Assembly (NCBI GenBank): GCA_904420445.1
Contig: CAJFVJ010000001.1
Coordinates: 445,266-509,265, forward strand
DNA length: 64,000 bases
From: Candidatus Adamsella avium
GTDB lineage: Bacteria > Cyanobacteriota > Vampirovibrionia > Gastranaerophilales > CAJFVJ01
Direction of reading: 5' to 3'
The notes beneath the pieces were generated by a model. It saw only the letters and a list, made by a program, of their open reading frames with translations. It did not search any database and was not told the DNA's origin. This document shows, one piece after another, positions 1-64,000 of the stretch; the first letter of the stretch is position 1; each line of letters opens with the position of its first letter. The position numbers and the translations under genes were made by a program.

Positions 1-2550
1 AGAACTCCCGACTTTTTTGTCCGCTCTCAGCGGTTCGATAGCTTTTGTGACGATTTCTCTAACTTTGAGGATTTTATCGAGTTTTTCGCTTATTTGAGGA
101 TTTTGCCATTCAGGTTTTGCTTTTGGCCAGTCTGATAGCAGAATGCTCTCAAGTCCCATTTTCTGACACTCTGGAGTATGAGAGAAAATATCTTCCGCCT
201 GATGAGGCATAACAGGAACAAGGAATCTTATCAAACTCTGGAATGTTTCAAACAACACTGTCTGGCAGGCTCTTCTTGAAAGCGATTTTTTGCCTGCCGT
301 GTATAATCTGTCTTTGACAATATCAAGATAAAATGCGCTCAGGTCGACAGCTGCGAAATTCTGAAGATATTGATAATATTTGTAGAATTCGTAGTCGTCA
401 AAAGCTTTGGTCACATTAACAGTCAATGTCTGCAATTTGTCGAGAGCATATTTGTCTATGTCTTTGAGGTCTTCGTATTTTACGTAATCTTTTGAAGGGT
501 CAAAGTCATAGAGGTTACCGAGCAGAAATCTTGCGGTGTTTCTGATTTTTTTGAAGACTTCAACAAGCTGTTTAATTATGTTATCGCCGATTTTGACGTC
601 ATTTCGATAGTCAACGCTTGCCGCCCATAATCTCAAAACATCGGTTCCGTAGACATTTATTACTTCCTGCGGAGCAACGGTGTTCCCGAGGCTTTTGCTC
701 ATTTTTCTTCCTTCTGCATCAAGGACGAAACCATGGGTCAGAACGGATTTGTAGGGAGCTGTCCCTTTTGTTGCCACACTTGTAAGAAGTGATGACTGGA
801 ACCATCCTCTGTGCTGGTCAGAGCCTTCGAGGTACATTTCAACGGGTGAGCCTCCTAGTTCGTCTGCTCTTTTGTCAACAACAGCTCTGTGGCTTACTCC
901 TGAGTCAAACCACACATCCATAATGTTGGTTTCTTTGGTGAGATTTTTGCTGTGACATTTCGGACAGCTAAAGCCTTTTGGAAGCAGCTCTTCTGCGCTG
1001 TATTTGCTCCAGGCATCAGATGATTCTTTTTCAAAGATATCCGCAACGGATTTGATTGTTTCAGGGGTAACGATTGCTTCTCCGCAGTCTTTGCAGTAGA
1101 AAACAGGAATTGGTACCCCCCATGCTCTCTGCCTTGAAATACACCAGTCGGAACGGGAGTCAACCATGTTTGAAATTCTTTGTTCTCCGCTTTTTGGTAT
1201 CCATTCGACTTTTGAGATAGCTTCGAGAGCTTCTTTTTTGAAGGCGCCGACGTTGACAAACCACTGAGAGGTTGCACGGTAGATTACAGGTTTTTTGCAT
1301 CTCCAGCAGTGAGGATAGCTGTGTGTTATCTCACTTGATTTAAGCAGGGCACCTGCTTCTTTCAGTTTTTCGATAACGACCTTGTTTCCTTCTTTGTAAG
1401 ATAATCCTTCGAACTCGCCTGCTTCCGAGGTATAAATTCCTTTGTCATTAAGCGGAGAGAGGATACCTATTTTGTATCTTGCACCGACTTCGTAGTCCTC
1501 AAGACCGTGCCCTGGGGCTGTGTGTACGCATCCTGTACCGGCGTCTGTTGTGACGTGGTCGCCTAAGATTATCATGCTTTTTCTCTCAAACAGAGGGTGA
1601 GTTGTGTTGAGATATTCAAACTCGGCACCTTTCAGTGTTGCAAGAACTTTTATGTCTTCTTCTTTCCAGTCTACTCCATTGAGGAACATTCCGAGCAGAG
1701 CCTGAGCAATGAGATAAATATCACCGTCTTTTTCAACAAGGTTGTAGTCAAGATTTGCGTTCAGTGCTATTGCGAGGTTTGACGGGATTGTCCAAGGAGT
1801 TGTTGTCCAGATTACGGCGTAGAGTTTTTTATCTGTATTGATATTTGCTTTTTTGTATACCTTTTGTGCATCTTCGTCGTCGAATTTAAATCTTACATAT
1901 ATGCTGTCTGAGGTATGGTCTGCGTATTCGACTTCTGCTTCTGCGAGTGCTGTTTCACAGTTTGCACACCAGTATACGGGTTTAAGCCCTTTGTATATAT
2001 AGCCTTTTTCATACATTTCTCCGAAGACTCTAATTTGTTCGGCTTCAAATTCGGGGGCAATCGTGATGTAAGGATGTTCCCAATCTCCCCATACACCAAG
2101 ACGTTTGAAGTTGTTTTCCTGTCCGATGAGATTTTTCTTCGCAAATTCACGGCAGAGTCTTCTCAGCTCGACAGGGGTAACAGACTCCCGTCCGCCTTTG
2201 AGATTTTTCACAACAGCATTTTCAATAGGAAGCCCATGGGCGTCATATCCAGGGACATAAGGAGCATAAAATCCTGATTGAGATTTGTATTTAATGAGAA
2301 TATCTTTGAGGATTTTGTTGAGAGCCGTTCCTATATGGATTTTATCGGAACTCAGATACGGTGGTCCGTCGTGCAGTATGAATTTGTTTGTTTTATCTCT
2401 TTGACCTATATTTTTTTCGTAAATTTTATTTTCATTCCAGAATTCTTGTATTTCAACTTCTCTTTTGGCTGCATTTGCTCTCATTGCAAGTGAAGTTTCA
2501 GGCAAGTTGAGCGTGTCTCTGTAGTCGAACTTTTTTTCTGCTGTTGTCAT
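1..2550 (-). CDS. ileS: Isoleucyl-tRNA synthetase, C-terminus cut by window edge
   Basis: Charges tRNA-Ile with isoleucine (class Ia synthetase, cytoplasm). The minus-strand frame is open from an ATG at 2550 to the window edge, 850 codons; the family is usually about 900-940 residues, so only the C-terminal end is missing. The ATP-binding signature reads HIGT (residues 72-75, after DGPPY) instead of HIGH, and KMSKS lies at 616-620 within GRKMSKSLGN. The editing/zinc region with YWCANCETALAE is present. A GGAGAAG ribosome-binding site directly precedes the ATG. No T-box leader was seen upstream. Confidence 0.97.
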   Translation of the reverse strand, partial: MTTAEKKFDYRDTLNLPETSLAMRANAAKREVEIQEFWNENKIYEKNIGQRDKTNKFILHDGPPYLSSDKIHIGTALNKILKDILIKYKSQSGFYAPYVPGYDAHGLPIENAVVKNLKGGRESVTPVELRRLCREFAKKNLIGQENNFKRLGVWGDWEHPYITIAPEFEAEQIRVFGEMYEKGYIYKGLKPVYWCANCETALAEAEVEYADHTSDSIYVRFKFDDEDAQKVYKKANINTDKKLYAVIWTTTPWTIPSNLAIALNANLDYNLVEKDGDIYLIAQALLGMFLNGVDWKEEDIKVLATLKGAEFEYLNTTHPLFERKSMIILGDHVTTDAGTGCVHTAPGHGLEDYEVGARYKIGILSPLNDKGIYTSEAGEFEGLSYKEGNKVVIEKLKEAGALLKSSEITHSYPHCWRCKKPVIYRATSQWFVNVGAFKKEALEAISKVEWIPKSGEQRISNMVDSRSDWCISRQRAWGVPIPVFYCKDCGEAIVTPETIKSVADIFEKESSDAWSKYSAEELLPKGFSCPKCHSKNLTKETNIMDVWFDSGVSHRAVVDKRADELGGSPVEMYLEGSDQHRGWFQSSLLTSVATKGTAPYKSVLTHGFVLDAEGRKMSKSLGNTVAPQEVINVYGTDVLRLWAASVDYRNDVKIGDNIIKQLVEVFKKIRNTARFLLGNLYDFDPSKDYVKYEDLKDIDKYALDKLQTLTVNVTKAFDDYEFYKYYQYLQNFAAVDLSAFYLDIVKDRLYTAGKKSLSRRACQTVLFETFQSLIRFLVPVMPHQAEDIFSHTPECQKMGLESILLSDWPKAKPEWQNPQISEKLDKILKVREIVTKAIEPLRADKKVGSS

Positions 2551-2633
2551 ACTTCTCCTCTCTCTCGCTTATTTATATATAATAATATTAGTATAATACA
2601 AAATTATTTGAGGGTATATTTTTCTTTTTGGTG

Positions 2634-2777
2634 ATTTATATGGTAAATTCCGCCAAAAATTTCCAAAATAACGTCATGCCGAGCGTTAGCAAAGTATCTA
2701 AATAAAAAAGGATTCTGAGAGCTTTAGCCCTCAGAATGACGGATTTTTAATTAGTATCTGTAGAATTTGATATATTA
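2634..2777 (+). mobile_element. MITE-like element, copy A (144 bp)
   Basis: Non-coding element in the ileS-GH57 intergenic gap. It begins ATTTATATGGTAAATTCCGC, ends near GTAGAATTTGATATATTA (imperfect inverted terminal repeat), and contains an internal hairpin around GATTCTGAG...CTCAGAATGAC. Two more copies with the same length and internal order lie at 15746 (inverted) and 41445. No transposase is encoded. The rest of 2551-2863 holds only AT-rich promoter-like sequence. Confidence 0.75.
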
Positions 2778-2863
2778 GTTTCTCTTTTTTGATAAAGAGC
2801 TATACTAAATTTTCAAAAGAGTGTACAATAGTAGAGGATTATTAGGGTTTTAAAATCGGGAAT

Positions 2864-5092
2864 ATGAAAAAGTTATCATTAGTAGTAATCTGGCATATGC
2901 ATCAGCCCAATTATAAGAGCTCGTCTACCGGATATTATTTAATGCCGTGGACAAGGCTGCATGCCATAAAAGACTATCTTGATATGCTTTTGATACTTGA
3001 TAAGTTTCCGAATATGAAGCAGACGTTCAGTCTTGTTCCTCTGTTGTTAGACCAGCTTGAAGATTATGCTTATAACAATGCGCATGATTTACATTCTTTT
3101 TTGACCGAAAAAGACATAAAAGACTTAACCTTTGATGATAAGAGTTTTATTTTGAATTCGTTTTTTGATGCGAATTATCAAAAGATGATTTTGCCCTATC
3201 CGGCGTATGACCGTTTGTATAAAAAGAGGTTTTCAGAGGAAGGTTTTGATGTCGATAATTTCTCGGATCAGGAATATTCAGACATTATGGCGTGGTTCAA
3301 CCTTGTCTGGTTTGACCCTTATTGGAAGGAAACAATTCCAGAGTTGAGAGCGCTCTGGGAAAAATGTGAGGGTTATACTCTTGAAGATAGAAAAAGGCTC
3401 ATACAAATTCAGAGAGATATCATATCTCAGATAATTCCGGCTTATAGAGAAAGATTTTTGAGCGGCAAGATTGAGATAATAACAAGTCCTTATTATCATC
3501 CGATACTTCCGTTGTTAATCAACTCTGATGTTGCGAAGGAAGCTGATGAGAACATAGACCTTCCAGATAACAAGATAGACTTTGTTGAAGATGCTGATAT
3601 TCAGATAAAAAGAAGTATTGCAAAAATAAAGAAGCTTTTTGGAAAACGTCCGAAGGGAATATGGCCGCCTGAGCAGTGTGTGTCAAATGAAACTTTTGAG
3701 CTGTTTGAGAAAAACGGATTCAAGTGGACTGTTACCGATGACGGTATTTTATCGAAGTCTACAGGCAAAGAGGTATTGAGAGATTTCTCGGGCATATTGC
3801 TTGATCCCTATGAGTTGTGCAATGCTTACACTTTCAGAGGCAAGGGAGAAAAAAATCTGAAAATATTTTTCAGAAATTCGCTTCCTTCAAATCTTTTCAG
3901 TTTTCAATACGGGAATTTTGACCCGATTATTGCAGCGAATGATGTTTATGAACGTTTAAAGATAATGCAGGAAAAACTTGCAAGCTCTCCTGAGGAACAT
4001 CATGTTCTGACAATAGCTATGGATGGTGAGAATTGCTGGGAGAATTATGATGAAGACGGGCGTCCGTTTTTGCTTGAGTTATACAGGCTTATATCTGAAG
4101 ATGACACTGTAGAATGCATAACAGGTTCAGAATATATTAAAAAGATTGAGAAACATAAAGTTTTAAATGATATTAAACCTGGGTCATGGATAAATCGTAA
4201 TTTCAATCTGTGGATAGGCGACCCGATAAAGAACAGGGCTTATGACTATCTCTACGGGACAAGAAAGGACTTGATAGAGGCTTTAGAAAGCGGAAATTAT
4301 TCAAAAGAAGTTTTGGATGCTGCCTGGAATGAGATTTATATGGTTCAAAGCAGCGATTGGTTCTGGTGGTATGGCGAGCCAAATGATTCAGGTCAGGATG
4401 ATTTGTTTGACTTTTTGTTCAGAGAACATCTTCAGAATGTATACAAAATTTTGCAAATACCTGTGCCAGATTATTTGAAGACACCGCTTGAAATGTATAT
4501 GACAAGACATTCAGGGTCTATGTGTCCATTTATAAAGGGGCGCATAAGCGGGACACAGTGGCAGAATACCCAGCTGATTGAGTCGTTAGAGGGACCTGTT
4601 TATAATCATAATAAATTTATAGAAAAAGTATTTTTCGGGTGTGACTCAAAAAATTTATATTTGAAATTTGAATTCAACACTTTGAATATTATGGCAAATT
4701 CTGATATAAGCAAACAGGTTGCTGTTTATTTTCAGCTTTTGAATGTGACCTCAGAGAGTTCTTTTTCTCCCATCAGGTTCAGAAGCCGTTCAAATGTTAT
4801 ACCTGCTTTGTTAAAGCAGGCGTATTCTTATGAGCTGGCGATGATGTTCAGGAATAACAGAATGCTCCCGATTCTTTTGTCGCAGTCAATTGAAAATTCT
4901 TTGTGGTATACAAATTTCAATTACAATGTAAAATATGATTTTGTCGGAGATTTAGAAATAGCAATTCCTTTCGATGATATTAAAGTAAAACCTAAGGCAG
5001 CCGTGAATATTGTTGTTGTTACGGGTATAGAGAACACAATAGAAGAGGTTATCTCTGTTGATAAGCCAATTATTATGGTCCGGCCGGAGTAA
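2864..5092 (+). CDS. Glycoside hydrolase family 57 alpha-glucanase
   Basis: Cytoplasmic enzyme expected to act on alpha-1,4- or alpha-1,6-glucans (alpha-amylase, 4-alpha-glucanotransferase or branching/debranching type; the exact activity cannot be told from sequence alone). It is 742 residues with no signal peptide. The GH57 conserved regions are visible in order: HQP at 13-15, GKIEIITSPYYHPILP, the nucleophile region GIWPPEQ (Glu270), and the acid/base region IAMDGENCWE (Asp387). A C-terminal beta-rich domain follows. The start has only a weak GGGA site. It is followed after 12 bases by a regulator-like gene and then a sugar isomerase, suggesting one storage-glucan operon. Confidence 0.9.
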   Translation: MKKLSLVVIWHMHQPNYKSSSTGYYLMPWTRLHAIKDYLDMLLILDKFPNMKQTFSLVPLLLDQLEDYAYNNAHDLHSFLTEKDIKDLTFDDKSFILNSFFDANYQKMILPYPAYDRLYKKRFSEEGFDVDNFSDQEYSDIMAWFNLVWFDPYWKETIPELRALWEKCEGYTLEDRKRLIQIQRDIISQIIPAYRERFLSGKIEIITSPYYHPILPLLINSDVAKEADENIDLPDNKIDFVEDADIQIKRSIAKIKKLFGKRPKGIWPPEQCVSNETFELFEKNGFKWTVTDDGILSKSTGKEVLRDFSGILLDPYELCNAYTFRGKGEKNLKIFFRNSLPSNLFSFQYGNFDPIIAANDVYERLKIMQEKLASSPEEHHVLTIAMDGENCWENYDEDGRPFLLELYRLISEDDTVECITGSEYIKKIEKHKVLNDIKPGSWINRNFNLWIGDPIKNRAYDYLYGTRKDLIEALESGNYSKEVLDAAWNEIYMVQSSDWFWWYGEPNDSGQDDLFDFLFREHLQNVYKILQIPVPDYLKTPLEMYMTRHSGSMCPFIKGRISGTQWQNTQLIESLEGPVYNHNKFIEKVFFGCDSKNLYLKFEFNTLNIMANSDISKQVAVYFQLLNVTSESSFSPIRFRSRSNVIPALLKQAYSYELAMMFRNNRMLPILLSQSIENSLWYTNFNYNVKYDFVGDLEIAIPFDDIKVKPKAAVNIVVVTGIENTIEEVISVDKPIIMVRPE

Positions 5093-5104
5093 AAGGTATT
5101 TCAC

Positions 5105-6367
5105 ATGCAGAATAATATAACATTGTTGTTGGTGGGAGAAAATTCCGGTGATATTGTTGCTTTCAAATCAAAGCTGAAGCTGCTGAGAGAAATTGACAGC
5201 ATCAAGGATGTTGAATATGACGGTTCTTTTGATTTGATAAAAAAATTCTTTCCGAGCTGTGTATTTATATTCGGTGATGACAGAGCTGATGATGCTTGCG
5301 AGATGTGCCGACAGATAAAGAACGACTCTCTCCTCTCAAATATTCCAATGGTATTTATAACAAAGACGACTGATGAGGAGTTAATAAAAAAATATTTTGA
5401 GTCGGGGGCTGATAACTGTTTCAACTTCACGATAAAAGACTACCAGCTAAAGGCAACTGTTGATTTATACTTGAAAAAACGTCAGGATTTCTACAACTTG
5501 AGCAAACAGATGCGTCTTTTGAAAAATCTTGATATAAAATTTGAGAATGATGTTGTTACTCCGAATTATGTTGCGAGGGTATTTGAGAACGAACTAGAGT
5601 TTTCGAAAAAGTATGATTATCCGACAGCTTTTATGGCATTATCCTTTGAAGGGGATGATGATATTTTTGCGATACTCAAAAATTCAACACGCCAGAATGA
5701 TATCATAGGTCAAATTTCGTCGAATATTTTTTATGTCCTGCTTCCTGAAACTTTGATTGGAGGGGCATATAAGGTTTATAAGAAAATAAAAAATCTTCTT
5801 GATAAGAACACAAAACTGAGCGCAGGGGCATGTGAGTATGAGCCGAAGATGTCTTTTGAAGAATTGAGCAAGAAAGCTCTCAAGGCGTTGAAAGAGGCTT
5901 CGATTATCGGCAATAACATTGTAATCACCGATAAGTTTGATGATGAAGATGCTCAGCCTGCTCATGAAAAGGATTATAAAATTTTTACCAAGCTGTATTC
6001 ACGAAAAATCAAAAGTGCTCTTGAACCGTCGTTTTTGAAAGCAAAAGAGTCTTTCGAGTCAAAGTATGAAACAAATGTAAGCATTGATAATTATATTACA
6101 TTTTCAAAGAGCTATTTTTCCATTAAGAACATAAAGTCTGATGAGGAAGCTGTTTTGAAAATTTATTATAACGGCAGGTCAAAGATTTCGATGGAGACAA
6201 TTTATTTCAAAAACGGTCTTGCGTCGCATAATTATACAAAGATAGATATGAAGGACTTTACGTCTGATAATCTTTTGAAGATGCTTGATAATCTGGCTTT
6301 TGAGTTTGATAAACTTGTTGCTGCGAAAAAAACAGAAACGGTCAAAAGTGATGTTATTTTGAATTAG
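5105..6367 (+). CDS. Receiver-like plus degenerate GGDEF-like regulatory protein
   Basis: 420 residues, no membrane segment. The N-terminal ~125 residues look like a response-regulator receiver (LLLVGENSGD, VFIFGDD, IPMVFITKTTDEE). The middle (~150-285) resembles a GGDEF-family fold, but the signature turn reads QISSNIFYVLLPET, so no GGDEF/GGEEF motif is present and cyclase activity is unlikely. The C-terminal ~120 residues match nothing I recognise. It lies 12 bases after the GH57 gene and is probably co-transcribed. No histidine kinase is nearby. Function is inferred only at the level of signalling or scaffolding. Confidence 0.65.
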   Translation: MQNNITLLLVGENSGDIVAFKSKLKLLREIDSIKDVEYDGSFDLIKKFFPSCVFIFGDDRADDACEMCRQIKNDSLLSNIPMVFITKTTDEELIKKYFESGADNCFNFTIKDYQLKATVDLYLKKRQDFYNLSKQMRLLKNLDIKFENDVVTPNYVARVFENELEFSKKYDYPTAFMALSFEGDDDIFAILKNSTRQNDIIGQISSNIFYVLLPETLIGGAYKVYKKIKNLLDKNTKLSAGACEYEPKMSFEELSKKALKALKEASIIGNNIVITDKFDDEDAQPAHEKDYKIFTKLYSRKIKSALEPSFLKAKESFESKYETNVSIDNYITFSKSYFSIKNIKSDEEAVLKIYYNGRSKISMETIYFKNGLASHNYTKIDMKDFTSDNLLKMLDNLAFEFDKLVAAKKTETVKSDVILN

Positions 6368-6425
6368 CATGTTTTGATATTTTGGAGTAATATCTAAACA
6401 TAGGCAGAATTAATGAAGGCTTGAT

Positions 6426-7187
6426 ATGGATATATATTTATCTTCTTCTTTGAAAGATGATATAAAATACAGTGCAGCAATTGCTTCTGATATGGGGCTG
6501 AATCTTGAGATAAGCCGCTTTGGCAAGATTGCTCTTATGGATGAAAAGTATGATGAATATTTGGAGTATTATTCGTCAGTTTTAAAACATTTTCCGAATA
6601 AAATCAGTCTGCATGGATTTTTTTCAGGGTTGAGCGTTATATGCAAAGACAGGGCGATTGTTGAAATATCAAGAAGACGTTTTTTGCAGTCTTTGAGAAT
6701 AGCAGAGAAACTTGGCGCACACACTGTTGTTTTCCACTCGGGTTATGATTTGACAAATAAGATGGCTGATTATAAAGAAAGATTTGTATCATCACAGATA
6801 TGTTTCTGGTCAGAGTTTATATCGAATTTTGAGCGGGCGGGGATAACAGCCGTCATCGAAAACACAAGCGAGCCAGAGCCTGAACTTTTGTTGAAAGTTG
6901 TTGATGATGTCGGGTCTTCAAATTTGAAATTGTGTTTGGACTGCGGGCATGCCAATGTTGCCTCAAACGTGCAGGTTGAGAACTGGATAAAAGTTTTCGG
7001 CAAATATTTGCATCATACTCACATGCATAATAACGATGGAGTTTTTGACTTACATCAGGGATTTTCTGAGGGAACTCTTGATTTTGTATCGATTATTAAA
7101 CAGCTAAAGGCAAGCCCCGTAAAAGATTACGTGCTTGAGATGTTCAGCGAAAATCAAGTTATTGATAGCTTAGCTTTTTTTGAATGA
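6426..7187 (+). CDS. Sugar phosphate isomerase/epimerase-like TIM-barrel protein
   Basis: 253 residues resembling the xylose-isomerase-like TIM barrel / AP endonuclease 2 superfamily. Expected metal ligands are visible: HSGYD, the Glu in VIENTSE, LCLDCGHAN and HTHMHNNDG. Substrate unknown. It is the third gene in the GH57 operon, 58 bases after the regulator-like gene. The ATG follows GGCTTGAT with no clear ribosome-binding site. The 3' end overlaps by 29 bases the end of a small gene on the other strand. Confidence 0.75.
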   Translation: MDIYLSSSLKDDIKYSAAIASDMGLNLEISRFGKIALMDEKYDEYLEYYSSVLKHFPNKISLHGFFSGLSVICKDRAIVEISRRRFLQSLRIAEKLGAHTVVFHSGYDLTNKMADYKERFVSSQICFWSEFISNFERAGITAVIENTSEPEPELLLKVVDDVGSSNLKLCLDCGHANVASNVQVENWIKVFGKYLHHTHMHNNDGVFDLHQGFSEGTLDFVSIIKQLKASPVKDYVLEMFSENQVIDSLAFFE

Positions 7188-7308
7188 TATCATTATTCTT
7201 TTTATCAAACATTTTCATGAGCATGTTGAACAAGCTTTTTGTATTTTCATCGTTTGCTTTCGAGTCATCGTATTTGACTATATGTTTTATCATAGAACTC
7301 TGATACAT
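7159..7308 (-). CDS. Small hypothetical protein, 49 aa
   Basis: Short minus-strand ORF starting MYQSSMIKHIVKYDDSKAND and ending KKLSYQ, rich in Lys, Asp and Asn. Support is a well-placed GAGG ribosome-binding site eight bases before the ATG and an otherwise unexplained gap. The plus-strand reading of the same stretch lacks a ribosome-binding site and looks unlike a protein. It overlaps the end of the sugar isomerase gene in convergent orientation. No family recognised. Confidence 0.45.
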   Translation of the reverse strand: MYQSSMIKHIVKYDDSKANDENTKSLFNMLMKMFDKKNNDIIQKKLSYQ

Positions 7309-7421
7309 ATTCTATCCTCAAAAATCTCTTCTTTTTATATAAACGTTTTTTGCATGAAAAAATTGCTTGAGTTGTAAATTATCATTGAGCGGAAAAACTT
7401 TGAAGAGATGTTAAAATATGA

Positions 7422-7531
7422 TTGACATGGATTTTTGAGGCTGTTAATATTGTTAAGCATGTAATAGACAGGTAAACCGTTCGTAAAATGTTTTTCGAAA
7501 CTACGGTCCCTAAAAAAAGAAGGAAGAGAAT
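7422..7531 (+). promoter_or_regulatory. rplU promoter and structured 5' leader
   Basis: TTGACA at 7422-7427 and TAATAT at 7445-7450 are separated by 17 bases, a near-consensus sigma-70 promoter. The ~75-base leader holds a stem-loop (ACCGTTCG at 7476 pairing with CGAA...ACGGT to 7507) before AGAAGGAAGAG, the ribosome-binding region. Its position resembles L21 leaders known from other bacteria, but I cannot assign it to that family. Confidence 0.6.
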
Positions 7532-7843
7532 ATGTTAGTAATTATAGAATGCTGCGGAAAGCAATATCAAGTTCAAGAAGGACGTTATGTTGACTTTGAA
7601 CTCCTTCACAAAGAAGAAGGTGAAAAAGTCGAATTTGACAAAGTTTTGATGGTTGTAGACGGCGAAAAATCAGTTGTCGGTCAGCCTTATGTCAAAGGTG
7701 CAAAAGTTTCAGGAACTGTTTTGAAAAATGATAAAGCTAAAAAAGTTCTTGTATACAAACAGCGTGCAAAAAAAGGTTACAGAAGAAAACAAGGTCACAG
7801 ACAGCAGTTCACAAGAGTGATGATTGATTCTGTAAAAGCGTAA
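7532..7843 (+). CDS. rplU: 50S ribosomal protein L21
   Basis: Large-subunit protein that binds 23S rRNA. 103 residues, the normal length. The N-terminus has the family pattern GKQYQVQEGRYVDFE, and the C-terminus has the basic YRRKQGHRQQFT segment. First gene of the conserved rplU-rpmA pair, with a strong promoter upstream and a purine-rich GAAGGAAGAG ribosome-binding region. Confidence 0.98.
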   Translation: MLVIIECCGKQYQVQEGRYVDFELLHKEEGEKVEFDKVLMVVDGEKSVVGQPYVKGAKVSGTVLKNDKAKKVLVYKQRAKKGYRRKQGHRQQFTRVMIDSVKA

Positions 7844-7878
7844 GTAAGTTTTAAAATAAAAAATGGAGATATAAAGAA

Positions 7879-8133
7879 ATGGCTCATAAGAAGGGTGTAG
7901 GTTCATCAAAGAACGGTCGTGACAGTGAAGCGCAACGATTGGGCGTCAAAAAATTCGGCGGCGAAGTTGTTAAAGCCGGCAATATTCTTGTTCGTCAAAG
8001 AGGAACAAAATTCTTCCCCGGTAACAATGTCGGCATCGGCTCAGATGATACGTTGTTTGCACTGATTGACGGTCAGGTAAAATTTGAACCTTACAGAAGA
8101 ACAAGAAGACAAATCAGCGTCTATGAAGTGTAA
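7879..8133 (+). CDS. rpmA: 50S ribosomal protein L27
   Basis: Large-subunit protein near the peptidyl-transferase centre. 84 residues. It starts directly with [20 protein letters not shown], so it lacks the N-terminal extension that Firmicutes remove by proteolysis. The [21 protein letters not shown] core is typical. It lies 35 bases after rplU with a GGAGATATAAAG site and is closed by a strong hairpin terminator. Confidence 0.98.
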
Positions 8134-8153
8134 GCTGATTATTGGTTGATTTG

Positions 8154-8185
8154 AAAAAGGAGCGATTTTTAAATCGCTCCTTTTT
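8154..8185. terminator. Bidirectional terminator between rpmA and a convergent gene
   Basis: A perfect 15-base-pair stem (AAAAAGGAGCGATTT / AAATCGCTCCTTTTT) with a two-base loop. Flanking T and A tracts let it serve rpmA on the plus strand and the unknown gene ending at 8201 on the minus strand. Confidence 0.9.
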
Positions 8186-8200
8186 CGTTTTTTATTTTTA

Positions 8201-8881
8201 TCAGTTTGGATATTCCCCCTGTATCAGGCTGTTTTCTATATATTTCTCCGTATATCCGATTTTATCTCTTGTTGTTACATAGCATATTCCATTCGGGGTA
8301 TAAATTTTTTTGACGAAAGCGCCTCCCTCTTTGAAAGAGTGTATGCCCATTACTCCAAATAGGTCGTTCTTCTCTTCCATTCTTGTGATGAGTCCGTCTT
8401 GGGCGTTGTATTCAATTGATAGAGATGTTTTTTCTGGGTCAGAGTCTTTGAAGAAGATTGTTTGAACGGGGTTTGAGGATGTTTTGATATCTTTTGAATA
8501 AATCCGCCCGCTTTTTATCATCGCTGATATATCACCGTTTTTGTTCCAGACGGGAGTATTTTCAAGAGCATGCCCGTTTTCATATTTGATTATTGCAGGT
8601 TTTTTATCAGGATAATAATCGCTGTAAAAAACGATTATTCCGTTAAAGTTATCTCCATTCGGAAGCTTGGCTTCTTTTTGCAGAAATTCATCATATGAGG
8701 CGAACATTCTTTGGACTTCTTGTCCTCTGAAGTTTATCTGTGTTTGCCCGAGATAAGCAAGGGACTCAAGAGATGAAGAGAGAGTTGTTTTTTTCTCTTG
8801 ATTTGTTTCAGTATTTGGGACTGGTATTTTGATGTTTGACTGATATTGTTTGAAAGTGTTAGATAGATTTTTGATTTGCAT
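8201..8881 (-). CDS. Hypothetical protein, 226 aa
   Basis: Not recognised. No signal peptide. The N-terminal ~60 residues are polar and Ser/Thr/Gln-rich, followed by a QINFRGQ segment. The remainder (FNGIIVFYSDYYPDKKPA, VWNKNGDISAMIKSG, and FVKKIYTPNGICYV near the C-terminus) has beta-strand-like alternation reminiscent of repeated antiparallel sheets. An AGAGGG ribosome-binding site precedes the ATG. It converges on rpmA and shares its terminator. Confidence 0.6.
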   Translation of the reverse strand: MQIKNLSNTFKQYQSNIKIPVPNTETNQEKKTTLSSSLESLAYLGQTQINFRGQEVQRMFASYDEFLQKEAKLPNGDNFNGIIVFYSDYYPDKKPAIIKYENGHALENTPVWNKNGDISAMIKSGRIYSKDIKTSSNPVQTIFFKDSDPEKTSLSIEYNAQDGLITRMEEKNDLFGVMGIHSFKEGGAFVKKIYTPNGICYVTTRDKIGYTEKYIENSLIQGEYPN

Positions 8882-8970
8882 AATTTTCCCTCTTGTTGTG
8901 TTTGTTTATAAGTTGAAAAATTATGAAATTTGTCAGATAAGGCGGGTGTTTTAATATTTTGTTATAAAAA

Positions 8971-9387
8971 TCAGCTTTCTCTTACCCAGAACCAGTCCTG
9001 AACAAGCGGGACATTCCAGTCATCAGGTGAGAACACCCTCAGATAATGCAGGCTGTTTTTGTATAAACAGAATGAGCCTCTATAAATCATGCTTCCCTGT
9101 TTGACATGGACATCCCGAACCTGAACAATGTCTATTCCGTAGAATTTTACATCGTCTTTTTTTGTGATGACCTGTAGTCTTATGCTGTTTGTCGGAAAGC
9201 CCTTCGGGTAATAAACAAGAAAATAAATTTTTTGTCCGACCCAGAAGTTTTTGTTTGAAACCTGATCAGGGTTGAATGTGTTTTTGTCAATCGGATGCGA
9301 GCTAAAGAAGATGGCAGGTCTTTCTCTGTCACATCCCCCGAGAAACACTGCAAAAACAAGAATAAGAACGGTCAAAAATTTTTTCAT
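8971..9387 (-). CDS. Putative lipoprotein, 138 aa
   Basis: An N-terminal signal of MKKFLTVLILVFAVFLGGC has a lipobox with Cys19, so the mature protein should be lipid-anchored on the cell surface or periplasmic face. The mature part (~120 residues) alternates hydrophobic residues and is rich in Phe, Tyr and Trp, suggesting a beta-sandwich. Family unknown. It starts two bases after the stop of the TPR gene upstream, so the two are almost certainly co-transcribed and may cooperate at the envelope. Confidence 0.75.
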   Translation of the reverse strand: MKKFLTVLILVFAVFLGGCDRERPAIFFSSHPIDKNTFNPDQVSNKNFWVGQKIYFLVYYPKGFPTNSIRLQVITKKDDVKFYGIDIVQVRDVHVKQGSMIYRGSFCLYKNSLHYLRVFSPDDWNVPLVQDWFWVRES

Positions 9388-9389
9388 GG

Positions 9390-11525
9390 TTAGTCAAGAA
9401 ATTCCGTTGTTGACGGCGGCGTTGAAAGCTCTTCCACAGGAGTTTTTTCTGCAGGTTTTTGAACATTTGGTGATTCAACTTTTGGTTCTTCAGGTTTTGT
9501 TTGCGTTTGTTCCTGTTGTTTTGAGAGTTCCTGTGACTTGATTGTTTTTTCAAGTTCTTCTATTTTTTGGCTTACACTGTTGTGTTTATCTTTGTCTTTT
9601 GTGCTTGAGATAAACTTTTGATAATACTCGATGGCTTTTGGATAGTTTTTCTCTTTTTCTTCGATAATTCCGAGCGCATAATAGGTGTAGTCAAAATCGG
9701 GTTTTATATCGACTATTTTTTGATAATATGTCTTTGCTTCTTCGAGTTTTTCCTGTTCAATCAACACTGAACCTATATTGAACATTGCATCCGTGTTATT
9801 AGGGTCTGAGTCAATTGCTTTTTTGTATAACTCGATTGCTTTTTCGCTGTTGTCTTTATCTTTGTAGACGTTGCCCATTTTTATCAAAATAATCGGATCC
9901 GCTGGAGTTATATCAAGAGCTTTCTGATATTCGACAAGAGCTTTATCATAAAGCTTTTGGGATACAAAGTTATCGCCGAGTCCGATATAACCTCCAGTGT
10001 TTGTTGCATCAAGTTCGACAGCTTTTCTGAAGGCACCCTCAGCTTCATCAGTCATGTTAAATTTGCTGAGAGTTTCGCCGTATTCGGTATAAATCTGTTT
10101 GTTCGCAGGTTCGATTGAGATAGCTTTCTCATAACTGCTGATAGCTTCGTCTTTCATGCCGAGGTTGTAATAAGCGTTTGCTAACCCGGAGTTTGCATAA
10201 AAGTCATTTTCATTCAGTGCTGTAGCGCTTTTATACTGTTTGATTGCTGATTTGAAATCTTCTTTATCCGCAAATTCATTCCCGTAAGATACATAAGCCT
10301 GAACAAGGTCATTCTTTGTCTGGTCTGACTGTTCTGCCGCAAGTGATTCCGTGTAGTATCTTATTGCCTCTGGATAATTCTGCAGAGAGTGATATGCAAG
10401 CGCTGTATTATACAAAAGTTTTGGATTCTTCGGGTCTTTCGGAAGAAGCGCAAGATAAATGTTGAGAGCCTCTTGATATTGACTGTTCAGATGATAGCTT
10501 CTTGCAAGCTGTTTTTTAATTTCGTCATTATCAGGCTGTTGCAGAAGAGCTTTCTCAAAGTTTTCGATGGCTTTTGCATGGTCATTTTGCTTTTGATAAA
10601 CCATACCCAAATCATAGAGAAGATTTATATTTTTGGGGTTATTTGCAAGACATATATTGTAATTTTCTTTCGCTTTATCCCACTTGTTTTGAGAGGCAAG
10701 GAACGATGCATAATTATATCTGATACTGTCTGCATCAGGCGCAAGAGTAAGCGCTGTCTGGAATTCTTTCTCGGCATTTACGACATCATGTTTTCTTGCA
10801 TAAGCCATGGCAAGACTTCCATGCGTTTGGGCGTCGTTCGGATTTGACTCGATTGCTGTCGTAAGAATTTCTATTGCACGGTCAACATTGTTTGTATCAA
10901 GCAATGTTTTCCCGTATCCTGAATAAGACTTGAAACTTGAGGGCGCTGTGTTGTAGATATATTCATATTGTTCTTTAGCGAGCAAAGGTTTGTTCTGATG
11001 AGAATAAATAATAGCAAGGCTCTCACGTGCTTCTGTATGTGAGGGATAATACATCAGAAATTTTTTGTAATAATCCACAGCTTCGTCATACTTGCCCTGT
11101 AGTCTTTTTACCGTTGCGATGTTCAGATAGTTGTATTTGTAATCATCTGATAAACGCATTGCCTGATTGTAAGCATTGAGTGCACCGTTGTAATCACTGT
11201 GCTGCTGCAGGATATTTCCTATGCTTATGTAGACAAAAGCATCATTCGGATTTGAAGAAAGAGCCGATTTGTATTCTCTAAGCGCCTTTTCCCAATCACC
11301 CTTTTGCTGGTAAAGACCTGCAAGTTTTGTATGAAGGAGTGCGTCATTTGAGGCGAGGTTTAATGCACTTTGAGTGTAGAGAATTGCGTCGTCAATCTTC
11401 TGATTTTTTTCGGCAATCAGTGCTTTTTGATAATACTCATAAGCATCGGCGCCCATGCCGAATGCTACGTTTGATGTAATCCCTACGCCCAGGAGAATGG
11501 CAGTTAAAAGAACTTTTTTATTAAT
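9390..11525 (-). CDS. Exported tetratricopeptide-repeat protein with apparent ATT start
   Basis: A long TPR solenoid: roughly 17-18 consecutive 34-residue repeats (units such as ALREYKSALSSNPNDA, AIENFEKALLQQPDND, AIELYKKAIDSDPNNT) followed by a Pro/Glu/Gln-rich, probably disordered tail. The first in-frame ATG (11456) gives MGADAYEYY, but the frame continues upstream without a stop through a clear signal peptide (NKKVLLTAILLGVGITSNVA). The only start-like codon there is ATT at 11525-11523, eight bases after AAGGAG. The ATT start gives 711 residues. Likely periplasmic or envelope scaffold; next gene is a lipoprotein. Confidence 0.85.
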   Translation of the reverse strand: MNKKVLLTAILLGVGITSNVAFGMGADAYEYYQKALIAEKNQKIDDAILYTQSALNLASNDALLHTKLAGLYQQKGDWEKALREYKSALSSNPNDAFVYISIGNILQQHSDYNGALNAYNQAMRLSDDYKYNYLNIATVKRLQGKYDEAVDYYKKFLMYYPSHTEARESLAIIYSHQNKPLLAKEQYEYIYNTAPSSFKSYSGYGKTLLDTNNVDRAIEILTTAIESNPNDAQTHGSLAMAYARKHDVVNAEKEFQTALTLAPDADSIRYNYASFLASQNKWDKAKENYNICLANNPKNINLLYDLGMVYQKQNDHAKAIENFEKALLQQPDNDEIKKQLARSYHLNSQYQEALNIYLALLPKDPKNPKLLYNTALAYHSLQNYPEAIRYYTESLAAEQSDQTKNDLVQAYVSYGNEFADKEDFKSAIKQYKSATALNENDFYANSGLANAYYNLGMKDEAISSYEKAISIEPANKQIYTEYGETLSKFNMTDEAEGAFRKAVELDATNTGGYIGLGDNFVSQKLYDKALVEYQKALDITPADPIILIKMGNVYKDKDNSEKAIELYKKAIDSDPNNTDAMFNIGSVLIEQEKLEEAKTYYQKIVDIKPDFDYTYYALGIIEEKEKNYPKAIEYYQKFISSTKDKDKHNSVSQKIEELEKTIKSQELSKQQEQTQTKPEEPKVESPNVQKPAEKTPVEELSTPPSTTEFLD

Positions 11526-11723
11526 TTTTTTGACTCCTTAAATAAGCTCTTATAGAAAAAATTATGGCTGTTAACTCGGCAAAGGTCAAGCATTTTATAT
11601 ATAAATTAAACAAAGGGTTAATATTTTCTTAAATACAACTCTTCTTACTTAGCGCTGTTTTGGAATGGAAAAAGTCAAATAAATGATTACAATAAAAACA
11701 CCCTGATTAATGGAAATTTTGTC

Positions 11724-12500
11724 ATGAGAGTTATACTAGTTGTTTTAATTTTAGTTTTTTCTAACTTATGCGGCTTCTGCGAGAAATTATCCGGCGAAGT
11801 CTCAAAACAAGGTGAACTTGAAAGAAACACCGTAGTAGAACAAGAAACGGGAGCAGGTGTCGGAAATGCGAGAGTCAGTGTGCCCGCTCAGAATTTTGAT
11901 ACTGTAACCGATCAGACCGGAGGGTTCAATATTCCAGCATCAATGATGCCTCCATATATTATGTCTGTTAAGAAAGACGGGTATAAGCCTTTTTCTATGA
12001 CAGTTACAGAGAAAGCTCTTGCTGCCCCGCTTTTGCTGCAGATAGAAAAAAGCGACGCAAAAACAGTTGTTGTTGATGCTCAGATGTGCCATCTCGGAGA
12101 TGATGATTATTCGGATAATTCCGCTAATGCCGGTGATTTTCGCATTCGAAGCAGCGGTCCGATTTTTCGCAAAAATTTTGCAATAAGCAACGCTATGAGC
12201 AAACAGAAGTTGTTTTTGCGCATAGGGTCAATTATCGGAATAGATACAAAAGAAGCTGTCAAAATCGGACAGAGCCATGTCAGATATTCTTATAGTTCGC
12301 CTGTGCGGATTTTTGTGAACTCAAAGAAAATCGGAGAGATTAAAATCAATGGCGATAATCAAAAGCTTCGTATCCCAAAGCGGTTTATCCGCCCAGGCGA
12401 GCTGAATGAGGTGAGGATAGAAACGGGGATTAATCTCTTTCAGCATGCCTACACAGACTATGACGATATGGAGTTTATGAATGTGTTTATAGAGTCATAG
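11724..12500 (+). CDS. Secreted protein with carboxypeptidase-regulatory-like domain
   Basis: 258 residues with an N-terminal hydrophobic export signal (MRVILVVLILVFSNLCGFC). Residues ~40-110 look like a carboxypeptidase regulatory-like beta-sandwich (GAGVGNARVSVPAQ, TDQTGGFNIP, SVKKDGYKPFSM). The second half contains SPVRIFVNSKKIGEIKING and LNEVRIETG, typical of a second beta-sandwich. Probably a surface or periplasmic binding protein. No good ribosome-binding site precedes the ATG. It is divergent from the TPR gene across ~200 bases of AT-rich DNA. Confidence 0.65.
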   Translation: MRVILVVLILVFSNLCGFCEKLSGEVSKQGELERNTVVEQETGAGVGNARVSVPAQNFDTVTDQTGGFNIPASMMPPYIMSVKKDGYKPFSMTVTEKALAAPLLLQIEKSDAKTVVVDAQMCHLGDDDYSDNSANAGDFRIRSSGPIFRKNFAISNAMSKQKLFLRIGSIIGIDTKEAVKIGQSHVRYSYSSPVRIFVNSKKIGEIKINGDNQKLRIPKRFIRPGELNEVRIETGINLFQHAYTDYDDMEFMNVFIES

Positions 12501-12585
12501 ACTCTTGTCATTCTACACCCCTCCCGTCATTCTGAGGCGAAGCCGAAACGCAACAAACAGAGCCCACGAAGAGGAAGCCCGCACC

Positions 12586-12632
12586 CTCAAAGACTCTTCG
12601 CTTACGCTCAGAGTGACGGGGTGGCGGGCTTC
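12586..12632 (+). repeat. 47-bp direct repeat, first copy
   Basis: Starts CTCAAAGACTCTTCGCTTAC and is identical over 47 bases to 13004-13050; similarity continues for another ~17 bases with a few changes. It belongs to a GTCATTCTGAG/CTCAGAGTGACGG-type family scattered through 12501-13080 and 14370-14740. This DNA is visibly more GC-rich than the genes around it. The short ORFs in it are probably not genes. Confidence 0.8.
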
Positions 12633-12654
12633 CCCTGTATTCAAAATGCGGGCG

Positions 12655-12880
12655 GATAAAATCATTCACCCGATTACGAAATCGGAGTTTTTTTGTTGAA
12701 ACTCTGAGGAGCATAGCGACTTTCAGAGTTTCAGAAGAAAAATTCCTGATTTCGTTTTGGCAGCGTTTTTTCTTTCTTTGGTTGCGTTTCTTTCTTTTTG
12801 GTCGCAGCAGCAAAAAGAAAGAAATGAACAAAACAGATTCTTACGCAACGGGATATTTCGCCTTCGCTCAACATGACACC
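12655..12880 (+). repeat. Multi-hairpin repeat E, copy 1 (~225 bp)
   Basis: Nearly identical to 14433-14654 in the same orientation. It contains three stem-loops: CCGATT-ACGA-AATCGG followed by a T run (terminator-like), an 11-bp perfect stem TGAAACTCTGA / TCAGAGTTTCA (12697-12733), and a 14-bp perfect stem TTTCTTTCTTTTTG / CAAAAAGAAAGAAA (12787-12824, 10-base loop). No ORF is conserved between the copies. It may be a mobile non-autonomous element or a structured RNA. Confidence 0.75.
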
Positions 12881-13391
12881 CCCCGCCTCTTGTCACCCTG
12901 AGCACAGCGAAGGGTCTAAAACTTTCATACACAAAGATATTTCGCTCCGCTCAATATGACGCCCTGTCACCCCGCTGGGCACTCAGCCTGCACGCCTCGC
13001 ACACTCAAAGACTCTTCGCTTACGCTCAGAGTGACGGGGTGGCGGGCTTCGCCTGCACTCAAAATGCCAGCCCTCATCGTCATGCCCGAAATTCCGAACA
13101 ATAACACCTCACAGCCTATTTCTAAAGTTTTATTAAAAAAAACAAATCTTTTGTTTAAAACAAAAAAACTCGGGAATAAAAAAATTAGACGAGTTTATTG
13201 ATAATATAAACCATTTTATATAGCGTAACAGGAAAAACAACACAACAAACTAATAATCGTACATTAACTGATAAACAATTGACTTACTTTCATATAAACT
13301 CTCAAATACGGATGTATCGGGACATACCGGAGAAATCCGCGGGGCATGACGTGTCAGCATAGACATCGATTGTCCGCCTGAGAGCAAATTT
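12881..13391. other. Repeat remnants, no supported gene
   Basis: Contains further CTTCGCTC...ATGAC-type repeat fragments (12890-13003 and 13051-13080) around the second 47-bp repeat, then AT-rich sequence and a GC-richer patch at about 13315-13385. Short ORFs here are composed of repeat sequence, lack ribosome-binding sites and show no protein-like composition. Confidence 0.5.
13004..13050 (+). repeat. 47-bp direct repeat, second copy
   Basis: Identical over 47 bases to 12586-12632. The two copies are 418 bp apart in the same orientation and enclose repeat E copy 1. Confidence 0.8.
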
Positions 13392-13460
13392 AGAAAAACC
13401 TCAAAAAGCAATAAACAAAGCACAAAACATGTGCGCTTATTTGATATGGAGGTTTTTTCT
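13392..13460 (+). ncRNA. Nested stem-loop with terminator-like end
   Basis: AGAAAAACCTC (13392-13402) pairs with GAGGTTTTTTCT (13449-13460). Inside it AATAA pairs with TTATT and GCACA pairs with TGTGC around an AAACA loop. The 3' arm ends in a T run, so the structure could be the end of a small RNA or an attenuator about 160 bases before the pilin gene. Function unknown. Confidence 0.4.
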
Positions 13461-13580
13461 TATCCTTCTCAAGGTCTTTTTCATATCTAACAGCCTTGGA
13501 GTCAAGTAAATCAAACAATTCATAATAAAAATACTACGAATAAATGATTTTCATCTTTTATGTCATAGAGTATTATTAGT

Positions 13581-13600
13581 TTGTTATGTATATATAACAA
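13581..13600. promoter_or_regulatory. Palindrome upstream of pilin gene
   Basis: TTGTTATGTATATATAACAA has seven-base inverted arms (TTGTTAT / ATAACAA) just before the AAAGGTG ribosome-binding site of the pilin gene. It could be an operator or overlap the -10 region. No regulator is linked to it. Confidence 0.35.
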
Positions 13601-13618
13601 AAGAAAGGTGAAAAAGAC

Positions 13619-14311
13619 ATGATAAAAAAAGGTTTTACGTTAGCCGAAGTTTTGATTACATTGGCAATTTTAGGTGTCGTTGCAGCATTGACTATCCCCG
13701 GTTTGCTTGCAAACACTCAGGGTAGACAATACTCGGTAGGTTACAAAAAAGCAGTTTCTACTTTCGGACAGGCTATTAACAAAATGGTCGCTATGGAAGG
13801 CGTTGATATGTCAAACTGGAATGAAGCCGTACAATATGACGGTACACCAAAATATGAGACTTTTGTCGACTTTATGGAACAAAACTTCAACGTACAAAAA
13901 GTAGCAGGCGATGTAGATGTTTATCTCTCTGACGGTACAGCATTCAGAGGCGTTGGAAATATTCCTGAAGGCGATGGAGCTGGCGGCGGCGGATGTACTG
14001 CAGAAAATCCTTGTGTAATTGTTGTTGATACAAACGGTGATGCCGGTCCGAACAGACAGACTGATATGAGCGGTTCAAACGGTGCTCCGAAAGTAAACGA
14101 CCAGTTCTTTATGGTTATCACTGATGTTGCAGCATTCCCTGCTTCAAACAACTTGAAAGACCCTGACTCAGGAAAGACGATTAATGTCATAGGTGCAACA
14201 GCACTAGGGTGTGGTACTAACTATTGTAAATCTACTTCAGTAACTGCTGATACAGCTGAAGCTACAACATTCGTTATGACAGGTTCTACTGCAAACTCTG
14301 CAGCAAGATAA
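13619..14311 (+). CDS. Type IV pilin-like (pseudopilin) protein
   Basis: 230 residues with a class III signal: MIKKG followed by FTLAEVLITLAILG, cut after Gly5 by prepilin peptidase, with the conserved Glu at mature position 5, then a hydrophobic alpha1 helix. The globular part has a Gly-rich loop with Cys (GAGGGGCTAENPC) and a second Cys pair (GCGTNYC), consistent with disulfides. Expected role is a fibre subunit of a type IV pilus or type II-like secretion machine; no other assembly gene is in the window. Good AAAGGTG ribosome-binding site. The gene is bracketed by two copies of repeat E. Confidence 0.88.
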   Translation: MIKKGFTLAEVLITLAILGVVAALTIPGLLANTQGRQYSVGYKKAVSTFGQAINKMVAMEGVDMSNWNEAVQYDGTPKYETFVDFMEQNFNVQKVAGDVDVYLSDGTAFRGVGNIPEGDGAGGGGCTAENPCVIVVDTNGDAGPNRQTDMSGSNGAPKVNDQFFMVITDVAAFPASNNLKDPDSGKTINVIGATALGCGTNYCKSTSVTADTAEATTFVMTGSTANSAAR

Positions 14312-14328
14312 TAAACAGTTAAAATAAC

Positions 14329-14365
14329 AAAAGGAGCGGATTCTCAAAAAGAGTTCGCTCTTTTT
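14329..14365 (+). terminator. Terminator of the pilin gene
   Basis: A stem GAGCGGA / TTCGCTC with inner CTC / GAG pairs and an AAAAA loop, followed by TTTTT, 18 bases after the pilin stop codon. Confidence 0.8.
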
Positions 14366-14432
14366 GTATTTCTCCGTCATTCTGCGCTTCACCCGCCATG
14401 CCTGTCCCTAATCCGATAGATTCTGTATCTCT

Positions 14433-14654
14433 GATAAAAATCATTCACCCGATTACGAAATCGGAGTTTTTTTGTTGAAACTCTGTGGAGCATAGCGACT
14501 TTCAGAGTTTCAGAAGAAAAATTCCAGATTTCGTTTTGGCAGCGTTTTTTCTTTCTTTGGTTGCGTTTCTTTCTTTTTGGTCGCAGCAAAAAGAAAGAAA
14601 TGAACAAAACAGATTCTTACACAACTGGATATTTCGCTTACGCTCAATATGACC
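14433..14654 (+). repeat. Multi-hairpin repeat E, copy 2 (~222 bp)
   Basis: Same order of three hairpins as copy 1. The long T/A-rich stem (14566-14600) is again perfect over 14 bp, but its loop is GTCGCAG, three bases shorter than in copy 1. The middle hairpin has one change next to the loop. Conserved arms with variable loops suggest that the fold matters or that both copies are recent. Confidence 0.75.
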
Positions 14655-14673
14655 CCCCGTCATTCTGTGGGGC

Positions 14674-14714
14674 GCACCCTCGAAGACTCTTCGCCTTCGC
14701 TCAGAGTGACGGGG
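14674..14714 (+). repeat. Diverged copy of the 47-bp repeat
   Basis: GCACCCTCGAAGACTCTTCG... matches the 12586 and 13004 repeats with a few substitutions and lies directly after repeat E copy 2. The rest of 14655-14743 is related repeat sequence without a supported gene. Confidence 0.6.
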
Positions 14715-14743
14715 AGAATGCGCTTCACCCGCCATGCCAGATT

Positions 14744-15700
14744 CTACTCAAACCTGTCATTCTTCCTGATTTTCTTTAGCTTTTGTTCTCTGAACAAGTT
14801 CTCAAATCTGCCATAAAATCTCACATCCGTAAGCAAAATTGCCTTATTCTTATCCCCTGTTGCAACAACTATCCCTCTTTCATCGTTGTTCAAAACAACC
14901 CCGCCGTCTTCAACTATCCCGTCATAAGTTACAACACCCGCTCCTCTAATCTCAAGGAGATTGTTTTTATATCTCGTATAGCAGCAGCACCACGGGTAAG
15001 ACGCCCGAACAAGGTCATAAATCGTTTTTGCTGACTTTTTCCAGTCTATAACCAGATCTTCATAAGAAATTATTGGATAATAACTTGCCATCGCCTCATT
15101 CTGAGGAATAGGGATGATGAGATGCTCCTCAAAGTTATTAAGCAGCTCGCCGACCATAGCAGACGCCTGATGAGTTGTCCTTATCCTCAGGGTCTGCCCC
15201 GTATCGACATCCGATATCGGAACAACCTCCTGCATCAAAATATCGCCTCTGTCTATTTTTTCGTTCATCAGATGAAATGTCACCCCTGATGATTTTTCGC
15301 CGTTTTTTATTGTATGGAAATAAGGATTTGCCCCGCGGTATTTCGGCAGCAGCGAGGGGTGAACGTTCACGCAGGCAACATTCGGCGCCTTAAGAATTTC
15401 TTTCCCGAATTTTTCACCGCATGAACCGACAAGAATAACATCAGCTTCAAGCTTTTTTATCTTTGAGATAAAACGCCTGTTATTAACGCTGTTTGTGTTG
15501 ACCTCTTTGATTTTGTACTTTTTGATAATCGCATAAAAATCATCATTTGAAAAAAAATCACGGATACTTGCGTCCAGAAAATTGTGTCTTAGTCTGTCAG
15601 CTCTGAACACGCCGACCAGTTCATGCCCGCTTTGCAAAACTCCCAAAGCCAGTTTTGCAGCCATTCTCCCGTAACCAATCAGAAAAACTTTCATTGTCAT
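14744..15700 (-). CDS. Fmt-like formyltransferase
   Basis: 318 residues, the length of methionyl-tRNA formyltransferase. Signature residues of the formyltransferase fold are visible: the Asn/His pair and loop in VNVHPSLLPKYRGANPYF, the Asp in IDRGDILMQ, and a C-terminal OB-fold-like region. The N-terminus (MKVFLIGYGRMAAKL) is unlike typical Fmt, so it could instead formylate a sugar nucleotide or other amine. Two start codons (15700, 15694) are possible. A promoter lies seven bases upstream with no ribosome-binding site, so the mRNA may be leaderless. Confidence 0.75.
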   Translation of the reverse strand: MTMKVFLIGYGRMAAKLALGVLQSGHELVGVFRADRLRHNFLDASIRDFFSNDDFYAIIKKYKIKEVNTNSVNNRRFISKIKKLEADVILVGSCGEKFGKEILKAPNVACVNVHPSLLPKYRGANPYFHTIKNGEKSSGVTFHLMNEKIDRGDILMQEVVPISDVDTGQTLRIRTTHQASAMVGELLNNFEEHLIIPIPQNEAMASYYPIISYEDLVIDWKKSAKTIYDLVRASYPWCCCYTRYKNNLLEIRGAGVVTYDGIVEDGGVVLNNDERGIVVATGDKNKAILLTDVRFYGRFENLFREQKLKKIRKNDRFE

Positions 15701-15707
15701 GTTTTAA

Positions 15708-15735
15708 ATTATAGTCTATTTTTTTTAAAATTCAA
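15708..15735 (-). promoter_or_regulatory. Promoter of the formyltransferase gene (leaderless)
   Basis: On the minus strand TTGAAT (15735-15730), 16 bases, TATAAT (15713-15708), then only seven bases (TTAAAAC) to the ATG at 15700. Transcription should begin at or next to the start codon. Confidence 0.6.
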
Positions 15736-15745
15736 AAAATTGGAA

Positions 15746-15889
15746 CTTATATAACAAATTCAGAGTTACTATTAAAAGTCCGTCATGGTGAGGGCTTTAA
15801 CCAGAAGAATCCTTTTTGTTCAGATACTTCTCTAACGCTCAGTATGACATTGTTTTGGGGATTCCTGGCGAGAAATTTGCTATCTTATC
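15746..15889 (-). mobile_element. MITE-like element, copy B (inverted, 144 bp)
   Basis: Reverse-orientation copy of the element at 2634 and 41445. The internal AATGTCATACTGAGCGTTAG and the ends (ATAGCAAATT / AATTTGTTATATAAG on the minus strand) match. It fills the space between the formyltransferase promoter and the binding-protein gene, and its end overlaps that gene's last codons and stop. Confidence 0.72.
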
Positions 15890-16653
15890 CATTTTCTTTT
15901 TATTTGTATAATTTCTCCTCTTTTCTGCATATCGAGGAGAGCTTCTTCGACTTTTTTGCCGAATTTTTTTGATTTTTCGTCTTTTCTGTAGGCTATTGCG
16001 TAGTTTTCTTTCGTGTATCTTTCAGGAAGAATGCGGAGAGATTTGTTGTCGTATAAGAACCCGTAGAGGATAGAGTCATCTGATGATATGGCATCAGCTT
16101 CGCCTTTGAGGAGTGCAGAATAGGCTTCCGAGTAAGTTTTGTATCCTTTAATCTTTGCATCAGGAGCAAGCAGGCGCAGTTGTTTTTCTGATACGCTGCC
16201 TAAGATTATGGCGACCCTTCTTTTATTGAGGTCTTTTGTTGAGTATATATCACTGTTTTTTTTGACCAGGACAGCTTGCCCGATTTTGTAATAAGGCTGG
16301 GTGAACTCTACCAGTTCCATGCGGCTCTGGCTTATGGTCATGGTGGCGACTATCATATCAATTTCGCCTGATGAAAGTTTGAGTATGCGGTTTGATGGGG
16401 TGACCTGCTTGAACTCAACAGAGTTTTCATCGCCGAGGATTCTTTTTGCGATGCCTTTTGCGATGTCTATATCAAAGCCTTTGAGCTGATTATCTTTGTC
16501 AATAAAACCGAAGGGTTTTGAGTCGTATTTTACGCCCACTACAATTTTGTTTTCTCCCTGCACTTTTGAGAGAACATCTCTGTTTTTTGTTTTATCAGAG
16601 CAGCCTGATAAGAAGAGAGATATCAGCAGCATGAATAAGATTAGTTTTTTCAT
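15880..16653 (-). CDS. Amino-acid ABC transporter substrate-binding lipoprotein
   Basis: 257 residues. Lipoprotein signal MKKLILFMLLISLFLSGC with Cys18, then a family 3 solute-binding domain: VGVKYDSKPFGFIDKDNQLKG, GFDIDIAKGIA, EIDMIVATMTISQSR and GEADAISSDD, typical of polar amino-acid binding proteins. No permease or ATPase gene is adjacent, so it is an orphan. The final codons (KWIR, stop TAG) run into the end of the MITE copy B, suggesting that the element set the present stop codon. Confidence 0.88.
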   Translation of the reverse strand: MKKLILFMLLISLFLSGCSDKTKNRDVLSKVQGENKIVVGVKYDSKPFGFIDKDNQLKGFDIDIAKGIAKRILGDENSVEFKQVTPSNRILKLSSGEIDMIVATMTISQSRMELVEFTQPYYKIGQAVLVKKNSDIYSTKDLNKRRVAIILGSVSEKQLRLLAPDAKIKGYKTYSEAYSALLKGEADAISSDDSILYGFLYDNKSLRILPERYTKENYAIAYRKDEKSKKFGKKVEEALLDMQKRGEIIQIKRKWIR

Positions 16654-16757
16654 AATTATTTTATCCGATGTTGTTGTTTGAAAATTAGCGTAACGGTGAG
16701 TGAAAACGGTTATAAAATATATTATATTTTAAAATATAGCTTTATTTGCTCATATTT

Positions 16758-17156
16758 ATGGATGAGAAGAATTCTGTGGATAAGATTTTTATAAAACGTT
16801 CTGTGACGGTCAAAACAATTTTGACCAAGAAATTCAAAGAAGAAACGGAAGAAGAGTTTCTGCGTGAGATTGCGCTGATTGATGATCAGATTTTGCAGAC
16901 GGAGAGCCGTATAAGACAGAGACAGGATACAGTATTATCAAACGAACTCAGCCACAAGCTTGAGCAGCTTGTTTTTTTGAAGCAGGAGCTTGTTGCACAT
17001 CATGATGATTTTGACAGGCTTCCGCTCGAAGAAGAGGTCGTGACAGGCATGCTCGATAATTATTTCGAGCTGAAGATAGGGGATAATTTGTATGATAAAG
17101 TTAAAGATGCTGAAATTATAGTCAGAGATGGTATAATTGAGAAGATAAAATTGTAA
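16758..17156 (+). CDS. YlqD-like protein
   Basis: 132 residues from the ATG at 16758 (an upstream TTG at 16746 would add four). Predicted coiled coil in the middle (EEEFLREIALIDDQILQTES, then Arg/Gln-rich) and a small beta-rich C-terminus (VKDAEIIVRDGIIEKIK). The order ylqD-rimM-trmD is the known neighbourhood of the YlqD family in Bacillus and Cyanobacteria, which supports the call. Function is not known; the context suggests ribosome or tRNA maturation. No ribosome-binding site is obvious. Confidence 0.65.
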   Translation: MDEKNSVDKIFIKRSVTVKTILTKKFKEETEEEFLREIALIDDQILQTESRIRQRQDTVLSNELSHKLEQLVFLKQELVAHHDDFDRLPLEEEVVTGMLDNYFELKIGDNLYDKVKDAEIIVRDGIIEKIKL

Positions 17157-17188
17157 CTTTTGAGTTATCGAATAGGAAACGATTTGTT

Positions 17189-17716
17189 ATGGACAAAGAA
17201 TATTTATCAGCAGGGAAGATAGTCGGTTTTTACGGGATAAAAGGCGAGGTTCGTGCGGGTTATACCCATGGAAGAGAAAAACAGCTCGGGATGGTAAAGG
17301 AATTTATTCTTGAAAAAGAGGGGGAGAGATTTCCTCTCAAAGTTGAGTCTTTGCGTTTTCATAAGGGGCAGATGATTATAAAATTTGCAACCGTTGACTC
17401 CGTTGATGATGCAAATGATTTGAAGGGTTTTATTCTCAAGGTTAAAAAGAGTATTCTCGAGCAAAATCTTGAGGAAGATGAGTTTTTGATAGCTGATTTA
17501 GTGGGGCTGCCGGCTTATGATAAGAAGATGAAGCTTCTTGGAACAATCAAATTTGTAGCTGATCAGGGAAGCGGGAGTATTATTTCGATTGAGAACGAGC
17601 AGAAGAAGCAATATCTTGTGCCGTTTGTCAAAGACCTTGTGCCTGTTGTCGATATACAGAAGCAGATGATTGTAATAAATAATATACCCGGGTTGGTTGG
17701 TGAAGATGAGATTTGA
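17189..17716 (+). CDS. rimM: 16S rRNA processing protein RimM
   Basis: Assists 30S head assembly by binding S19. 175 residues. The N-terminal domain has AGKIVGFYGIKGEVRAG, and the C-terminal PRC-barrel has LVGLPAYD and YLVPFVKDLVPVVD followed by the IPGL ending typical of RimM. It sits 32 bases after ylqD, and its last 11 bases overlap trmD, so the two are translationally coupled. Confidence 0.96.
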   Translation: MDKEYLSAGKIVGFYGIKGEVRAGYTHGREKQLGMVKEFILEKEGERFPLKVESLRFHKGQMIIKFATVDSVDDANDLKGFILKVKKSILEQNLEEDEFLIADLVGLPAYDKKMKLLGTIKFVADQGSGSIISIENEQKKQYLVPFVKDLVPVVDIQKQMIVINNIPGLVGEDEI

Positions 17717-18446
17717 TGTAATAACCCTGTTCCCAGAGCTTATTGAACAATATTGCTCTTTCAGCATTATGTCAAGGGCGTTGAAGAATAATGTCATCGA
17801 GCTGAACACCGTTAATCCCCGAGATTTTACGGTTGATAAACACAGGCATGTCGATGATACGCCTTATGGCGGCGGCGTAGGCATGGTGTTGATGTGCGAG
17901 CCTTTTTTTAAGGCTTATGAGAGTATTGAGAAAATGCCTGACGCTCAGGCAATAATGCTTACGCCACAGGGGAAGAAGTTTGACCACGGGATGTCTGTCG
18001 AGTTATCGAAGAAAAGTCAGCTTATTTTGCTCTGTGGGCATTATGAAGGATTTGATGAGAGAATAAGACAATCTCTTGATGTCCTTGAGGTGTCGATAGG
18101 CGATTTTGTTTTAACTGGCGGCGAGCTTCCTTCTCTGTGTCTGATTGATTCCATCAGCAGGAATATAGAGGGAGCTTTAGGAAAGATTGAGTCCGCTGAT
18201 TATGATTCTTTTTCGAACGGTTTGCTTGAATATCCCCAGTATACACGTCCTGTAGAATATCGGGGGATGAGGGTGCCTGATATTCTTCTTTCCGGTCATC
18301 ATGGTGAGATTGAAAAATGGCGTTTGAAACAGCAGCTTTTGAGAACACATCAAAGACGCCCCGATTTGTTTGAGCGTTTTTCAAAGAGGGCGGATTTGAC
18401 AAAGCTCGAGAAGAAAGTTCTTGATGAAGTGCTTGGAGAGATTTAG
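17706..18446 (+). CDS. trmD: tRNA (guanine37-N1)-methyltransferase
   Basis: Methylates G37 in tRNAs reading CNN codons, preventing frameshifts. 246 residues from the ATG giving MRFDVITLFPELIEQY; upstream TTG and GTG codons are less likely. SPOUT trefoil-knot motifs are visible: PYGGGVGMVLMCEP, LLCGHYEGFDERI, SIGDFVLTGGELP and YTRPVEYRG. It overlaps rimM by 11 bases and converges on panE with a 4-base overlap. Confidence 0.97.
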   Translation: MRFDVITLFPELIEQYCSFSIMSRALKNNVIELNTVNPRDFTVDKHRHVDDTPYGGGVGMVLMCEPFFKAYESIEKMPDAQAIMLTPQGKKFDHGMSVELSKKSQLILLCGHYEGFDERIRQSLDVLEVSIGDFVLTGGELPSLCLIDSISRNIEGALGKIESADYDSFSNGLLEYPQYTRPVEYRGMRVPDILLSGHHGEIEKWRLKQQLLRTHQRRPDLFERFSKRADLTKLEKKVLDEVLGEI

Positions 18447-19363
18447 TTTCTGCCGAGGTATTTTAGTTTTATCAACGAGTAGATGAGGTTGTTCAAAGGG
18501 GCTTTCATGTCATGTTTTTGTGCTGTTCTGACAATTGTTCCCTGAAGGGTATCAATTTCGACAGGGTTGCCTTTTTCCATATCCTGAAGGGTTGATGCTT
18601 TGAAGTTTATAAAGTTTTCTTGATTCAGCATTTCAACAATTCCGTTTACATCATCATCAGAGATTTCCATTCCTTCTGCGTTTGCTATTTTCTGGCTTTC
18701 TTTGAGTATATCAGAGAACGCAATTTTTGCCTCGGGAAATTTGAGGATATCTATGAGGGTGTTGTCTATCAGAGTCGAAAATCCGTTGTAAGCAGTGTTG
18801 AGGATAAGTTTTTTCCAGAGTTCTCGAAGAACATTGTCGCTTGTGCCTGCAGGGATATCAGCTTTCAAAAACATTTTTTGCAGTTCTTCTATGCGTGGGG
18901 AGATTTTTTTGTCCATCTCTCCGAGGATAATTTTTCCGTAACCTGTGTGATTAATGATTCCCGGTTGTTTTGAGGCTGCCGTGATGTAGACAGCTGAGGC
19001 GATAATTCGTTCTTTACCGAAGACCGATGCGAGGACATTTTCGTTTTCAATGCCGTTTTGCAGAGAGATGATGACAGCTTTATCATTGATTCTTTCTTTG
19101 AGGTTTTTAGCGATGGACTCTGTGTAATAAGATTTTACGCAGAACAGGACGACATCGGTATCTTTGATTGCTTCGAAGGCGTGGTAAGCTTTAGGATTAT
19201 TGATTTTTATGTCACCTTTGTAACTTTTGATAAATAACCCGTTTTCTTTGAGAGCTTTGACAGAACGTTCGGTTCCGATGAATGTGACGTCATAGCCCGC
19301 TTTTGCGAGTTTTGCGCCGAAATAACCGCCTACTGCTCCGATGCCTATTACTGCTATTTTCAT
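18443..19363 (-). CDS. panE: 2-dehydropantoate 2-reductase
   Basis: NADPH-dependent reduction of ketopantoate to pantoate for coenzyme A synthesis. 306 residues. N-terminal Rossmann motif GIGAVGGYFGAKLAKAG, then FCVKSYYTE and SLQNGIENE. The C-terminal domain has WKKLILNTAYNGFSTL, containing the catalytic Lys and Asn, and the substrate-site region NPVEIDTLQG. An AAGGA ribosome-binding site precedes the ATG. Ends convergent with trmD. Confidence 0.92.
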   Translation of the reverse strand: MKIAVIGIGAVGGYFGAKLAKAGYDVTFIGTERSVKALKENGLFIKSYKGDIKINNPKAYHAFEAIKDTDVVLFCVKSYYTESIAKNLKERINDKAVIISLQNGIENENVLASVFGKERIIASAVYITAASKQPGIINHTGYGKIILGEMDKKISPRIEELQKMFLKADIPAGTSDNVLRELWKKLILNTAYNGFSTLIDNTLIDILKFPEAKIAFSDILKESQKIANAEGMEISDDDVNGIVEMLNQENFINFKASTLQDMEKGNPVEIDTLQGTIVRTAQKHDMKAPLNNLIYSLIKLKYLGRN

Positions 19364-19441
19364 ATCCGGTTGTCCTTTTTTGTGCTGAACCTAAATTTAT
19401 TTTTGTGGTACAATTTTAAAAATAAAGCGGGTGAGGATTTG

Positions 19442-20434
19442 ATGCAATATTTATCTGAATTTATTCAAAATATAAACACATCAAAGAATGTAGTAATTAT
19501 ATCACATATAGGACCTGATGGTGATACCCTAGGGTCAACTCTTGCGCTTTGTGAAGCGTTGAAAACAGTAAAAAGCATTGAGAAAATTGATTGCATAATC
19601 AACGGTAAACTGCCTGATATATACAAGTTTTTGCCGGGGATTAAGGAGATGAAAACGCCGTATGATGAATCTCTCTACGGCAAATATGATCTGGCGATTT
19701 CTGTTGACTGTGCCGCTTTAGACAGAATGGGAGATGCTCTCCCTTTTTTCAAAAAAGCCTCGAAGACAATCAACATAGACCACCATGTTACCGGGCAGAA
19801 GTTCGGCGATGTGAACATAATAGACCCAGATGCCTCGTCTTCAGGAGAAGTTGTTTTTGATTTACTCAAGAAATTTGATTTTGAGATAACAAAAGATATA
19901 GCAGTCTGTCTTTATACGGCAATTTTGACTGATACAGGCGGGTTCAGGTTTTCAAATACAACGTCAAAGACTTTTGAGGTGGCGAAATATCTCGTTGATA
20001 AAGGAATATCACCTTCTTTAGTTTACAAAAAGTGTTATGAAAGCAAGCCGATAGCCATGTTCAAACTGCATAATTATGCGCTTGACAATACCGTTTTTGA
20101 AGAAGGAGAAAAGATAGCTTACACAATGGTCAGCAGGGGAACGCTGAAGAAATTCGGAGCTGATGACGATCATATCGACGGAATTGTTGAGGCTCTAAAG
20201 CAAATTGACAGTGTTGAAATTGCGATGGTATTGAAAGAAACTCTCAAAGGGGATACAAAAATAAGCTTTCGTTCAAAGGAGATTAATGTTGCCAAGATTG
20301 CGCAGTTTTTCGGCGGAGGCGGGCATGATCTGGCGGCAGGATGTACTATTTCAAAGCCGTTAGGTGAGGCATTGGATGAACTTTTGCCGATAGTAAAAAA
20401 ACAGGTAAGAAAACACTATGGTGTACATAATTAG
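19442..20434 (+). CDS. DHH-family phosphoesterase (NrnA-like nanoRNase/pAp phosphatase)
   Basis: 330 residues from the ATG that follows GGTGAGG; the frame extends upstream but lacks a better start. DHH motifs: SHIGPDGDTLGS, AISVDCAA, NIDHHVTG, TDTGGFRFSN. The C-terminal DHHA1 domain has FGGGGHDLAAG. Family members degrade short RNA oligonucleotides or pAp. TACAAT at 19409 may be the -10 box. The stop overlaps the following membrane-protein gene by 17 bases. Confidence 0.9.
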   Translation: MQYLSEFIQNINTSKNVVIISHIGPDGDTLGSTLALCEALKTVKSIEKIDCIINGKLPDIYKFLPGIKEMKTPYDESLYGKYDLAISVDCAALDRMGDALPFFKKASKTINIDHHVTGQKFGDVNIIDPDASSSGEVVFDLLKKFDFEITKDIAVCLYTAILTDTGGFRFSNTTSKTFEVAKYLVDKGISPSLVYKKCYESKPIAMFKLHNYALDNTVFEEGEKIAYTMVSRGTLKKFGADDDHIDGIVEALKQIDSVEIAMVLKETLKGDTKISFRSKEINVAKIAQFFGGGGHDLAAGCTISKPLGEALDELLPIVKKQVRKHYGVHN

Positions 20435-21287
20435 AAATAAAACAAGAAGAATCAGGACTTTTTTCAAAGATTTGATTACGAGAATCATCAAAGATGATTT
20501 TATGGGTATGGCTGCAGAGATGGCGTATATATTCATTCTTGCGTTTTTTCCGTTTATGATTTTTCTTGTGTCTTTGTTTGGTATTTTCGGGAGTGAGGAT
20601 CAGATATATAGGGTTATTGATTTTCTGAACGAGGTTACCCCGCTGCAGTTCATGGGAACTGTTGAAAGAACGCTGATGAATGTTATGTATTCATCATCAA
20701 AAGAACTTGTTACCATCGGTTTTGTCACAACTCTGTTTCTTGCGTCGAATGCCGCAGTTGTTTCGATAAAGGGGATGAATAAGGCTTATCACCGCAAGGA
20801 AACAAGAAATTTCTGGCATATAAGGCTGTTGTCGGTGTTTATTATTTTGTTGAACGGTATAGTTATGTTCTTCGGGACGAACATGATTGTATTCGGACGT
20901 GTCATAATTGATTTTTTCAATCAGTTTATTGATATATCGAGTGCTTTTGAGTCCACAATCCTTTTCATAAGATGGCCGATAGCTTTCCTCGGGTTGTTTA
21001 TTATGGCATTTTTGAACTATTATTTTATGCCTAATATCAAAAAACTCGGTTTTCGCAAAAAAATAGCTTACACTGTCCCCGGGGCATTGTTCTTCTGTGT
21101 GTTCTGGCTGCTTGCATCATGGATATTCGGTCTGTATGTTGAGAACTTCGGGTCTTATGACAAGGTTTACGGTACTCTCGGTGCGTTTGCCGTGTTGTTG
21201 TTGTGGTTGTATTATACTTCGTTGATTATTCTCATCGGAGGAGAGATAAATTTTCAGGTATACAAGAAATTTTTAAATCATTATTGA
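20418..21287 (+). CDS. YihY/BrkB-family inner-membrane protein
   Basis: 289 residues with about six hydrophobic segments (for example AEMAYIFILAFFPFMIFLVS, VFIILLNGIVMFFGTNMIV, IAFLGLFIMAFLNYYFMP, GALFFCVFWLLASWIF, AFAVLLLWLYYTSLIILIGG). The MAAEMAYIFILAFFPF start and the GxLxxxLLLWLYYxS ending are the hallmark of the YihY family, once called RNase BN. Molecular function unknown. It overlaps the end of the DHH gene, implying co-expression. Confidence 0.88.
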   Translation: MVYIIRNKTRRIRTFFKDLITRIIKDDFMGMAAEMAYIFILAFFPFMIFLVSLFGIFGSEDQIYRVIDFLNEVTPLQFMGTVERTLMNVMYSSSKELVTIGFVTTLFLASNAAVVSIKGMNKAYHRKETRNFWHIRLLSVFIILLNGIVMFFGTNMIVFGRVIIDFFNQFIDISSAFESTILFIRWPIAFLGLFIMAFLNYYFMPNIKKLGFRKKIAYTVPGALFFCVFWLLASWIFGLYVENFGSYDKVYGTLGAFAVLLLWLYYTSLIILIGGEINFQVYKKFLNHY

Positions 21288-21353
21288 TTTATTTTTCAGT
21301 TTATTTTTTTGTGCTAAGTTAGTAGTGAAGTAATGAAGCGGAGTTAGCGAGTA

Positions 21354-24032
21354 ATGATGAATAATTTACAGCAAAATTTGAAAGACCTTCCGACAGCCTA
21401 CAACCCCGGCGAAACTGAAGGTGAGATATACAAATTCTGGGAAGATAATGAACTTTTTAAAGCTGATGCAAAAAGCGATAAACCGCCGTACAGCATTGTT
21501 ATTCCTCCTCCGAACGTTACAGGTGTGCTGCATATGGGGCATGCACTTGATGAAACATTGCAGGATATTCTTATCAGATATCACAGAATGGCAGGGTATG
21601 AAACCTTATGGGTCCCCGGGACCGACCATGCCGGAATTGCCACACAGAATGTTGTTGAAAAACAGTTGAGAAAAGAGAACAAAACCCGCCATGATTTGGG
21701 GCGTGAGAAATTTGTCGAGCTTACATGGCAATGGGCAAATGAGCATAAGTCAAGAATTCTTGACCAGCTGAAGAGGCTTGGAGCATCGTTTGACCGTTCA
21801 AGAGAACGCTTTACGCTTGATGAAGGGTGTTCAAAAGCCGTCAAAGAAGTTTTTGTTTCTTTATATAACAAAGGGCTGATTTATAAGGGCGCTTATATTG
21901 TCAACTGGTGCCCACGTTGTCAGTCCGCTATCTCTGATATAGAAACGGAATATAAAACAGAGCAGGGGCATCTCTGGGAGATTAGCTATCCTCTCAAAGA
22001 TGAAGTCGGTGCGATTGTGATAGCCACTACAAGACCTGAAACAATGTTCGGTGATGTTGCGATTGCTGTAAACCCTAAAGATTACAAATACAGAGATTTA
22101 ATCGGTAAGCAGGTCTGCATACCTCTGACCGGGCGTGCTATCCCGATTATTGCCGATGAATATGTCGATATGGAATTTGGAACGGGCGCATTGAAGATTA
22201 CCCCGGCACATGACCCGAATGACTACGAAGTCGGTAAAAGACACGGACTTACTCCGCTGTGGGTTATGGATGAAAAAGGCCATATGGTAAATAACGATCT
22301 CGTTCCAGATACCATAAGAGGCCTTGACAGATACGAAGCAAGAAAGAAAACTGTTGAGTATCTCGAGCAGCAGGGCGCTCTAATCAGAGTTGTAGCACAT
22401 GAACATAATGTCGGACACTGCCAGCGCTGCGGCAGCACTATAGAACCTTATCTCTCTGAGCAGTGGTTTGTAAAGATGAAACCGCTTGCAGAAAAACCGA
22501 TTAAGGCAATTGAAACAGGCGAGCTGAAGTTTGTCCCAGAGAGATGGACAAAGATTTATCTTGACTGGATGGAAAATATCAGAGACTGGTGTATTTCAAG
22601 ACAGTTGTGGTGGGGGCATCAGATTCCGGCATATTATTGTGATGACTGCGGGGAGATGATTGTTGCAACGGAGAAACCCGAAAAATGTCCGAAGTGCGGC
22701 TCTTCAAGATTTACGCAGGACAGTGATGTTCTTGATACATGGTTTTCTTCAGGATTATGGCCTTTTTCAACAATGGGCTGGCCAAACACTGAGAGCGAAG
22801 ATTTCAAAAAATTCTATCCGACATCAACTCTTGTTACGGGATTTGATATTATCTTTTTCTGGGTAGCAAGAATGGTTGTCGACGGGTATGAATTCACGGG
22901 GAAATCCCCTTTCAGCACGGTGTTTATCCATGGTTTGATTCGTGATGAAAACGGTCAGAAGATGAGTAAATCAAAAGGAAACACAATCGATCCCGTTATT
23001 ATAATTGATAAATACGGCTCTGATGCTCTGAGATTTACTCTAACAAGCCTTGTCACTTACGGCGGTCAGGACATCAAGGTTTCTGATGAGCGTTTTGAGT
23101 ACGGAAGAAACTTTGCCAACAAGATTTGGAACGCATCGAGATTTGTTTTGATGAACCTTGAAGGCGTAGACAACAACAAGATAGATATGTCTTCTCTGAC
23201 TCTTGCTGATAAGTGGATATTGAATGAGTTCAACAGGACGGCAAAAGAAGTTAACGAGCATATGGCTAACTACCGCATCGGCGAGATAGCTCACCTCTTA
23301 TATGACTTCTTCAGAAGTACTTATTGCGATTGGTATGTTGAGATTGCAAAAATTCAGCTTCAGGATGAAAAACAAAAACTCAATACCCAGAGAGTTTTGA
23401 GTTATGTCCTTGAAAGAACTCTGAGACTTCTGCATCCGATTATGCCTCATATTACAGAACGTATTTGGCAGCTTATACCGTCAGATGTCTATAAAGAAGG
23501 TCAGATTTCGATTATGAAGACATCCTTCCCTCAGTTTGATTCCGCTTTGCAGGACATTGAGGCAAAAGAGAAGATGGAGTTTGTTATTGATACAATCAAG
23601 GCAATCAGAAATATCCGCCAGACTTTGAATATCCCTGCATCTGCGCTTGTCGATGCAAAATTCTATACCGAGGATAAAAAGTTGATAGAAAGTTCTCTGC
23701 CTTATGTCTACAGACTCTCAAGGGTAAATCAGGCTGAGATATTTGACCTCGCTGCTTTTGAGCCTCAGCATAAGTCTGCGTCAGCTGTCGTCGGAACGAC
23801 GAAGGTTATTCTTCCTCTCGACGGGCTGATTGATATCGAAAAGGAAATTGCAAAACAAACTAAGAAGTTAGACCAGCTGACAAAAGAGAAATCCCAGCTT
23901 GAAGGACGTCTGAAAAACGAAAAATTTGTGTCAAATGCACCTGCCGAGCTGGTGGAACAGACAAAACAGAGAATTTCGGAAATTGATGTTCAGCTCAAAG
24001 CGATTGAAGAACTTGTTTCATCTTTGAAATAA
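21354..24032 (+). CDS. valS: Valyl-tRNA synthetase
   Basis: Charges tRNA-Val (class Ia). 892 residues, full length. HMGH at 60-63 inside NVTGVLHMGHALDE, KMSKS at 536-540 in NGQKMSKSKGN. Zinc-knuckle cysteines occur in NWCPRCQSA, HCQRCGST and a CDDCG...CPKCG insertion, and the C-terminus ends in the tRNA-binding coiled coil rich in Lys/Glu/Gln. Two ATGs in tandem (21354, 21357). No T-box element was seen upstream. Confidence 0.98.
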   Translation: MMNNLQQNLKDLPTAYNPGETEGEIYKFWEDNELFKADAKSDKPPYSIVIPPPNVTGVLHMGHALDETLQDILIRYHRMAGYETLWVPGTDHAGIATQNVVEKQLRKENKTRHDLGREKFVELTWQWANEHKSRILDQLKRLGASFDRSRERFTLDEGCSKAVKEVFVSLYNKGLIYKGAYIVNWCPRCQSAISDIETEYKTEQGHLWEISYPLKDEVGAIVIATTRPETMFGDVAIAVNPKDYKYRDLIGKQVCIPLTGRAIPIIADEYVDMEFGTGALKITPAHDPNDYEVGKRHGLTPLWVMDEKGHMVNNDLVPDTIRGLDRYEARKKTVEYLEQQGALIRVVAHEHNVGHCQRCGSTIEPYLSEQWFVKMKPLAEKPIKAIETGELKFVPERWTKIYLDWMENIRDWCISRQLWWGHQIPAYYCDDCGEMIVATEKPEKCPKCGSSRFTQDSDVLDTWFSSGLWPFSTMGWPNTESEDFKKFYPTSTLVTGFDIIFFWVARMVVDGYEFTGKSPFSTVFIHGLIRDENGQKMSKSKGNTIDPVIIIDKYGSDALRFTLTSLVTYGGQDIKVSDERFEYGRNFANKIWNASRFVLMNLEGVDNNKIDMSSLTLADKWILNEFNRTAKEVNEHMANYRIGEIAHLLYDFFRSTYCDWYVEIAKIQLQDEKQKLNTQRVLSYVLERTLRLLHPIMPHITERIWQLIPSDVYKEGQISIMKTSFPQFDSALQDIEAKEKMEFVIDTIKAIRNIRQTLNIPASALVDAKFYTEDKKLIESSLPYVYRLSRVNQAEIFDLAAFEPQHKSASAVVGTTKVILPLDGLIDIEKEIAKQTKKLDQLTKEKSQLEGRLKNEKFVSNAPAELVEQTKQRISEIDVQLKAIEELVSSLK

Positions 24033-24044
24033 GGAGGAAACAAA

Positions 24045-24848
24045 ATGACATCAAAGGTTAAAATCCTCGGACTTCAGATACACTCTGAGATAAATAATAA
24101 GGTTGCTAACTTTCAGAAGGTAGCCTCAATGCTGAGGGAGAATGCTGATTTTAAGCCTGATTTGGTCGTGCTGCCCGAGACTTTCAATGCGGGATATGAC
24201 TGTGAGAGTTTTCGGCAAAATGCCGAGATGATACCGGCCGGCGAGACATCTATGTTTCTCTCTTCGAGCGCAGAGAAATATAATACGAATATAACAGGGT
24301 CTTTCATTGAAAAATGTCCTGACGGAAACTTTCGCAATGCTCTGCCGATGTTTGACAGAACAGGGGCACTTGTTGCGAAGTATCACAAAATACATCTGTT
24401 TTCATCGCAGGACAGCAAAGAGAACACTTATCTGACAACCGGTGACAGACGGGTGATAGCGGAGCTTGATTTCGCTAAAGTCGGAATGAGCGTGTGTTAT
24501 GACATAAGGTTTTGCGAAATTTACCGCAAGATGGCGCTTGATGGGGCTGAGATTATGATTTGTTCCGCAGCATGGCCTTATCCGAAGCTTGATCACTGGA
24601 TTACTTTGAATAAAGCGAGAGCAATTGAGAACCAGTGTTTTGTGGTCGCAGTCAATCAAGCCGGAAAGAATGTTTTTGGCAAGCTTGATTTGGGGCAGTC
24701 GATGGTAATTAATCCCTGGGGTGAGATTGTTGCAAGCGCCGGAACTCAAGAGGGAGTTGTGAAAGCTGAAATAGACCTTGATATGGTCAAGAATATCAGA
24801 GAAGAAATATCGTTGTTTAAGGACAGAAAAGAAGAAGCTTATGTATAG
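24045..24848 (+). CDS. Carbon-nitrogen hydrolase (omega-amidase / Nit2-like)
   Basis: 267 residues of the nitrilase superfamily with the complete catalytic triad: Glu in VVLPETFNAGYD, Lys in AKYHKIHLF, Cys in VGMSVCYDIRFCEIYR. The sequence around the Cys (CYDIRF) is the Nit2/omega-amidase type, which deamidates alpha-ketoglutaramate or related amides. It has an AAGGAGG ribosome-binding site 12 bases after valS and overlaps the next gene by eight bases. Confidence 0.88.
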   Translation: MTSKVKILGLQIHSEINNKVANFQKVASMLRENADFKPDLVVLPETFNAGYDCESFRQNAEMIPAGETSMFLSSSAEKYNTNITGSFIEKCPDGNFRNALPMFDRTGALVAKYHKIHLFSSQDSKENTYLTTGDRRVIAELDFAKVGMSVCYDIRFCEIYRKMALDGAEIMICSAAWPYPKLDHWITLNKARAIENQCFVVAVNQAGKNVFGKLDLGQSMVINPWGEIVASAGTQEGVVKAEIDLDMVKNIREEISLFKDRKEEAYV

Positions 24849-26145
24849 ATTTTTGATAACTTTGTTGATGATGTTTTGGTTCTGCGGTGTGTCTTTCGGG
24901 GCGTCGCCTCTGCAGACAAAGGTCAATAACATAATCAACGCTGACCCGCTCTCAAAAAAGGCTGTTGTCGCCGTATCGGTGAGAGATATAAAAACAGGTG
25001 CCGTTGTGGTTGACCGTCAGGCGTCCATGTTTTTGCGCCCCGCCTCTACACAGAAAGTGCTGACCTCTGCAGCTGTTTACAACAAGTGGGGAAGGAACTA
25101 TGACATAAAAACCATCGTTTACCGCTTCAAAAATGATTTATACATAAAAGTTTTAGGCGATCCTCTGCTTACGTTTGATGAGTTGAAAAAAACTCTTGAG
25201 TCCCAGAATCTTGAAGGTGTGTCAAATGTCTATGTTGACGGAGAGAGCGTTGATGGTCAGGATTATGGCGAAGGGTGGATGTGGGATGATGTAGTTTCAC
25301 CTTATGTCCCGAAGTATTCGGCTTTCAATCTTGACAGAAACCTTGCCGTGATAAAGATTATTCCGACTGATATGGGCGTGCAGGTTCCCTCAAATGCTGC
25401 CGTGAAGATAGAAAATAATCTGAAAAAAGGGACCGTCGATAACTTCAAAGTTGTTTATAAACCATGGGAAGATGCGGGGAGTGTGTTTTTGGAGGGAACT
25501 GTCGTAAAAGAGCAGGAGATAAAAATTCCTGTCTTATTTCCCCGTGAATATTTCATCAACAGGCTGAAAGAGTGTTTCCCGTTGTCTGTAAAGATTGATA
25601 CTCAAAAAACACACAGGCATGCGATTGTACAGACTGCACACAGGACAGTGTTCTCTGATGTGTTGAAGGAGATAAACTCAAACAGCGACAACCTTGCATC
25701 GGAGAGTGTTCTCAAACTGTTTGCAATGACTCAGACAGCAAGACAGGGGACAACAAAAAACGGCATAAAGCTTGTTATGGATTTTTATAAGAGCTTAGGG
25801 CTTGATGTGTCGAAGGTATCAATGGTTGATGCCTCGGGAGTGTCAGAGTATAACCTTGTTACGCCTGATTTTATGACCCAGGCTTTGTTCAAAATACAGA
25901 ATATGAGAGATTTTATTTCCTTCAAACAGTCGCTTGCGCAGCCAGGAAAAGAAGGAACACTGAAAAACCGTCTTTCAGATGTTCCGAATATTTATGCCAA
26001 AACAGGTACTCACAGAGGGTATAGCAATATTGTCGGGTATACCGATAAATATGTGTTTGCGATTTTTGTTCAAAATTACAAAAAAGAGTCAAAAGCAGAC
26101 GCAAAACACCTCGAAGATAAGATAATCAGAGCTATTGCAAAATAG
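24841..26145 (+). CDS. D-alanyl-D-alanine carboxypeptidase/endopeptidase, PBP4 family (S13)
   Basis: 434 residues. A signal peptide at the ATG 24841 (MYRFLITLLMMFWFCGVSFG) supports this start; the frame runs further upstream inside the previous gene. Active-site motifs: SxxK in PASTQKVL, SxN in SDNLASES, KTG in YAKTGTHRG. Domain II/III-like insertions lie between SxxK and SxN, as expected for DacB. Trims or cleaves peptidoglycan cross-links in the periplasm. Overlaps the nitrilase gene (ATG inside its final codons), so translation is probably coupled. Confidence 0.92.
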   Translation: MYRFLITLLMMFWFCGVSFGASPLQTKVNNIINADPLSKKAVVAVSVRDIKTGAVVVDRQASMFLRPASTQKVLTSAAVYNKWGRNYDIKTIVYRFKNDLYIKVLGDPLLTFDELKKTLESQNLEGVSNVYVDGESVDGQDYGEGWMWDDVVSPYVPKYSAFNLDRNLAVIKIIPTDMGVQVPSNAAVKIENNLKKGTVDNFKVVYKPWEDAGSVFLEGTVVKEQEIKIPVLFPREYFINRLKECFPLSVKIDTQKTHRHAIVQTAHRTVFSDVLKEINSNSDNLASESVLKLFAMTQTARQGTTKNGIKLVMDFYKSLGLDVSKVSMVDASGVSEYNLVTPDFMTQALFKIQNMRDFISFKQSLAQPGKEGTLKNRLSDVPNIYAKTGTHRGYSNIVGYTDKYVFAIFVQNYKKESKADAKHLEDKIIRAIAK

Positions 26146-26148
26146 TTT

Positions 26149-26463
26149 TTATTTGAAGCTTTCGACAAATTGATAGATAAATGCGAGTTTTTCATTTGAA
26201 AGGCTGTCGATATTTTGTCTTATGCTGTCTTTCATTTTTTCTGCTGTTACAAGATGGTTGAATTCAAAGAGCTGTTTTAACTCAACGTCGAGAGTTGTTG
26301 AAATTTTTTCAAGAGTAGGCAGAGAGGGGAAATGCCTGCCGCTTTCTATTGCACTGAGAGAGCCTGTTTCGATTTGAATTAGTTCTGCAAGCTGCTCCTG
26401 CGTGAGATTTTTTTGTTTTCTGATTTCTTTGATTCTTTTGCCTAAGAGTTTTTTGTTATCCAT
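26149..26463 (-). CDS. XRE-family transcriptional regulator, 104 aa
   Basis: N-terminal helix-turn-helix of the Cro/C1 type: GKRIKEIRKQKNLTQEQLAE, then GSLSAIESGRHFPSLPTLEKI. The last ~35 residues form a helical tail, perhaps for dimerisation. It ends three bases from the PBP4 gene (convergent) and is divergent from a glycosyltransferase. An inverted repeat in the divergent region may be its operator. Confidence 0.88.
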   Translation of the reverse strand: MDNKKLLGKRIKEIRKQKNLTQEQLAELIQIETGSLSAIESGRHFPSLPTLEKISTTLDVELKQLFEFNHLVTAEKMKDSIRQNIDSLSNEKLAFIYQFVESFK

Positions 26464-26513
26464 ATTTACCTCAAATTTTATCTTAGGTTAATTTGAATAA
26501 CTTTTTAAGCGTA

Positions 26514-26532
26514 AATAAAACGTAGTTTTATT
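26514..26532. promoter_or_regulatory. Inverted repeat in divergent promoter region
   Basis: AATAAAAC GTA GTTTTATT, perfect eight-base arms with a three-base centre, between the XRE gene and the glycosyltransferase. A candidate binding site for the XRE regulator. The assignment is by position only. Confidence 0.4.
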
Positions 26533-26622
26533 AAAAAATATGTAAATAAAATATACTTATACTTGTTTAATATGTAGTTTTTGTATAAACTGCATGTTAA
26601 ACACACAGTATGGAGTCTTGAT

Positions 26623-27735
26623 ATGAGTTTTGAGGGGAAGAATAAGAAACTTGCCGTTTTGAATGCTCATTTTATTCGTTTATATCTTGAATCTTTGGTT
26701 GATATATGTCACAAATACGGGATAACTGTTGATTTGTACACATTCAGAGAAGGTTTAGCGCCTTATGCGGGAATTGACAATGTTTTTTATGCCGGAGAAA
26801 AGCCGAATCTCAAGAGTGCAAAATCAATCAAGGAATTTAACAAAAGACTTTATGATATGACAAAGGATAAGGGGTATGATTATGTTTTGAGTGATTATCT
26901 CCCGTTGTCTTTCGGATGCTGTGTTTTTCATGTTTATTCAATTGTCGAGAGGATGAGATTGTGTCCGAATTTTTTGTACCGTTTGATTTTTTATCTCGGG
27001 CACTATCAGAGGATAAAATATTTCAAAAATCTTTTTCAAAAACAGCCGAAGATATTTGCGGTTTCATCAATTGTCAAAGATGACCTCGTTAGAAACTGCA
27101 ATATCCCTGAGGAACGCATAAAAATAATCTTCCCCGGATGTGAGAACAGCGAGCTTGTTGAAGAATATGACATTAAAAAATACGATAAAACAAAACCGTT
27201 TGTATTCGGGTTATCAGCAGTCGGATTTGTCAGAAAAGGCGGTTTTTTGTTTCTCGATGCAATCAGGCGTTTGAAAAAAGATTATCCGAACATAAAAGCA
27301 AAGATAATTTACCCCGACTATAAAAAGAATTTGGGTTTGATGTTGTATCTATGGTTCTACAATCTGAAAGACACTGTTGAGATAGTCGGCTATCAGAAAG
27401 ATATGAGTGCTTTTTACCGCTCGTTGGATTGTCTTGTTGTCCCGAGTATATTTGAGGCATTCGGAAGGGTTGTTATCGAAGGGATGACTCACAAAATCCC
27501 GGTGATTGTCGGCAGCGGAGTCGGGGCAAAAGATATTATCAAAGATGGGGGAAACGGTTTTGTCTTCGAAGCTGACGGGTACTCTGGGAAACCTCTTGCA
27601 GAAAAAATGAAAGAGGTCATCAGGAATTACAACAATCTTGATAATCTTGTAAACAGTGCCTATACTCTTTCAAAATCAGGCTTTACCTGGAAGAATTTCG
27701 GGGAAGAGATTTTCAAAGAGCTTTATTTATCCTAA
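26623..27735 (+). CDS. Glycosyltransferase, GT4 family
   Basis: 370 residues from the ATG at 26623, preceded by GGAG; an upstream TTG at 26581 is less likely. GT-B fold with the C-terminal nucleotide-sugar site: FGLSAVGFVRKGGFLFLDAI, then the EX7E-type motif in PSIFEAFGRVVIEGMTHKIP and GSGVGAKDIIKDGGNGFVF. Cytoplasmic enzyme likely acting in surface glycan or glycolipid synthesis. Acceptor unknown. Ends with a 4-base overlap with the convergent SemiSWEET-like gene. Confidence 0.85.
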   Translation: MSFEGKNKKLAVLNAHFIRLYLESLVDICHKYGITVDLYTFREGLAPYAGIDNVFYAGEKPNLKSAKSIKEFNKRLYDMTKDKGYDYVLSDYLPLSFGCCVFHVYSIVERMRLCPNFLYRLIFYLGHYQRIKYFKNLFQKQPKIFAVSSIVKDDLVRNCNIPEERIKIIFPGCENSELVEEYDIKKYDKTKPFVFGLSAVGFVRKGGFLFLDAIRRLKKDYPNIKAKIIYPDYKKNLGLMLYLWFYNLKDTVEIVGYQKDMSAFYRSLDCLVVPSIFEAFGRVVIEGMTHKIPVIVGSGVGAKDIIKDGGNGFVFEADGYSGKPLAEKMKEVIRNYNNLDNLVNSAYTLSKSGFTWKNFGEEIFKELYLS

Positions 27736-28013
27736 GATTTTTTGTTTTCGGGGCGTTTTCTGTATCTGAAATAGAGAACGAAATCGGCGGCTACAAATAG
27801 CGCATTGAGCACGTAGAGATAAATTACCCAGTCATAGAGATAAAAAATCTTGTGCAGTATGCCGCAGAGGTAACCTATAAAAATCAAGCTCAGGAACAGT
27901 CTGCTTGTTCCTTTGACGACTTTTGTTTTATAGGTTTTTATCAGTGCGAACGGCCAGCTTGCGCCAAAGCAGACAAGCATGAGAATTTCAAATATACTAA
28001 AGTGCATTGACAT
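27732..28013 (-). CDS. SemiSWEET/PQ-loop-like small membrane protein
   Basis: 93 residues with three predicted membrane helices (IFEILMLVCFGASWPFALI, SRLFLSLIFIGYLCGILHKI, WVIYLYVLNALFVAADFVLY). The segment ASWPFALIKTYKTKVVKGTS resembles the PQ-loop of SemiSWEET sugar transporters, with Trp-Pro in place of Pro-Gln. Such proteins work as homodimers. Substrate unknown. Confidence 0.65.
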   Translation of the reverse strand: MSMHFSIFEILMLVCFGASWPFALIKTYKTKVVKGTSRLFLSLIFIGYLCGILHKIFYLYDWVIYLYVLNALFVAADFVLYFRYRKRPENKKS

Positions 28014-28042
28014 AAAACAGTTTCTCCCTCATAATTTCCCGT

Positions 28043-28579
28043 CTAAAATTTGAGATGTCTGACAGCAGCCCATACAGCAATTGCTACAGAAATCGTATTC
28101 ATAATATTACCAACATAGGCAAATGTAAACAGAAAAAGTATTGCGATTATGTTGAGCTCGCTGAGCGATAAGAATATTAAAATCGGGTTGTATACTATGG
28201 CAATTACGGTAATCATTGCAGTTATGATATTGAGAGTTTTTGTTGTTTTGAATTTTGTGAGAGACGTAATAATTTTTGCAACGGCGTATCCGACGACATA
28301 TGCAGATGCCCACATAATAAAAGGACCGAATGGCTTCAGAAAATTCCAGAGATATCCGAGGACAACTGCGGCGACAAACGCATTTGTGAAGGTGAAGAAA
28401 TAATCTCTTTTTGAAGCATTGATTTTTTCTTGAGTTTTGTTTTTCCCTGCGCAGTCAGGACATATATAGCCGATTGGTGCAGAAACGACACATTTTGGAC
28501 AAATCGGGCGTCCGCATGATGAGCATCCGAGTCTTGTTTTTGTATCGGGGTGGTAATAGCAGGTTTTCTCTTCTGACAT
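28043..28579 (-). CDS. B-box-type zinc finger membrane protein
   Basis: 178 residues from the ATG giving MSEEKTCYYHPDTKTRLGC; a TTG at 28669 would add 30 residues of poorer composition. The N-terminus carries a B-box-like zinc module (CYYH, CSSCGRPICPKC, YICPDC) of the sort found in front of bacterial rhomboid or other membrane domains. About four hydrophobic helices follow. No rhomboid catalytic Ser/His pattern is evident. Function unknown. Divergent from a TPR gene. Confidence 0.7.
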   Translation of the reverse strand: MSEEKTCYYHPDTKTRLGCSSCGRPICPKCVVSAPIGYICPDCAGKNKTQEKINASKRDYFFTFTNAFVAAVVLGYLWNFLKPFGPFIMWASAYVVGYAVAKIITSLTKFKTTKTLNIITAMITVIAIVYNPILIFLSLSELNIIAILFLFTFAYVGNIMNTISVAIAVWAAVRHLKF

Positions 28580-28712
28580 TGTATTCTCTAAAATTGCTCT
28601 TTTGACTGTGGCAGAGATGTTTGAAAAAACGTTATTTTTAGGATACACCACTTCTTTTATGTTCTGCAAGTAATTTGTTTTTACCTTTTAAATTTTGATA
28701 AGGGAGAATAAT

Positions 28713-29516
28713 ATGGACAAAAATATTTTATCTCTTAATTCTCAATATGATGAGTTTACCCTGAGGCTTGATAAAGCAAAGAGGCTTTTGAATGCCGAGA
28801 AAATAGCAGAAGCAAAAACAATCCTTTTGGGGATTATATCAAAGAGTTTGTATCATATTGAGGCGAATGACCTTTTATCGAGGATATATGAGTTTGAAGA
28901 AAATTATGATATGGCAGCGAAGGCGCTTGAGCGTTTGTTATATTCGGTTGACTCGTTGAGCCTTCGATACAAACTTGCGCAGGTGTATCAGGACTCCGAT
29001 GATTATTACAATGCATATAGAGTGTTGAAAGAACTCTGCAATGAAGTTGACGGGGATAAGAACCTTTATGAGCAGATGGCGCATACATGTGCAATTCTTG
29101 ATAAAACAGATGAGGCGATAGAGTATTATGACAGGGTGTTGAAGATTGATAAAGACAATCTCCCCGCATTAAGCGAGCTTGCCGATATTTATTATGATAC
29201 TGATAAAGTCAACTATTATTTTTTGAAATCAAGAATCTGCGTGCTTGAGAATAATAATTCTTATGCGATTGATGCACTGAGAAGTGTTCTGAAATTGCTT
29301 GATGATGATATCCAAAAGTCTGAGGTTCATCATAAAATAGCGAGATTGTACCACAAGATGGGGAGGTACGGTCAGTCTTATGATGAATATTTGAAGGTTA
29401 TTGAGTTCAACCCCTCAAATGAGGAAGCAAAAGAGGAGATGGAGCGTGTGTTTGAAGAAGAAGTTTCAGAAAACGGGAGTTTTTTTGACAGGGTTTTGAG
29501 GATGTTATTTAATTAG
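28713..29516 (+). CDS. Tetratricopeptide-repeat protein, 267 aa
   Basis: Cytoplasmic (no signal peptide). About six TPR units, for example EANDLLSRIYEFEENYDMAA, AIEYYDRVLKIDKDNLPALS and SYDEYLKVIEFNPSNEEAKE. The ATG at 28713 follows AAGGGAG and is preferred to the TTG at 28695. Probably a protein-protein interaction scaffold; partners unknown. Confidence 0.8.
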   Translation: MDKNILSLNSQYDEFTLRLDKAKRLLNAEKIAEAKTILLGIISKSLYHIEANDLLSRIYEFEENYDMAAKALERLLYSVDSLSLRYKLAQVYQDSDDYYNAYRVLKELCNEVDGDKNLYEQMAHTCAILDKTDEAIEYYDRVLKIDKDNLPALSELADIYYDTDKVNYYFLKSRICVLENNNSYAIDALRSVLKLLDDDIQKSEVHHKIARLYHKMGRYGQSYDEYLKVIEFNPSNEEAKEEMERVFEEEVSENGSFFDRVLRMLFN

Positions 29517-29533
29517 TTCTTTGTTACATCATA

Positions 29534-29563
29534 TTGAATAAGTTTGATTATTTTGTGTATAAT
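29534..29563 (+). promoter_or_regulatory. ssb promoter
   Basis: TTGAAT (29534-29539), 18-base spacer, TATAAT (29558-29563). It lies ~37 bases before the ATG of the ssb gene, leaving room for the AGAGGAACAAGG ribosome-binding site. Confidence 0.6.
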
Positions 29564-29599
29564 TTATTTATTAAATTGATGTTATAAAGAGGAACAAGG

Positions 29600-29923
29600 A
29601 TGATAAATTCGGTTGTTGTAGTGGGAAGAGTCGGACAGGACCCTGATATGAGATACTTTGAATCGGGGAAAGTCAAAACAACTTTTTCAATAGCAGTAAA
29701 CAGATGGTCAAAGAACGGGGAGTTTACTGATTGGTTCAATATTGAGCTGTGGGATAAGTCAGCCGAAATAGCGGGTGAATATGTCAAAAAAGGCCGCCTT
29801 GTTGCTATCGACGGACGTTTATCAATAAATAAATGGACCGCACAGGACGGTACCCAGCGTGAGAGATTTGTGATTATTGCAAACAACTTGAAGTTGTTAG
29901 GCGGAAAAAGAGATCAGGAATAA
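29600..29923 (+). CDS. ssb: Single-stranded DNA-binding protein, short form
   Basis: 107-residue OB-fold protein: NSVVVVGRVGQDPDMRYFES, FSIAVNRW, DWFNIELWDKSAEIAGEYVKKGRLVAIDGRL. Binds and protects ssDNA during replication and repair. The usual disordered region and acidic DDDIPF-type tip that recruits partner proteins are absent; the protein ends LLGGKRDQE. A second SSB elsewhere, or a cyanobacteria-like short SSB, would explain this. Twelve bases separate it from the sugar-acid kinase gene. Confidence 0.93.
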   Translation: MINSVVVVGRVGQDPDMRYFESGKVKTTFSIAVNRWSKNGEFTDWFNIELWDKSAEIAGEYVKKGRLVAIDGRLSINKWTAQDGTQRERFVIIANNLKLLGGKRDQE

Positions 29924-29935
29924 AGAAGGCGTTTT

Positions 29936-31225
29936 ATGCTTTTGACGAATAATATAGCGATTATTGCGGATGATTTGACAGGGGCGAATGATACTGCTCT
30001 TCAATTTATGATGAGAGGGTGTAATACGCAGATTTTGTTTGATTATCAGGCAGTACCTGAGGGTAAGTCTTATACACAAGCCTGGGCAATCAGCACTGAA
30101 ACAAGAAATGAAGATCCTGACTATGCTGCACGTAAGGTTTATGAGATTACTCAGGGGCTTTTGTTTAACTTTAATTTTGAACATGTTTTCAAAAAAATAG
30201 ACTCAACTCTTCGTGGAAATATAGCTCATGAGTGCTGGGCGACCATGAAGGCTCTTGATTATGATGCTGCGGTTATTGTTCCTGCATTTCCTGCCGAAAA
30301 CAGAACAACAATAGGCGGATATCAAATGCTCAAAGGCGTGCCTGTTGAACGTACCGAGTTTGCAAGAGATCCTCAAAGTCCTATTTTTGAGTCGCATATC
30401 CCGACGTTGTTGCGCCAGCAGGTAAAAGAAGAGAACTATGATGATATTGACCTGATTCAGTTCAGCACTGTAACAAAAGGCGCAGGTCCGATTCTTGTTG
30501 AACTGCAAAGTATGATACAGCAGGGTAAAAAATTGATTGTCATTGATGCTATGTCAAAAACCGACCTTGAGCAAATAGCTCTTGCAGTGAAAAAGTGTAC
30601 TTATAAAGTTCTCCCATGCGGTGCAGCAGGGCTTGCGCAGGCTTTTGCAGGTATATGGCTTGCTGATGTGAATTATCATCACATAAAAAAAGTTATAGCG
30701 GATTTGCCTGTTTTGATAGTTTCTGGCAGTGCGACTGATATCACAAAAAATCAGCTTATGCGTCTTGAAGAAGAAGAAGAGGTTGATGCATATTTTGTGA
30801 AAGTGCCTGTTGAAAAAGTATTTTCAGAGCCTGAGCAGGATTATGCTCAAAGGATAGCTGACAGTCTGAAAAGAGTCGGTGTATCTGTTGTTCAGATTGA
30901 AGATTTTGAGTGCAGTGATGAATTTTTGGAGAACCATAATATTACAAAAACGGAGTTGTCTTCGATAATAACCGATTTTTTAGGCAGACTTACGAAGAAG
31001 ATAGTTGACCTGCAGGAGTTGATTCTTGTGAGTGTCGGAGGTGAAACATCTTATAAATGCTGTCATGCGCTTAATAGCAAAAATTTGCAGCTGATTGATG
31101 AGGTTGAACCTGCAATCCCTCTGTGTTTGGATTACAATTCACAGTGGGTTATCACAAAATCAGGGAACCTCGGAAATCCCAAGACATTGATTAATATTGT
31201 AAAATATCTGGAACAACATAAATAA
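29936..31225 (+). CDS. Four-carbon acid sugar kinase (OtnK/DtnK-like)
   Basis: 429 residues of the DUF1537 kinase family. N-terminal motif IIADDLTGANDTALQF and KKIDSTLRGNIAHE; C-terminal nucleotide-binding part with VSVGGETSYKCCH and the PLCLDYN...VITKSGNLGN ending. Family members phosphorylate D- or L-threonate or erythronate at C4. Its stop overlaps the start of a PdxA-family gene by one base (TAATG), the same pairing seen in known threonate/erythronate pathways. Substrate unproven. Confidence 0.85.
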   Translation: MLLTNNIAIIADDLTGANDTALQFMMRGCNTQILFDYQAVPEGKSYTQAWAISTETRNEDPDYAARKVYEITQGLLFNFNFEHVFKKIDSTLRGNIAHECWATMKALDYDAAVIVPAFPAENRTTIGGYQMLKGVPVERTEFARDPQSPIFESHIPTLLRQQVKEENYDDIDLIQFSTVTKGAGPILVELQSMIQQGKKLIVIDAMSKTDLEQIALAVKKCTYKVLPCGAAGLAQAFAGIWLADVNYHHIKKVIADLPVLIVSGSATDITKNQLMRLEEEEEVDAYFVKVPVEKVFSEPEQDYAQRIADSLKRVGVSVVQIEDFECSDEFLENHNITKTELSSIITDFLGRLTKKIVDLQELILVSVGGETSYKCCHALNSKNLQLIDEVEPAIPLCLDYNSQWVITKSGNLGNPKTLINIVKYLEQHK

Positions 31226-32175
31226 TGAAAAAGAAAATAGCAATCACACTTGGAGATCCGTCATCTATCGGCTCTGAGATAGTTTTGAAATCTTTTTTGA
31301 ACAACAAATTTGACCATGATAAATTTGTTCTTATCGGGAACAGGGCATCTGTTCTCCCTGAAGGGCTTGTTTTCCCTCAAGGGGTTGAGTTTGTTGAAAT
31401 AATGCCAGAGGTTAACAATTTTGAGGAGGGGAAGATTTCGAAAGTTTCCGGCGAAGTGTCTTTTCGCTCGCTTGAGCTGGCATGTGAGATGGCAAATAAG
31501 TCTGAAATTTCTGCAATTGTGACCGCTCCTGTATCAAAAGAGTCCATCAATCTTGCAGGATATCATTTTTCGGGGCAGACGGAAATTCTTGAACATTTTC
31601 TTTCAAAAAACGGGGAGAGAGCTGAGATGCTTTTTGTATCAAAAGATTTTCGGGTTCTTCTGCTGACAAGACATGTTCCTGTTTCAAAAGTTCCGTCTAT
31701 GATTACGTTTGATTTTGTTGTTTCAAAAATAAGAGAGCTGTATTCTCTGCTGAAAAAACACTTCGGCATAGAAACACCGCATATTGCATTGTGTGCACTG
31801 AATCCGCACGCAGGAGAAGGCGGTTTGATTGGTGATGAAGAGATACAAGTGCTTATTCCTGCGGTCGAAAAGCTGCAATCTGACGGTATAAATATCAGCG
31901 GGCCGTATCCGGCTGATATGCTTTTTGCGAAGGCTGCAAAAGCCTTCAAAGAAGGTCTTCAGCCTTATGATTGTTATGTTTCATGTTTTCATGACCAGGG
32001 TTTGTGTGCAGTAAAGACCATTGATGTCGGAGGAACAGTGAACACAACAATAGGGCTGCCGCTCATAAGAACTTCTCCCGCTCATGGGACAGCTTTTGAC
32101 ATAGCGGGAAAAGGGATTGCAGACTGTTCGAGTATGACAGCCGCAATTAAGCTTGCGCTTGAATTAGCGTATTAA
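31225..32175 (+). CDS. PdxA-family 4-phosphate dehydrogenase (PdxA or PdxA2)
   Basis: 316 residues. Motifs LGDPSSIGSEI, VTAPVSKESINLAGYHFSGQTE, metal-binding His in LNPHAGEGG, CFHDQGLCAVKTI and RTSPAHGTAFDIAGKG. PdxA oxidises 4-phosphohydroxy-threonine in vitamin B6 synthesis; PdxA2 paralogues oxidise threonate or erythronate 4-phosphate to give dihydroxyacetone phosphate. Coupling to the sugar-acid kinase favours PdxA2 by context, but the sequence alone does not decide. Overlaps the convergent EF-hand gene by four bases. Confidence 0.85.
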   Translation: MKKKIAITLGDPSSIGSEIVLKSFLNNKFDHDKFVLIGNRASVLPEGLVFPQGVEFVEIMPEVNNFEEGKISKVSGEVSFRSLELACEMANKSEISAIVTAPVSKESINLAGYHFSGQTEILEHFLSKNGERAEMLFVSKDFRVLLLTRHVPVSKVPSMITFDFVVSKIRELYSLLKKHFGIETPHIALCALNPHAGEGGLIGDEEIQVLIPAVEKLQSDGINISGPYPADMLFAKAAKAFKEGLQPYDCYVSCFHDQGLCAVKTIDVGGTVNTTIGLPLIRTSPAHGTAFDIAGKGIADCSSMTAAIKLALELAY

Positions 32176-32624
32176 AATACTTTGCTTATAAGATCTTTGA
32201 TGTCAACTTTGTCTTTCAGTTTTTCAAAGGCATATTTTGCTGCTTCTTCAGCGCCGTCTTTTAATAAATCAGAAAGTTTATTTGATGAATTATTCGAAGA
32301 TGTTGAAGAATTTGCGCCTGTACTTGCAGATGATGTCTGAGCAGGCATTACCGTTGTTTCTGATATAGTCCACATCCCCCGGTTATATTTGAGAGAGTCG
32401 GCTTCTGATATCGAAAGTTCTTTATCGTTGTCTTTATCGAGGTCATCAAAGCGCTCCTGCAATTTTTGGAGAAATTCAGGAACTTCCTGATTGTTAATTT
32501 TCAGGTCAAAGATATAATCTCTGAGTTCTTTTTTGGAAATTTTTTGATTGTTATCACTGTCCTGTGAAAACAATTTTGCTGCTGTAAAGCTGTTGTGCTC
32601 TTTTTCAACTGCTGCCGGTAACAT
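32172..32624 (-). CDS. EF-hand calcium-binding protein, 150 aa
   Basis: Two canonical 12-residue EF-hand loops: DSDNNQKISKKE (22-33) and DKDNDKELSISE (63-74), each with acidic residues at positions 1, 3 and 12. Residues ~95-115 are a Ser/Thr/Asn-rich linker and the C-terminus is helical. No signal peptide, so likely cytoplasmic or exported by another route. A GAGGTG ribosome-binding site precedes the ATG. Probable calcium sensor or buffer; partner unknown. Confidence 0.82.
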   Translation of the reverse strand: MLPAAVEKEHNSFTAAKLFSQDSDNNQKISKKELRDYIFDLKINNQEVPEFLQKLQERFDDLDKDNDKELSISEADSLKYNRGMWTISETTVMPAQTSSASTGANSSTSSNNSSNKLSDLLKDGAEEAAKYAFEKLKDKVDIKDLISKVF

Positions 32625-32705
32625 AAAACACCTCGTTCTCCCCTACTCTTTTTCAGGATAACGTATATTTTATGTTATTTAATCCTACAAATTGATGGTT
32701 TTGGT

Positions 32706-33089
32706 TTATTCGATGATTTCGAGTCTGACTTTTTGTATACCTGCTGAAATCATTCCTATTTCTGCTGCAGCGGCTTTTGACAGGTCTATTGTCATCTTCG
32801 GGTTGTTTCCGCAGCGGTCATTAATTTTCACAATACATGATTTGTTATTGTCGAGGTTTGTCACTTTGACCATGGTTCCGAAAGGAAGCGTTCTATGAGC
32901 TGCCGTAAATTTATCTTTGTGATATATTTCTCCGTTGGCGGTTCTTCTTCCATGAAAGTAATCAGCGTACCATGTTGCATACCCTGTGTGGGGTTGAATT
33001 TTTGTTTCAGCACCGAAAGAGGTAGGTGCGTTTAATAGTAAAACCATCAGTGTCAAACATATCGAGTGGCTCATAAGTTTCTTGTTCAT
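32706..33089 (-). CDS. rlpA: RlpA-like septal lytic transglycosylase
   Basis: 127 residues with a cleavable signal (ICLTLMVLLLNAPTSFGAE) and one double-psi beta-barrel domain: GYATWYADYFHGRRTANGE, AAHRTLPFGTMVKVTNL, VKINDRCGNNPKMTIDLSKA. The NDR Asp and the HRT His are the conserved active-site residues. There is no SPOR domain, so this is a minimal RlpA. Acts on peptidoglycan outside the membrane. AGGAGCCC precedes the ATG. Confidence 0.88.
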   Translation of the reverse strand: MNKKLMSHSICLTLMVLLLNAPTSFGAETKIQPHTGYATWYADYFHGRRTANGEIYHKDKFTAAHRTLPFGTMVKVTNLDNNKSCIVKINDRCGNNPKMTIDLSKAAAAEIGMISAGIQKVRLEIIE

Positions 33090-33183
33090 ATGGGGCTCCT
33101 CTATTTAGTTCATCCTTCTATTGTATTATAAAAATAAAAAAAAGATAGTTATCCCTCAGTTGGTTAATATAAACGGGTATAGC

Positions 33184-34446
33184 TTAATAATGATTTGCAA
33201 ATAAGCTTTCGACAATGGCTTTTATGTTTTCGTTGTGTTTTATTTTCTCCGTAATCTCTTTTTTATTTTTAATCTGCGGGATGCAATTCAGCTTTGATAA
33301 AGCCATAACTATTTCACAAATCATCTGCTCATTTTCTTCGCTGTCGAGGACTTCAAGCAAATATTGACTTGCGATATTCAGCTCGAGATATGATATGAGA
33401 TTGATAGCTGATGATTTTCTTGCTTTGTTTTCTGAAGTTAGCTCATCCAGCAGGTCATCTATCTGTGCTTCCCAAAAATCATTACTCAAAGAGTTCAGGA
33501 ATGAGCATATTTTATTCAGTTCTTGGAGAGTTTTTTTGTCTTCGTCAAATTTATATTCGTCAAATTCGTTGAATAAATTAAACATGCTCCGAGCCTTCAG
33601 AAGTATTTCGCTGTATTTGCCTTTGAAGGGGTCATTTTGATTTTTTGTAAGCTCGAAGATTATGTTCAGGCTCTTTGAAATTTTGAAATCAATAATTGTG
33701 CTGAGCGGCCATATTTCAGACAATGAAGAGATTATGTAGTCAAAACATTCTAACGATAGCTCTTTGAGTTCGTTATCAGGGCTGTTGAAGTATTCTGATA
33801 TATCTGTTGACAGTGCTATTTCTCCTGCCATATTTTCTTTCATGGAAGAGTTTTTCATCGCTCTCAGCATATCAGGCAGGATATCTTTGTTCTGGTAGAA
33901 AGACAGGAACTGTACAGCCTGAATTTTTTGCCAGTCATCGTCTGATTTGAGCTGATTTTTGTAAAACTCAAATGCCACCATATCCTGCATGGATGCAAGC
34001 GCAAGCGCACAGTTTTGCGACAGTGCGTTGTTTGTTGATTTTGAGTTTTCAAACAGGAGTTTTTTTGCTTCTTGATTTTGCACATAACAAAAATATTTTG
34101 CAGCGTAGCATTTTTCGCTTTCAGAACCTTCTTTGAGGAGAGAGAGAAATTTTTTGTTGATTTCTTCGTCCTGAAACTTTTCAAATGCTGCTGCGATGAA
34201 ATCATCAAAACCCATGTCATAATATTGCATAAAATCAAAAAGATTTTCGACATTGTCTTTTGTGCAGGCGTTAAGCAATTTTTCACATGCGGCGTCTTTT
34301 ATGAAATCAAAAATATATTCTGAGTTGTCTATAAGACACTTCCAGGCGTCGATGTCCTTGTTGTTTATAATATTTTTTGCTGCATTGTTTGATTTGGTTT
34401 TATCTTTTTGCAGCAAATCGGATGCATTTTTGTTGTTCAGTTTCAT
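33184..34446 (-). CDS. HEAT-like helical repeat protein, 420 aa
   Basis: All-helical composition with repeated units such as ESEKCYAAKYFCYVQNQEAK, QKIQAVQFLSFYQNKDILP and KSSAINLISYLELNIASQY, typical of HEAT/armadillo solenoids. No signal peptide or membrane helix. An AGGAGA ribosome-binding site precedes the ATG. Specific function not recognised; expected to mediate protein binding. It stands alone, divergent from the glycine cleavage operon. Confidence 0.6.
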   Translation of the reverse strand: MKLNNKNASDLLQKDKTKSNNAAKNIINNKDIDAWKCLIDNSEYIFDFIKDAACEKLLNACTKDNVENLFDFMQYYDMGFDDFIAAAFEKFQDEEINKKFLSLLKEGSESEKCYAAKYFCYVQNQEAKKLLFENSKSTNNALSQNCALALASMQDMVAFEFYKNQLKSDDDWQKIQAVQFLSFYQNKDILPDMLRAMKNSSMKENMAGEIALSTDISEYFNSPDNELKELSLECFDYIISSLSEIWPLSTIIDFKISKSLNIIFELTKNQNDPFKGKYSEILLKARSMFNLFNEFDEYKFDEDKKTLQELNKICSFLNSLSNDFWEAQIDDLLDELTSENKARKSSAINLISYLELNIASQYLLEVLDSEENEQMICEIVMALSKLNCIPQIKNKKEITEKIKHNENIKAIVESLFANHY

Positions 34447-34550
34447 GGTATCTCCTCTTATTAAAAATTATTATATATTTAAGAATTGAAAAATTGCTCA
34501 ATCACTTTCAGTAATTATTTTTTGGTGTAAATTTTCTATGTAAAATTTTC

Positions 34551-34579
34551 TTGACAAAAGCTTTAATTAACATCAAAAT
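34551..34579 (+). promoter_or_regulatory. Candidate gcv operon promoter
   Basis: TTGACA at 34551-34556 followed after 17 bases by CAAAAT (weak -10). The leader before gcvT is only ~25 bases, too short for a glycine riboswitch, and none was seen in 34447-34608. Confidence 0.4.
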
Positions 34580-34608
34580 CAATAGATGAGGAATACAGGA
34601 GGTTGTTT

Positions 34609-35712
34609 TTGAAAAGAACTTTTCTATACAATGAACATCTGAAACTCAACGCAAAAATGGTTGATTTTTGCGGATGGGAGATGCCGATACAGTACCCTGA
34701 CGGAATTGTAGCAGAGCATAAAGCTGTCAGAGAAGACTGCGGTTTGTTTGATGTTTCTCATATGGGAGAAGTTTTGGCAGAAGGTGAAGAGGCTGTATTC
34801 TTTTTGCAGCATCTTGTTCCACAGGACATTTCAAAACTGCATGAAGGTCATGCCGTGTATTGTCAAATGACTGATGAGAATGGCGGGATTGTAGATGATT
34901 TGATAATCTACAGACTTGAAGAAGAAAAATTTTTGCTCATAATCAATGCCGCCTGCATAGATGAAGATTTTGCATGGATAAAGAAAAATGCTCAGGGGTA
35001 TGATGTCAGAGTTGAAAATAAATCTGAAGAGTATTCGATGATTGCTCTGCAGGGGCCAAAGTCATCAGATGTCGTTGAAAAAGCAGGCATATTCAAACAT
35101 ATGCAGCCAAAGTTTTTCTCAATCATCAAAACAAAAATAGACGATTGCAATATATATTTATCACGCACAGGTTATACAGGCGAAGACGGGTTTGAGATTC
35201 TTGCAAAGAACGAAGATATCCAGAAGCTGTGGAAATATTTTTTGGAAATAGGAAAAGAGTTTTCAATTACTCCTGTCGGACTTGGCGCAAGAGATACCCT
35301 TCGTCTTGAGGCTGCTCTTTTGCTCTACGGTCAGGATATGAACAGACAGACAACACCGATTGAAGCATCGCTCGGGTGGTCTGTTCCCGAGGGAAAGACA
35401 GCTGACTACAACGGTCGTGATGTAATTTTATCCCAGTTGAAAAACGGCGTGGCAAGAAAACTTGTCGGATTGGTAATGACAGACAGAGCAATCCCAAGAC
35501 ATAATTGTTTGATTTATAAAAACGGTATAAGAGTCGGGATTGTTACAAGCGGAAGTATATCCCCGATGTTGGGAGTGGGGATAGCTCTCGGATATGTTGA
35601 CACATCAAAGGGGCTGAAGACTGATGATGTTGTAGAAATAGAAATCAGAGGACGGTTTTTCAAAGCAAAGATATCACGAAGACCTTTTGTTCATAAGTTT
35701 TATTCAAAATAG
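34609..35712 (+). CDS. gcvT: Aminomethyltransferase (glycine cleavage T protein)
   Basis: Transfers the methylene group from aminomethyl-lipoyl-H protein to tetrahydrofolate. 367 residues from a TTG start (MKRTFLYNEHLKLNAKMVDF) placed six bases after AGGAGG; no ATG fits. Folate-site signatures are GLFDVSHMGE, TDENGGIVDDL, SRTGYTGEDGFEI, and GLGARDTLRLEAALLLYGQD. First gene of gcvT-gcvH-gcvPA-gcvPB. Confidence 0.96.
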   Translation: MKRTFLYNEHLKLNAKMVDFCGWEMPIQYPDGIVAEHKAVREDCGLFDVSHMGEVLAEGEEAVFFLQHLVPQDISKLHEGHAVYCQMTDENGGIVDDLIIYRLEEEKFLLIINAACIDEDFAWIKKNAQGYDVRVENKSEEYSMIALQGPKSSDVVEKAGIFKHMQPKFFSIIKTKIDDCNIYLSRTGYTGEDGFEILAKNEDIQKLWKYFLEIGKEFSITPVGLGARDTLRLEAALLLYGQDMNRQTTPIEASLGWSVPEGKTADYNGRDVILSQLKNGVARKLVGLVMTDRAIPRHNCLIYKNGIRVGIVTSGSISPMLGVGIALGYVDTSKGLKTDDVVEIEIRGRFFKAKISRRPFVHKFYSK

Positions 35713-35738
35713 CGTTAAAAATAAATAAGGAGGAAAAA

Positions 35739-36122
35739 ATGGGAGCACCCGAAGGAATTTTATGTACAAAAACTCATGAATATGTTTATGAAAAAGACGG
35801 AAGTTATTTGGTAGGTATTACCGACTACGCCGTTGAGCAGCTTGGAGATATTGTATTTGTTGAATTACCCGAGGTTGGTACTGAACTTGAAAAAAAAGAA
35901 GTCTTTGCAACTATTGAGTCAGTGAAGGCTGCTTCAGAGGTTTATATGCCCGTATCAGGGAAAATTGTTGAGATTAATGAAAGACTCTTAAACGAACCCG
36001 AGTTGATTAACAGTGATTGTTATGAAGAAGGGTGGTTAATTAAGGTAGAACCATCATCTCTTGAGAGCGATCTTGAGGATGCAATGGAATATGAAGACTA
36101 CATATCTGATGTAGAAGAATAG
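35739..36122 (+). CDS. gcvH: Glycine cleavage system H protein
   Basis: Lipoyl carrier that shuttles the aminomethyl intermediate between P, T and L proteins. 127 residues. The lipoylated Lys lies in ATIESVKAASE, followed by PVSGKIVEIN. AAGGAGG ribosome-binding site 6 bases before the ATG. No lipoyl synthase or ligase, and no L protein gene, is in the window. Confidence 0.97.
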   Translation: MGAPEGILCTKTHEYVYEKDGSYLVGITDYAVEQLGDIVFVELPEVGTELEKKEVFATIESVKAASEVYMPVSGKIVEINERLLNEPELINSDCYEEGWLIKVEPSSLESDLEDAMEYEDYISDVEE

Positions 36123-36130
36123 GAATTTTG

Positions 36131-37423
36131 ATGAACAATTTTCTTGCGCACACTGATGAAATAAGACAAACCATGCTTGAAGAAATAGGATTATCAAGCA
36201 TTGATGATCTGTTTTCTCTCATAAGCAGGGATGTCAGAGCTGATATCGAGATGACATCAGGGATAAGCGAGCTCAAAGCGCAGAAAGAACTAAAAAAGCT
36301 CTCAAAGAAAAATGAGATTGATTTTGTGAGTTTTTTGGGCGGCGGTGTTTATAATCGTTTTATTCCTTCTGCGATAGGAGAAATTACTCGCCGGTTTGAA
36401 TTTAATACGGCTTATACTCCTTATCAGCCTGAGATTTCGCAGGGAACTCTTCAGATGATTTATGAGTTTCAGACGATGATTTGCGAGTTGACAGGGATGG
36501 ATGTATCAAATGCATCTGTTTATGACGGTGCAACAGCATGCGCCGAGGCGGTTGCAATGGCTGTCAAAATTAAGAAAAAATCAAAAGTTCTTGTATCAGA
36601 TGCACTGAACCCTGATTATAAAAAAGTTATTGAAACTTACTGCCATGATTCCGGTACTGTTGTTGAATATGCCAAAACTGCTGACGGTAAAACGGTGCTG
36701 AATGGTGATTTATCGGAATATGCCGCTGTTTTGCTGCAGATACCGAATTATTACGGGGTGATTGAAAATATAGAAGCACTCGAGGAAAAAAAAGGGGCTG
36801 CTTTATTGATTGCATGCGTTGATCCGATGTCTTTGTCTGTTTTGAGAAATCCTTGCAGTTATGGCGCTGATATTGTTGTCGGCGATTTTCAGCAGCTCGG
36901 GTTGTCTATGAGCTGCGGTGGACCTCATGGCGGATTTATGGCGGCAAAGAGTGCTTATGCAAGACAGTTGCCCGGGCGTATTGTCGGGATGACCGTTGAT
37001 AAAGAAGGAAAAAGAGCCTTCACGCTGACTCTTCAGGCAAGAGAACAGCATATAAGACGCGAGAAAGCAACCAGTAACATATGCACGAATAATTCGCTTA
37101 TGGCTCTTTCTGCAACCGTTTATATGTCTTTGCTCGGGTTTGAAGGGATGAAAGAGGCTGAGCTGCTGAGTGTTCAAAGAGCGCACCAACTTGCAGAGGA
37201 ACTTGAGAAAATTGACGGTTTGAAAATTTTATACAAAGACTTTTTGAACGAGTTTGTTTTGAGCACAGGGGGGATGTCAGAAAAAATTCTTGCATATCTC
37301 AAACAAAACGGTATTTTAGGCGGGATAAGACTGGATGAGAATAATATTCTTGTAGCCGTTACCGAGATGGTCGAGCCTGAATCTCTGGAATTGTATGTAT
37401 CAAAAGTAAAGGAGCTGTTTTGA
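36131..37423 (+). CDS. gcvPA: Glycine dehydrogenase (decarboxylating) subunit 1
   Basis: N-terminal half of the P protein as a separate chain, 430 residues from the ATG at 36131. Motifs [49 protein letters not shown] and [14 protein letters not shown] are typical of subunit 1. Forms a heterotetramer with subunit 2, which carries PLP. Follows gcvH after eight bases. Confidence 0.96.
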
Positions 37424-37430
37424 AGGAATT

Positions 37431-38882
37431 ATGAGCGAGCTTATTTTTGAGAAAAAGACGAATGATAACAAACAAAAAAAACATGCCGTTTCTTTTGAAA
37501 CTGATGGGGCTTTTGATTTATCAAAGATTTTGAAGAAGGATTATATGAGGGAGGATACCCCTCTTCTTCCGTCGCTGAGTGAGCTTGAAGTGATGAGGCA
37601 TTTTACAGGTTTATCAGAGAAGAATTTTTGTATAGAAAAAGGTTTTTATCCTCTCGGTTCATGCACCATGAAATATAATCCCAAGGTGAATGAGTGGGCG
37701 GCATCTTTGGAAGGATTTACGGGCATCCATCCGCATCAGGATGATGAAGATATGCAGGGCGCTCTTGAGCTTATGTACAAGCTGCAGGAGAGTTTGAAAA
37801 TTCTCACAGGCATGGAGGCAATGACTCTTCAGCCTGCAGCTGGTGCTCATGGTGAGTTCACAGGCATGTCGATTGTGAAAAAATATTTTGAAAAAATCGG
37901 AGAACAAAGAACAAAAGTAATCGTTCCAGATTCTTCTCACGGAACAAATCCGGCTACTGCTCATATGTGCGGGTTTGAGATAGTTCAAATTAAGTCTGAT
38001 GAAAGAGGTCAGGTTGATGTAGAAGATGTGAAGAATAATCTTTCGCCTGATGTAGCAGCAATAATGATGACAAATCCGAATACACTCGGTATTTTTGAGG
38101 AAAATATTCTTGAAATATCAAAATTGGCACATGAAAACGGCTCGCTGCTGTATTATGACGGTGCTAATTTGAATGCTGTTATGGGGATAACTACCCCTCA
38201 TGATATGGGATTTGATATTGTACATTTGAACTTGCATAAGACTTTTGCAGCTCCGCATGGCGGAGGCGGACCGGGGGCAGGGCCTGTCGGGGTTGTTGAG
38301 AGGCTCAAAGGCTTTCTTCCAGTACCTGTTATTGAGTTTGACGGTGAGAAGTATTTCAGAAATTATGATTTGCCTGATTCTATAGGGAAAGTGAAGGCTT
38401 TTTTCGGTAACTTTGGAGTTATGATAAAAGCTTATACATACATTCTTATGATGGGGATGGCAGGTTTGAAACTTGCAAGCTGTGATGCAGTGTTGAATGC
38501 GAATTATTTGAAAGAAAAATTGAAGGATGCCTACAATCTTCCTTATGACATTCCATGCATGCATGAGTTTGTATTGTCAGCAGAGAATTTCAAAGAGTTT
38601 CATATTTCAGCCATGAATGTTGCAAAGCGGTTGATTGATTATGGTGTGCACCCTCCGACGGTTTATTTCCCGTTGATTGTGCATGAGGCGTTGATGATTG
38701 AGCCTACCGAGTCTGAGTCAAAGGCTGTTCTTGATAATTTTGTTGATATTATGCACAAGATTGCCGAAGAAGTGCAGATTGCACCTGAGCTTCTTGTTGA
38801 AGCACCGCATGATACTCCTGTATTAAAAGTTGATGAGGTTCAGGCTGCAAGACAGTTGAATGTCAGATATCAGAAAGCTTGA
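37431..38882 (+). CDS. gcvPB: Glycine dehydrogenase (decarboxylating) subunit 2
   Basis: PLP-binding half of the split P protein, 483 residues. [15 protein letters not shown] near the N-terminus and [20 protein letters not shown], where the Lys carries PLP. Starts seven bases after gcvPA. With gcvT, gcvH and gcvPA it completes all glycine-cleavage proteins except the shared dihydrolipoamide dehydrogenase, feeding one-carbon units to folate. Confidence 0.96.
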
Positions 38883-38906
38883 GAGTCTTCGCTAATGATT
38901 TACAAA

Positions 38907-39425
38907 TTAGTCTTCCGCCTCAAAGTTTGATGAACATTTGCCGATTGGTGAAATTTTTTCGAGCAGGACAACCGATTGGACGGCAATTGCCTGTCCTTCT
39001 CCTATCGGGCCGAGTTTTTCCATTGTTGTTGCCTTGATAGAAATAGAGTCCTGCGGTATTTTTAGAATTTTTGATAAATTTGTCCGCATAAGCGGGATGA
39101 GGTCTTTCATCTTTGGTTTTTCAGCGAGGATGATGTTATCTGTATTGCTGATTTTATAACCTTTTGATTGTACAAGTTCGTTCACTTTCTCAAGCAGGAG
39201 CACGCTTGATATCCCTTTATACTGCGGGTCTGTATCAGGAAAGTGCTGTCCGATATCTCCGAGAGATAGAGCGCCCAGCATTGCATCCATCATTGAGTGA
39301 ATCAACACATCAGCATCAGAGTGTCCGAGTAGACCTTTTTCGTAGTCTATTTCTATTCCTCCGAGGATAAGTTTTCTGCCTTCAACAAGGCGGTGGATGT
39401 CGTAGCCGTTGCCTATTTTGTACAT
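38907..39425 (-). CDS. ispF: 2-C-methyl-D-erythritol 2,4-cyclodiphosphate synthase
   Basis: Fifth step of the MEP isoprenoid pathway. 172 residues. Zinc ligands in [12 protein letters not shown] and [21 protein letters not shown], then [15 protein letters not shown] and [19 protein letters not shown]. The C-terminal tail (~15 residues after LLEKIS) is a little longer than usual. The start overlaps the end of the HAD gene upstream by 13 bases. Confidence 0.95.
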
Positions 39426-40243
39426 GTCAGCTCCTCATTGTTGAGTGCAAATTTTTCGATTGCCTCTGCTGCACCGTCGTGGTCGATGTCTTGTGTAATA
39501 AAGTTTGCAACATGTTTGAGGTCGTCTGTAGCGTTGCCCATGGCGACTTTGATGTGTACTGATTTCAGCATTTCAATGTCGTTGTTCTGGTCGCCTATTG
39601 CCATTGTTTCTTCGGATTTTATCCCCCAGAGATTTGCAAGATATTTGATGGCGTTGCCTTTTGATGTTTGCTTGTTGTTTATTTCGCAGAATACAGGGCT
39701 TGATTTGACGAGGTAGAGTTCATCGTTGAAACAGTCTTTCAGCTTTTTGATAATATAGTCCGTATGTTCTGAGTCTTTGCCGATTGCGAGCATTTTTGTA
39801 GGTTCAAATTTCGGAAATTTGTCAAAAGAGTCTGTTATTATATATTTTATGTTTTGTTTAGCTGAATATTGCTGTAGGCGTTCTGTTTCCGTTTGAGAAT
39901 AGAGGTTGTCATCCATGTAGATATTAAGCTGTACGTCGTCATCTTTCAGCAGGGAGATAACTTTTTGGGCATGCTCTTCTTTGAGCGGGCAGTGGAAGAT
40001 CAGGTCTTCATTTCCATAAAAGTTTTTAATCATAGCGCCCTGATAAGAGATAATCGGAGATGTAAGGTTGAGATTTTTTGCAACGGGCATGGCTGATTTA
40101 TGCATGCGACCTGTGGCGATAAGTACCTTTATACCCCGTTTTTGTGCTTCTTCAACGGTTTTTTTTACTCTGTCTGAAATTATATTATTTTTTGGCAAAA
40201 TAGTTTCGTCGATATCCAACGCAATAAGTTTAATTTTGTTCAT
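39413..40243 (-). CDS. HAD superfamily hydrolase, Cof/YidA type
   Basis: 276 residues. Motif [14 protein letters not shown] with the nucleophile Asp, motif II in VLIATGRM, and motifs III/IV in [15 protein letters not shown] and [17 protein letters not shown]2b cap domain lies in the middle, as in Cof-type sugar-phosphate or flavin-nucleotide phosphatases. Overlaps ispF by 13 bases, so the two are co-translated. Substrate unknown. Confidence 0.87.
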
Positions 40244-40340
40244 AATTCCCTTTCAATTTTGGCAATTATTTCAGACCTTTTTCTTTATTATATATCAAGT
40301 GAAAAAAATTTTAAAAAAACACTTTAAAAATAAAAAAGTT

Positions 40341-40360
40341 AGTGTTATAATGATAACACT
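40341..40360. promoter_or_regulatory. Perfect palindrome overlapping a -10 box
   Basis: AGTGTTAT AATG ATAACACT: eight-base perfect arms with a four-base centre. The TATAAT at 40346-40351 lies inside it, 28 bases before the ATG of the next gene. This is the arrangement expected for repressor control. Confidence 0.5.
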
Positions 40361-40378
40361 CAGAAGGAGAAATTAGGT

Positions 40379-40645
40379 ATGATGGCATTAAATGCAGCAA
40401 CAACAGCGTATTATACCGCTATGGCTCATGATGCAGCTTATTCATCGATGAATAACAATGCTGTAAGAATGAACTTGCTGAGTCCTAACAATCATATGAG
40501 CTTTGGGGCTTTGGCTCAGGCTGATAAACAGGCAGACTTGCAAGGACTTAGAGACAATTTGATGCTTAAGCTTGCAAATGTTTTTCTTGAAAATCAAAGA
40601 GAACAGCAGGCGAAAAAGCAAAACAAGTTAGACACTCTGGCATAA
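40379..40645 (+). CDS. Hypothetical protein, 88 aa
   Basis: Ala/Asn/Gln-rich, starting MMALNAATTAYYTAMAHDAA, with a helical C-terminal half (LRDNLMLKLANVFLENQREQ). No signal peptide or known domain. Gene-like features are AAGGAG upstream, a TATAAT promoter covered by a palindrome, and a terminator directly after the stop, so it forms its own transcription unit. Confidence 0.65.
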   Translation: MMALNAATTAYYTAMAHDAAYSSMNNNAVRMNLLSPNNHMSFGALAQADKQADLQGLRDNLMLKLANVFLENQREQQAKKQNKLDTLA

Positions 40646-40669
40646 AAAAGAGCCGTCAGGCTCTTTTTT
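40644..40669 (+). terminator. Terminator after the 88-aa gene
   Basis: AAAAAAGAGCC GTCA GGCTCTTTTTT, an 11-base-pair stem with a T tract. The methyltransferase-like gene begins only seven bases after it. Confidence 0.85.
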
Positions 40670-40675
40670 AGTACT

Positions 40676-41500
40676 ATGAATTTTATAGAGAATTTAAGAA
40701 ACAGGATAGATTTTTATTTACGCCGTCGAATAAAGTTTTCGAGGCGTAATTATTATGTTTCGCCGGAGTCTAAAGACGGGTTGTTTGATGATGACGTTGA
40801 GGCATGCTCATGCGAGAGATATTTGTATGAGAAATATAATTTGGAATTTTTGAAAAGTTCGACGACGAGGATGAACTATCTCGAAAATTTGTATACGATT
40901 GAGCTCTTTGACAGGTATTTGTTTCCTGAGGAAAAAGATAAACTTGAGGTTTTGGATATAGGAGCGAAGAACTGGTTTTATGCCGGCGGAGAGTATTTTT
41001 TCTTCAGGCATTTTTGTCACAGCTTGAAGTTAGACGGTGTTGAGATTGATGCATACAGATTATACACGAGTTTATATTCAAGATATGAAGTGGCGAAGTT
41101 TTATTCAAGAGGGCTTGGGGGAGCTGAGTATATTGCCGGGAATTTGCTTGATATAAACAGAGAATACGATTATATTATATGGTTTTTGCCGTTTGTTTTA
41201 GAGTATCCGCTTATGAAGTGGGGTTTGCCTCTTGATGAGTTCAGACCTGTTGAGTTGTTTGAGCATGCTTATTCTTTGCTAAAGAATGGTGGAATGATGT
41301 TTGTTGTTAATCAGGATGTTGAGGAATACGAAGCCCAGCAGGCTATTTACAGGCATGCCGGTGTTGAATATAAGCTTTTGGGCAAGATTGAGAGTTGTTT
41401 CCTTGAATATAAATATGACCGTTACGCAAGTGTTGTTGTGAGGAATTTATATAGCAAATTCCGCCAACAATTTCCCAACCAACGTCATACTGAGCGTTAG
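40676..41500 (+). CDS. SAM-dependent methyltransferase-like protein
   Basis: 274 residues. A Rossmann-type motif I (LEVLDIGAKNWFYAGG), an acidic residue after strand 2 (LDGVEIDAYRL) and a motif near IAGNLLDINREYDYIIWFLP suggest a class I methyltransferase, perhaps acting on a surface glycan or lipid. The ATG is seven bases after a terminator and has no ribosome-binding site, so the true start may differ. The last 18 codons (from 41444) and the stop are MITE sequence; the native C-terminus probably ended elsewhere. Confidence 0.65.
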   Translation: MNFIENLRNRIDFYLRRRIKFSRRNYYVSPESKDGLFDDDVEACSCERYLYEKYNLEFLKSSTTRMNYLENLYTIELFDRYLFPEEKDKLEVLDIGAKNWFYAGGEYFFFRHFCHSLKLDGVEIDAYRLYTSLYSRYEVAKFYSRGLGGAEYIAGNLLDINREYDYIIWFLPFVLEYPLMKWGLPLDEFRPVELFEHAYSLLKNGGMMFVVNQDVEEYEAQQAIYRHAGVEYKLLGKIESCFLEYKYDRYASVVVRNLYSKFRQQFPNQRHTER

Positions 41501-41588
41501 TGAAGTATCTAAACAAAAAAGATTCTTCGGGCTAAAGCCCCCAGAATGACGGACTTTTAGTAGTATCTGTGGAATTTTCTATATAAAT
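41445..41588 (+). mobile_element. MITE-like element, copy C (144 bp)
   Basis: Best-preserved copy: its ends ATTTATATAGCAAATTCC and GGAATTTTCTATATAAAT are inverted repeats with a single mismatch over 18 bases. The interior contains ACTGAGCGTTAGTGAAGTAT and a GGGCTAAAGCCC hairpin. Its left 56 bases are translated as the end of the upstream ORF; the rest is the intergenic gap before nadD. Confidence 0.8.
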
Positions 41589-41603
41589 TTCTGTTGTGAA
41601 AGT

Positions 41604-42194
41604 TCAGGAATAAAGATTATTGTCTTTGATGTAGTTGAAGACTTTTTCGGGGATAAGATTGTTAACGGGCAGGTTATGTTTGAGATTGTACCTGATTTCA
41701 GTTGATGAGATGTCGATGAACGGCAGTTCGACAGACGTATAAGAGATGTTTGAGAGTTTTATTTTTTTTCTTGAGAGTTCTAGGTTGAAGTTTTGGCATC
41801 TCGGGACGACAATAAAGCGCACTTCATCTGCGAGGTCTTGTGCATGGAACCATGAGTCTAGTTTTTCGAAGGCATCCGTTCCGATAATGAAGTTTATTTT
41901 ATCGTTTATTTTAAAAAGTTTTTTAATTTTCATAACGGTGTTGTAGGAGTAAGATTTCCCTGGGAGTGTGAGTTCAAGGTCGCTTACTTCAAAGTCGGGA
42001 TAATCTTCGGCTGCCAGTTTGACCATATTTAATCTGTGGTTGGGAGGTATTATTTCTTCGTTTTTGTGAGGAGGAATTTTTGAGGGGATGAAGATAATTT
42101 TTTCCGTGTCAGTGTGTTTGAGAACACCAAGAGCGACCCCGATGTGGGCGTTGTGTATCGGGTTAAAAGTGCCTGAATAGATACAGAAGTTCAT
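41604..42194 (-). CDS. nadD: Nicotinate-nucleotide adenylyltransferase
   Basis: Makes deamido-NAD in NAD synthesis. 196 residues. Nucleotidyltransferase signatures SGTFNPIHNAHIGVA (HxxH motif) and ISSTEIRYNL near the C-terminus, with IPSKIPPHK and FIIGTDAFEKLDSW between them. Follows the uridine-kinase-like gene after two bases, so co-transcribed. Confidence 0.94.
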   Translation of the reverse strand: MNFCIYSGTFNPIHNAHIGVALGVLKHTDTEKIIFIPSKIPPHKNEEIIPPNHRLNMVKLAAEDYPDFEVSDLELTLPGKSYSYNTVMKIKKLFKINDKINFIIGTDAFEKLDSWFHAQDLADEVRFIVVPRCQNFNLELSRKKIKLSNISYTSVELPFIDISSTEIRYNLKHNLPVNNLIPEKVFNYIKDNNLYS

Positions 42195-42196
42195 AT

Positions 42197-43090
42197 TCAG
42201 CAGGCTGCTAACATACTGTCTTCGACAACAGAGAGGATTTTTCTTGTAAAAATTTTGTACCTTTCTCTGTCAGCTTCCCCGTTGAGGACGATGTCCGAGT
42301 ATTGTACGGTTGGTTTTACATAAATTCTAGCTTTATCGCAAGCGTTTTGATAGATTTTGTCCGCTGCGTTTCCGAGTCCTCTTTCTTCTGCACGTTTGTA
42401 CCAGCGCATTTTTTGTACATCCTGAGATACATCGACATAGATACGGAAGTTGAAGGCGTTTTTGATTTTCGGAGTCAGCGTAAAAAGTCCTTCTGCGATA
42501 ATAATTTTCCCCGGGTGAGCGTAGGTGTGTTTGTCTATTCTGATTGTAGTTCCGCTCATATCATATTTCGGCAGCCAAGTCGGGATACCTCTTGAGAGTT
42601 GTTCGATGTGTTTGTTCATGAGGTCGAGTTCTATGGCTTCAGGGACATCAAAGTCATAGTTTTTGGCGAAGTTTGCCATACCGCCTGCTTTTTTGACTTC
42701 TTTTGAACGGTCATAGTAGTAGTCATCAGTGTTGAGGCGGGTAATCATGTTATCGATGCCGTGTTCATCGGCGAAGTTTTGTATTTCGTTGATGATATCG
42801 ATGGCAATAGTTGACTTACCGCTTGCAGATTCACCTGCGATACCTATACTCGGTTTTGTATCTGAGAGGTTGCAGATGTGGTAGGCTATTTTCTGAATGG
42901 TTCCTTTTTTAATAAAAAGAAAAACAGGTTTTTTCTGTTTTTCTTCTTCTTCAAATATATTAATCAATTCTTTTTCGACAAAATCAAAGCGTTTTTGTTC
43001 AGAATAACCAAAGCGTTCAGGGATAACATCAAAAGAATTTTCGAGTTGTCCGAGTCGTTGGATATTCAATTCTTGAGTTTGCGCTGCCAA
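42197..43090 (-). CDS. Uridine kinase / phosphoribulokinase-family protein
   Basis: 297 residues. Walker A in GIAGESASGKSTIAIDI, then TDDYYYDRS, an Asp-rich substrate loop FDVPEAIELDLMN, PKYDMSGTTIR and IIAEGLFTL, the order seen in uridine kinases. The N-terminal ~80 residues (QLENSFDVIPERFGYSEQKR and on) are extra relative to Udk. Substrate uncertain; a nucleoside or a pantothenate-like small molecule is possible. Upstream of nadD in the same operon. Confidence 0.78.
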   Translation of the reverse strand: MAAQTQELNIQRLGQLENSFDVIPERFGYSEQKRFDFVEKELINIFEEEEKQKKPVFLFIKKGTIQKIAYHICNLSDTKPSIGIAGESASGKSTIAIDIINEIQNFADEHGIDNMITRLNTDDYYYDRSKEVKKAGGMANFAKNYDFDVPEAIELDLMNKHIEQLSRGIPTWLPKYDMSGTTIRIDKHTYAHPGKIIIAEGLFTLTPKIKNAFNFRIYVDVSQDVQKMRWYKRAEERGLGNAADKIYQNACDKARIYVKPTVQYSDIVLNGEADRERYKIFTRKILSVVEDSMLAAC

Positions 43091-43196
43091 GTTTTAATAC
43101 CTTCACTTTTTTCAGTTATCAGATTTAAAACAAAAACATTAGAAAAATTGCTCTTTCATAAGTTATATCATGGTATATGAAGAAATACAATCTTAT

Positions 43197-43538
43197 TTAG
43201 CTTACGAGAGAGAAATTTCTTTTGACAATAGGTTTCAGCGCTTCTTTTGCGTCAATTTCGGCATTGTAAATTTTTACGAATTTATCAAATTTTGTGATGA
43301 ACAAAACTGACATTATATTTGAGTTGAGATTGAATAAATTCAGGTCAACAAGTTTGTCCGATTTTTCCAGAAAATTCAGGAAAGAGTTATCGACGCTTTC
43401 TACGTTGTTCATATCGAGGAAAATGTTTTTGTATCCGTTAAAGAGCAGATTTCTAACCGAATTTAAGAGAAAATCGATATTGTCAGAGTTAATTTTGTTA
43501 TCTTTTATAACCATGAGAAAAGAGTCAGACGATTTCAT
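43197..43538 (-). CDS. STAS-domain-like protein, 113 aa
   Basis: Size and pattern of an anti-sigma-factor antagonist: ML-type N-terminal strand, then NIFLDMNNVESVDNSFLNFL, which resembles the strand and phosphorylation-loop region (D-S motif). It is diverged and no anti-sigma kinase gene is nearby. The role is therefore only suggested: partner-switching regulation. Lies between the kinase/nadD operon and flagellin. Confidence 0.55.
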   Translation of the reverse strand: MKSSDSFLMVIKDNKINSDNIDFLLNSVRNLLFNGYKNIFLDMNNVESVDNSFLNFLEKSDKLVDLNLFNLNSNIMSVLFITKFDKFVKIYNAEIDAKEALKPIVKRNFSLVS

Positions 43539-43659
43539 AACTGTATATCCCTGTTTTTACACATATCCTATGTTTATTTTATAGATTATTAATAGAAATA
43601 ACAATTTATATAAAGTTGTAATTTTTTCAATCTAAAGTTGTAAAAAGAAAAAACGGAAT

Positions 43660-43687
43660 AAAAAAAAGCCCGATTGAAAAATCGGGC
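43660..43687 (-). terminator. Flagellin gene terminator
   Basis: On the minus strand GCCCGATT TTTC AATCGGGC followed by a run of T, 38 bases after the flagellin stop codon. Confidence 0.88.
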
Positions 43688-43724
43688 GGGTTGTTGTTTG
43701 CACCTCTGAGTTAAAAAGAGTTTT

Positions 43725-44558
43725 TTATATCAATGTCAGAGCCAGTGATGGAGTTTGGTTTGCCTGCTGTAGCAGGGTGGCTGCTGATTGTTGAAGAATT
43801 TGCTGTTTTGTCAACTCTGATGATTCTGCAGCGATATCAGTATCTCTTATTGTTGAATAAGTTGACTGAAGATTTTCTTTTCTTATATCAATTCTGTCGA
43901 TTGTTGAATCAAGACGGTTCATAGATGCACCGATTATAGATCTTCTAGAAGATATGTTGTTGACAGCTTCATCAATTGCATCAATCATTGTTCTTGCTGC
44001 ATCAACTGTTGAGATGCTTGCGTCGGCTTGTATACCCAATGATGATACATGTGCTTCCTGGAATGCTCCGGAGATATCGATTGTGTTTTGGTCTATATCG
44101 CTGCCTGCTCCTATTTGAAGAACCATATCTGCAATAGAGCCGTCAAGCAGGTTCATATCAGAGAATGATGAACTGTCTGCTATTCTGTTAATTTCTTCAA
44201 GACGGAGTTGAACTTCCTGATCCATTGATAATCTTTCTTCATCAGAGTAGACTCCGTTTGCTGATTGAACAGCGAGGTCTTTAATTCTTTGGAGGTTCTG
44301 GTTGATTACATCAAGGTCACCATCAGCGATGCTTAACATATTCAAACCTGTTTGTGCGTTGTTTTTGCAGACGTCTGAAGAACTTAACTGTCCGTTAATT
44401 TTTTCTGACAAAGCCAAACCTGCTGCATCGTCACCTGCGTTGTTGATTTTCATACCCGTAGACAATCTCTGCATTGAAGTTGCAAGACTTGATGTTGCTT
44501 TAGACAGGTTTCTTTGTACCATTAAAGATGTTGTGTTTGTGTTTACTACAATACTCAT
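43725..44558 (-). CDS. fliC: Flagellin, short D0/D1 form
   Basis: Flagellar filament subunit exported by the flagellar type III system. 277 residues: the N-terminal D0/D1 block (NTNTTSLMVQRNLSKATSSL, RLSTGMKINNAGDDAAGLAL) and C-terminal block (DTDIAAESSELTKQQILQQS, LLQQANQTPSLAL) are joined by only a short centre, so the variable D2/D3 domains are missing. One Cys occurs in D1 (SSSDVCKNN), unusual for flagellins. GGAGATTTTTCGC precedes the ATG. No other flagellar gene is in the window. Confidence 0.96.
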   Translation of the reverse strand: MSIVVNTNTTSLMVQRNLSKATSSLATSMQRLSTGMKINNAGDDAAGLALSEKINGQLSSSDVCKNNAQTGLNMLSIADGDLDVINQNLQRIKDLAVQSANGVYSDEERLSMDQEVQLRLEEINRIADSSSFSDMNLLDGSIADMVLQIGAGSDIDQNTIDISGAFQEAHVSSLGIQADASISTVDAARTMIDAIDEAVNNISSRRSIIGASMNRLDSTIDRIDIRKENLQSTYSTIRDTDIAAESSELTKQQILQQSAATLLQQANQTPSLALTLI

Positions 44559-45024
44559 GCGAAAAATCTCCTTTTTTTCTTTTTGTACATCCGTGTTTGC
44601 GCAATGAGTCAGGATATTAATATCAGCTTGGTATTAATATCAGGTAGTTTTCTTGTTTGTTAAAAAATTTTCAGCCCAAATTCAAGGGGGATGCCCTTAC
44701 AATTTGATTTTTAATTCAGAGTGCGTGCCAACTTTTTCAACCACTTTAGAAAATCCTTTTTCCTGACTGTGCTTCCGTAAAGTCAAAGTAGGGTATTTAC
44801 CGGAATAAAAATCCTTTTTATTCTCTTTGCAATGATTTATATCAATCCTTGATATTTTTCAGAGCGTGCAAATACAATACTTTGTTTTTGTTGTTAATAG
44901 TCTTTTGTTTGTTGTTTGTATTTCCTTGTTACACATACATAATAGAACCTTTTGAATGTGAATGGAATTCAACCTGAGTTTGGAGTTTTTGGTACTAAAG
45001 TTTTAATTTTTGAGAAATTTTTCA
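44559..45024 (-). promoter_or_regulatory. Long flagellin upstream region with paired palindromes
   Basis: About 470 bases with no supported gene. Near the flagellin start, GATATTAATATC (44613-44624) and GTATTAATATC (44631-44641) form two adjacent near-palindromes that can also pair with each other as a hairpin. Further upstream the minus strand has TTGGCACGCACTCTGAATT, resembling the -24 half of a sigma-54 promoter but lacking the -12 GC. The promoter class is undecided. Confidence 0.4.
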
Positions 45025-45056
45025 TAAAAAAACAGCCGTTGATAAAAAACGGCTGT
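45025..45056 (-). terminator. fba terminator
   Basis: ACAGCCGTT / AACGGCTGT nine-base-pair stem; on the minus strand it is followed by a T run. Lies ~30 bases after the fba stop codon. Confidence 0.88.
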
Positions 45057-45087
45057 ATAAAATTTATATTTATAAATTTTTATTTGA

Positions 45088-46047
45088 TTATTTATCGTCA
45101 GCGTGGCCTGCTGTTCCGAGAACTTGCATTTTGTGCATAACAAGTTCTTTTACTGCAGTTCTTCCAGGACCCATATATTCACGTGGGTCGAATTTTTCAG
45201 GATGTTCAATGAAGAATTCTCTGATTGTAGATGTCATAGCAAGTCTCAAGTCTGTGTCGATGTTGATTTTTGCTACACCGTTTTTTGAAGCATAAGCGAG
45301 CATTTCTTCGGGGACACCTTGAGCATCAGGCAGGTTGCCGCCGTATTTGTTGCATTTTTCTACCAGATGTTTCGGAACGGAAGATGAACCATGAAGTACT
45401 ATAGGATAGTCATAGCCTACAGCTTCATAGATAGCTTTTTTGCATTCGCCGAGTCTTTCAAAGTCAAGTTTTGCTTCGCCTTTGAATTTGTAAGCGCCGT
45501 GAGATGTTCCGATAGCAATTGCGAGAGAGTCGCAGCCTGTTTCTTTTACAAATCTTGCAGCTTCTTCAGGGTCAGTGTAAGTAGCGTGTTTTGCATCTAC
45601 TTTAACATCATCTTCAACACCTGCGAGTTTGCCCAACTCAGCTTCGACAGAAACTCCTCTTTCATGAGCATAGTCTACAACTTTTTTTGTAACTGCTATA
45701 TTTTCTTCAATCGGGAATCTTGAACCGTCAATCATAACAGATGAAAATCCGCCGTCGATACAAGCTTTGCAGATTTCGAAGTCTGCACCGTGGTCGAGGT
45801 GAAGAGCTATAGGAACGGTAGTTGTTGCAAGAGCTGCTTCAACAAGCTTAATCAAATAAGTTTGGTTAGCGTATTTTCTTGCACCTGCAGAAACTTGAAG
45901 AATAATAGGTGATCTTGTTTCTTCAGCAGCTTCAGCAATACCTTGAAGAATTTCCATGTTGTTTACATTGTATGCACCGATAGCATATTTGCCTGCGAGG
46001 GCTTTTTTGAACATTTCCTGGGTGCCTACCAATTTTCTTTCACTCAT
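45088..46047 (-). CDS. fba: Fructose-bisphosphate aldolase, class II
   Basis: Interconverts fructose 1,6-bisphosphate with glyceraldehyde 3-phosphate and dihydroxyacetone phosphate. 319 residues. Zinc-site and active-site motifs: ALHLDHGADFEICKACIDGG, SVEAELGKLAGVED, AIAIGTSHGAYKF, VLHGSSSVPKHL, GVAKINIDTDLRLA. AAGGAGAAATACTG precedes the ATG. Single-gene unit with its own terminator. Confidence 0.96.
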   Translation of the reverse strand: MSERKLVGTQEMFKKALAGKYAIGAYNVNNMEILQGIAEAAEETRSPIILQVSAGARKYANQTYLIKLVEAALATTTVPIALHLDHGADFEICKACIDGGFSSVMIDGSRFPIEENIAVTKKVVDYAHERGVSVEAELGKLAGVEDDVKVDAKHATYTDPEEAARFVKETGCDSLAIAIGTSHGAYKFKGEAKLDFERLGECKKAIYEAVGYDYPIVLHGSSSVPKHLVEKCNKYGGNLPDAQGVPEEMLAYASKNGVAKINIDTDLRLAMTSTIREFFIEHPEKFDPREYMGPGRTAVKELVMHKMQVLGTAGHADDK

Positions 46048-46133
46048 CAGTATTTCTCCTTACATATAAACTTTTAAAAATCTATCTCTCAAAGTTTATC
46101 GCAGATAAGCAACCATTACAAGTTTTTATTTAT

Positions 46134-46162
46134 TTGATTAAAATTATTATAATGTCTATAAT
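46134..46162 (+). promoter_or_regulatory. Promoter giving a leaderless mRNA
   Basis: TTGATT (46134-46139), 17-base spacer, TATAAT (46157-46162). The ATG of the next gene is at 46169, six bases downstream, with no ribosome-binding site; the predicted transcript starts at the A of ATG. Confidence 0.6.
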
Positions 46163-46168
46163 TGTTTT

Positions 46169-46510
46169 ATGAAGTATACACGCTGGTATGACAAAGATAA
46201 AAATCTTCAAGCTCTTATGCATGTACTTGAAGCATTATCAGATGAAGCAAAATTAGAGGTTACGGCAGAAATTTTGCAGCTTTTGATGCAGAATTATTCT
46301 CCGAATACCGATGAGCTTATAGAAGAGCTTGATGACCAGTATGTTCCGATAAGACGAAGATGGTATGACAAGTTTGAAAATCTTCATTCGGCGATAGAGA
46401 TACTTCGTATCACTGATGTAGAAGACAGAAAAGAGATTATTGAAGAGATTTTTCGCACAATAATTGAACTTCTTGAAGAATATAAACACAGCAAGGATTT
46501 GAGGGAATAA
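46169..46510 (+). CDS. Hypothetical protein with internal duplication, 113 aa
   Basis: Two related halves, residues 5-41 and 64-100, each starting RWYDK, then N-L, then a helical stretch ending in a Glu/Ile/Leu-rich helix (ALSDEAKLEVTAEILQLL; RITDVEDRKEIIEEIFRTI). Probably a pair of helical hairpins. No known domain. Its stop codon is one base from the acpS start, so it is co-transcribed with a fatty-acid synthesis activator. Confidence 0.7.
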   Translation: MKYTRWYDKDKNLQALMHVLEALSDEAKLEVTAEILQLLMQNYSPNTDELIEELDDQYVPIRRRWYDKFENLHSAIEILRITDVEDRKEIIEEIFRTIIELLEEYKHSKDLRE

Positions 46511-46511
46511 T

Positions 46512-46922
46512 ATGCGGCTTTTTCTTGGTACTGATATTTGTGAAATTCAGCGTATAGAAGACATTTACAAAAAATACGGTCAGGCATTCCTGAAAAAGAT
46601 TTATACTCTCAGGGAGATTAACTATTGTCTTTCAAATGAGAAGATGGCTATTCCTCGTTTGGCTGCACGTTTTGCGGCAAAAGAAGCTGTTTCAAAGGCT
46701 CTCAAAATTGGTATGAACGGTCTTGGATGGGAAAAAGGAATGTATTTTAAGGATATTGAAATTTTGAAAGATGAGAACGGTGCAGTGAGCATTAAGCTTT
46801 ATGGCAAGGCGCATGAACTCGAAAAGAAATTGTGCATAACAGACTGGGAAGTGAGCATCTCTCACTCAAAGACAAATGCTATAGCCACTGTTATCGGATA
46901 TAGGTCGACTCAAATTTCTTAG
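46512..46922 (+). CDS. acpS: Holo-[acyl-carrier-protein] synthase
   Basis: Attaches 4'-phosphopantetheine to ACP. 136 residues. Mg-binding GTDICEIQRIE and RFAAKEAVSKAL, then WEVSISHSKTNAIATVI, the normal AcpS pattern. Coupled to the upstream duplicated protein by a one-base gap; a terminator begins next to its stop codon. Confidence 0.95.
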   Translation: MRLFLGTDICEIQRIEDIYKKYGQAFLKKIYTLREINYCLSNEKMAIPRLAARFAAKEAVSKALKIGMNGLGWEKGMYFKDIEILKDENGAVSIKLYGKAHELEKKLCITDWEVSISHSKTNAIATVIGYRSTQIS

Positions 46923-46954
46923 AAAAAAGGATTTCTTTTAAGAAATCCTTTTTT
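46923..46954. terminator. Bidirectional terminator between acpS and dnaB
   Basis: AAAAAAGGATTTCTT TT AAGAAATCCTTTTTT, a 15-base-pair stem with T tracts on both strands. It reaches the stop codon of dnaB. Confidence 0.88.
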
Positions 46955-48360
46955 TAAAATATTTCAACTTTGCTTGTTTTGTTTTTGAATTTTGTAATAT
47001 TTGACTGGAAGATTAAGTCGACTGAACCAACTGGACCGTTTCTTTGTTTTGCGACAATAATCTCAGCCTTACCCTTGCTTTCAACATTTTCAGGATTATA
47101 ATATTCATCTCTGTAAATGAACATTACTATATCTGCGTCCTGCTCAATGCTGCCGCTTTCTCTCAGGTCTGATAGCATAGGTTTTTTGATTTGTCTTGAT
47201 TCAACGGCACGTGAAAGCTGAGAGAGGGCGATTATGGGAACTTTGAGTTCTCTTGCAAGGCTTTTCAAACCTCTTGATATCCCTGAAATTTCCTGTACAC
47301 GGTCAAGAGAACCTCTGCTTTTTCCTATCCCTTCCATAAGCTGTAAGTAGTCAATGATTACCAGACCGAGGTGACCATGCTCCATGCATAATCTGCGGCA
47401 TTTTGCTCTTATATCAAGAACATTCACTGCAGGTGTGTCATCAATAAAAATCGGTGCTTCTGAAAGCTCGCCCATTGCAGAGGTAAGTTTTCCCCAGTCT
47501 TCTGACTGCATGTGACCTGTTCTCAGACGATTTGAATCGAGTTCAGCCTGAGAGCAGAGCATTCTTTGTGCAAGCTGTTCTTTTGACATTTCAAGGCTAA
47601 AGATTGCAACGGGGTTTTTATGCTTAACCGCCGTATTTTGGGCAATGTTCAGACAGAAAGCTGTTTTCCCCATTGATGGTCTTGCTGCGAGGATAATCAA
47701 ATCAGACTTCTGGAAGCCTGAGGTCATATTATCGAGGTCATAAAATCCTGTCGGCACGCCTAAGATTTCGTTTTTATTGTTATATCTGTATTCAATTTGC
47801 TCGTAGCTTGTAAGAACAAGGTCTTTTATCGGTACGAGGTCTGATGAAGGCTTTTGCTGTGCGATGTCGAATATAATTTTTTCTGCTTTATCAAGAGTGT
47901 TTTCTGTTGTTCCATCTTCTTCATAAGCAAGAGAGGCAATTTCTGAACCTGCGTTAATAAGCTCACGCAGAAGGCTTTTGTCTGCAATTATTTTTGCATA
48001 ATATTCTATGTTTGCAGTTGTGACAACAGCAAGAGCAAGGTCGTTGATGTAGCTGCGTCCCCCGACTTTGTCGAGTTTGTCTTTATCCCGAAGATGTTCT
48101 GATACCGTAACAATATCAACGGGTTCGTTTTTGTTGAAGAGTTCGAGAACGGCTTCAAAAATTTCTCTGTGAGCAGGTTTATAAAAATGCTGCGGACGCA
48201 GAGTTTCGACGATTCTTGTTATTGAGTTCGGGTTTACAAGAAGCGCACCGAGGACGGCTTCCTCAGCTTCAATGCTCTGAGGAGGCATTTTGCCTGTTAT
48301 TTTTTGAATATCATTCACTTCCCCTACGCTCAAAAATTCCACTCCCTGATATGTGTTCAC
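46954..48360 (-). CDS. dnaB: Replicative DNA helicase DnaB
   Basis: Hexameric helicase at the replication fork. 468 residues. N-terminal domain with PPQSIEAEEAVLGALLVNP, C-terminal RecA-like domain with Walker A in ARPSMGKTAFCLNIA, Walker B in LVIIDYLQLM, then SQLSRAVESRQIKKPMLSDL and the Arg-finger region. The start used is GTG at 48360 with a poor ribosome-binding site; a GTG or ATG (MPPQSIEA) further in is possible. No intein insertion, unlike many cyanobacterial DnaB. Confidence 0.95.
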   Translation of the reverse strand: MNTYQGVEFLSVGEVNDIQKITGKMPPQSIEAEEAVLGALLVNPNSITRIVETLRPQHFYKPAHREIFEAVLELFNKNEPVDIVTVSEHLRDKDKLDKVGGRSYINDLALAVVTTANIEYYAKIIADKSLLRELINAGSEIASLAYEEDGTTENTLDKAEKIIFDIAQQKPSSDLVPIKDLVLTSYEQIEYRYNNKNEILGVPTGFYDLDNMTSGFQKSDLIILAARPSMGKTAFCLNIAQNTAVKHKNPVAIFSLEMSKEQLAQRMLCSQAELDSNRLRTGHMQSEDWGKLTSAMGELSEAPIFIDDTPAVNVLDIRAKCRRLCMEHGHLGLVIIDYLQLMEGIGKSRGSLDRVQEISGISRGLKSLARELKVPIIALSQLSRAVESRQIKKPMLSDLRESGSIEQDADIVMFIYRDEYYNPENVESKGKAEIIVAKQRNGPVGSVDLIFQSNITKFKNKTSKVEIF

Positions 48361-48448
48361 CTAACCATCAGTTAATTATATTAAACATGTGGAGAATTTT
48401 CGATAATTATTTCAATTGTAATTTACATATCTAAATGAAGTTGTTTAT

Positions 48449-48691
48449 TTATGCTTCAATAAACAATCTTTTGCCGACAATATTCGGTTTACCGTTGTAA
48501 TACCCTGCAAAAAAGCCGCCCTGTATCGGCTGGTTTTTGCCGTAAGTCATATAGTTTGTTTTCCCTGATGATGATATGAAAGGGTTTGCAAAAGGATTGT
48601 CATCAGCAGGCGCTTGTTTGACGGGAGTCAGCGATGTGGACTGAGAAGTCTGTAAAATTCTATTCATCAGATTTGTTATATTTGCAACCAT
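48449..48691 (-). CDS. Hypothetical protein, 80 aa
   Basis: Not recognised. Short protein with a helical start (MVANITNLMNRILQTS), a Pro/Asn-rich middle (ADDNPFANPFISSS) and a Gly-rich end (GGFFAGYYNGKPNIVGKRL). AAAGGG precedes the ATG. No signal peptide. Confidence 0.55.
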   Translation of the reverse strand: MVANITNLMNRILQTSQSTSLTPVKQAPADDNPFANPFISSSGKTNYMTYGKNQPIQGGFFAGYYNGKPNIVGKRLFIEA

Positions 48692-49012
48692 AAAACAACC
48701 CTTTTTGCTCTACACTTTTGTTTTAATAAAATTCTTTCAAAAGTCATGTTTAATTATAGATGTTATGGAGCATGAATTATACAAAAGCGGGGTGATTTCC
48801 TATAAAAAGATGAAAATGCAGGGCATGCTTATTTTTAGTTTATATATCTGAAATCAAGGTGTTGATTAATGTTTGGTACAATATTGGAACCGGTATGTTA
48901 AGGACATTTTACGAAGAAATTCAAACTATGTTTACTTATTTTTCTTTGTGTTATTATATCTTAACGTAATGAATAAAAAAGAAAGATAAACAAAAAAGGA
49001 GAAAATAAACAC
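48692..49012. other. rpsB upstream region
   Basis: About 320 AT-rich bases without a supported ORF. TTTACT (48931) with a 17-base spacer to TTATAT (48954) is the likely rpsB promoter; TACAAT at 48877 is an alternative. AAAAAGGAG lies 12 bases before the rpsB ATG. No clear autoregulatory S2 structure was recognised. Confidence 0.4.
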
Positions 49013-49855
49013 ATGCCAGTTGCATCAATGGTAGAATTATTGGAAGCCGGCGTCCACTTTGGTCATAAGACCCAGCAGTGGAATCCGAAGATGAAAAAAT
49101 ATATTTTTGGAGAAAGAAACGGAATTTATATTCTTGACCTCCAGAAAACAACGGAACTTCTTGATCAGGCTTATGAATTGGTTAGAGATTATGCAGCAAG
49201 AGGAAGAAACGTCGTATTTGTAGGAACCAAAAAACAGGCAAGCGAGATTGTTGCAGAAGAAGCAAAAAGAGGCGGAGCATATTATATTAACAGAAGATGG
49301 CTCGGCGGCATGCTCACAAACTTTGAAACAATCAGAGGAAGAATAAACAAATTAAGAGAACTCGAAAGCCTGAAAGAAAGCGGACATTTTGAAAGACTTC
49401 CGAAAAAAGAAGTTGCTGTTCTTACAAGACAACTTGAAAAATTGGAAAAAACTCTCGGCGGTATCAAAGAAATGAGAGGTATGCCCGATTTGTTGTTTGT
49501 AATCGATCAGAAGAAAGAGCTGATTGCTATTCAGGAAGCAAACAAAATGAATATTCCTATCATTGCATTAGTCGATACAAACGGTGATCCGAGCGATGTA
49601 AACATTGTTATTCCGGGTAATGATGATGCTATCCGTTCAATCAAATTGATTGTATCAAAGATGGTTGACGCTATCCTTGAAGGAAAAGCAATCAGAGAAA
49701 GCAAAGCACAAATTGCTGATGATGCAAAAGTAGAAGAAGTTAAGCCTGAAGATGCAAATGTATCTGAAGAAAGCTTGAATGAAGAAGCATCAGCAGAAGA
49801 AACAACGGAAACAGAAGAAGAAACTACCGAAGAAGAAGTTTTGGAGGAAGAATAA
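49013..49855 (+). CDS. rpsB: 30S ribosomal protein S2
   Basis: Small-subunit protein. 280 residues: a normal S2 core ([54 protein letters not shown]) plus a ~50-residue C-terminal tail made almost only of Glu, Thr and Ala. Acidic tails of this kind occur in several bacterial S2 proteins. The stop codon abuts the tsf ATG. Confidence 0.98.
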
Positions 49856-50500
49856 ATGACAGTTACTGCTCAACAGGTAAAAGAACTGAGAGAAAAAACG
49901 GGCGCAGGAATCATGGATGCCAAAAAGGCATTGACTGAAAGCAACGGTGATATGGAAAAAGCTGCCGAATACTTACGTCAGAAAGGTATTGCGTCAGCTG
50001 AAAAGAAAATGGGACGTATTGCTGCTGAAGGAATGATTTCTTCTTACGTTCATAATAATAAAATCGGTGTATTGATTGAAGTAAACTGCGAAACAGACTT
50101 TGTTGCAAAGAACGACGAGTTCAAAACACTGGTTCATGACATCTGCTTGCACATTGCAAGTTCTGATGCACAGTATGTTTCAAGAGATGAAATTCCTCAA
50201 TCTGTAATTGAAGAGGAAACAAGAATCGAGATGGGCAAAGAAGACCTTGCAAACAAACCCGAACAAATCAGAGCAAAAATTGTTGAAGGAAGAGTCAACA
50301 AACTTATGGCTCAAAGAGTTCTGCTTGAACAGCCGTTTGTAAAAGACCCCTCTAAAACAATCGAAGAGCTTATCAAAGAAAAAATAGCATCCATCGGAGA
50401 AAAAATTACCGTAAGAAGATTTACGAAATATACTCTCGGTGAGGGGCTTGAGAAAAGACAGGATAACTTTGCAGAAGAAGTTATGAGTCAAATAAAATAA
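49856..50500 (+). CDS. tsf: Elongation factor Ts
   Basis: Nucleotide exchange factor for EF-Tu. 214 residues, the short form also found in Cyanobacteria and chloroplasts. [20 protein letters not shown], the [10 protein letters not shown] contact loop and VGE-like helical end are present. Starts immediately after the rpsB stop codon; followed by a strong terminator. Confidence 0.98.
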
Positions 50501-50511
50501 ATAAAAACTTT

Positions 50512-50543
50512 TTAATGCCGCTTTTTTAAGCGGCATTAATTTT
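50512..50543 (+). terminator. rpsB-tsf terminator
   Basis: TTAATGCCGCTT TTTT AAGCGGCATTAA with a trailing T run, 11 bases after the tsf stop codon. Confidence 0.9.
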
Positions 50544-50622
50544 TCTATAGATAATGAGGCTAAAGTATCAATTTTATTTATTTTTAATCTTTATATGTGT
50601 GTGAGATTATTGGGACATAGGG

Positions 50623-52503
50623 ATGATTTTGCCGGTTAGTTTAGGTTTTTCAAGGTCAGAATTTAAACGTGATGTTAGGCATCCGTCAGCGCTCGGGCAT
50701 GCCGGTTTTGGTATGAGGATGACTTCTCCTTTGAATAGGGATGTTTTTCAGAAAACAACAGGGGGAATTTCGGGAGCAAGCGCTGATAAAGTCAGTGATT
50801 TATCCTTCGGGTATAACTTTGCTCTCAAGCAGGTAAAGGGTATTCCATGTGCTTATTGCGGGAAGGATGTTCTCTCCCGTGAAGACCTTCATGAAATGAT
50901 TCATCTGAAAGGTTCTGAACTTGTTGATAGAATGAACGGATATTTTCATCAGGCTCCGGATAAGATGAGCGACTCTCAAAGGAGAGCTTTCAAGATTTTG
51001 AAAGAAACGGCTCTTGAACATCCTGATAAAACTGCAGAAGAACTTCTCCCGATACTGTTTGTTGATTCACGAGAAAGGCTGATAAAAAAACAATCAAAGA
51101 TTTATGATGATATCGAAGAGATGGCTGAAGATTTGAAGACGCGTTCCCTTTCAAAGTATGTGAAAGATATCAGAAATCAGGATGTTGTCCTCAAACAGGA
51201 TATCTCTCTTGCAGAGCTGTCGGATTTTTTGATAAACAAACAGCATGTTGCCTACAGAAAAGAGATTATCCAGAATATAAAAGACATAAGAAACAGCCCT
51301 GAGGCAATAAAAAACAACCATGCAAAAACCTGGAATCGTATTATTTCAAAAGTAGATGAACTGCCGTCTTCTACTATCGATGAAGATGCATATCTTGTGA
51401 AATTCATTTCAAAAGCAATCAAAAAGAACATTAATGATGAGCTTATTCCAAAAGATATGGAATCATCAGAAATGTTTTATGCACAGATGTTATATCCGTT
51501 TTTGTCAACAGCGGAGCATATAAAGCCGTTTTCAAAAAAAGGGGTGTCTGATTATTCAAACTATCTTATAACCCATTCTTATTGCAACGGGAAAAGAGCT
51601 GATATGCCTTGGATTGATTATATGTTCAGAAATCCCCGCAGATTTGATAATGTTGTAGAAAATTTATCCGTTGTAAAAGACAAAATGGAAGAGGATCCAA
51701 AGAGGTTTAGAAATCTCGGGCTGCCTGATTATCTCCAGAAAGTGTCCAATACATTGCGCAAAGAGGTAAGACGTTATACTCAGAATGCTTTTGTTAGCAA
51801 GTTTTTGGATGATTTATCAACTGTACAATCAGCGGATATGCCTGATGTGAAAGTGAAGAAAATCAAGAAAAAACGTATGCTTTCAGATGGCGTTGAACCG
51901 TTTACTACAGGTCGGTTGGCTGATTTAAAATCTCTCAAAGGAAGAATGCTTGGAGAGGAGATAGAAAAATACAAATCGTTCTTCTCAAGCAGTGAATCTA
52001 TGGTGAAACTTGCCGCTATAGAAAAAGTTGCCCAGTGGGCAAAAGAAAATCCCGGGAAAAATGCAGAGGAGCTTATGCCTGTTATGTATGAAAATTCCAA
52101 AAAAGCTCTGGTAAAAAACAGGTCGGGGATTTATTCGAGATTGCTGCGGGATGCTTTTGGAGAAGACCCTCAACTTTCTGAAACCATAAAATATCTTCGC
52201 TCAAAAGATCCTCTGTTCAATGAAAACAGGGCTGTTCCGGATAAACAAATAGAAAAATTCCTATCTGATACCGCTCAGGATGAGTATAAACAGTTCTTGT
52301 TTGAAACAACGGAGGCTTTGATAGAAAAAACACCGTCATCATCAAAGAATCAGAAATGGAGCAAAATTGTCAGAAAAATTCCTAATGCTCTCTCTCCTGA
52401 GCATAAGGCAAGCGGTTATCTGACAAAGCTGCTGCTTGAGTCTAGAAATGATGATTATTCATTTGATGCTGATAAATTTTATGAAATACTTTTATCAAAC
52501 TAA
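50623..52503 (+). CDS. HNH-like protein with a ~170-residue internal duplication
   Basis: 626 residues. Zinc-type pair C76-x2-C79 (PCAYCGKDVLS) and, ~220 residues later, AEHIKPF (297-303), N313 and H318-x2-C321 (HSYCNGKRAD): the pieces of an HNH nuclease site split by an insertion. The insertion (about 95-265) is repeated at about 438-607 in near gap-free register: LKG, AEELLPI/AEELMPV, KIYDDI/GIYSRL, KTWNRI/QKWSKI, AYLVKF/GYLTKL. The second copy lacks the HNH parts. No signal peptide is seen and family unknown. Single-gene unit ending in a terminator. Confidence 0.75.
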   Translation: MILPVSLGFSRSEFKRDVRHPSALGHAGFGMRMTSPLNRDVFQKTTGGISGASADKVSDLSFGYNFALKQVKGIPCAYCGKDVLSREDLHEMIHLKGSELVDRMNGYFHQAPDKMSDSQRRAFKILKETALEHPDKTAEELLPILFVDSRERLIKKQSKIYDDIEEMAEDLKTRSLSKYVKDIRNQDVVLKQDISLAELSDFLINKQHVAYRKEIIQNIKDIRNSPEAIKNNHAKTWNRIISKVDELPSSTIDEDAYLVKFISKAIKKNINDELIPKDMESSEMFYAQMLYPFLSTAEHIKPFSKKGVSDYSNYLITHSYCNGKRADMPWIDYMFRNPRRFDNVVENLSVVKDKMEEDPKRFRNLGLPDYLQKVSNTLRKEVRRYTQNAFVSKFLDDLSTVQSADMPDVKVKKIKKKRMLSDGVEPFTTGRLADLKSLKGRMLGEEIEKYKSFFSSSESMVKLAAIEKVAQWAKENPGKNAEELMPVMYENSKKALVKNRSGIYSRLLRDAFGEDPQLSETIKYLRSKDPLFNENRAVPDKQIEKFLSDTAQDEYKQFLFETTEALIEKTPSSSKNQKWSKIVRKIPNALSPEHKASGYLTKLLLESRNDDYSFDADKFYEILLSN

Positions 52504-52533
52504 AAAAGGATGAGATTTTTCTCATCCTTTTTT
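52502..52533. terminator. Bidirectional terminator
   Basis: AAAAAAGGATGAG ATTTTT CTCATCCTTTTTT, 13-base-pair stem, shared by the HNH-like gene and the convergent GGDEF gene. Confidence 0.88.
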
Positions 52534-52552
52534 AGTTTATGATTTTTGATGT

Positions 52553-53431
52553 TTACATTTCGAGATTTACCTGAGAGAAAGTGATTACTCTGTTTTTGCC
52601 GCGTTTTTTTGCGTTATAAAGAGCATGTTCCGCATATCTGATGATTGAGTTTGCGCTTTCATCGACATTCTCCAAATAAGGATAGCATGAGATACCTCCG
52701 CTTATTGTGATAGGATGAGCTTCCTCTTCACCATCAGGGAAGAACTGGAGTTTTTCAACATCTTTTCTGACTCTTTCCGCAAAGATATAAGCATTATCTT
52801 CGCTTGTGTTCGGAAGGACTATCAAAAATTCTTCGTCACCGTAGCGGGTCAGGATATCTTCTTTACGGATGTGTCTTTTGAGGATGTCTGTTATTAACTT
52901 GAGCAGGACATCTCCCCAGTCATAGCCGTACATATCGTTGATTACTTTGAAGAAGTCTATATCAATGAGCAGGCATGATACACAGAAATGGTATCTTTTT
53001 GCACGTGCAATTTCGGCTTCAAGACGTTCATGGAGATATCTTCTGTTAAACAATCCCGTGAGCTCGTCTGTAGTTGAAACAAAGCTGATTTCATTTTTCA
53101 GTTCTTTTATTTTCATCATGTTTTTGACACGTAAATCAAGTTCTTTTGAGTTGACAGGTGTCATAATGTAATCAAATGCTTCCGCACGGGGTTTAAGCCC
53201 GTCGATTATGCTGTCGCTGACGATGATGACCGGAACGTGAAATTTTGTGGTCATTGCTATATTTTGTATGGTTTCAGGTTTTGCATCGAGGATGATTACA
53301 TCAGGGTTGAGCTCATCTGATTGTTTGATGTTGCCTGTTTCTTCACATTGGATATAGTATTCATCGTTGTTTTGAAGCATTTCAACCAATGAGCTTTTGG
53401 CATCTTCATTATAAATAATAATATTTTTCAT
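52553..53431 (-). CDS. Receiver-GGDEF response regulator with altered signature
   Basis: 292 residues from the ATG giving MKNIIIYNEDAKSS (an ATG 12 bases upstream is also possible). The N-terminal ~115 residues are receiver-like (DVIILDAKPE with the acceptor Asp; IIVSDS). The C-terminal GGDEF domain has STTDELTGLFNRRYLHERLE, LIDIDFFKVINDMYGYDWGD and the active-site turn RYGDEEF. The signature is GDEEF, the second Gly replaced by Asp, so diguanylate cyclase activity is uncertain although the metal-binding Asp and Glu are present. Confidence 0.85.
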   Translation of the reverse strand: MKNIIIYNEDAKSSLVEMLQNNDEYYIQCEETGNIKQSDELNPDVIILDAKPETIQNIAMTTKFHVPVIIVSDSIIDGLKPRAEAFDYIMTPVNSKELDLRVKNMMKIKELKNEISFVSTTDELTGLFNRRYLHERLEAEIARAKRYHFCVSCLLIDIDFFKVINDMYGYDWGDVLLKLITDILKRHIRKEDILTRYGDEEFLIVLPNTSEDNAYIFAERVRKDVEKLQFFPDGEEEAHPITISGGISCYPYLENVDESANSIIRYAEHALYNAKKRGKNRVITFSQVNLEM

Positions 53432-53544
53432 ATAACTCACCATATTATTGACTATAGTACAATTCTAATTTTAACAAATTTCATAAAAAAGTACACAGAT
53501 ATAGTTTAAATTACAGCATATTAATTATAAAAATAGTCAACATT

Positions 53545-53572
53545 TTGATTACCAAATAAAGTGTGTTATAAT
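53545..53572 (+). promoter_or_regulatory. Promoter of the beta-lactamase-fold gene
   Basis: TTGATT (53545-53550), 16-base spacer, TATAAT (53567-53572), about 60 bases before the TTG start codon. Confidence 0.6.
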
Positions 53573-53632
53573 TTTATTAAATTGGGGAAATGATGAGATA
53601 TAAACATCTGAGCGGGATTTGGGAGCCGAATA

Positions 53633-54778
53633 TTGCAAAATACAAAATTTAGCTATAACTATGATTATACAAGAGGCAGAACACTGCCTTATCACAGTGT
53701 TGAGCGTGAACAACCGAGAGTTGGAATCAAAACAAAGCGCAGAAGAAAAACAAAGAAAATCAATTTCAGATTGATTATTTTTGTAATGTTGCTCGGATTG
53801 TTTATCCTTCCGTTTGCGTATAAAGAACTCTCAAACAGAATATTGTTCAATCCTATGAACAATGCGTTGATTAAGCCTGAAAAAGTGAACTTGGTTAATG
53901 AGTCTGATAAATATATTACGCAAAATATCTTTTTCGGACAAAGACAGCTGGTTAAAGAAGAGTCTCACATTATGGATGAGCTTATTCTCGGTCCGCAGAT
54001 GTTTGGTTTGCAAAATATCTTGAATAATCAGATTAAAGCTCATCCGAATATAAAACCGACGATTTTTGTATGGGAATATACAACAGGCAGATATGTCAGT
54101 TTGAATGGAGAGCAGTCTATCCCGACGGCAAGTATTATAAAAATCCCCGTGCTTTATGAATTGTTCAGACAGATAGATCAGGGGCTTATCAGCCTTGATG
54201 AGAAAATGACGCTGCTGCCGCATTTTGTAACAGGCGGTTCCGGGTATTTGCAATATAAACCTGTTAATCTTACAAACTTGTCTATTGCCCAGCTTGCAGC
54301 ATTGATGATTCAAACAAGCGATAATACAGCTACTAATATGCTGCTTTCCCGTATCGGCGGAATGGACCAGCTCAACAGGTCTTTGAATTTATGGGGTTTG
54401 AAGAATACAACTATGAAAAACTGGCTGCCTGATTTGACAGGGACAAATCGTTCGACAGCAAAAGATATGGCGACATTGCTCTATAATATAGACAACACGA
54501 ATTTGCTCTCTCTTCGCAGCAGAACACAGATAATAGGAATTATGAGCAAGGTAAGAAACACTTCGTTGATTAAGGCCGGTCTTCCTGATGGCGCACAATT
54601 CTTTCATAAAACAGGAGATATAGGCGAGATGCTCGGAGATGCAGGAATTGTGCAGATGCCTGACGGGCGGAGATATATTATTGTCATAATGGTGAAAAGA
54701 CCGTGGAATTCTTATGAGGCAAAAGAGTTTATAATCAATGCTTCAAGGACGGTTTACAATTATTTGTCAGTACGTTAA
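53633..54778 (+). CDS. Membrane-anchored class A beta-lactamase-fold protein
   Basis: 381 residues from a TTG start seven bases after GGGAG; no upstream start exists in frame. A basic N-terminus (KTKRRRKTKK) precedes one membrane helix (LIIFVMLLGLFILPFAY), placing the rest outside. Serine-hydrolase motifs: SxxK in PTASIIKIPVLYEL, SDN in IQTSDNTATN, KTG in FHKTGDIGEM. The segment aligned with the class A E166-xx-L-N loop reads KNWLPDLTGTN, without the catalytic Glu. It may be a penicillin-binding or peptidase-like protein, not a lactamase. Confidence 0.82.
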   Translation: MQNTKFSYNYDYTRGRTLPYHSVEREQPRVGIKTKRRRKTKKINFRLIIFVMLLGLFILPFAYKELSNRILFNPMNNALIKPEKVNLVNESDKYITQNIFFGQRQLVKEESHIMDELILGPQMFGLQNILNNQIKAHPNIKPTIFVWEYTTGRYVSLNGEQSIPTASIIKIPVLYELFRQIDQGLISLDEKMTLLPHFVTGGSGYLQYKPVNLTNLSIAQLAALMIQTSDNTATNMLLSRIGGMDQLNRSLNLWGLKNTTMKNWLPDLTGTNRSTAKDMATLLYNIDNTNLLSLRSRTQIIGIMSKVRNTSLIKAGLPDGAQFFHKTGDIGEMLGDAGIVQMPDGRRYIIVIMVKRPWNSYEAKEFIINASRTVYNYLSVR

Positions 54779-54841
54779 AAAAAATAGTTGCACTCAGGTT
54801 TTGTCTATGATATTTATATAATTACCCTCGAGAGAGGCTGA

Positions 54842-54915
54842 GGGCTATTAGCTCAGGTGGCTAGAGCGCACCCCTGATAAGGGTGAGGTCCCTGGTTCGA
54901 GTCCAGGATGGCCCA
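54842..54915 (+). tRNA. tRNA-Ile (anticodon GAU)
   Basis: Acceptor GGGCTAT / ATGGCCC, D arm GCTC...GAGC, anticodon arm CACCC CTGATAA GGGTG with GAT, T arm CCTGG TTCGAGT CCAGG. The 3' CCA is not encoded. It is followed by a terminator. This tRNA normally sits in the 16S-23S spacer; here no rRNA is nearby. Confidence 0.96.
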
Positions 54916-54933
54916 TATTTAAAAAGTTTAATG

Positions 54934-54960
54934 AAGACCTTTTCTTAAAAGGTCTTTTTT
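54934..54960 (+). terminator. tRNA-Ile terminator
   Basis: AAGACCTTTT CTT AAAAGGTCTT with a T tract, 19 bases after the tRNA. Confidence 0.85.
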
Positions 54961-54962
54961 AA

Positions 54963-55172
54963 TTATTTTTTATCCTGAATTATGAGCTCCATATCCAAAG
55001 CTTCTGCGATTATTTTCATCTCAGAGTATCTTATGGTGTTAGCCCGCAATTTTTTTGAGAGTGTATCAAGAGAATATTTTTTGTTTGTGTTTTTTGTCAG
55101 GTATTCAGCTAACTGGGTAAGAGTTATCCCTTTTTTAGCCGCCAGCATTTTAACTTCGTTTATAGCATTCAT
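54963..55172 (-). CDS. Small XRE/Cro-like regulator, 69 aa
   Basis: One helix-turn-helix domain: LAAKKGITLTQLAEYLTK, then SLDTLSKKLRANTIRYSEMK and ALDMELIIQDKK, the form common next to phage or toxin-antitoxin genes. No dimerisation tail. Ends at the tRNA-Ile terminator and is divergent from two small ORFs; the AT-rich gap 55173-55240 would hold its operator. Confidence 0.75.
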   Translation of the reverse strand: MNAINEVKMLAAKKGITLTQLAEYLTKNTNKKYSLDTLSKKLRANTIRYSEMKIIAEALDMELIIQDKK

Positions 55173-55240
55173 AGTCTACTATTATAAGATAATGTCTGTT
55201 TATAAAAATATATTTCTATAAATATAAAAGAGGATAATTT

Positions 55241-55396
55241 ATGGACAGAAAAAAACAAATAAATGAACTGTATAATAAAAGATTATATTCATTTTTTCGA
55301 ACAGAATTTGAAGGAAAAATCTTTGAAGCAGCTTTTTTTGAAGTGTTTAGAAAAATCTTATCAAATTTGTTCGGGTGCAGTTGGAGTTTAGGTTAA
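55241..55396 (+). CDS. Small hypothetical ORF, 51 aa
   Basis: ATG preceded by AGAGG at 12 bases. Encodes MDRKKQINELYNKRLYSFFR, then EAAFFEVFRKILSNLFG and a Trp-containing end. Charged and helical in character. It overlaps the next ORF in another frame; the two may be the halves of one gene split by a frameshift. Confidence 0.45.
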   Translation: MDRKKQINELYNKRLYSFFRTEFEGKIFEAAFFEVFRKILSNLFGCSWSLG

Positions 55397-55563
55397 TACT
55401 TGATTGTTTAAATTTAATAAGAAGCGATAAAAATATTTATAGAAAACTATCAAAAGAATCCAGAAAAAGAATTATTCAAAATATAAAAGGACTTGAGTTT
55501 ATTTGTGATGGTATTGATAATATTTTAATGAGAATTATTTCGATGGAATATATTTCAGGATAA
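55375..55563 (+). CDS. Small hypothetical ORF, 62 aa (possible frameshifted half)
   Basis: GTG start inside the preceding ORF, no ribosome-binding site. Sequence LILDCLNLIRSDKNIYRKLS, then KRIIQNIKGLEFICDG and a helical end: basic and helical. A single-base shift within the 55350-55394 overlap would join it to the 51-aa ORF as one protein of ~110 residues. Its end overlaps the convergent ADP-ribosyltransferase-like gene by 29 bases. Confidence 0.4.
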   Translation: MQLEFRLILDCLNLIRSDKNIYRKLSKESRKRIIQNIKGLEFICDGIDNILMRIISMEYISG

Positions 55564-56137
55564 CTTTTGTGAGTCCTTCCTGCTCCTGTTTATCAAGAAC
55601 TTCGAATTTTGCATTTCTCGGCATTACAGCTTCTCTCAGGTGAAAGGGATTTCTTGAGATTCTTGCGCCACGGGGGATTTTTATTTCCATAAACACATTT
55701 TCTCCTCCTGCGCTGTTATCAAGATATCTTGCATATCCCTCGGCAACATCTTTTGATTTTGTGATAAAGGCATATCCACTATCAGGAGTGACGATATCTC
55801 CCGTGTTTGCTTTTTGCAGGATTTTGACACCTTCGTTATTTTCTCCCATAATTCCACGGTAATATTTCCGGGCAAATAACACAGGCGGAAGTTTTTTGAA
55901 CTCTTCGTCCATCTTTAGCATTCTTTCATACAGCTTTGAGCTGATTGATTTGATTTTGTCAAAATTGCCCTCTTGCTCGAGCTTTGAAATTTTTCTGATT
56001 AGAAGGCTGTCCCCTGTGCTCGAAAAAGCACCTTCAAGATGTGAGTTCGTGGCAATTGGATTCAAAGAATGCCTGATTTTTTGCCAGTCAGTGTTTTTTA
56101 TTTTTGATGCGACGTCTGATGTTATTTTCCCAATCAT
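55535..56137 (-). CDS. Stand-alone ADP-ribosyltransferase-like protein
   Basis: 200 residues, no signal peptide. Residues ~85-185 have the R-S-E ADP-ribosyltransferase pattern: Arg94 in RKYYRGIMG, T126-x-S128 in GYAFITKSKDVAEGYA, VFMEIKIPRGARIS, and Glu169 in LREAVMPRNAKFEVL. The first Glu of the ExE motif is replaced by Leu167. The N-terminal ~85 residues are helical. Could be a toxin-like modifier of a host or phage target. Lies between an XRE regulator and tRNA-Ala; a macrodomain gene that could reverse the modification is 3 kb away. Confidence 0.7.
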   Translation of the reverse strand: MIGKITSDVASKIKNTDWQKIRHSLNPIATNSHLEGAFSSTGDSLLIRKISKLEQEGNFDKIKSISSKLYERMLKMDEEFKKLPPVLFARKYYRGIMGENNEGVKILQKANTGDIVTPDSGYAFITKSKDVAEGYARYLDNSAGGENVFMEIKIPRGARISRNPFHLREAVMPRNAKFEVLDKQEQEGLTKVILKYIPSK

Positions 56138-56258
56138 ATTTGTTCCTTTTTTATAGGAGTAGTATTAATAAAAACATTATGGTCTAAAAAATTGCTGAGA
56201 AGAAAATATTGTTGACAACAGATTTTTAGATGATAACATAAGAATGTTAAGAACTCAT

Positions 56259-56334
56259 GGGGGTTTAGCTCAGTTGGTAGAGCATCTGCTTTGCACGCAG
56301 AGGGTCAGGAGTTCGAGTCTCCTAACCTCCACCA
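56259..56334 (+). tRNA. tRNA-Ala (anticodon UGC)
   Basis: Acceptor GGGGGTT / AACCTCC with the G3-U70 identity pair, anticodon arm TCTGC TTTGCAC GCAGA with TGC, T arm AGGAG TTCGAGT CTCCT. The 3' CCA is encoded, unlike in the tRNA-Ile 1.3 kb upstream. Followed by a terminator hairpin. Confidence 0.97.
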
Positions 56335-56344
56335 TTTATAAATA

Positions 56345-56367
56345 AACCGCATCAGGCGGTTTTTTTT
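56345..56367 (+). terminator. tRNA-Ala terminator
   Basis: AACCGC ATCAG GCGGTT followed by a run of eight T. It borders the stop codon of the convergent restriction-modification gene. Confidence 0.8.
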
Positions 56368-59179
56368 ATTTGTTTGTAAGTTCAAGATACATTTTCATCA
56401 GTTCTGCGACGGTTTCCTGCTCTGTAAACCAGCGGAGTTTGTCATTTTCATCCCGTTTTTTGAAACCGTAGGCTTCCATAACAGCTTTGTCGTTTTCTTG
56501 ATGTGCTTTTCTGAGTTCAGGCGGCATTGTGAGTTCATCATACAAATCAGCGAGCGAGCAATCAGGGTATAAGGCACGTGCGTCCAAAATTCCCTGTGCT
56601 GTTTTTTCAATTTTTGCTTTTTGCTCATCTGTCGGGGTGCACCACGGGAAGTTGTTGTAGACAATTGTGTTTGAATAACGGTAATCGCTCTTTAATCTGC
56701 CACATACAGCTTTTGTCCATGCCATGTGTACGTTTGATTCCAAAATTCCAAAACAAAATTTATCTGCAGCATCAATATATGAAGCAGCATTACTTGCAAC
56801 ATAATCTGGCTCTACAAAGCCTAATGGAATATATTTTCTGTTTTCAGAAGAAGTAGCAGGTACTAAAATATATTCGTTTTTAGGCTGTTTAATTTCCATA
56901 AATAAATGTGGAGTTTTGGCGCATTCTCTTGTCGCAATTTTTGAACTATCAAGTCTGTATTTTTTTACTTTTTCCATTCTTTCAAGAACTTTAGGCATCT
57001 GACGTAAATCACTTGGACTTGCATTTAGTAACCACAAGCAATATCTTGGTTTATTATTTATAAAATCATCAGCCCCAATAAAAGGACGAAAATATTTCTC
57101 AGATCTAGGTTCTTGTTTTATAAATTCAGATTTTTCATCTTTTGTAAAAATCAAAAAGCCACCCTCAACAGGTTTTCCTCCGCTACATATTTTAGGCACA
57201 TTACAAATAGGATTATTACAACTTTCTATAAAAACATTAGGTGCATCAATTAAATATGCATTAATATTATCAACAAGCTGCATGCGTTCATTTGTATACA
57301 ATTTTCTTTTATTTCTGTTTGGTGTGCAGCTAAAACCTACAATCACGCAATGGACATGAGCTTTTGAATTTGATTCACTATCCCATCTAAAAGTTCTGTG
57401 TGCAAAATCAATATGGATATTAAATCTGTCAAACAACGGTTTCCAAACACCTGCAACCTGCTCTCCCTGAGTAATAGAGTTTGTTGAAACAAGCGCTGTT
57501 TTTATATTTGAGTTTTGCATTAACTCCGCAGATTTAAAATACCAGCCTGCAACATAGTCAATTTTGCCTGAGGTTTTGTAAGGCTTACCTTTTTCATCAA
57601 CATAAACAGATAAAATATCATTTTTTTGTTCTTTTGTTTGTAAAGAATACCCCACAAACGGCGGGTTGCCCATGATGTAGTTGAGTTTGTCTTTCGGAAT
57701 GACATCTTCCCAATTTATTCGCAAAGCATTACATTCAACAATATTAGCGTAGGTTTTTAGCGGCAGAAAATCCAAATCCATATGGACAATGTCTTCAGTT
57801 TTCTTCATCATCTGGGATTCTGCAATCCAGAGAGCTGTTTTGGCGACAGTTACGGCAAAGTCATTAAGCTCAATGCCGAAAAATTGGGAGATAGAAACTT
57901 TTATGGGATTTGTAACAAGTCCTATTGTTATTTGACCTTTTTGCAGTTCGAACAAAATTTCGTTTTCGAGTTTACGCAGAGAAATATAAGTTTCGGTCAA
58001 AAAATTCCCGCTGCCGCAGGCAGGGTCAAGAAAATTTAATGAGGCAAGTTTGTCCTGAAAGCTTGTAAGTTTTTTATCCCGAAGTTTTCCATGGGGGGAG
58101 TTTTTGATTTCTTCAAATTCGGAAGTGAGCTCATCCATAAAGAGCGGGTCAATGACTTTGTGTATATTTTCGATTGAGGTGTAGTGCATTCCTCCTTTTC
58201 TTCTCGTTTCAGGATTCAGGGTACTTTCAAAAACCGCTCCGAAAATTGTAGGGCTTATTTCTGACCAGTCAAAATCGGCGCTGGCTTTATTCAGGAGCAA
58301 ATCTCGAATTTTGTCCGTGAAATTCGGGATTTCGATGTGTTCATCAGCAAACAATCCGCCGTTTACGTAGGGGAATGCAGCAAGTTCCTGTTCCAGATAA
58401 GGGTCTCTTTCTTCAGGTTTTGTGTTTAGCACTTCGAACAGTTCGATTAGGGCTTTTCTCATCCTGTTTGTTTCAAAGAGAGAGAGGTAATCAAGAAACT
58501 GGTTATGTTTCGGGAATATTCCGGCATCTTCCGCATACAGACAAAAAACGAGTCTGACGCAGAGAATGTTCAAACTTTTGAGAGTTTTTTCGCTTGTTTT
58601 ATCAATATATTGATTCAAAAGTGCATCATAAAGAAGTCCGACGATATTGCCTGCCTGTATTGATACTTCCATTTCTTTTTTCAGGTGTTCGCTGCCGCTG
58701 TTTACAAGAAAGGAGAGTCTGTAGTACTCTTTTTCCAAATCTTTCAATAAGATTTCCTGAGGTTCACCGTTTGGGCGTTCCATATCATAGACACGAAATT
58801 TTTTGAAATTGCATGTTACAACCCACCTGGGATGTTGTGAAAGTGGAAGTTCTGATATATATCTTTTTGCCTGCTGAAACGGGTTCAGGTAACTGCCGTC
58901 AGATTGTTTTATAGCCTTATTTAAATCTTTATCAGAGCTTTTTTGTTCAATTAAGACTTTTGTGGAAGGGATATAAGCGTCAATAAAACTTGTATGGTCG
59001 AGGAGAACTTTATCCTCAAAAGAAATGAACTGTTCCGGATGTTCGATACATAAGACATCTCTCAAGAGTTGAAGCCAGAACTTTTGGCTTTCGCCTTTTT
59101 CGTAGCCTTTATCTTTCCAGTATTCGACAAATTCTTTAATTGAATTTCTTATTTTAACGTCAGAGTTTTTTGTATTCAT
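56366..59179 (-). CDS. MmeI-like type IIL restriction-modification enzyme
   Basis: 937 residues, single-chain nuclease plus adenine methyltransferase. The N-terminal nuclease has Asp67 and E78-Q-K80 in FIDAYIPSTKVLIEQK, matching the D...ExK site of MmeI. The methyltransferase has motif I DPACGSGNF (Asp385) and motif IV NPPF (Asn505). A target-recognition region (~620-830) and a C-terminal helical bundle follow. The length matches MmeI (~920). No separate methyltransferase is expected. Recognition sequence unknown. Cuts foreign DNA while methylating host DNA on one strand. Confidence 0.9.
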   Translation of the reverse strand: MNTKNSDVKIRNSIKEFVEYWKDKGYEKGESQKFWLQLLRDVLCIEHPEQFISFEDKVLLDHTSFIDAYIPSTKVLIEQKSSDKDLNKAIKQSDGSYLNPFQQAKRYISELPLSQHPRWVVTCNFKKFRVYDMERPNGEPQEILLKDLEKEYYRLSFLVNSGSEHLKKEMEVSIQAGNIVGLLYDALLNQYIDKTSEKTLKSLNILCVRLVFCLYAEDAGIFPKHNQFLDYLSLFETNRMRKALIELFEVLNTKPEERDPYLEQELAAFPYVNGGLFADEHIEIPNFTDKIRDLLLNKASADFDWSEISPTIFGAVFESTLNPETRRKGGMHYTSIENIHKVIDPLFMDELTSEFEEIKNSPHGKLRDKKLTSFQDKLASLNFLDPACGSGNFLTETYISLRKLENEILFELQKGQITIGLVTNPIKVSISQFFGIELNDFAVTVAKTALWIAESQMMKKTEDIVHMDLDFLPLKTYANIVECNALRINWEDVIPKDKLNYIMGNPPFVGYSLQTKEQKNDILSVYVDEKGKPYKTSGKIDYVAGWYFKSAELMQNSNIKTALVSTNSITQGEQVAGVWKPLFDRFNIHIDFAHRTFRWDSESNSKAHVHCVIVGFSCTPNRNKRKLYTNERMQLVDNINAYLIDAPNVFIESCNNPICNVPKICSGGKPVEGGFLIFTKDEKSEFIKQEPRSEKYFRPFIGADDFINNKPRYCLWLLNASPSDLRQMPKVLERMEKVKKYRLDSSKIATRECAKTPHLFMEIKQPKNEYILVPATSSENRKYIPLGFVEPDYVASNAASYIDAADKFCFGILESNVHMAWTKAVCGRLKSDYRYSNTIVYNNFPWCTPTDEQKAKIEKTAQGILDARALYPDCSLADLYDELTMPPELRKAHQENDKAVMEAYGFKKRDENDKLRWFTEQETVAELMKMYLELTNK

Positions 59180-59243
59180 GATGCAATTCTACCATGAAAT
59201 TTGCTTTATTTTTTGATAAATCCGTTTTATACATTTCATGTTG

Positions 59244-59271
59244 TTGCGGTCAAAAGATGTTAAAATAGAAT
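59244..59271 (+). promoter_or_regulatory. Candidate leaderless promoter of the macrodomain gene
   Basis: TTGCGG (59244-59249), 16-base spacer, TAGAAT (59266-59271), five bases before the ATG at 59277; no ribosome-binding site. Similar geometry to the promoters at 15708 and 46134. Confidence 0.4.
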
Positions 59272-59276
59272 AACTT

Positions 59277-59789
59277 ATGACTGAAATAGAAATTTTAAAA
59301 TGTGATATTACAAAGCTGCAGGTTGATGCAATTGTCAATGCTGCAAACAGGACGCTTCTCGGGGGTGGAGGAGTTGACGGCGCAATTCACCGAGCTGCAG
59401 GAAAAGAACTTGTTGAAGAGTGCAGGACTCTTGGTGGCTGTGAAACAGGACAGTCAAAGATTACCAAAGGATACAATTTGCAGGCAAAATATGTAATCCA
59501 CACAGTGGGTCCGGTCTGGTACGGCGGAAACAGAAACGAAAGCGAACTTCTAAAATCCTGTTATAAGACAGCTCTTGAACTTGCAAAAAAGTATAACATC
59601 AAAACAATTGCCTTCCCTGCTGTTTCTTGCGGAGTTTACGGATTCTCCGTTGAGAAAGCCTGCAAGATTGCATTAGATGTAGTGCAGGAGTTTATTTCTA
59701 ATGATGGCTGCTTTGAGAAAATTATTTTTGCAGATATCAATGATGATGTTGTTGAAGAGTATAAAAATTTATACGGCTGTTGCTCATAA
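59277..59789 (+). CDS. Macrodomain protein (O-acetyl-ADP-ribose deacetylase-like)
   Basis: 170 residues forming one macrodomain: [20 protein letters not shown] with the catalytic Asn/Asp region, [47 protein letters not shown]. MacroD/YmdB-type proteins hydrolyse O-acetyl-ADP-ribose or remove mono-ADP-ribose from acidic residues. It is divergent from the MmeI-like gene. A linked ADP-ribosyltransferase-like gene lies at 55535. Confidence 0.92.
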
Positions 59790-59835
59790 GAACGCTGCAG
59801 ATGAGTTATGTGTTATTATAAATAAAAGCGGGATA

Positions 59836-59853
59836 TTTCTTTGAGCAAAGAAA
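59836..59853. promoter_or_regulatory. Perfect palindrome before the copper ATPase gene
   Basis: TTTCTTTG AG CAAAGAAA: perfect eight-base arms with a two-base centre, ten bases before the ATG. A candidate operator for a metal-responsive repressor, or a hairpin covering the start. No regulator gene is adjacent. Confidence 0.45.
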
Positions 59854-59863
59854 GAATATAAAT

Positions 59864-62410
59864 ATGAAAACGGAAAAATTTCAGATAACAGGTATGTCCT
59901 GTGCTGCCTGTCAGGCACATGTCACCAAAAGCGTTCAGCAACTCAAGGGTGTTTTTGATGTTGATGTCAGTTTGCTTGCGAACACCATGACGGTTAAATA
60001 TGATGATTCAAAGCTTGACCCGCAAAAGATTGCGGATGCTGTTGCAAAAGCGGGTTATGGTGCGTTTTTGTTTGAGCATCACAGCGGACGGAATGATTTC
60101 CGCAAGGAGTGGCAAAGAAGGAAGGAGGAAGAAGTTTTAAACCAAAAGAAACTCAAACGGAGATTAACTTTGTCGATTATTTTTCTTCTGCCTCTTTTGT
60201 ATATCTCGATGGGGCATATGCTCTCGCTGCCTGTTCCTTCAATTTTTTCAGGCGAAAAGAATTCTCTTTTGTTTGCGTTTACTCAATTTTTGCTTACTAT
60301 TCCCGTCATTGTCATAAACAGTCATTTTTTCATCTCAGGAACAAAAGCCTTTTTCAACAAAATGCCGAATATGGATTCCCTTGTGGCAATTGGTGCTGGT
60401 GCTTCGTTGATTTACGGCATTTTTGCAATTTATATGATGATTTACGGATTTTCTCACGGGAACTTTGATTTTGTCTTGAGATATTCTAAAGTTCTTTATT
60501 TTGAATCATGTGCGACTATCCTCACGCTTGTTACCGTCGGGAAGTATCTTGAGGCCCGCTCCAAAGCAAAGACCTCTGATGCTCTTGATAAGCTTGTTAA
60601 TCTTGTACCAAAAACAGCAGTTGTAATAAGAAACGGCAAAGAAACCGTTATCCCGAGCGAGCAGGTTGTATCGGGTGATATTGTTCTGATAAAACCCGGT
60701 GAAAGCATACCTGTCGACGGGTTTGTTATTGACGGCTGCGGATATGTTGACCAGTCTGCCATCACGGGAGAGAGCATTCCTGTTGAAAAAAATATCGGTG
60801 ATGAGGTAATCTCTGCTACCGTAAATAAAAACGGCAGCTTTAGGTTTCGTGCATCAAACGTCGGAGAAAATACAACCCTTGCGAGGATAATCAAGCTGGT
60901 TGATGAGGCAGGCAGTTCAAAGGCTCCTATTGCCCGTCTTGCTGACAGTATCAGCGGGATATTTGTTCCTGTAGTGATTGTTATTGCTATTCTGACTGCT
61001 GTATGCTGGATTGCAGCCGGGCAGAGCTTTGAGTTTGCGCTCAACTGTGCGGTATCAGTGCTTGTTATCTCATGCCCGTGTGCACTCGGGCTTGCGACGC
61101 CTGTTGCAATTATGGTCGGTACTGGTAAGGCAGCTGAATACGGTATTTTGGTAAAATCGGCAGAAAGCCTTGAACGATTGCATTCTGTTGACACGGTCGT
61201 CTTAGATAAGACGGGAACTGTAACATCAGGACACCCTCAAGTTACGGATATCGAGGTGACAGAGGTTTTATCGGAAAAGGATTTTCTCTCTATTGCCGCA
61301 AGTATCGAAAAGGACAGCGAACATCCGCTTGCTGAGGCTGTTGTGAACAAGGCAAAGGAAGAGGGTGTAGAAATAAAAACTCCCGATAAATTTGAAATTG
61401 TTGCAGGCAAAGGGGTGAAGTCTGTTATTGAGGGAGAAATATACACTGCAGGTAATATTGAGCTTATGTCAGAGAATGTAGAGGAGAATTCTGCATTTCT
61501 TGAGAAAATATCTGAGAAATATGCCCATCTCGGGAAGACACCGTTGTTTTTTGCGAAAAATAAAAAACTCTTGGGGATGATAGCGGTCGCAGACAGCGTT
61601 CGGCAAACAAGTGCCGAGGCAGTCAGGTATTTCAAACAATCAGGGCTGAGAGTTATTTTATTAACAGGCGATAATAGACTGACCGCTGAGGCGATTGCAA
61701 AAGAGGTCGGGATTGATGAAGTTATAGCAGGTGTCCGCCCTGAAGGTAAAGAAGCAGAAGTCGGCAGGCTGCAGGATAGCGGTCATAGAGTTGCCATGGT
61801 AGGCGATGGAGTGAATGATGCACCTGCTCTTGTGCGTGCTGATGTCGGTATTGCCATCGGTGCTGGTACTGATATTGCTGTAGACTCGGGTGATGTTGTT
61901 TTGATGAAGGACTCTTTGCTCGATGTTGTCAGAGCAATCAGGCTTAGCGGTGAAGTTGTGAAAAACATCAGAACCAGTTTGTTCTGGGCTTTTGTTTATA
62001 ACATCATAGGTATACCTGTTGCAGCCGGTGTGTTATATCCTGCTTTTGGTCTGCTTTTGAGTCCTATGATTGCTGCTGCTGCCATGAGTTTGAGTTCTGT
62101 GTGTGTGGTATCAAATGCATTGAGAATTCGTTTGTTTAGGGATAATATAGAAGAACAGCCGAAAGAAAAAGAGTTGTTTGCAGGAGATAAAAATATGAAA
62201 AAAATAATGCTAATAGATGGTATGATGTGTGCTCATTGTCGGAAGAGAGTTCATGACGTGTTGTCTGCGCTTGATGGTGTTGTTGAAGTTGATGTCAATC
62301 TCGAGAATAAGACAGCTGTTGTTGTTTGTTCAAAAGAAATTGATGACAAAATTTTGACCGATGCAGTGACAAATGCCGGATATGAAGTTCAGAGCGTCAA
62401 GAAAGAATAG
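59864..62410 (+). CDS. copA: Copper-transporting P1B-type ATPase with metal-binding domains at both ends
   Basis: Exports Cu(I) across the inner membrane. 848 residues. N-terminal HMA domain with C13-A-A-C16; eight-helix membrane core with C404-P-C406; TGES in SAITGESIPVEK; phosphorylated Asp448 in DKTGT; MVGDGVNDAPALVRADVGIA hinge. After the last helices a ~25-residue linker leads to a second HMA domain with C789-A-H-C792, starting NMKKIMLIDGMMC, like a fused CopZ chaperone. No separate copZ or regulator gene is adjacent. Confidence 0.94.
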   Translation: MKTEKFQITGMSCAACQAHVTKSVQQLKGVFDVDVSLLANTMTVKYDDSKLDPQKIADAVAKAGYGAFLFEHHSGRNDFRKEWQRRKEEEVLNQKKLKRRLTLSIIFLLPLLYISMGHMLSLPVPSIFSGEKNSLLFAFTQFLLTIPVIVINSHFFISGTKAFFNKMPNMDSLVAIGAGASLIYGIFAIYMMIYGFSHGNFDFVLRYSKVLYFESCATILTLVTVGKYLEARSKAKTSDALDKLVNLVPKTAVVIRNGKETVIPSEQVVSGDIVLIKPGESIPVDGFVIDGCGYVDQSAITGESIPVEKNIGDEVISATVNKNGSFRFRASNVGENTTLARIIKLVDEAGSSKAPIARLADSISGIFVPVVIVIAILTAVCWIAAGQSFEFALNCAVSVLVISCPCALGLATPVAIMVGTGKAAEYGILVKSAESLERLHSVDTVVLDKTGTVTSGHPQVTDIEVTEVLSEKDFLSIAASIEKDSEHPLAEAVVNKAKEEGVEIKTPDKFEIVAGKGVKSVIEGEIYTAGNIELMSENVEENSAFLEKISEKYAHLGKTPLFFAKNKKLLGMIAVADSVRQTSAEAVRYFKQSGLRVILLTGDNRLTAEAIAKEVGIDEVIAGVRPEGKEAEVGRLQDSGHRVAMVGDGVNDAPALVRADVGIAIGAGTDIAVDSGDVVLMKDSLLDVVRAIRLSGEVVKNIRTSLFWAFVYNIIGIPVAAGVLYPAFGLLLSPMIAAAAMSLSSVCVVSNALRIRLFRDNIEEQPKEKELFAGDKNMKKIMLIDGMMCAHCRKRVHDVLSALDGVVEVDVNLENKTAVVVCSKEIDDKILTDAVTNAGYEVQSVKKE

Positions 62411-62503
62411 TTGTTATGAAATATTACAAACAGCTGAAAAACGGTCAAAAAATTTTTTCAGCTGCTTTATACTTATTATGTACAAGCATGAAGGAGTCTG
62501 TAT

Positions 62504-62767
62504 ATGAAGTTAACAAATATGCTTTCAAGAGGATTTGAAAAATGCAATACTGAATATCAAAAAGCGGTCAGAAACCTATCTGAGTCAGATGCGGTGCAAA
62601 AGATACGCAACAAAGCCGGCGAATATACGGATAGATTTGTTGGTTCTGATGAAGAACTCCGTCATGTCCTTGATAAGGGTAAAGAGTCAGCTAAATCAAC
62701 AGGTGAGTTTCTGAAATCGGTCGGGAGTTATACCTCTGATATGATTTCACGTTTATTCAAAAAATAA
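62504..62767 (+). CDS. Hypothetical protein, 87 aa
   Basis: Not recognised. Lys/Glu/Ser-rich helical protein (FEKCNTEYQKAVRNLSES, LRHVLDKGKESAKSTGEFLK) without signal peptide. AAGGAG precedes the ATG by nine bases. It lies downstream of the copper ATPase, separated by a CAGCTGAAAAA / TTTTTTCAGCTG inverted repeat (62431-62465). Confidence 0.6.
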   Translation: MKLTNMLSRGFEKCNTEYQKAVRNLSESDAVQKIRNKAGEYTDRFVGSDEELRHVLDKGKESAKSTGEFLKSVGSYTSDMISRLFKK

Positions 62768-62786
62768 GTTTTTTAGAACAAGGCTT

Positions 62787-64000
62787 TCAGAATAATGAGA
62801 GCTGGTTTGAGCTGTCTTTTTCGTGGAAAGTTTTTTCGTATTTTGTAAGATTAAGAAGATTTTCTTCTATTTTGTTCAGAAACGGAGAAGGTGCGAGGTG
62901 CCGCAGTTTGCCCCGCCAGAGTCGTTTTTCGGCTCTTGTGAGGAAGAGTTTTTGTTTTGCTCTTGTCATTCCTACGTATAACAAACGTTTTTCTTCTTCA
63001 ATGTCGTGCTGTGTGTCGACCAGATAAAAAGGAACAATCTCCTCTTCAAGTCCTGTTATAAACACACATTCAAACTCGAGCCCCTTTGATGCATGCAGTG
63101 TCATCAAGGCAATTCTGTCAGCTCTTTTATCGAGAAGGTCAATTTCAGAGAGAAGAGATAATTCATGGGTAAATTCATCTTTTGTGTCGTGTGCTGATGC
63201 TAACGAGGTGAGAAAGTCCCAGATATAGTCTTCGATTTTATCTGAGAATTGCTGTTTGAACAATTTCAGTTGTTCTGTTATTTCGATGTTTGATGTCAAT
63301 TTTTTGATGAGTGTTTGAATATGTTTGTTATCGCAGAGCAGGTTGTTTGAGAATTTTGCATAAGGCATTCCTGATCTTTTGAGCGCTTCTTCAACCGGTG
63401 CAATTTGCGATGAGGTTCTATAGAGGATTGCAAAATCAGAAAACGAGAGGTTTGAGCCTTCGCCTGATGCTCTGTTTGAATCGAGAGAGAAAAAGCTGTG
63501 TCCGCCTATCATATCTTCTGTTGTTTTGACGATGAATTCCGCTTCGGCTTTATCTGTTTGAGCGGTGTAGAGTGTGATTTTTTCGTTATTCATTCCGTAT
63601 TTTGAGATGATGTTGAAAGAGTTCAGCATCTGATTTGATGCTTCAACGATGTTTGCAGCGGAGCGGTAGTTGTTTTTGAGGTTGATTATTTTTGCTTTTG
63701 GATAATCCTGTGCAAAGCTGTTGAAAAATTTCGGGTTGCCTCCTCTGAAACCGTAGATTGCCTGATTTGGGTCACCTATTGCGCAGATATTTCCATCCTG
63801 AGGAACAAGGAGTTTAATCAGCTTATACTGGTTTTCGTCGATGTCCTGATATTCATCAACTGAAACAAACTGAAAGAGTTTTTGATAAGATTCTTTGCTG
63901 GAAGGATTTTCTTCGAAGAGTTTCAGGGTAAGAGAAATAAGGTCGTCGAATACGAGCATTTTGTCTTTTTTGTATTCTTTTTCGAGCAGTTTTTTTTCCT
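62787..64000 (-). CDS. UvrD/PcrA-type DNA helicase, N-terminus outside window
   Basis: Superfamily 1A helicase, 404 residues visible; the frame is open to the edge. Motifs II-VI are present: VDEYQDID (Walker B), AIGDPNQAIYGFRGG, NYRSAANIV, MTLHASKGLEFECVFITGLEE and LLYVGMTRAKQKL. Unwinds DNA in repair or replication restart. The protein ends NQLSLF, a match to the beta-clamp-binding consensus. The 2A/2B middle part is shorter than in UvrD, so the exact subfamily is open. Confidence 0.9.
   Translation of the reverse strand, partial: EKKLLEKEYKKDKMLVFDDLISLTLKLFEENPSSKESYQKLFQFVSVDEYQDIDENQYKLIKLLVPQDGNICAIGDPNQAIYGFRGGNPKFFNSFAQDYPKAKIINLKNNYRSAANIVEASNQMLNSFNIISKYGMNNEKITLYTAQTDKAEAEFIVKTTEDMIGGHSFFSLDSNRASGEGSNLSFSDFAILYRTSSQIAPVEEALKRSGMPYAKFSNNLLCDNKHIQTLIKKLTSNIEITEQLKLFKQQFSDKIEDYIWDFLTSLASAHDTKDEFTHELSLLSEIDLLDKRADRIALMTLHASKGLEFECVFITGLEEEIVPFYLVDTQHDIEEEKRLLYVGMTRAKQKLFLTRAEKRLWRGKLRHLAPSPFLNKIEENLLNLTKYEKTFHEKDSSNQLSLF

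What the first reader, a model, noticed from the sequence alone, without database searches (positions are those of the whole stretch)
50623..52503. Unknown 626-aa protein: HNH site split by a domain that is then duplicated
The CxxC half and the EHI...N...HxxC half of an HNH-like site are ~220 residues apart, separated by a ~170-residue helical block that recurs at 438-607 almost without gaps. The second copy lacks HNH elements. I know of no described family with this layout. It could be a nuclease with a long insertion, or a catalytically dead structural protein.
Basis: partly seen in the sequence, partly recalled or inferred. Interest (0 to 1): 0.6.

Follow-up and report, generated by a model that had tools for sequence, protein, structure and literature searches.

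The report
HNH nuclease split by inserted domain
A DNA-cutting enzyme type found in nearly all sampled members of one order of gut bacteria has its zinc-and-active-site module split in two by an inserted helical domain of about 200 residues, and in this protein that domain is present a second time at the end, which makes it a new, apparently active branch of a well-known nuclease superfamily with an unknown job.

Summary
The 626-aa ORF at 50623-52503 carries C76-x2-C79 and, 219 residues later, E298-H299...N313...H318-x2-C321-N322-x2-R325. From E298 onward the spacing equals that of the solved HNH nuclease Gmet_0936. The insert (89-262) recurs at 432-604 (26% identity; score 146, shuffles 39±6).

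The genome is Gastranaerophilales (order of non-photosynthetic Vampirovibrionia). A profile finds relatives in 129 of 131 sampled genomes of that order, in none of five other genomes of the class, and by four scans in no viral contig. In 118 aligned relatives H299, N322 and E/D298 are invariant and the insert (145-300 residues) is always present. Zinc ligands are lost in some clades; the second pair is never kept where the first is broken. Excising the insert in silico restores an end-to-end Pfam HNH match (26.9 bits; controls 20.1-20.4).

Best reading: a working HNH endonuclease with a self-contained helical domain inserted in the loop between zinc knuckle and first strand. In five loci a relative overlaps a gene for a Hel308/Ski2-like helicase, so I infer a DNA-processing role; substrate and biology are unknown. 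No usable structure model was obtained, so zinc geometry is inferred. New variant of a known kind.

The parts
50623..52503 (+). 626-aa split-HNH protein (whole ORF)
   Evidence: ORF; 91% identical orthologue in the other genome held for the genus (L004); dN/dS 0.10 overall
50623..50817 (+). Variable, probably disordered N-terminal leader (residues 1-65) with 'RDVFQK...DLSFG'; similar leaders on other proteins of the order
   Evidence: dN/dS of residues 1-60 is 0.19
50848..50859 (+). First half of the predicted zinc site, C76-A-Y-C79
   Evidence: C76 in 115 and C79 in 87 of 119 aligned rows (118 distinct proteins)
50887..51408 (+). Inserted helical domain, copy 1 (residues 89-262)
   Evidence: Insert present in every relative aligned, C79-to-E298 spacing 145-300, median 191
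51514..51597 (+). Second half of the HNH core: E298-H299 (catalytic), N313, H318-x2-C321 (zinc), N322 (metal), R325
   Evidence: H299 and N322 119/119 rows, E or D298 119/119, R/K325 118/119; Pfam HNH
51916..52434 (+). Second copy of the helical domain (residues 432-604), without HNH elements
   Evidence: score 146 against shuffles 38.8±6.0; hhalign 63.7 against reversed 2.8; family insert profile hit E=5.7e-6

Best explanation
The protein is a metal-dependent ββα-Me (HNH/endonuclease VII type) nuclease, most likely acting on DNA. An independently folding helical domain of about 200 residues has been inserted into the loop between the CxxC zinc knuckle and the first strand of the HNH core. The two halves are inferred to come together in the fold: C76, C79, H318 and C321 hold a structural zinc, E298 and N322 hold the catalytic metal, and H299 activates water. 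The helical domain, and here its second copy at the C terminus, is inferred to bind or select the substrate or a partner. It belongs to a chromosomal family that is nearly universal in Gastranaerophilales. In some genera a relative is encoded in an overlapping gene pair with a Hel308/Ski2-like helicase, so the likely job is cutting or nicking DNA structures made or remodelled by a helicase (repair, recombination or clearance of foreign DNA). Shown here: sequence layout, conservation, duplication, distribution, gene pairing. Inferred: zinc geometry, catalysis, substrate, role.
For: Invariant E/D298, H299, N322 and near-invariant N313, R325, C76 across 118 distinct relatives. [quoted passage not shown]). 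Excision test: PF01844 26.9 bits over profile 1-44 of 47, against 20.1-20.4 bits over 15-44 when the CxxC half is replaced by other segments or both Cys become Ser. Other members also match HNH on their own: PF01844 in 22 of 32 (best 9.5e-10), PHROG HNH families in up to 31 of 32. PDB hits are HNH regions of Cas9 and Gmet_0936 (8d2k E=1.9e-7, 4ogc, 4h9d). The zinc halves go together: both intact 73, both broken 31, first only 13, second only 0. The insert is a self-contained unit that also stands at the C terminus. Purifying selection: dN/dS 0.06 insert, 0.05 HNH half, 0.15 C terminus. A helicase gene overlaps the HNH gene by 4-11 bases in L085, L087, L105, L109 and L116, with Hel308-type models at E about 1e-42 to 1e-55 in the two tested.
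Against: No reliable structure: AlphaFold2 pLDDT 39.6 and 44.6. 31 of 117 sequences lack both zinc pairs and 13 more lack the second. The covariation rests on only about five changes of each trait on the tree, and the independent-pairs test cannot reach significance. One of five members tested (L017) scored lower after excision, and L016 gained end-to-end coverage but no score. In the window's own genome the HNH gene lies beside tsf, not beside a helicase; the leader-bearing helicase is on another contig. No activity data exist.
Confidence: 0.78

Rival explanations
1. An exported effector or interbacterial toxin: the variable N-terminal leader directs the HNH nuclease out of the cell or to a special site, and the nuclease attacks other cells' DNA.
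For: Leaders with [IV][ST]FG recur on unrelated proteins of these genomes: ankyrin-repeat proteins, a RelA/SpoT-domain protein, Ski2-like helicases. HNH domains are common toxin domains (PMC3482391). Paralogues are numerous (up to 5 matches a genome) and often tandem.
Against: No signal peptide, no secretion-linked domain, and no consistent small neighbour that could be an immunity protein in the recurrent-neighbour clusters. Overlap with a helicase gene points to intracellular DNA work. Some members lack the leader.
Confidence: 0.12
2. A restriction or anti-phage defence nuclease (McrA-like or Septu/PtuB-like) that cuts modified or invading DNA.
For: HNH domain fused to a putative recognition domain; pairing with a helicase in some genera; weak PADLOC PtuB matches (E 0.003-0.006) in a few members.
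Against: Near-universal in the order (129 of 131); in 12 loci of one family it shares a neighbourhood with apparent tsaB/tsaE genes, an ordinary housekeeping setting rather than a defence island. No convincing PADLOC match and none on the viral contigs scanned.
Confidence: 0.12
3. A catalytically dead, structural or DNA-binding protein that keeps only the HNH fold.
For: Zinc ligands are lost in about a third of relatives; the second domain copy lacks HNH elements.
Against: H299, E/D298 and N322 are invariant even in the zinc-less clades; the HNH half has dN/dS 0.05.
Confidence: 0.06
4. The CxxC is an unrelated zinc motif (for example part of the helical domain) and the HNH half works without it.
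For: Zinc-less relatives keep the catalytic half; CxxC knuckles are common in many folds.
Against: The second pair is never intact where the first is broken (0 of 117). The protein has no other cysteine. The joined halves match the HNH profile end to end.
Confidence: 0.12

Closest known systems
Gmet_0936 / Gme HNHE (PDB 4h9d), Hpy99I and T4 endonuclease VII: zinc-containing ββα-Me nucleases
   Same: C-x2-C, D/E-H, N, C(H)-x2-C-N order; identical spacing from the catalytic D/E-H to the final Asn as in Gmet_0936
   Different: In Gmet_0936 the second Cys of the first zinc pair is 12 positions before the catalytic D; here 219 (145-300 in the family), filled by a helical domain
HNH domain of IscB and Cas9 (for example AceCas9 8d2k, AnaCas9 4ogc)
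   Same: Best sequence hits of the family's HNH core: PDB E=1.9e-7, NCBIfam IscB model in 21 of 32 members at low scores
   Different: Cyanobacterial IscB-like proteins have the catalytic E 10 positions after the first zinc pair; matches to this family cover the HNH core only; scores (24.3 bits for L025) far below the IscB cut-off of 175
Pfam HNH (PF01844) and HNH_5 (PF14279)
   Same: Most members match
   Different: The window protein matches only with its second half; neither model contains the inserted domain

Membership tests
ββα-Me / HNH endonuclease superfamily (zinc-containing, endonuclease VII-like) | Catalytic [DE]-H followed by metal-binding N directly after the last zinc ligand | tested here: met
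   E/D298, H299 and N322 in all aligned relatives; spacing equals Gmet_0936
ββα-Me / HNH endonuclease superfamily (zinc-containing, endonuclease VII-like) | Two zinc pairs, CxxC and [CH]xxC | tested here: met
   Met in the window protein and 73 of 117 distinct sequences; lost in other clades
ββα-Me / HNH endonuclease superfamily (zinc-containing, endonuclease VII-like) | Profile match above the curated cut-off | tested here: inconclusive
   Natural protein 21.1 bits against 21.4; with the insert excised 26.9
ββα-Me / HNH endonuclease superfamily (zinc-containing, endonuclease VII-like) | ββα fold with the four zinc ligands in contact | tested here: inconclusive
   AlphaFold2 models of pLDDT 39.6 and 44.6 are unusable
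ββα-Me / HNH endonuclease superfamily (zinc-containing, endonuclease VII-like) | Metal-dependent nuclease activity | not testable with these tools
   needs a bench assay
IscB / Cas9 RNA-guided nucleases | RuvC domain split around the HNH domain | tested here: not met
   No RuvC match in Pfam or NCBIfam for any member; only the HNH part of the IscB model matches
Septu PtuB / McrA-type defence nucleases | Match to family models, defence-type context | tested here: not met
   PADLOC PtuB only E 0.003-0.006 in a few members; housekeeping context

The most novel reading that the evidence does not exclude
Gastranaerophilales carry a lineage-specific set of proteins (split-HNH nucleases, a Hel308/Ski2-like helicase that overlaps them in some genera, ankyrin-repeat proteins, a RelA/SpoT-domain protein) that share a short disordered N-terminal leader ending in [IV][ST]FG. 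The leader would target them to one cellular site or export route not yet described, so that the nuclease and helicase would form a new nucleic-acid-processing machine.
Probability: 0.15. Interest if true: 0.72.

Novelty: new variant of a known kind. Interest (0 to 1): 0.52.

Why it matters
It is a large, unannotated nuclease family present in almost every sampled genome of a common gut order. It indicates that the zinc knuckle and catalytic half of an HNH enzyme can be separated by a whole domain while the active site is kept, which ordinary profile searches miss because they see only one half. If the helicase pairing reflects function, it opens the DNA-repair or genome-defence biology of an order that is hard to culture.

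Tried and rejected
Weak PADLOC, DUF2913, RPE3, NifL and similar matches were taken as noise. Cyanobacterial profile hits were examined and are HNH cores of IscB-like proteins with normal 10-residue spacing, not split relatives. The insert profile found no convincing insert-only protein in the fetched DNA apart from fragments of family genes. PDB 9lgi showed a CxxC about 185 residues before its HNH core in the printed alignment, but whether that CxxC belongs to the HNH could not be checked. A first reading of the 900-aa neighbours as M16 peptidases was wrong; they are helicases.

Full report
What is there. The ORF at 50623-52503 (+) encodes 626 aa. The helical block 89-262 recurs at 432-604 with 44 of 168 identities; the local score is 146 against 38.8±6.0 for 500 shuffles. 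The genome is a member of Gastranaerophilales: the 91% identical relative L004 carries that title. The gene follows rpsB and tsf (identified by reading the ORFs).

Relatives. A single-sequence search finds relatives in 280 of 383 genomes of the order. A profile raises this to 129 of 131 sampled genomes of the order (my count from the table). None of five genomes of the same class outside the order has a match there. Hits in photosynthetic cyanobacteria have best E-values of only 2.6e-12; the five genomes re-examined match the HNH core alone, and those inspected are IscB-like proteins with the normal 10-residue spacing between CxxC and E-H. No viral contig was found in four scans. The window's genome has one copy; others have up to five matches. 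Most members are 300-480 aa and lack the second domain copy. The long form with the C-terminal domain is shared with genus g33, which lies in another family of the order.

Conservation. I fetched 80 further loci and aligned 118 distinct proteins (119 rows, the query appearing twice). H299 and N322 are in every row; position 298 is E or D in every row; N313 is in all rows without a gap; R or K stands at 325 in all but one. The insert is always there (C79 to E298: 145-300 residues, median 191). The zinc ligands vary. Counting distinct sequences, both pairs are intact in 73 and both broken in 31; in 13 the first pair is intact and the second broken (8 of these have C-x2-D); in none is the second intact and the first broken. 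That is what one shared zinc predicts, but only about five changes of each trait occurred on the tree, so this is supportive and not a significant independent test. The clades without zinc still keep H299 and N322, which argues that catalysis, not zinc, is under the strongest constraint.

Is the split site one HNH module? When the insert is removed in silico (residues 62-90 joined to 286-360), PF01844 matches end to end, 1-44 of 47, at 26.9 bits (cut-off 21.4). Six controls, in which the CxxC half was replaced by one of four internal segments or one N-terminal segment of the same protein, or in which both Cys were changed to Ser, give 20.1-20.4 bits over 15-44 only. Excised relatives L005 and L003 also lie above the cut-off with full coverage; L016 gains coverage but not score; L017 does not gain. 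The solved enzyme Gmet_0936 has Cys38, Cys41, Asp53-His54, Asn68, Cys73, Cys76-Asn77 (PMC3765158). The distances His-Asn (14) and Asn-first ligand (5) and the adjacency of the last ligand and Asn are identical here. In that structure Cys38 and Cys41 sit in a long loop before strand β1, which is where the insert falls. Both of my AlphaFold2 attempts were of too low confidence to use, so the geometry remains inferred.

The inserted domain. It has no convincing Pfam match. It is homologous throughout the family (hhalign 81.6 between short members and g33). Insert against C-terminal domain scores 63.7 with the query genus and 27.1 in g33 alone, against 2.8 and 5.7 for reversed controls. In several members of about 460 aa the insert itself contains a partial second copy. 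A unit that can stand at the C terminus, or be repeated within the loop, is best read as an independently folding domain, which also makes an insertion between the two zinc pairs physically reasonable. Between the two genomes of this genus dN/dS is 0.06 in the insert, 0.05 in the HNH half, 0.15 in the C terminus and 0.19 in the leader.

Context and function. In L085, L087, L105, L109 and L116 a gene of 898-917 aa overlaps the HNH gene by 4-11 bases. Those tested encode an SF2 helicase closest to Hel308/Ski2-type models (E about 1e-42 to 1e-55, but far below their equivalog cut-offs). In twelve other loci the neighbours are apparent tsaB and tsaE, read from their sequences. The window's genome has a related 889-aa helicase on another contig. 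I therefore think the family cuts or nicks DNA in a helicase-linked process. An exported effector is a main rival, because the N-terminal leader with a [IV][ST]FG motif recurs on unrelated proteins, including that helicase; the positional enrichment is modest (exact DTVSFG-type motif: 4 of 5 occurrences in the first 90 residues, p=0.03).

Verdict. It is a new variant of a known kind: a new order-wide HNH family with a domain inserted between the zinc halves. Literature searches found no description, within an open-access library only.

Noticed in passing
window 50623-50817, 8201-8881 (-), 40379-40645 (+); L134:6695-7354, L135:18719-19540, L136:5841-6602, L149:8295-10769, L155:7221-8348, L162:5360-7218, L179:1312-3981, L076:6555-8186, L101:7324-8454: A disordered N-terminal leader ending in [IV][STN]F[GKR] recurs on unrelated proteins of these genomes: split-HNH proteins, Ski2-like helicases, ankyrin-repeat proteins, a RelA/SpoT-domain protein, and many without any Pfam match. 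It looks like a lineage-specific targeting signal of unknown function.
   Followed up: partly
L085:5086-7839, L087:1329-4040, L105:7486-10206, L109:4967-7714, L116:4991-7687; L179:1312-3981 in the window's genome: Hel308/Ski2-like SF2 helicases of 889-917 aa, distinct from a shorter (about 770 aa) homologue seen in nearly all genomes sampled; in five loci the gene overlaps a split-HNH gene.
   Followed up: partly
window 55535-56137 (-): 200-aa protein between tRNA-Ile and tRNA-Ala whose sequence resembles an ADP-ribosyltransferase fold by eye (YRG... GYAFITKS... REAVMP), with no Pfam or NCBIfam match.
   Followed up: no
L014:985-2262 and 2306-2716 (-): A genus g33 copy of the long form appears as two ORFs in different frames, either a frameshifted gene or an assembly error.
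   Followed up: no
L065, L066, L069, L077, L078, L054, L064, L097 (members of about 460 aa): The insert contains a partial tandem copy of itself (profile positions about 1-145, then about 55-168), so the inserted domain has grown by internal duplication more than once.
   Followed up: partly
L060, L093, L114, L123 (N termini): One subfamily has a different short N terminus (KKxKxITxxNYLKYYYDIPYEGxTSxGKPLxKLK) in place of the [IV]SFG leader.
   Followed up: no
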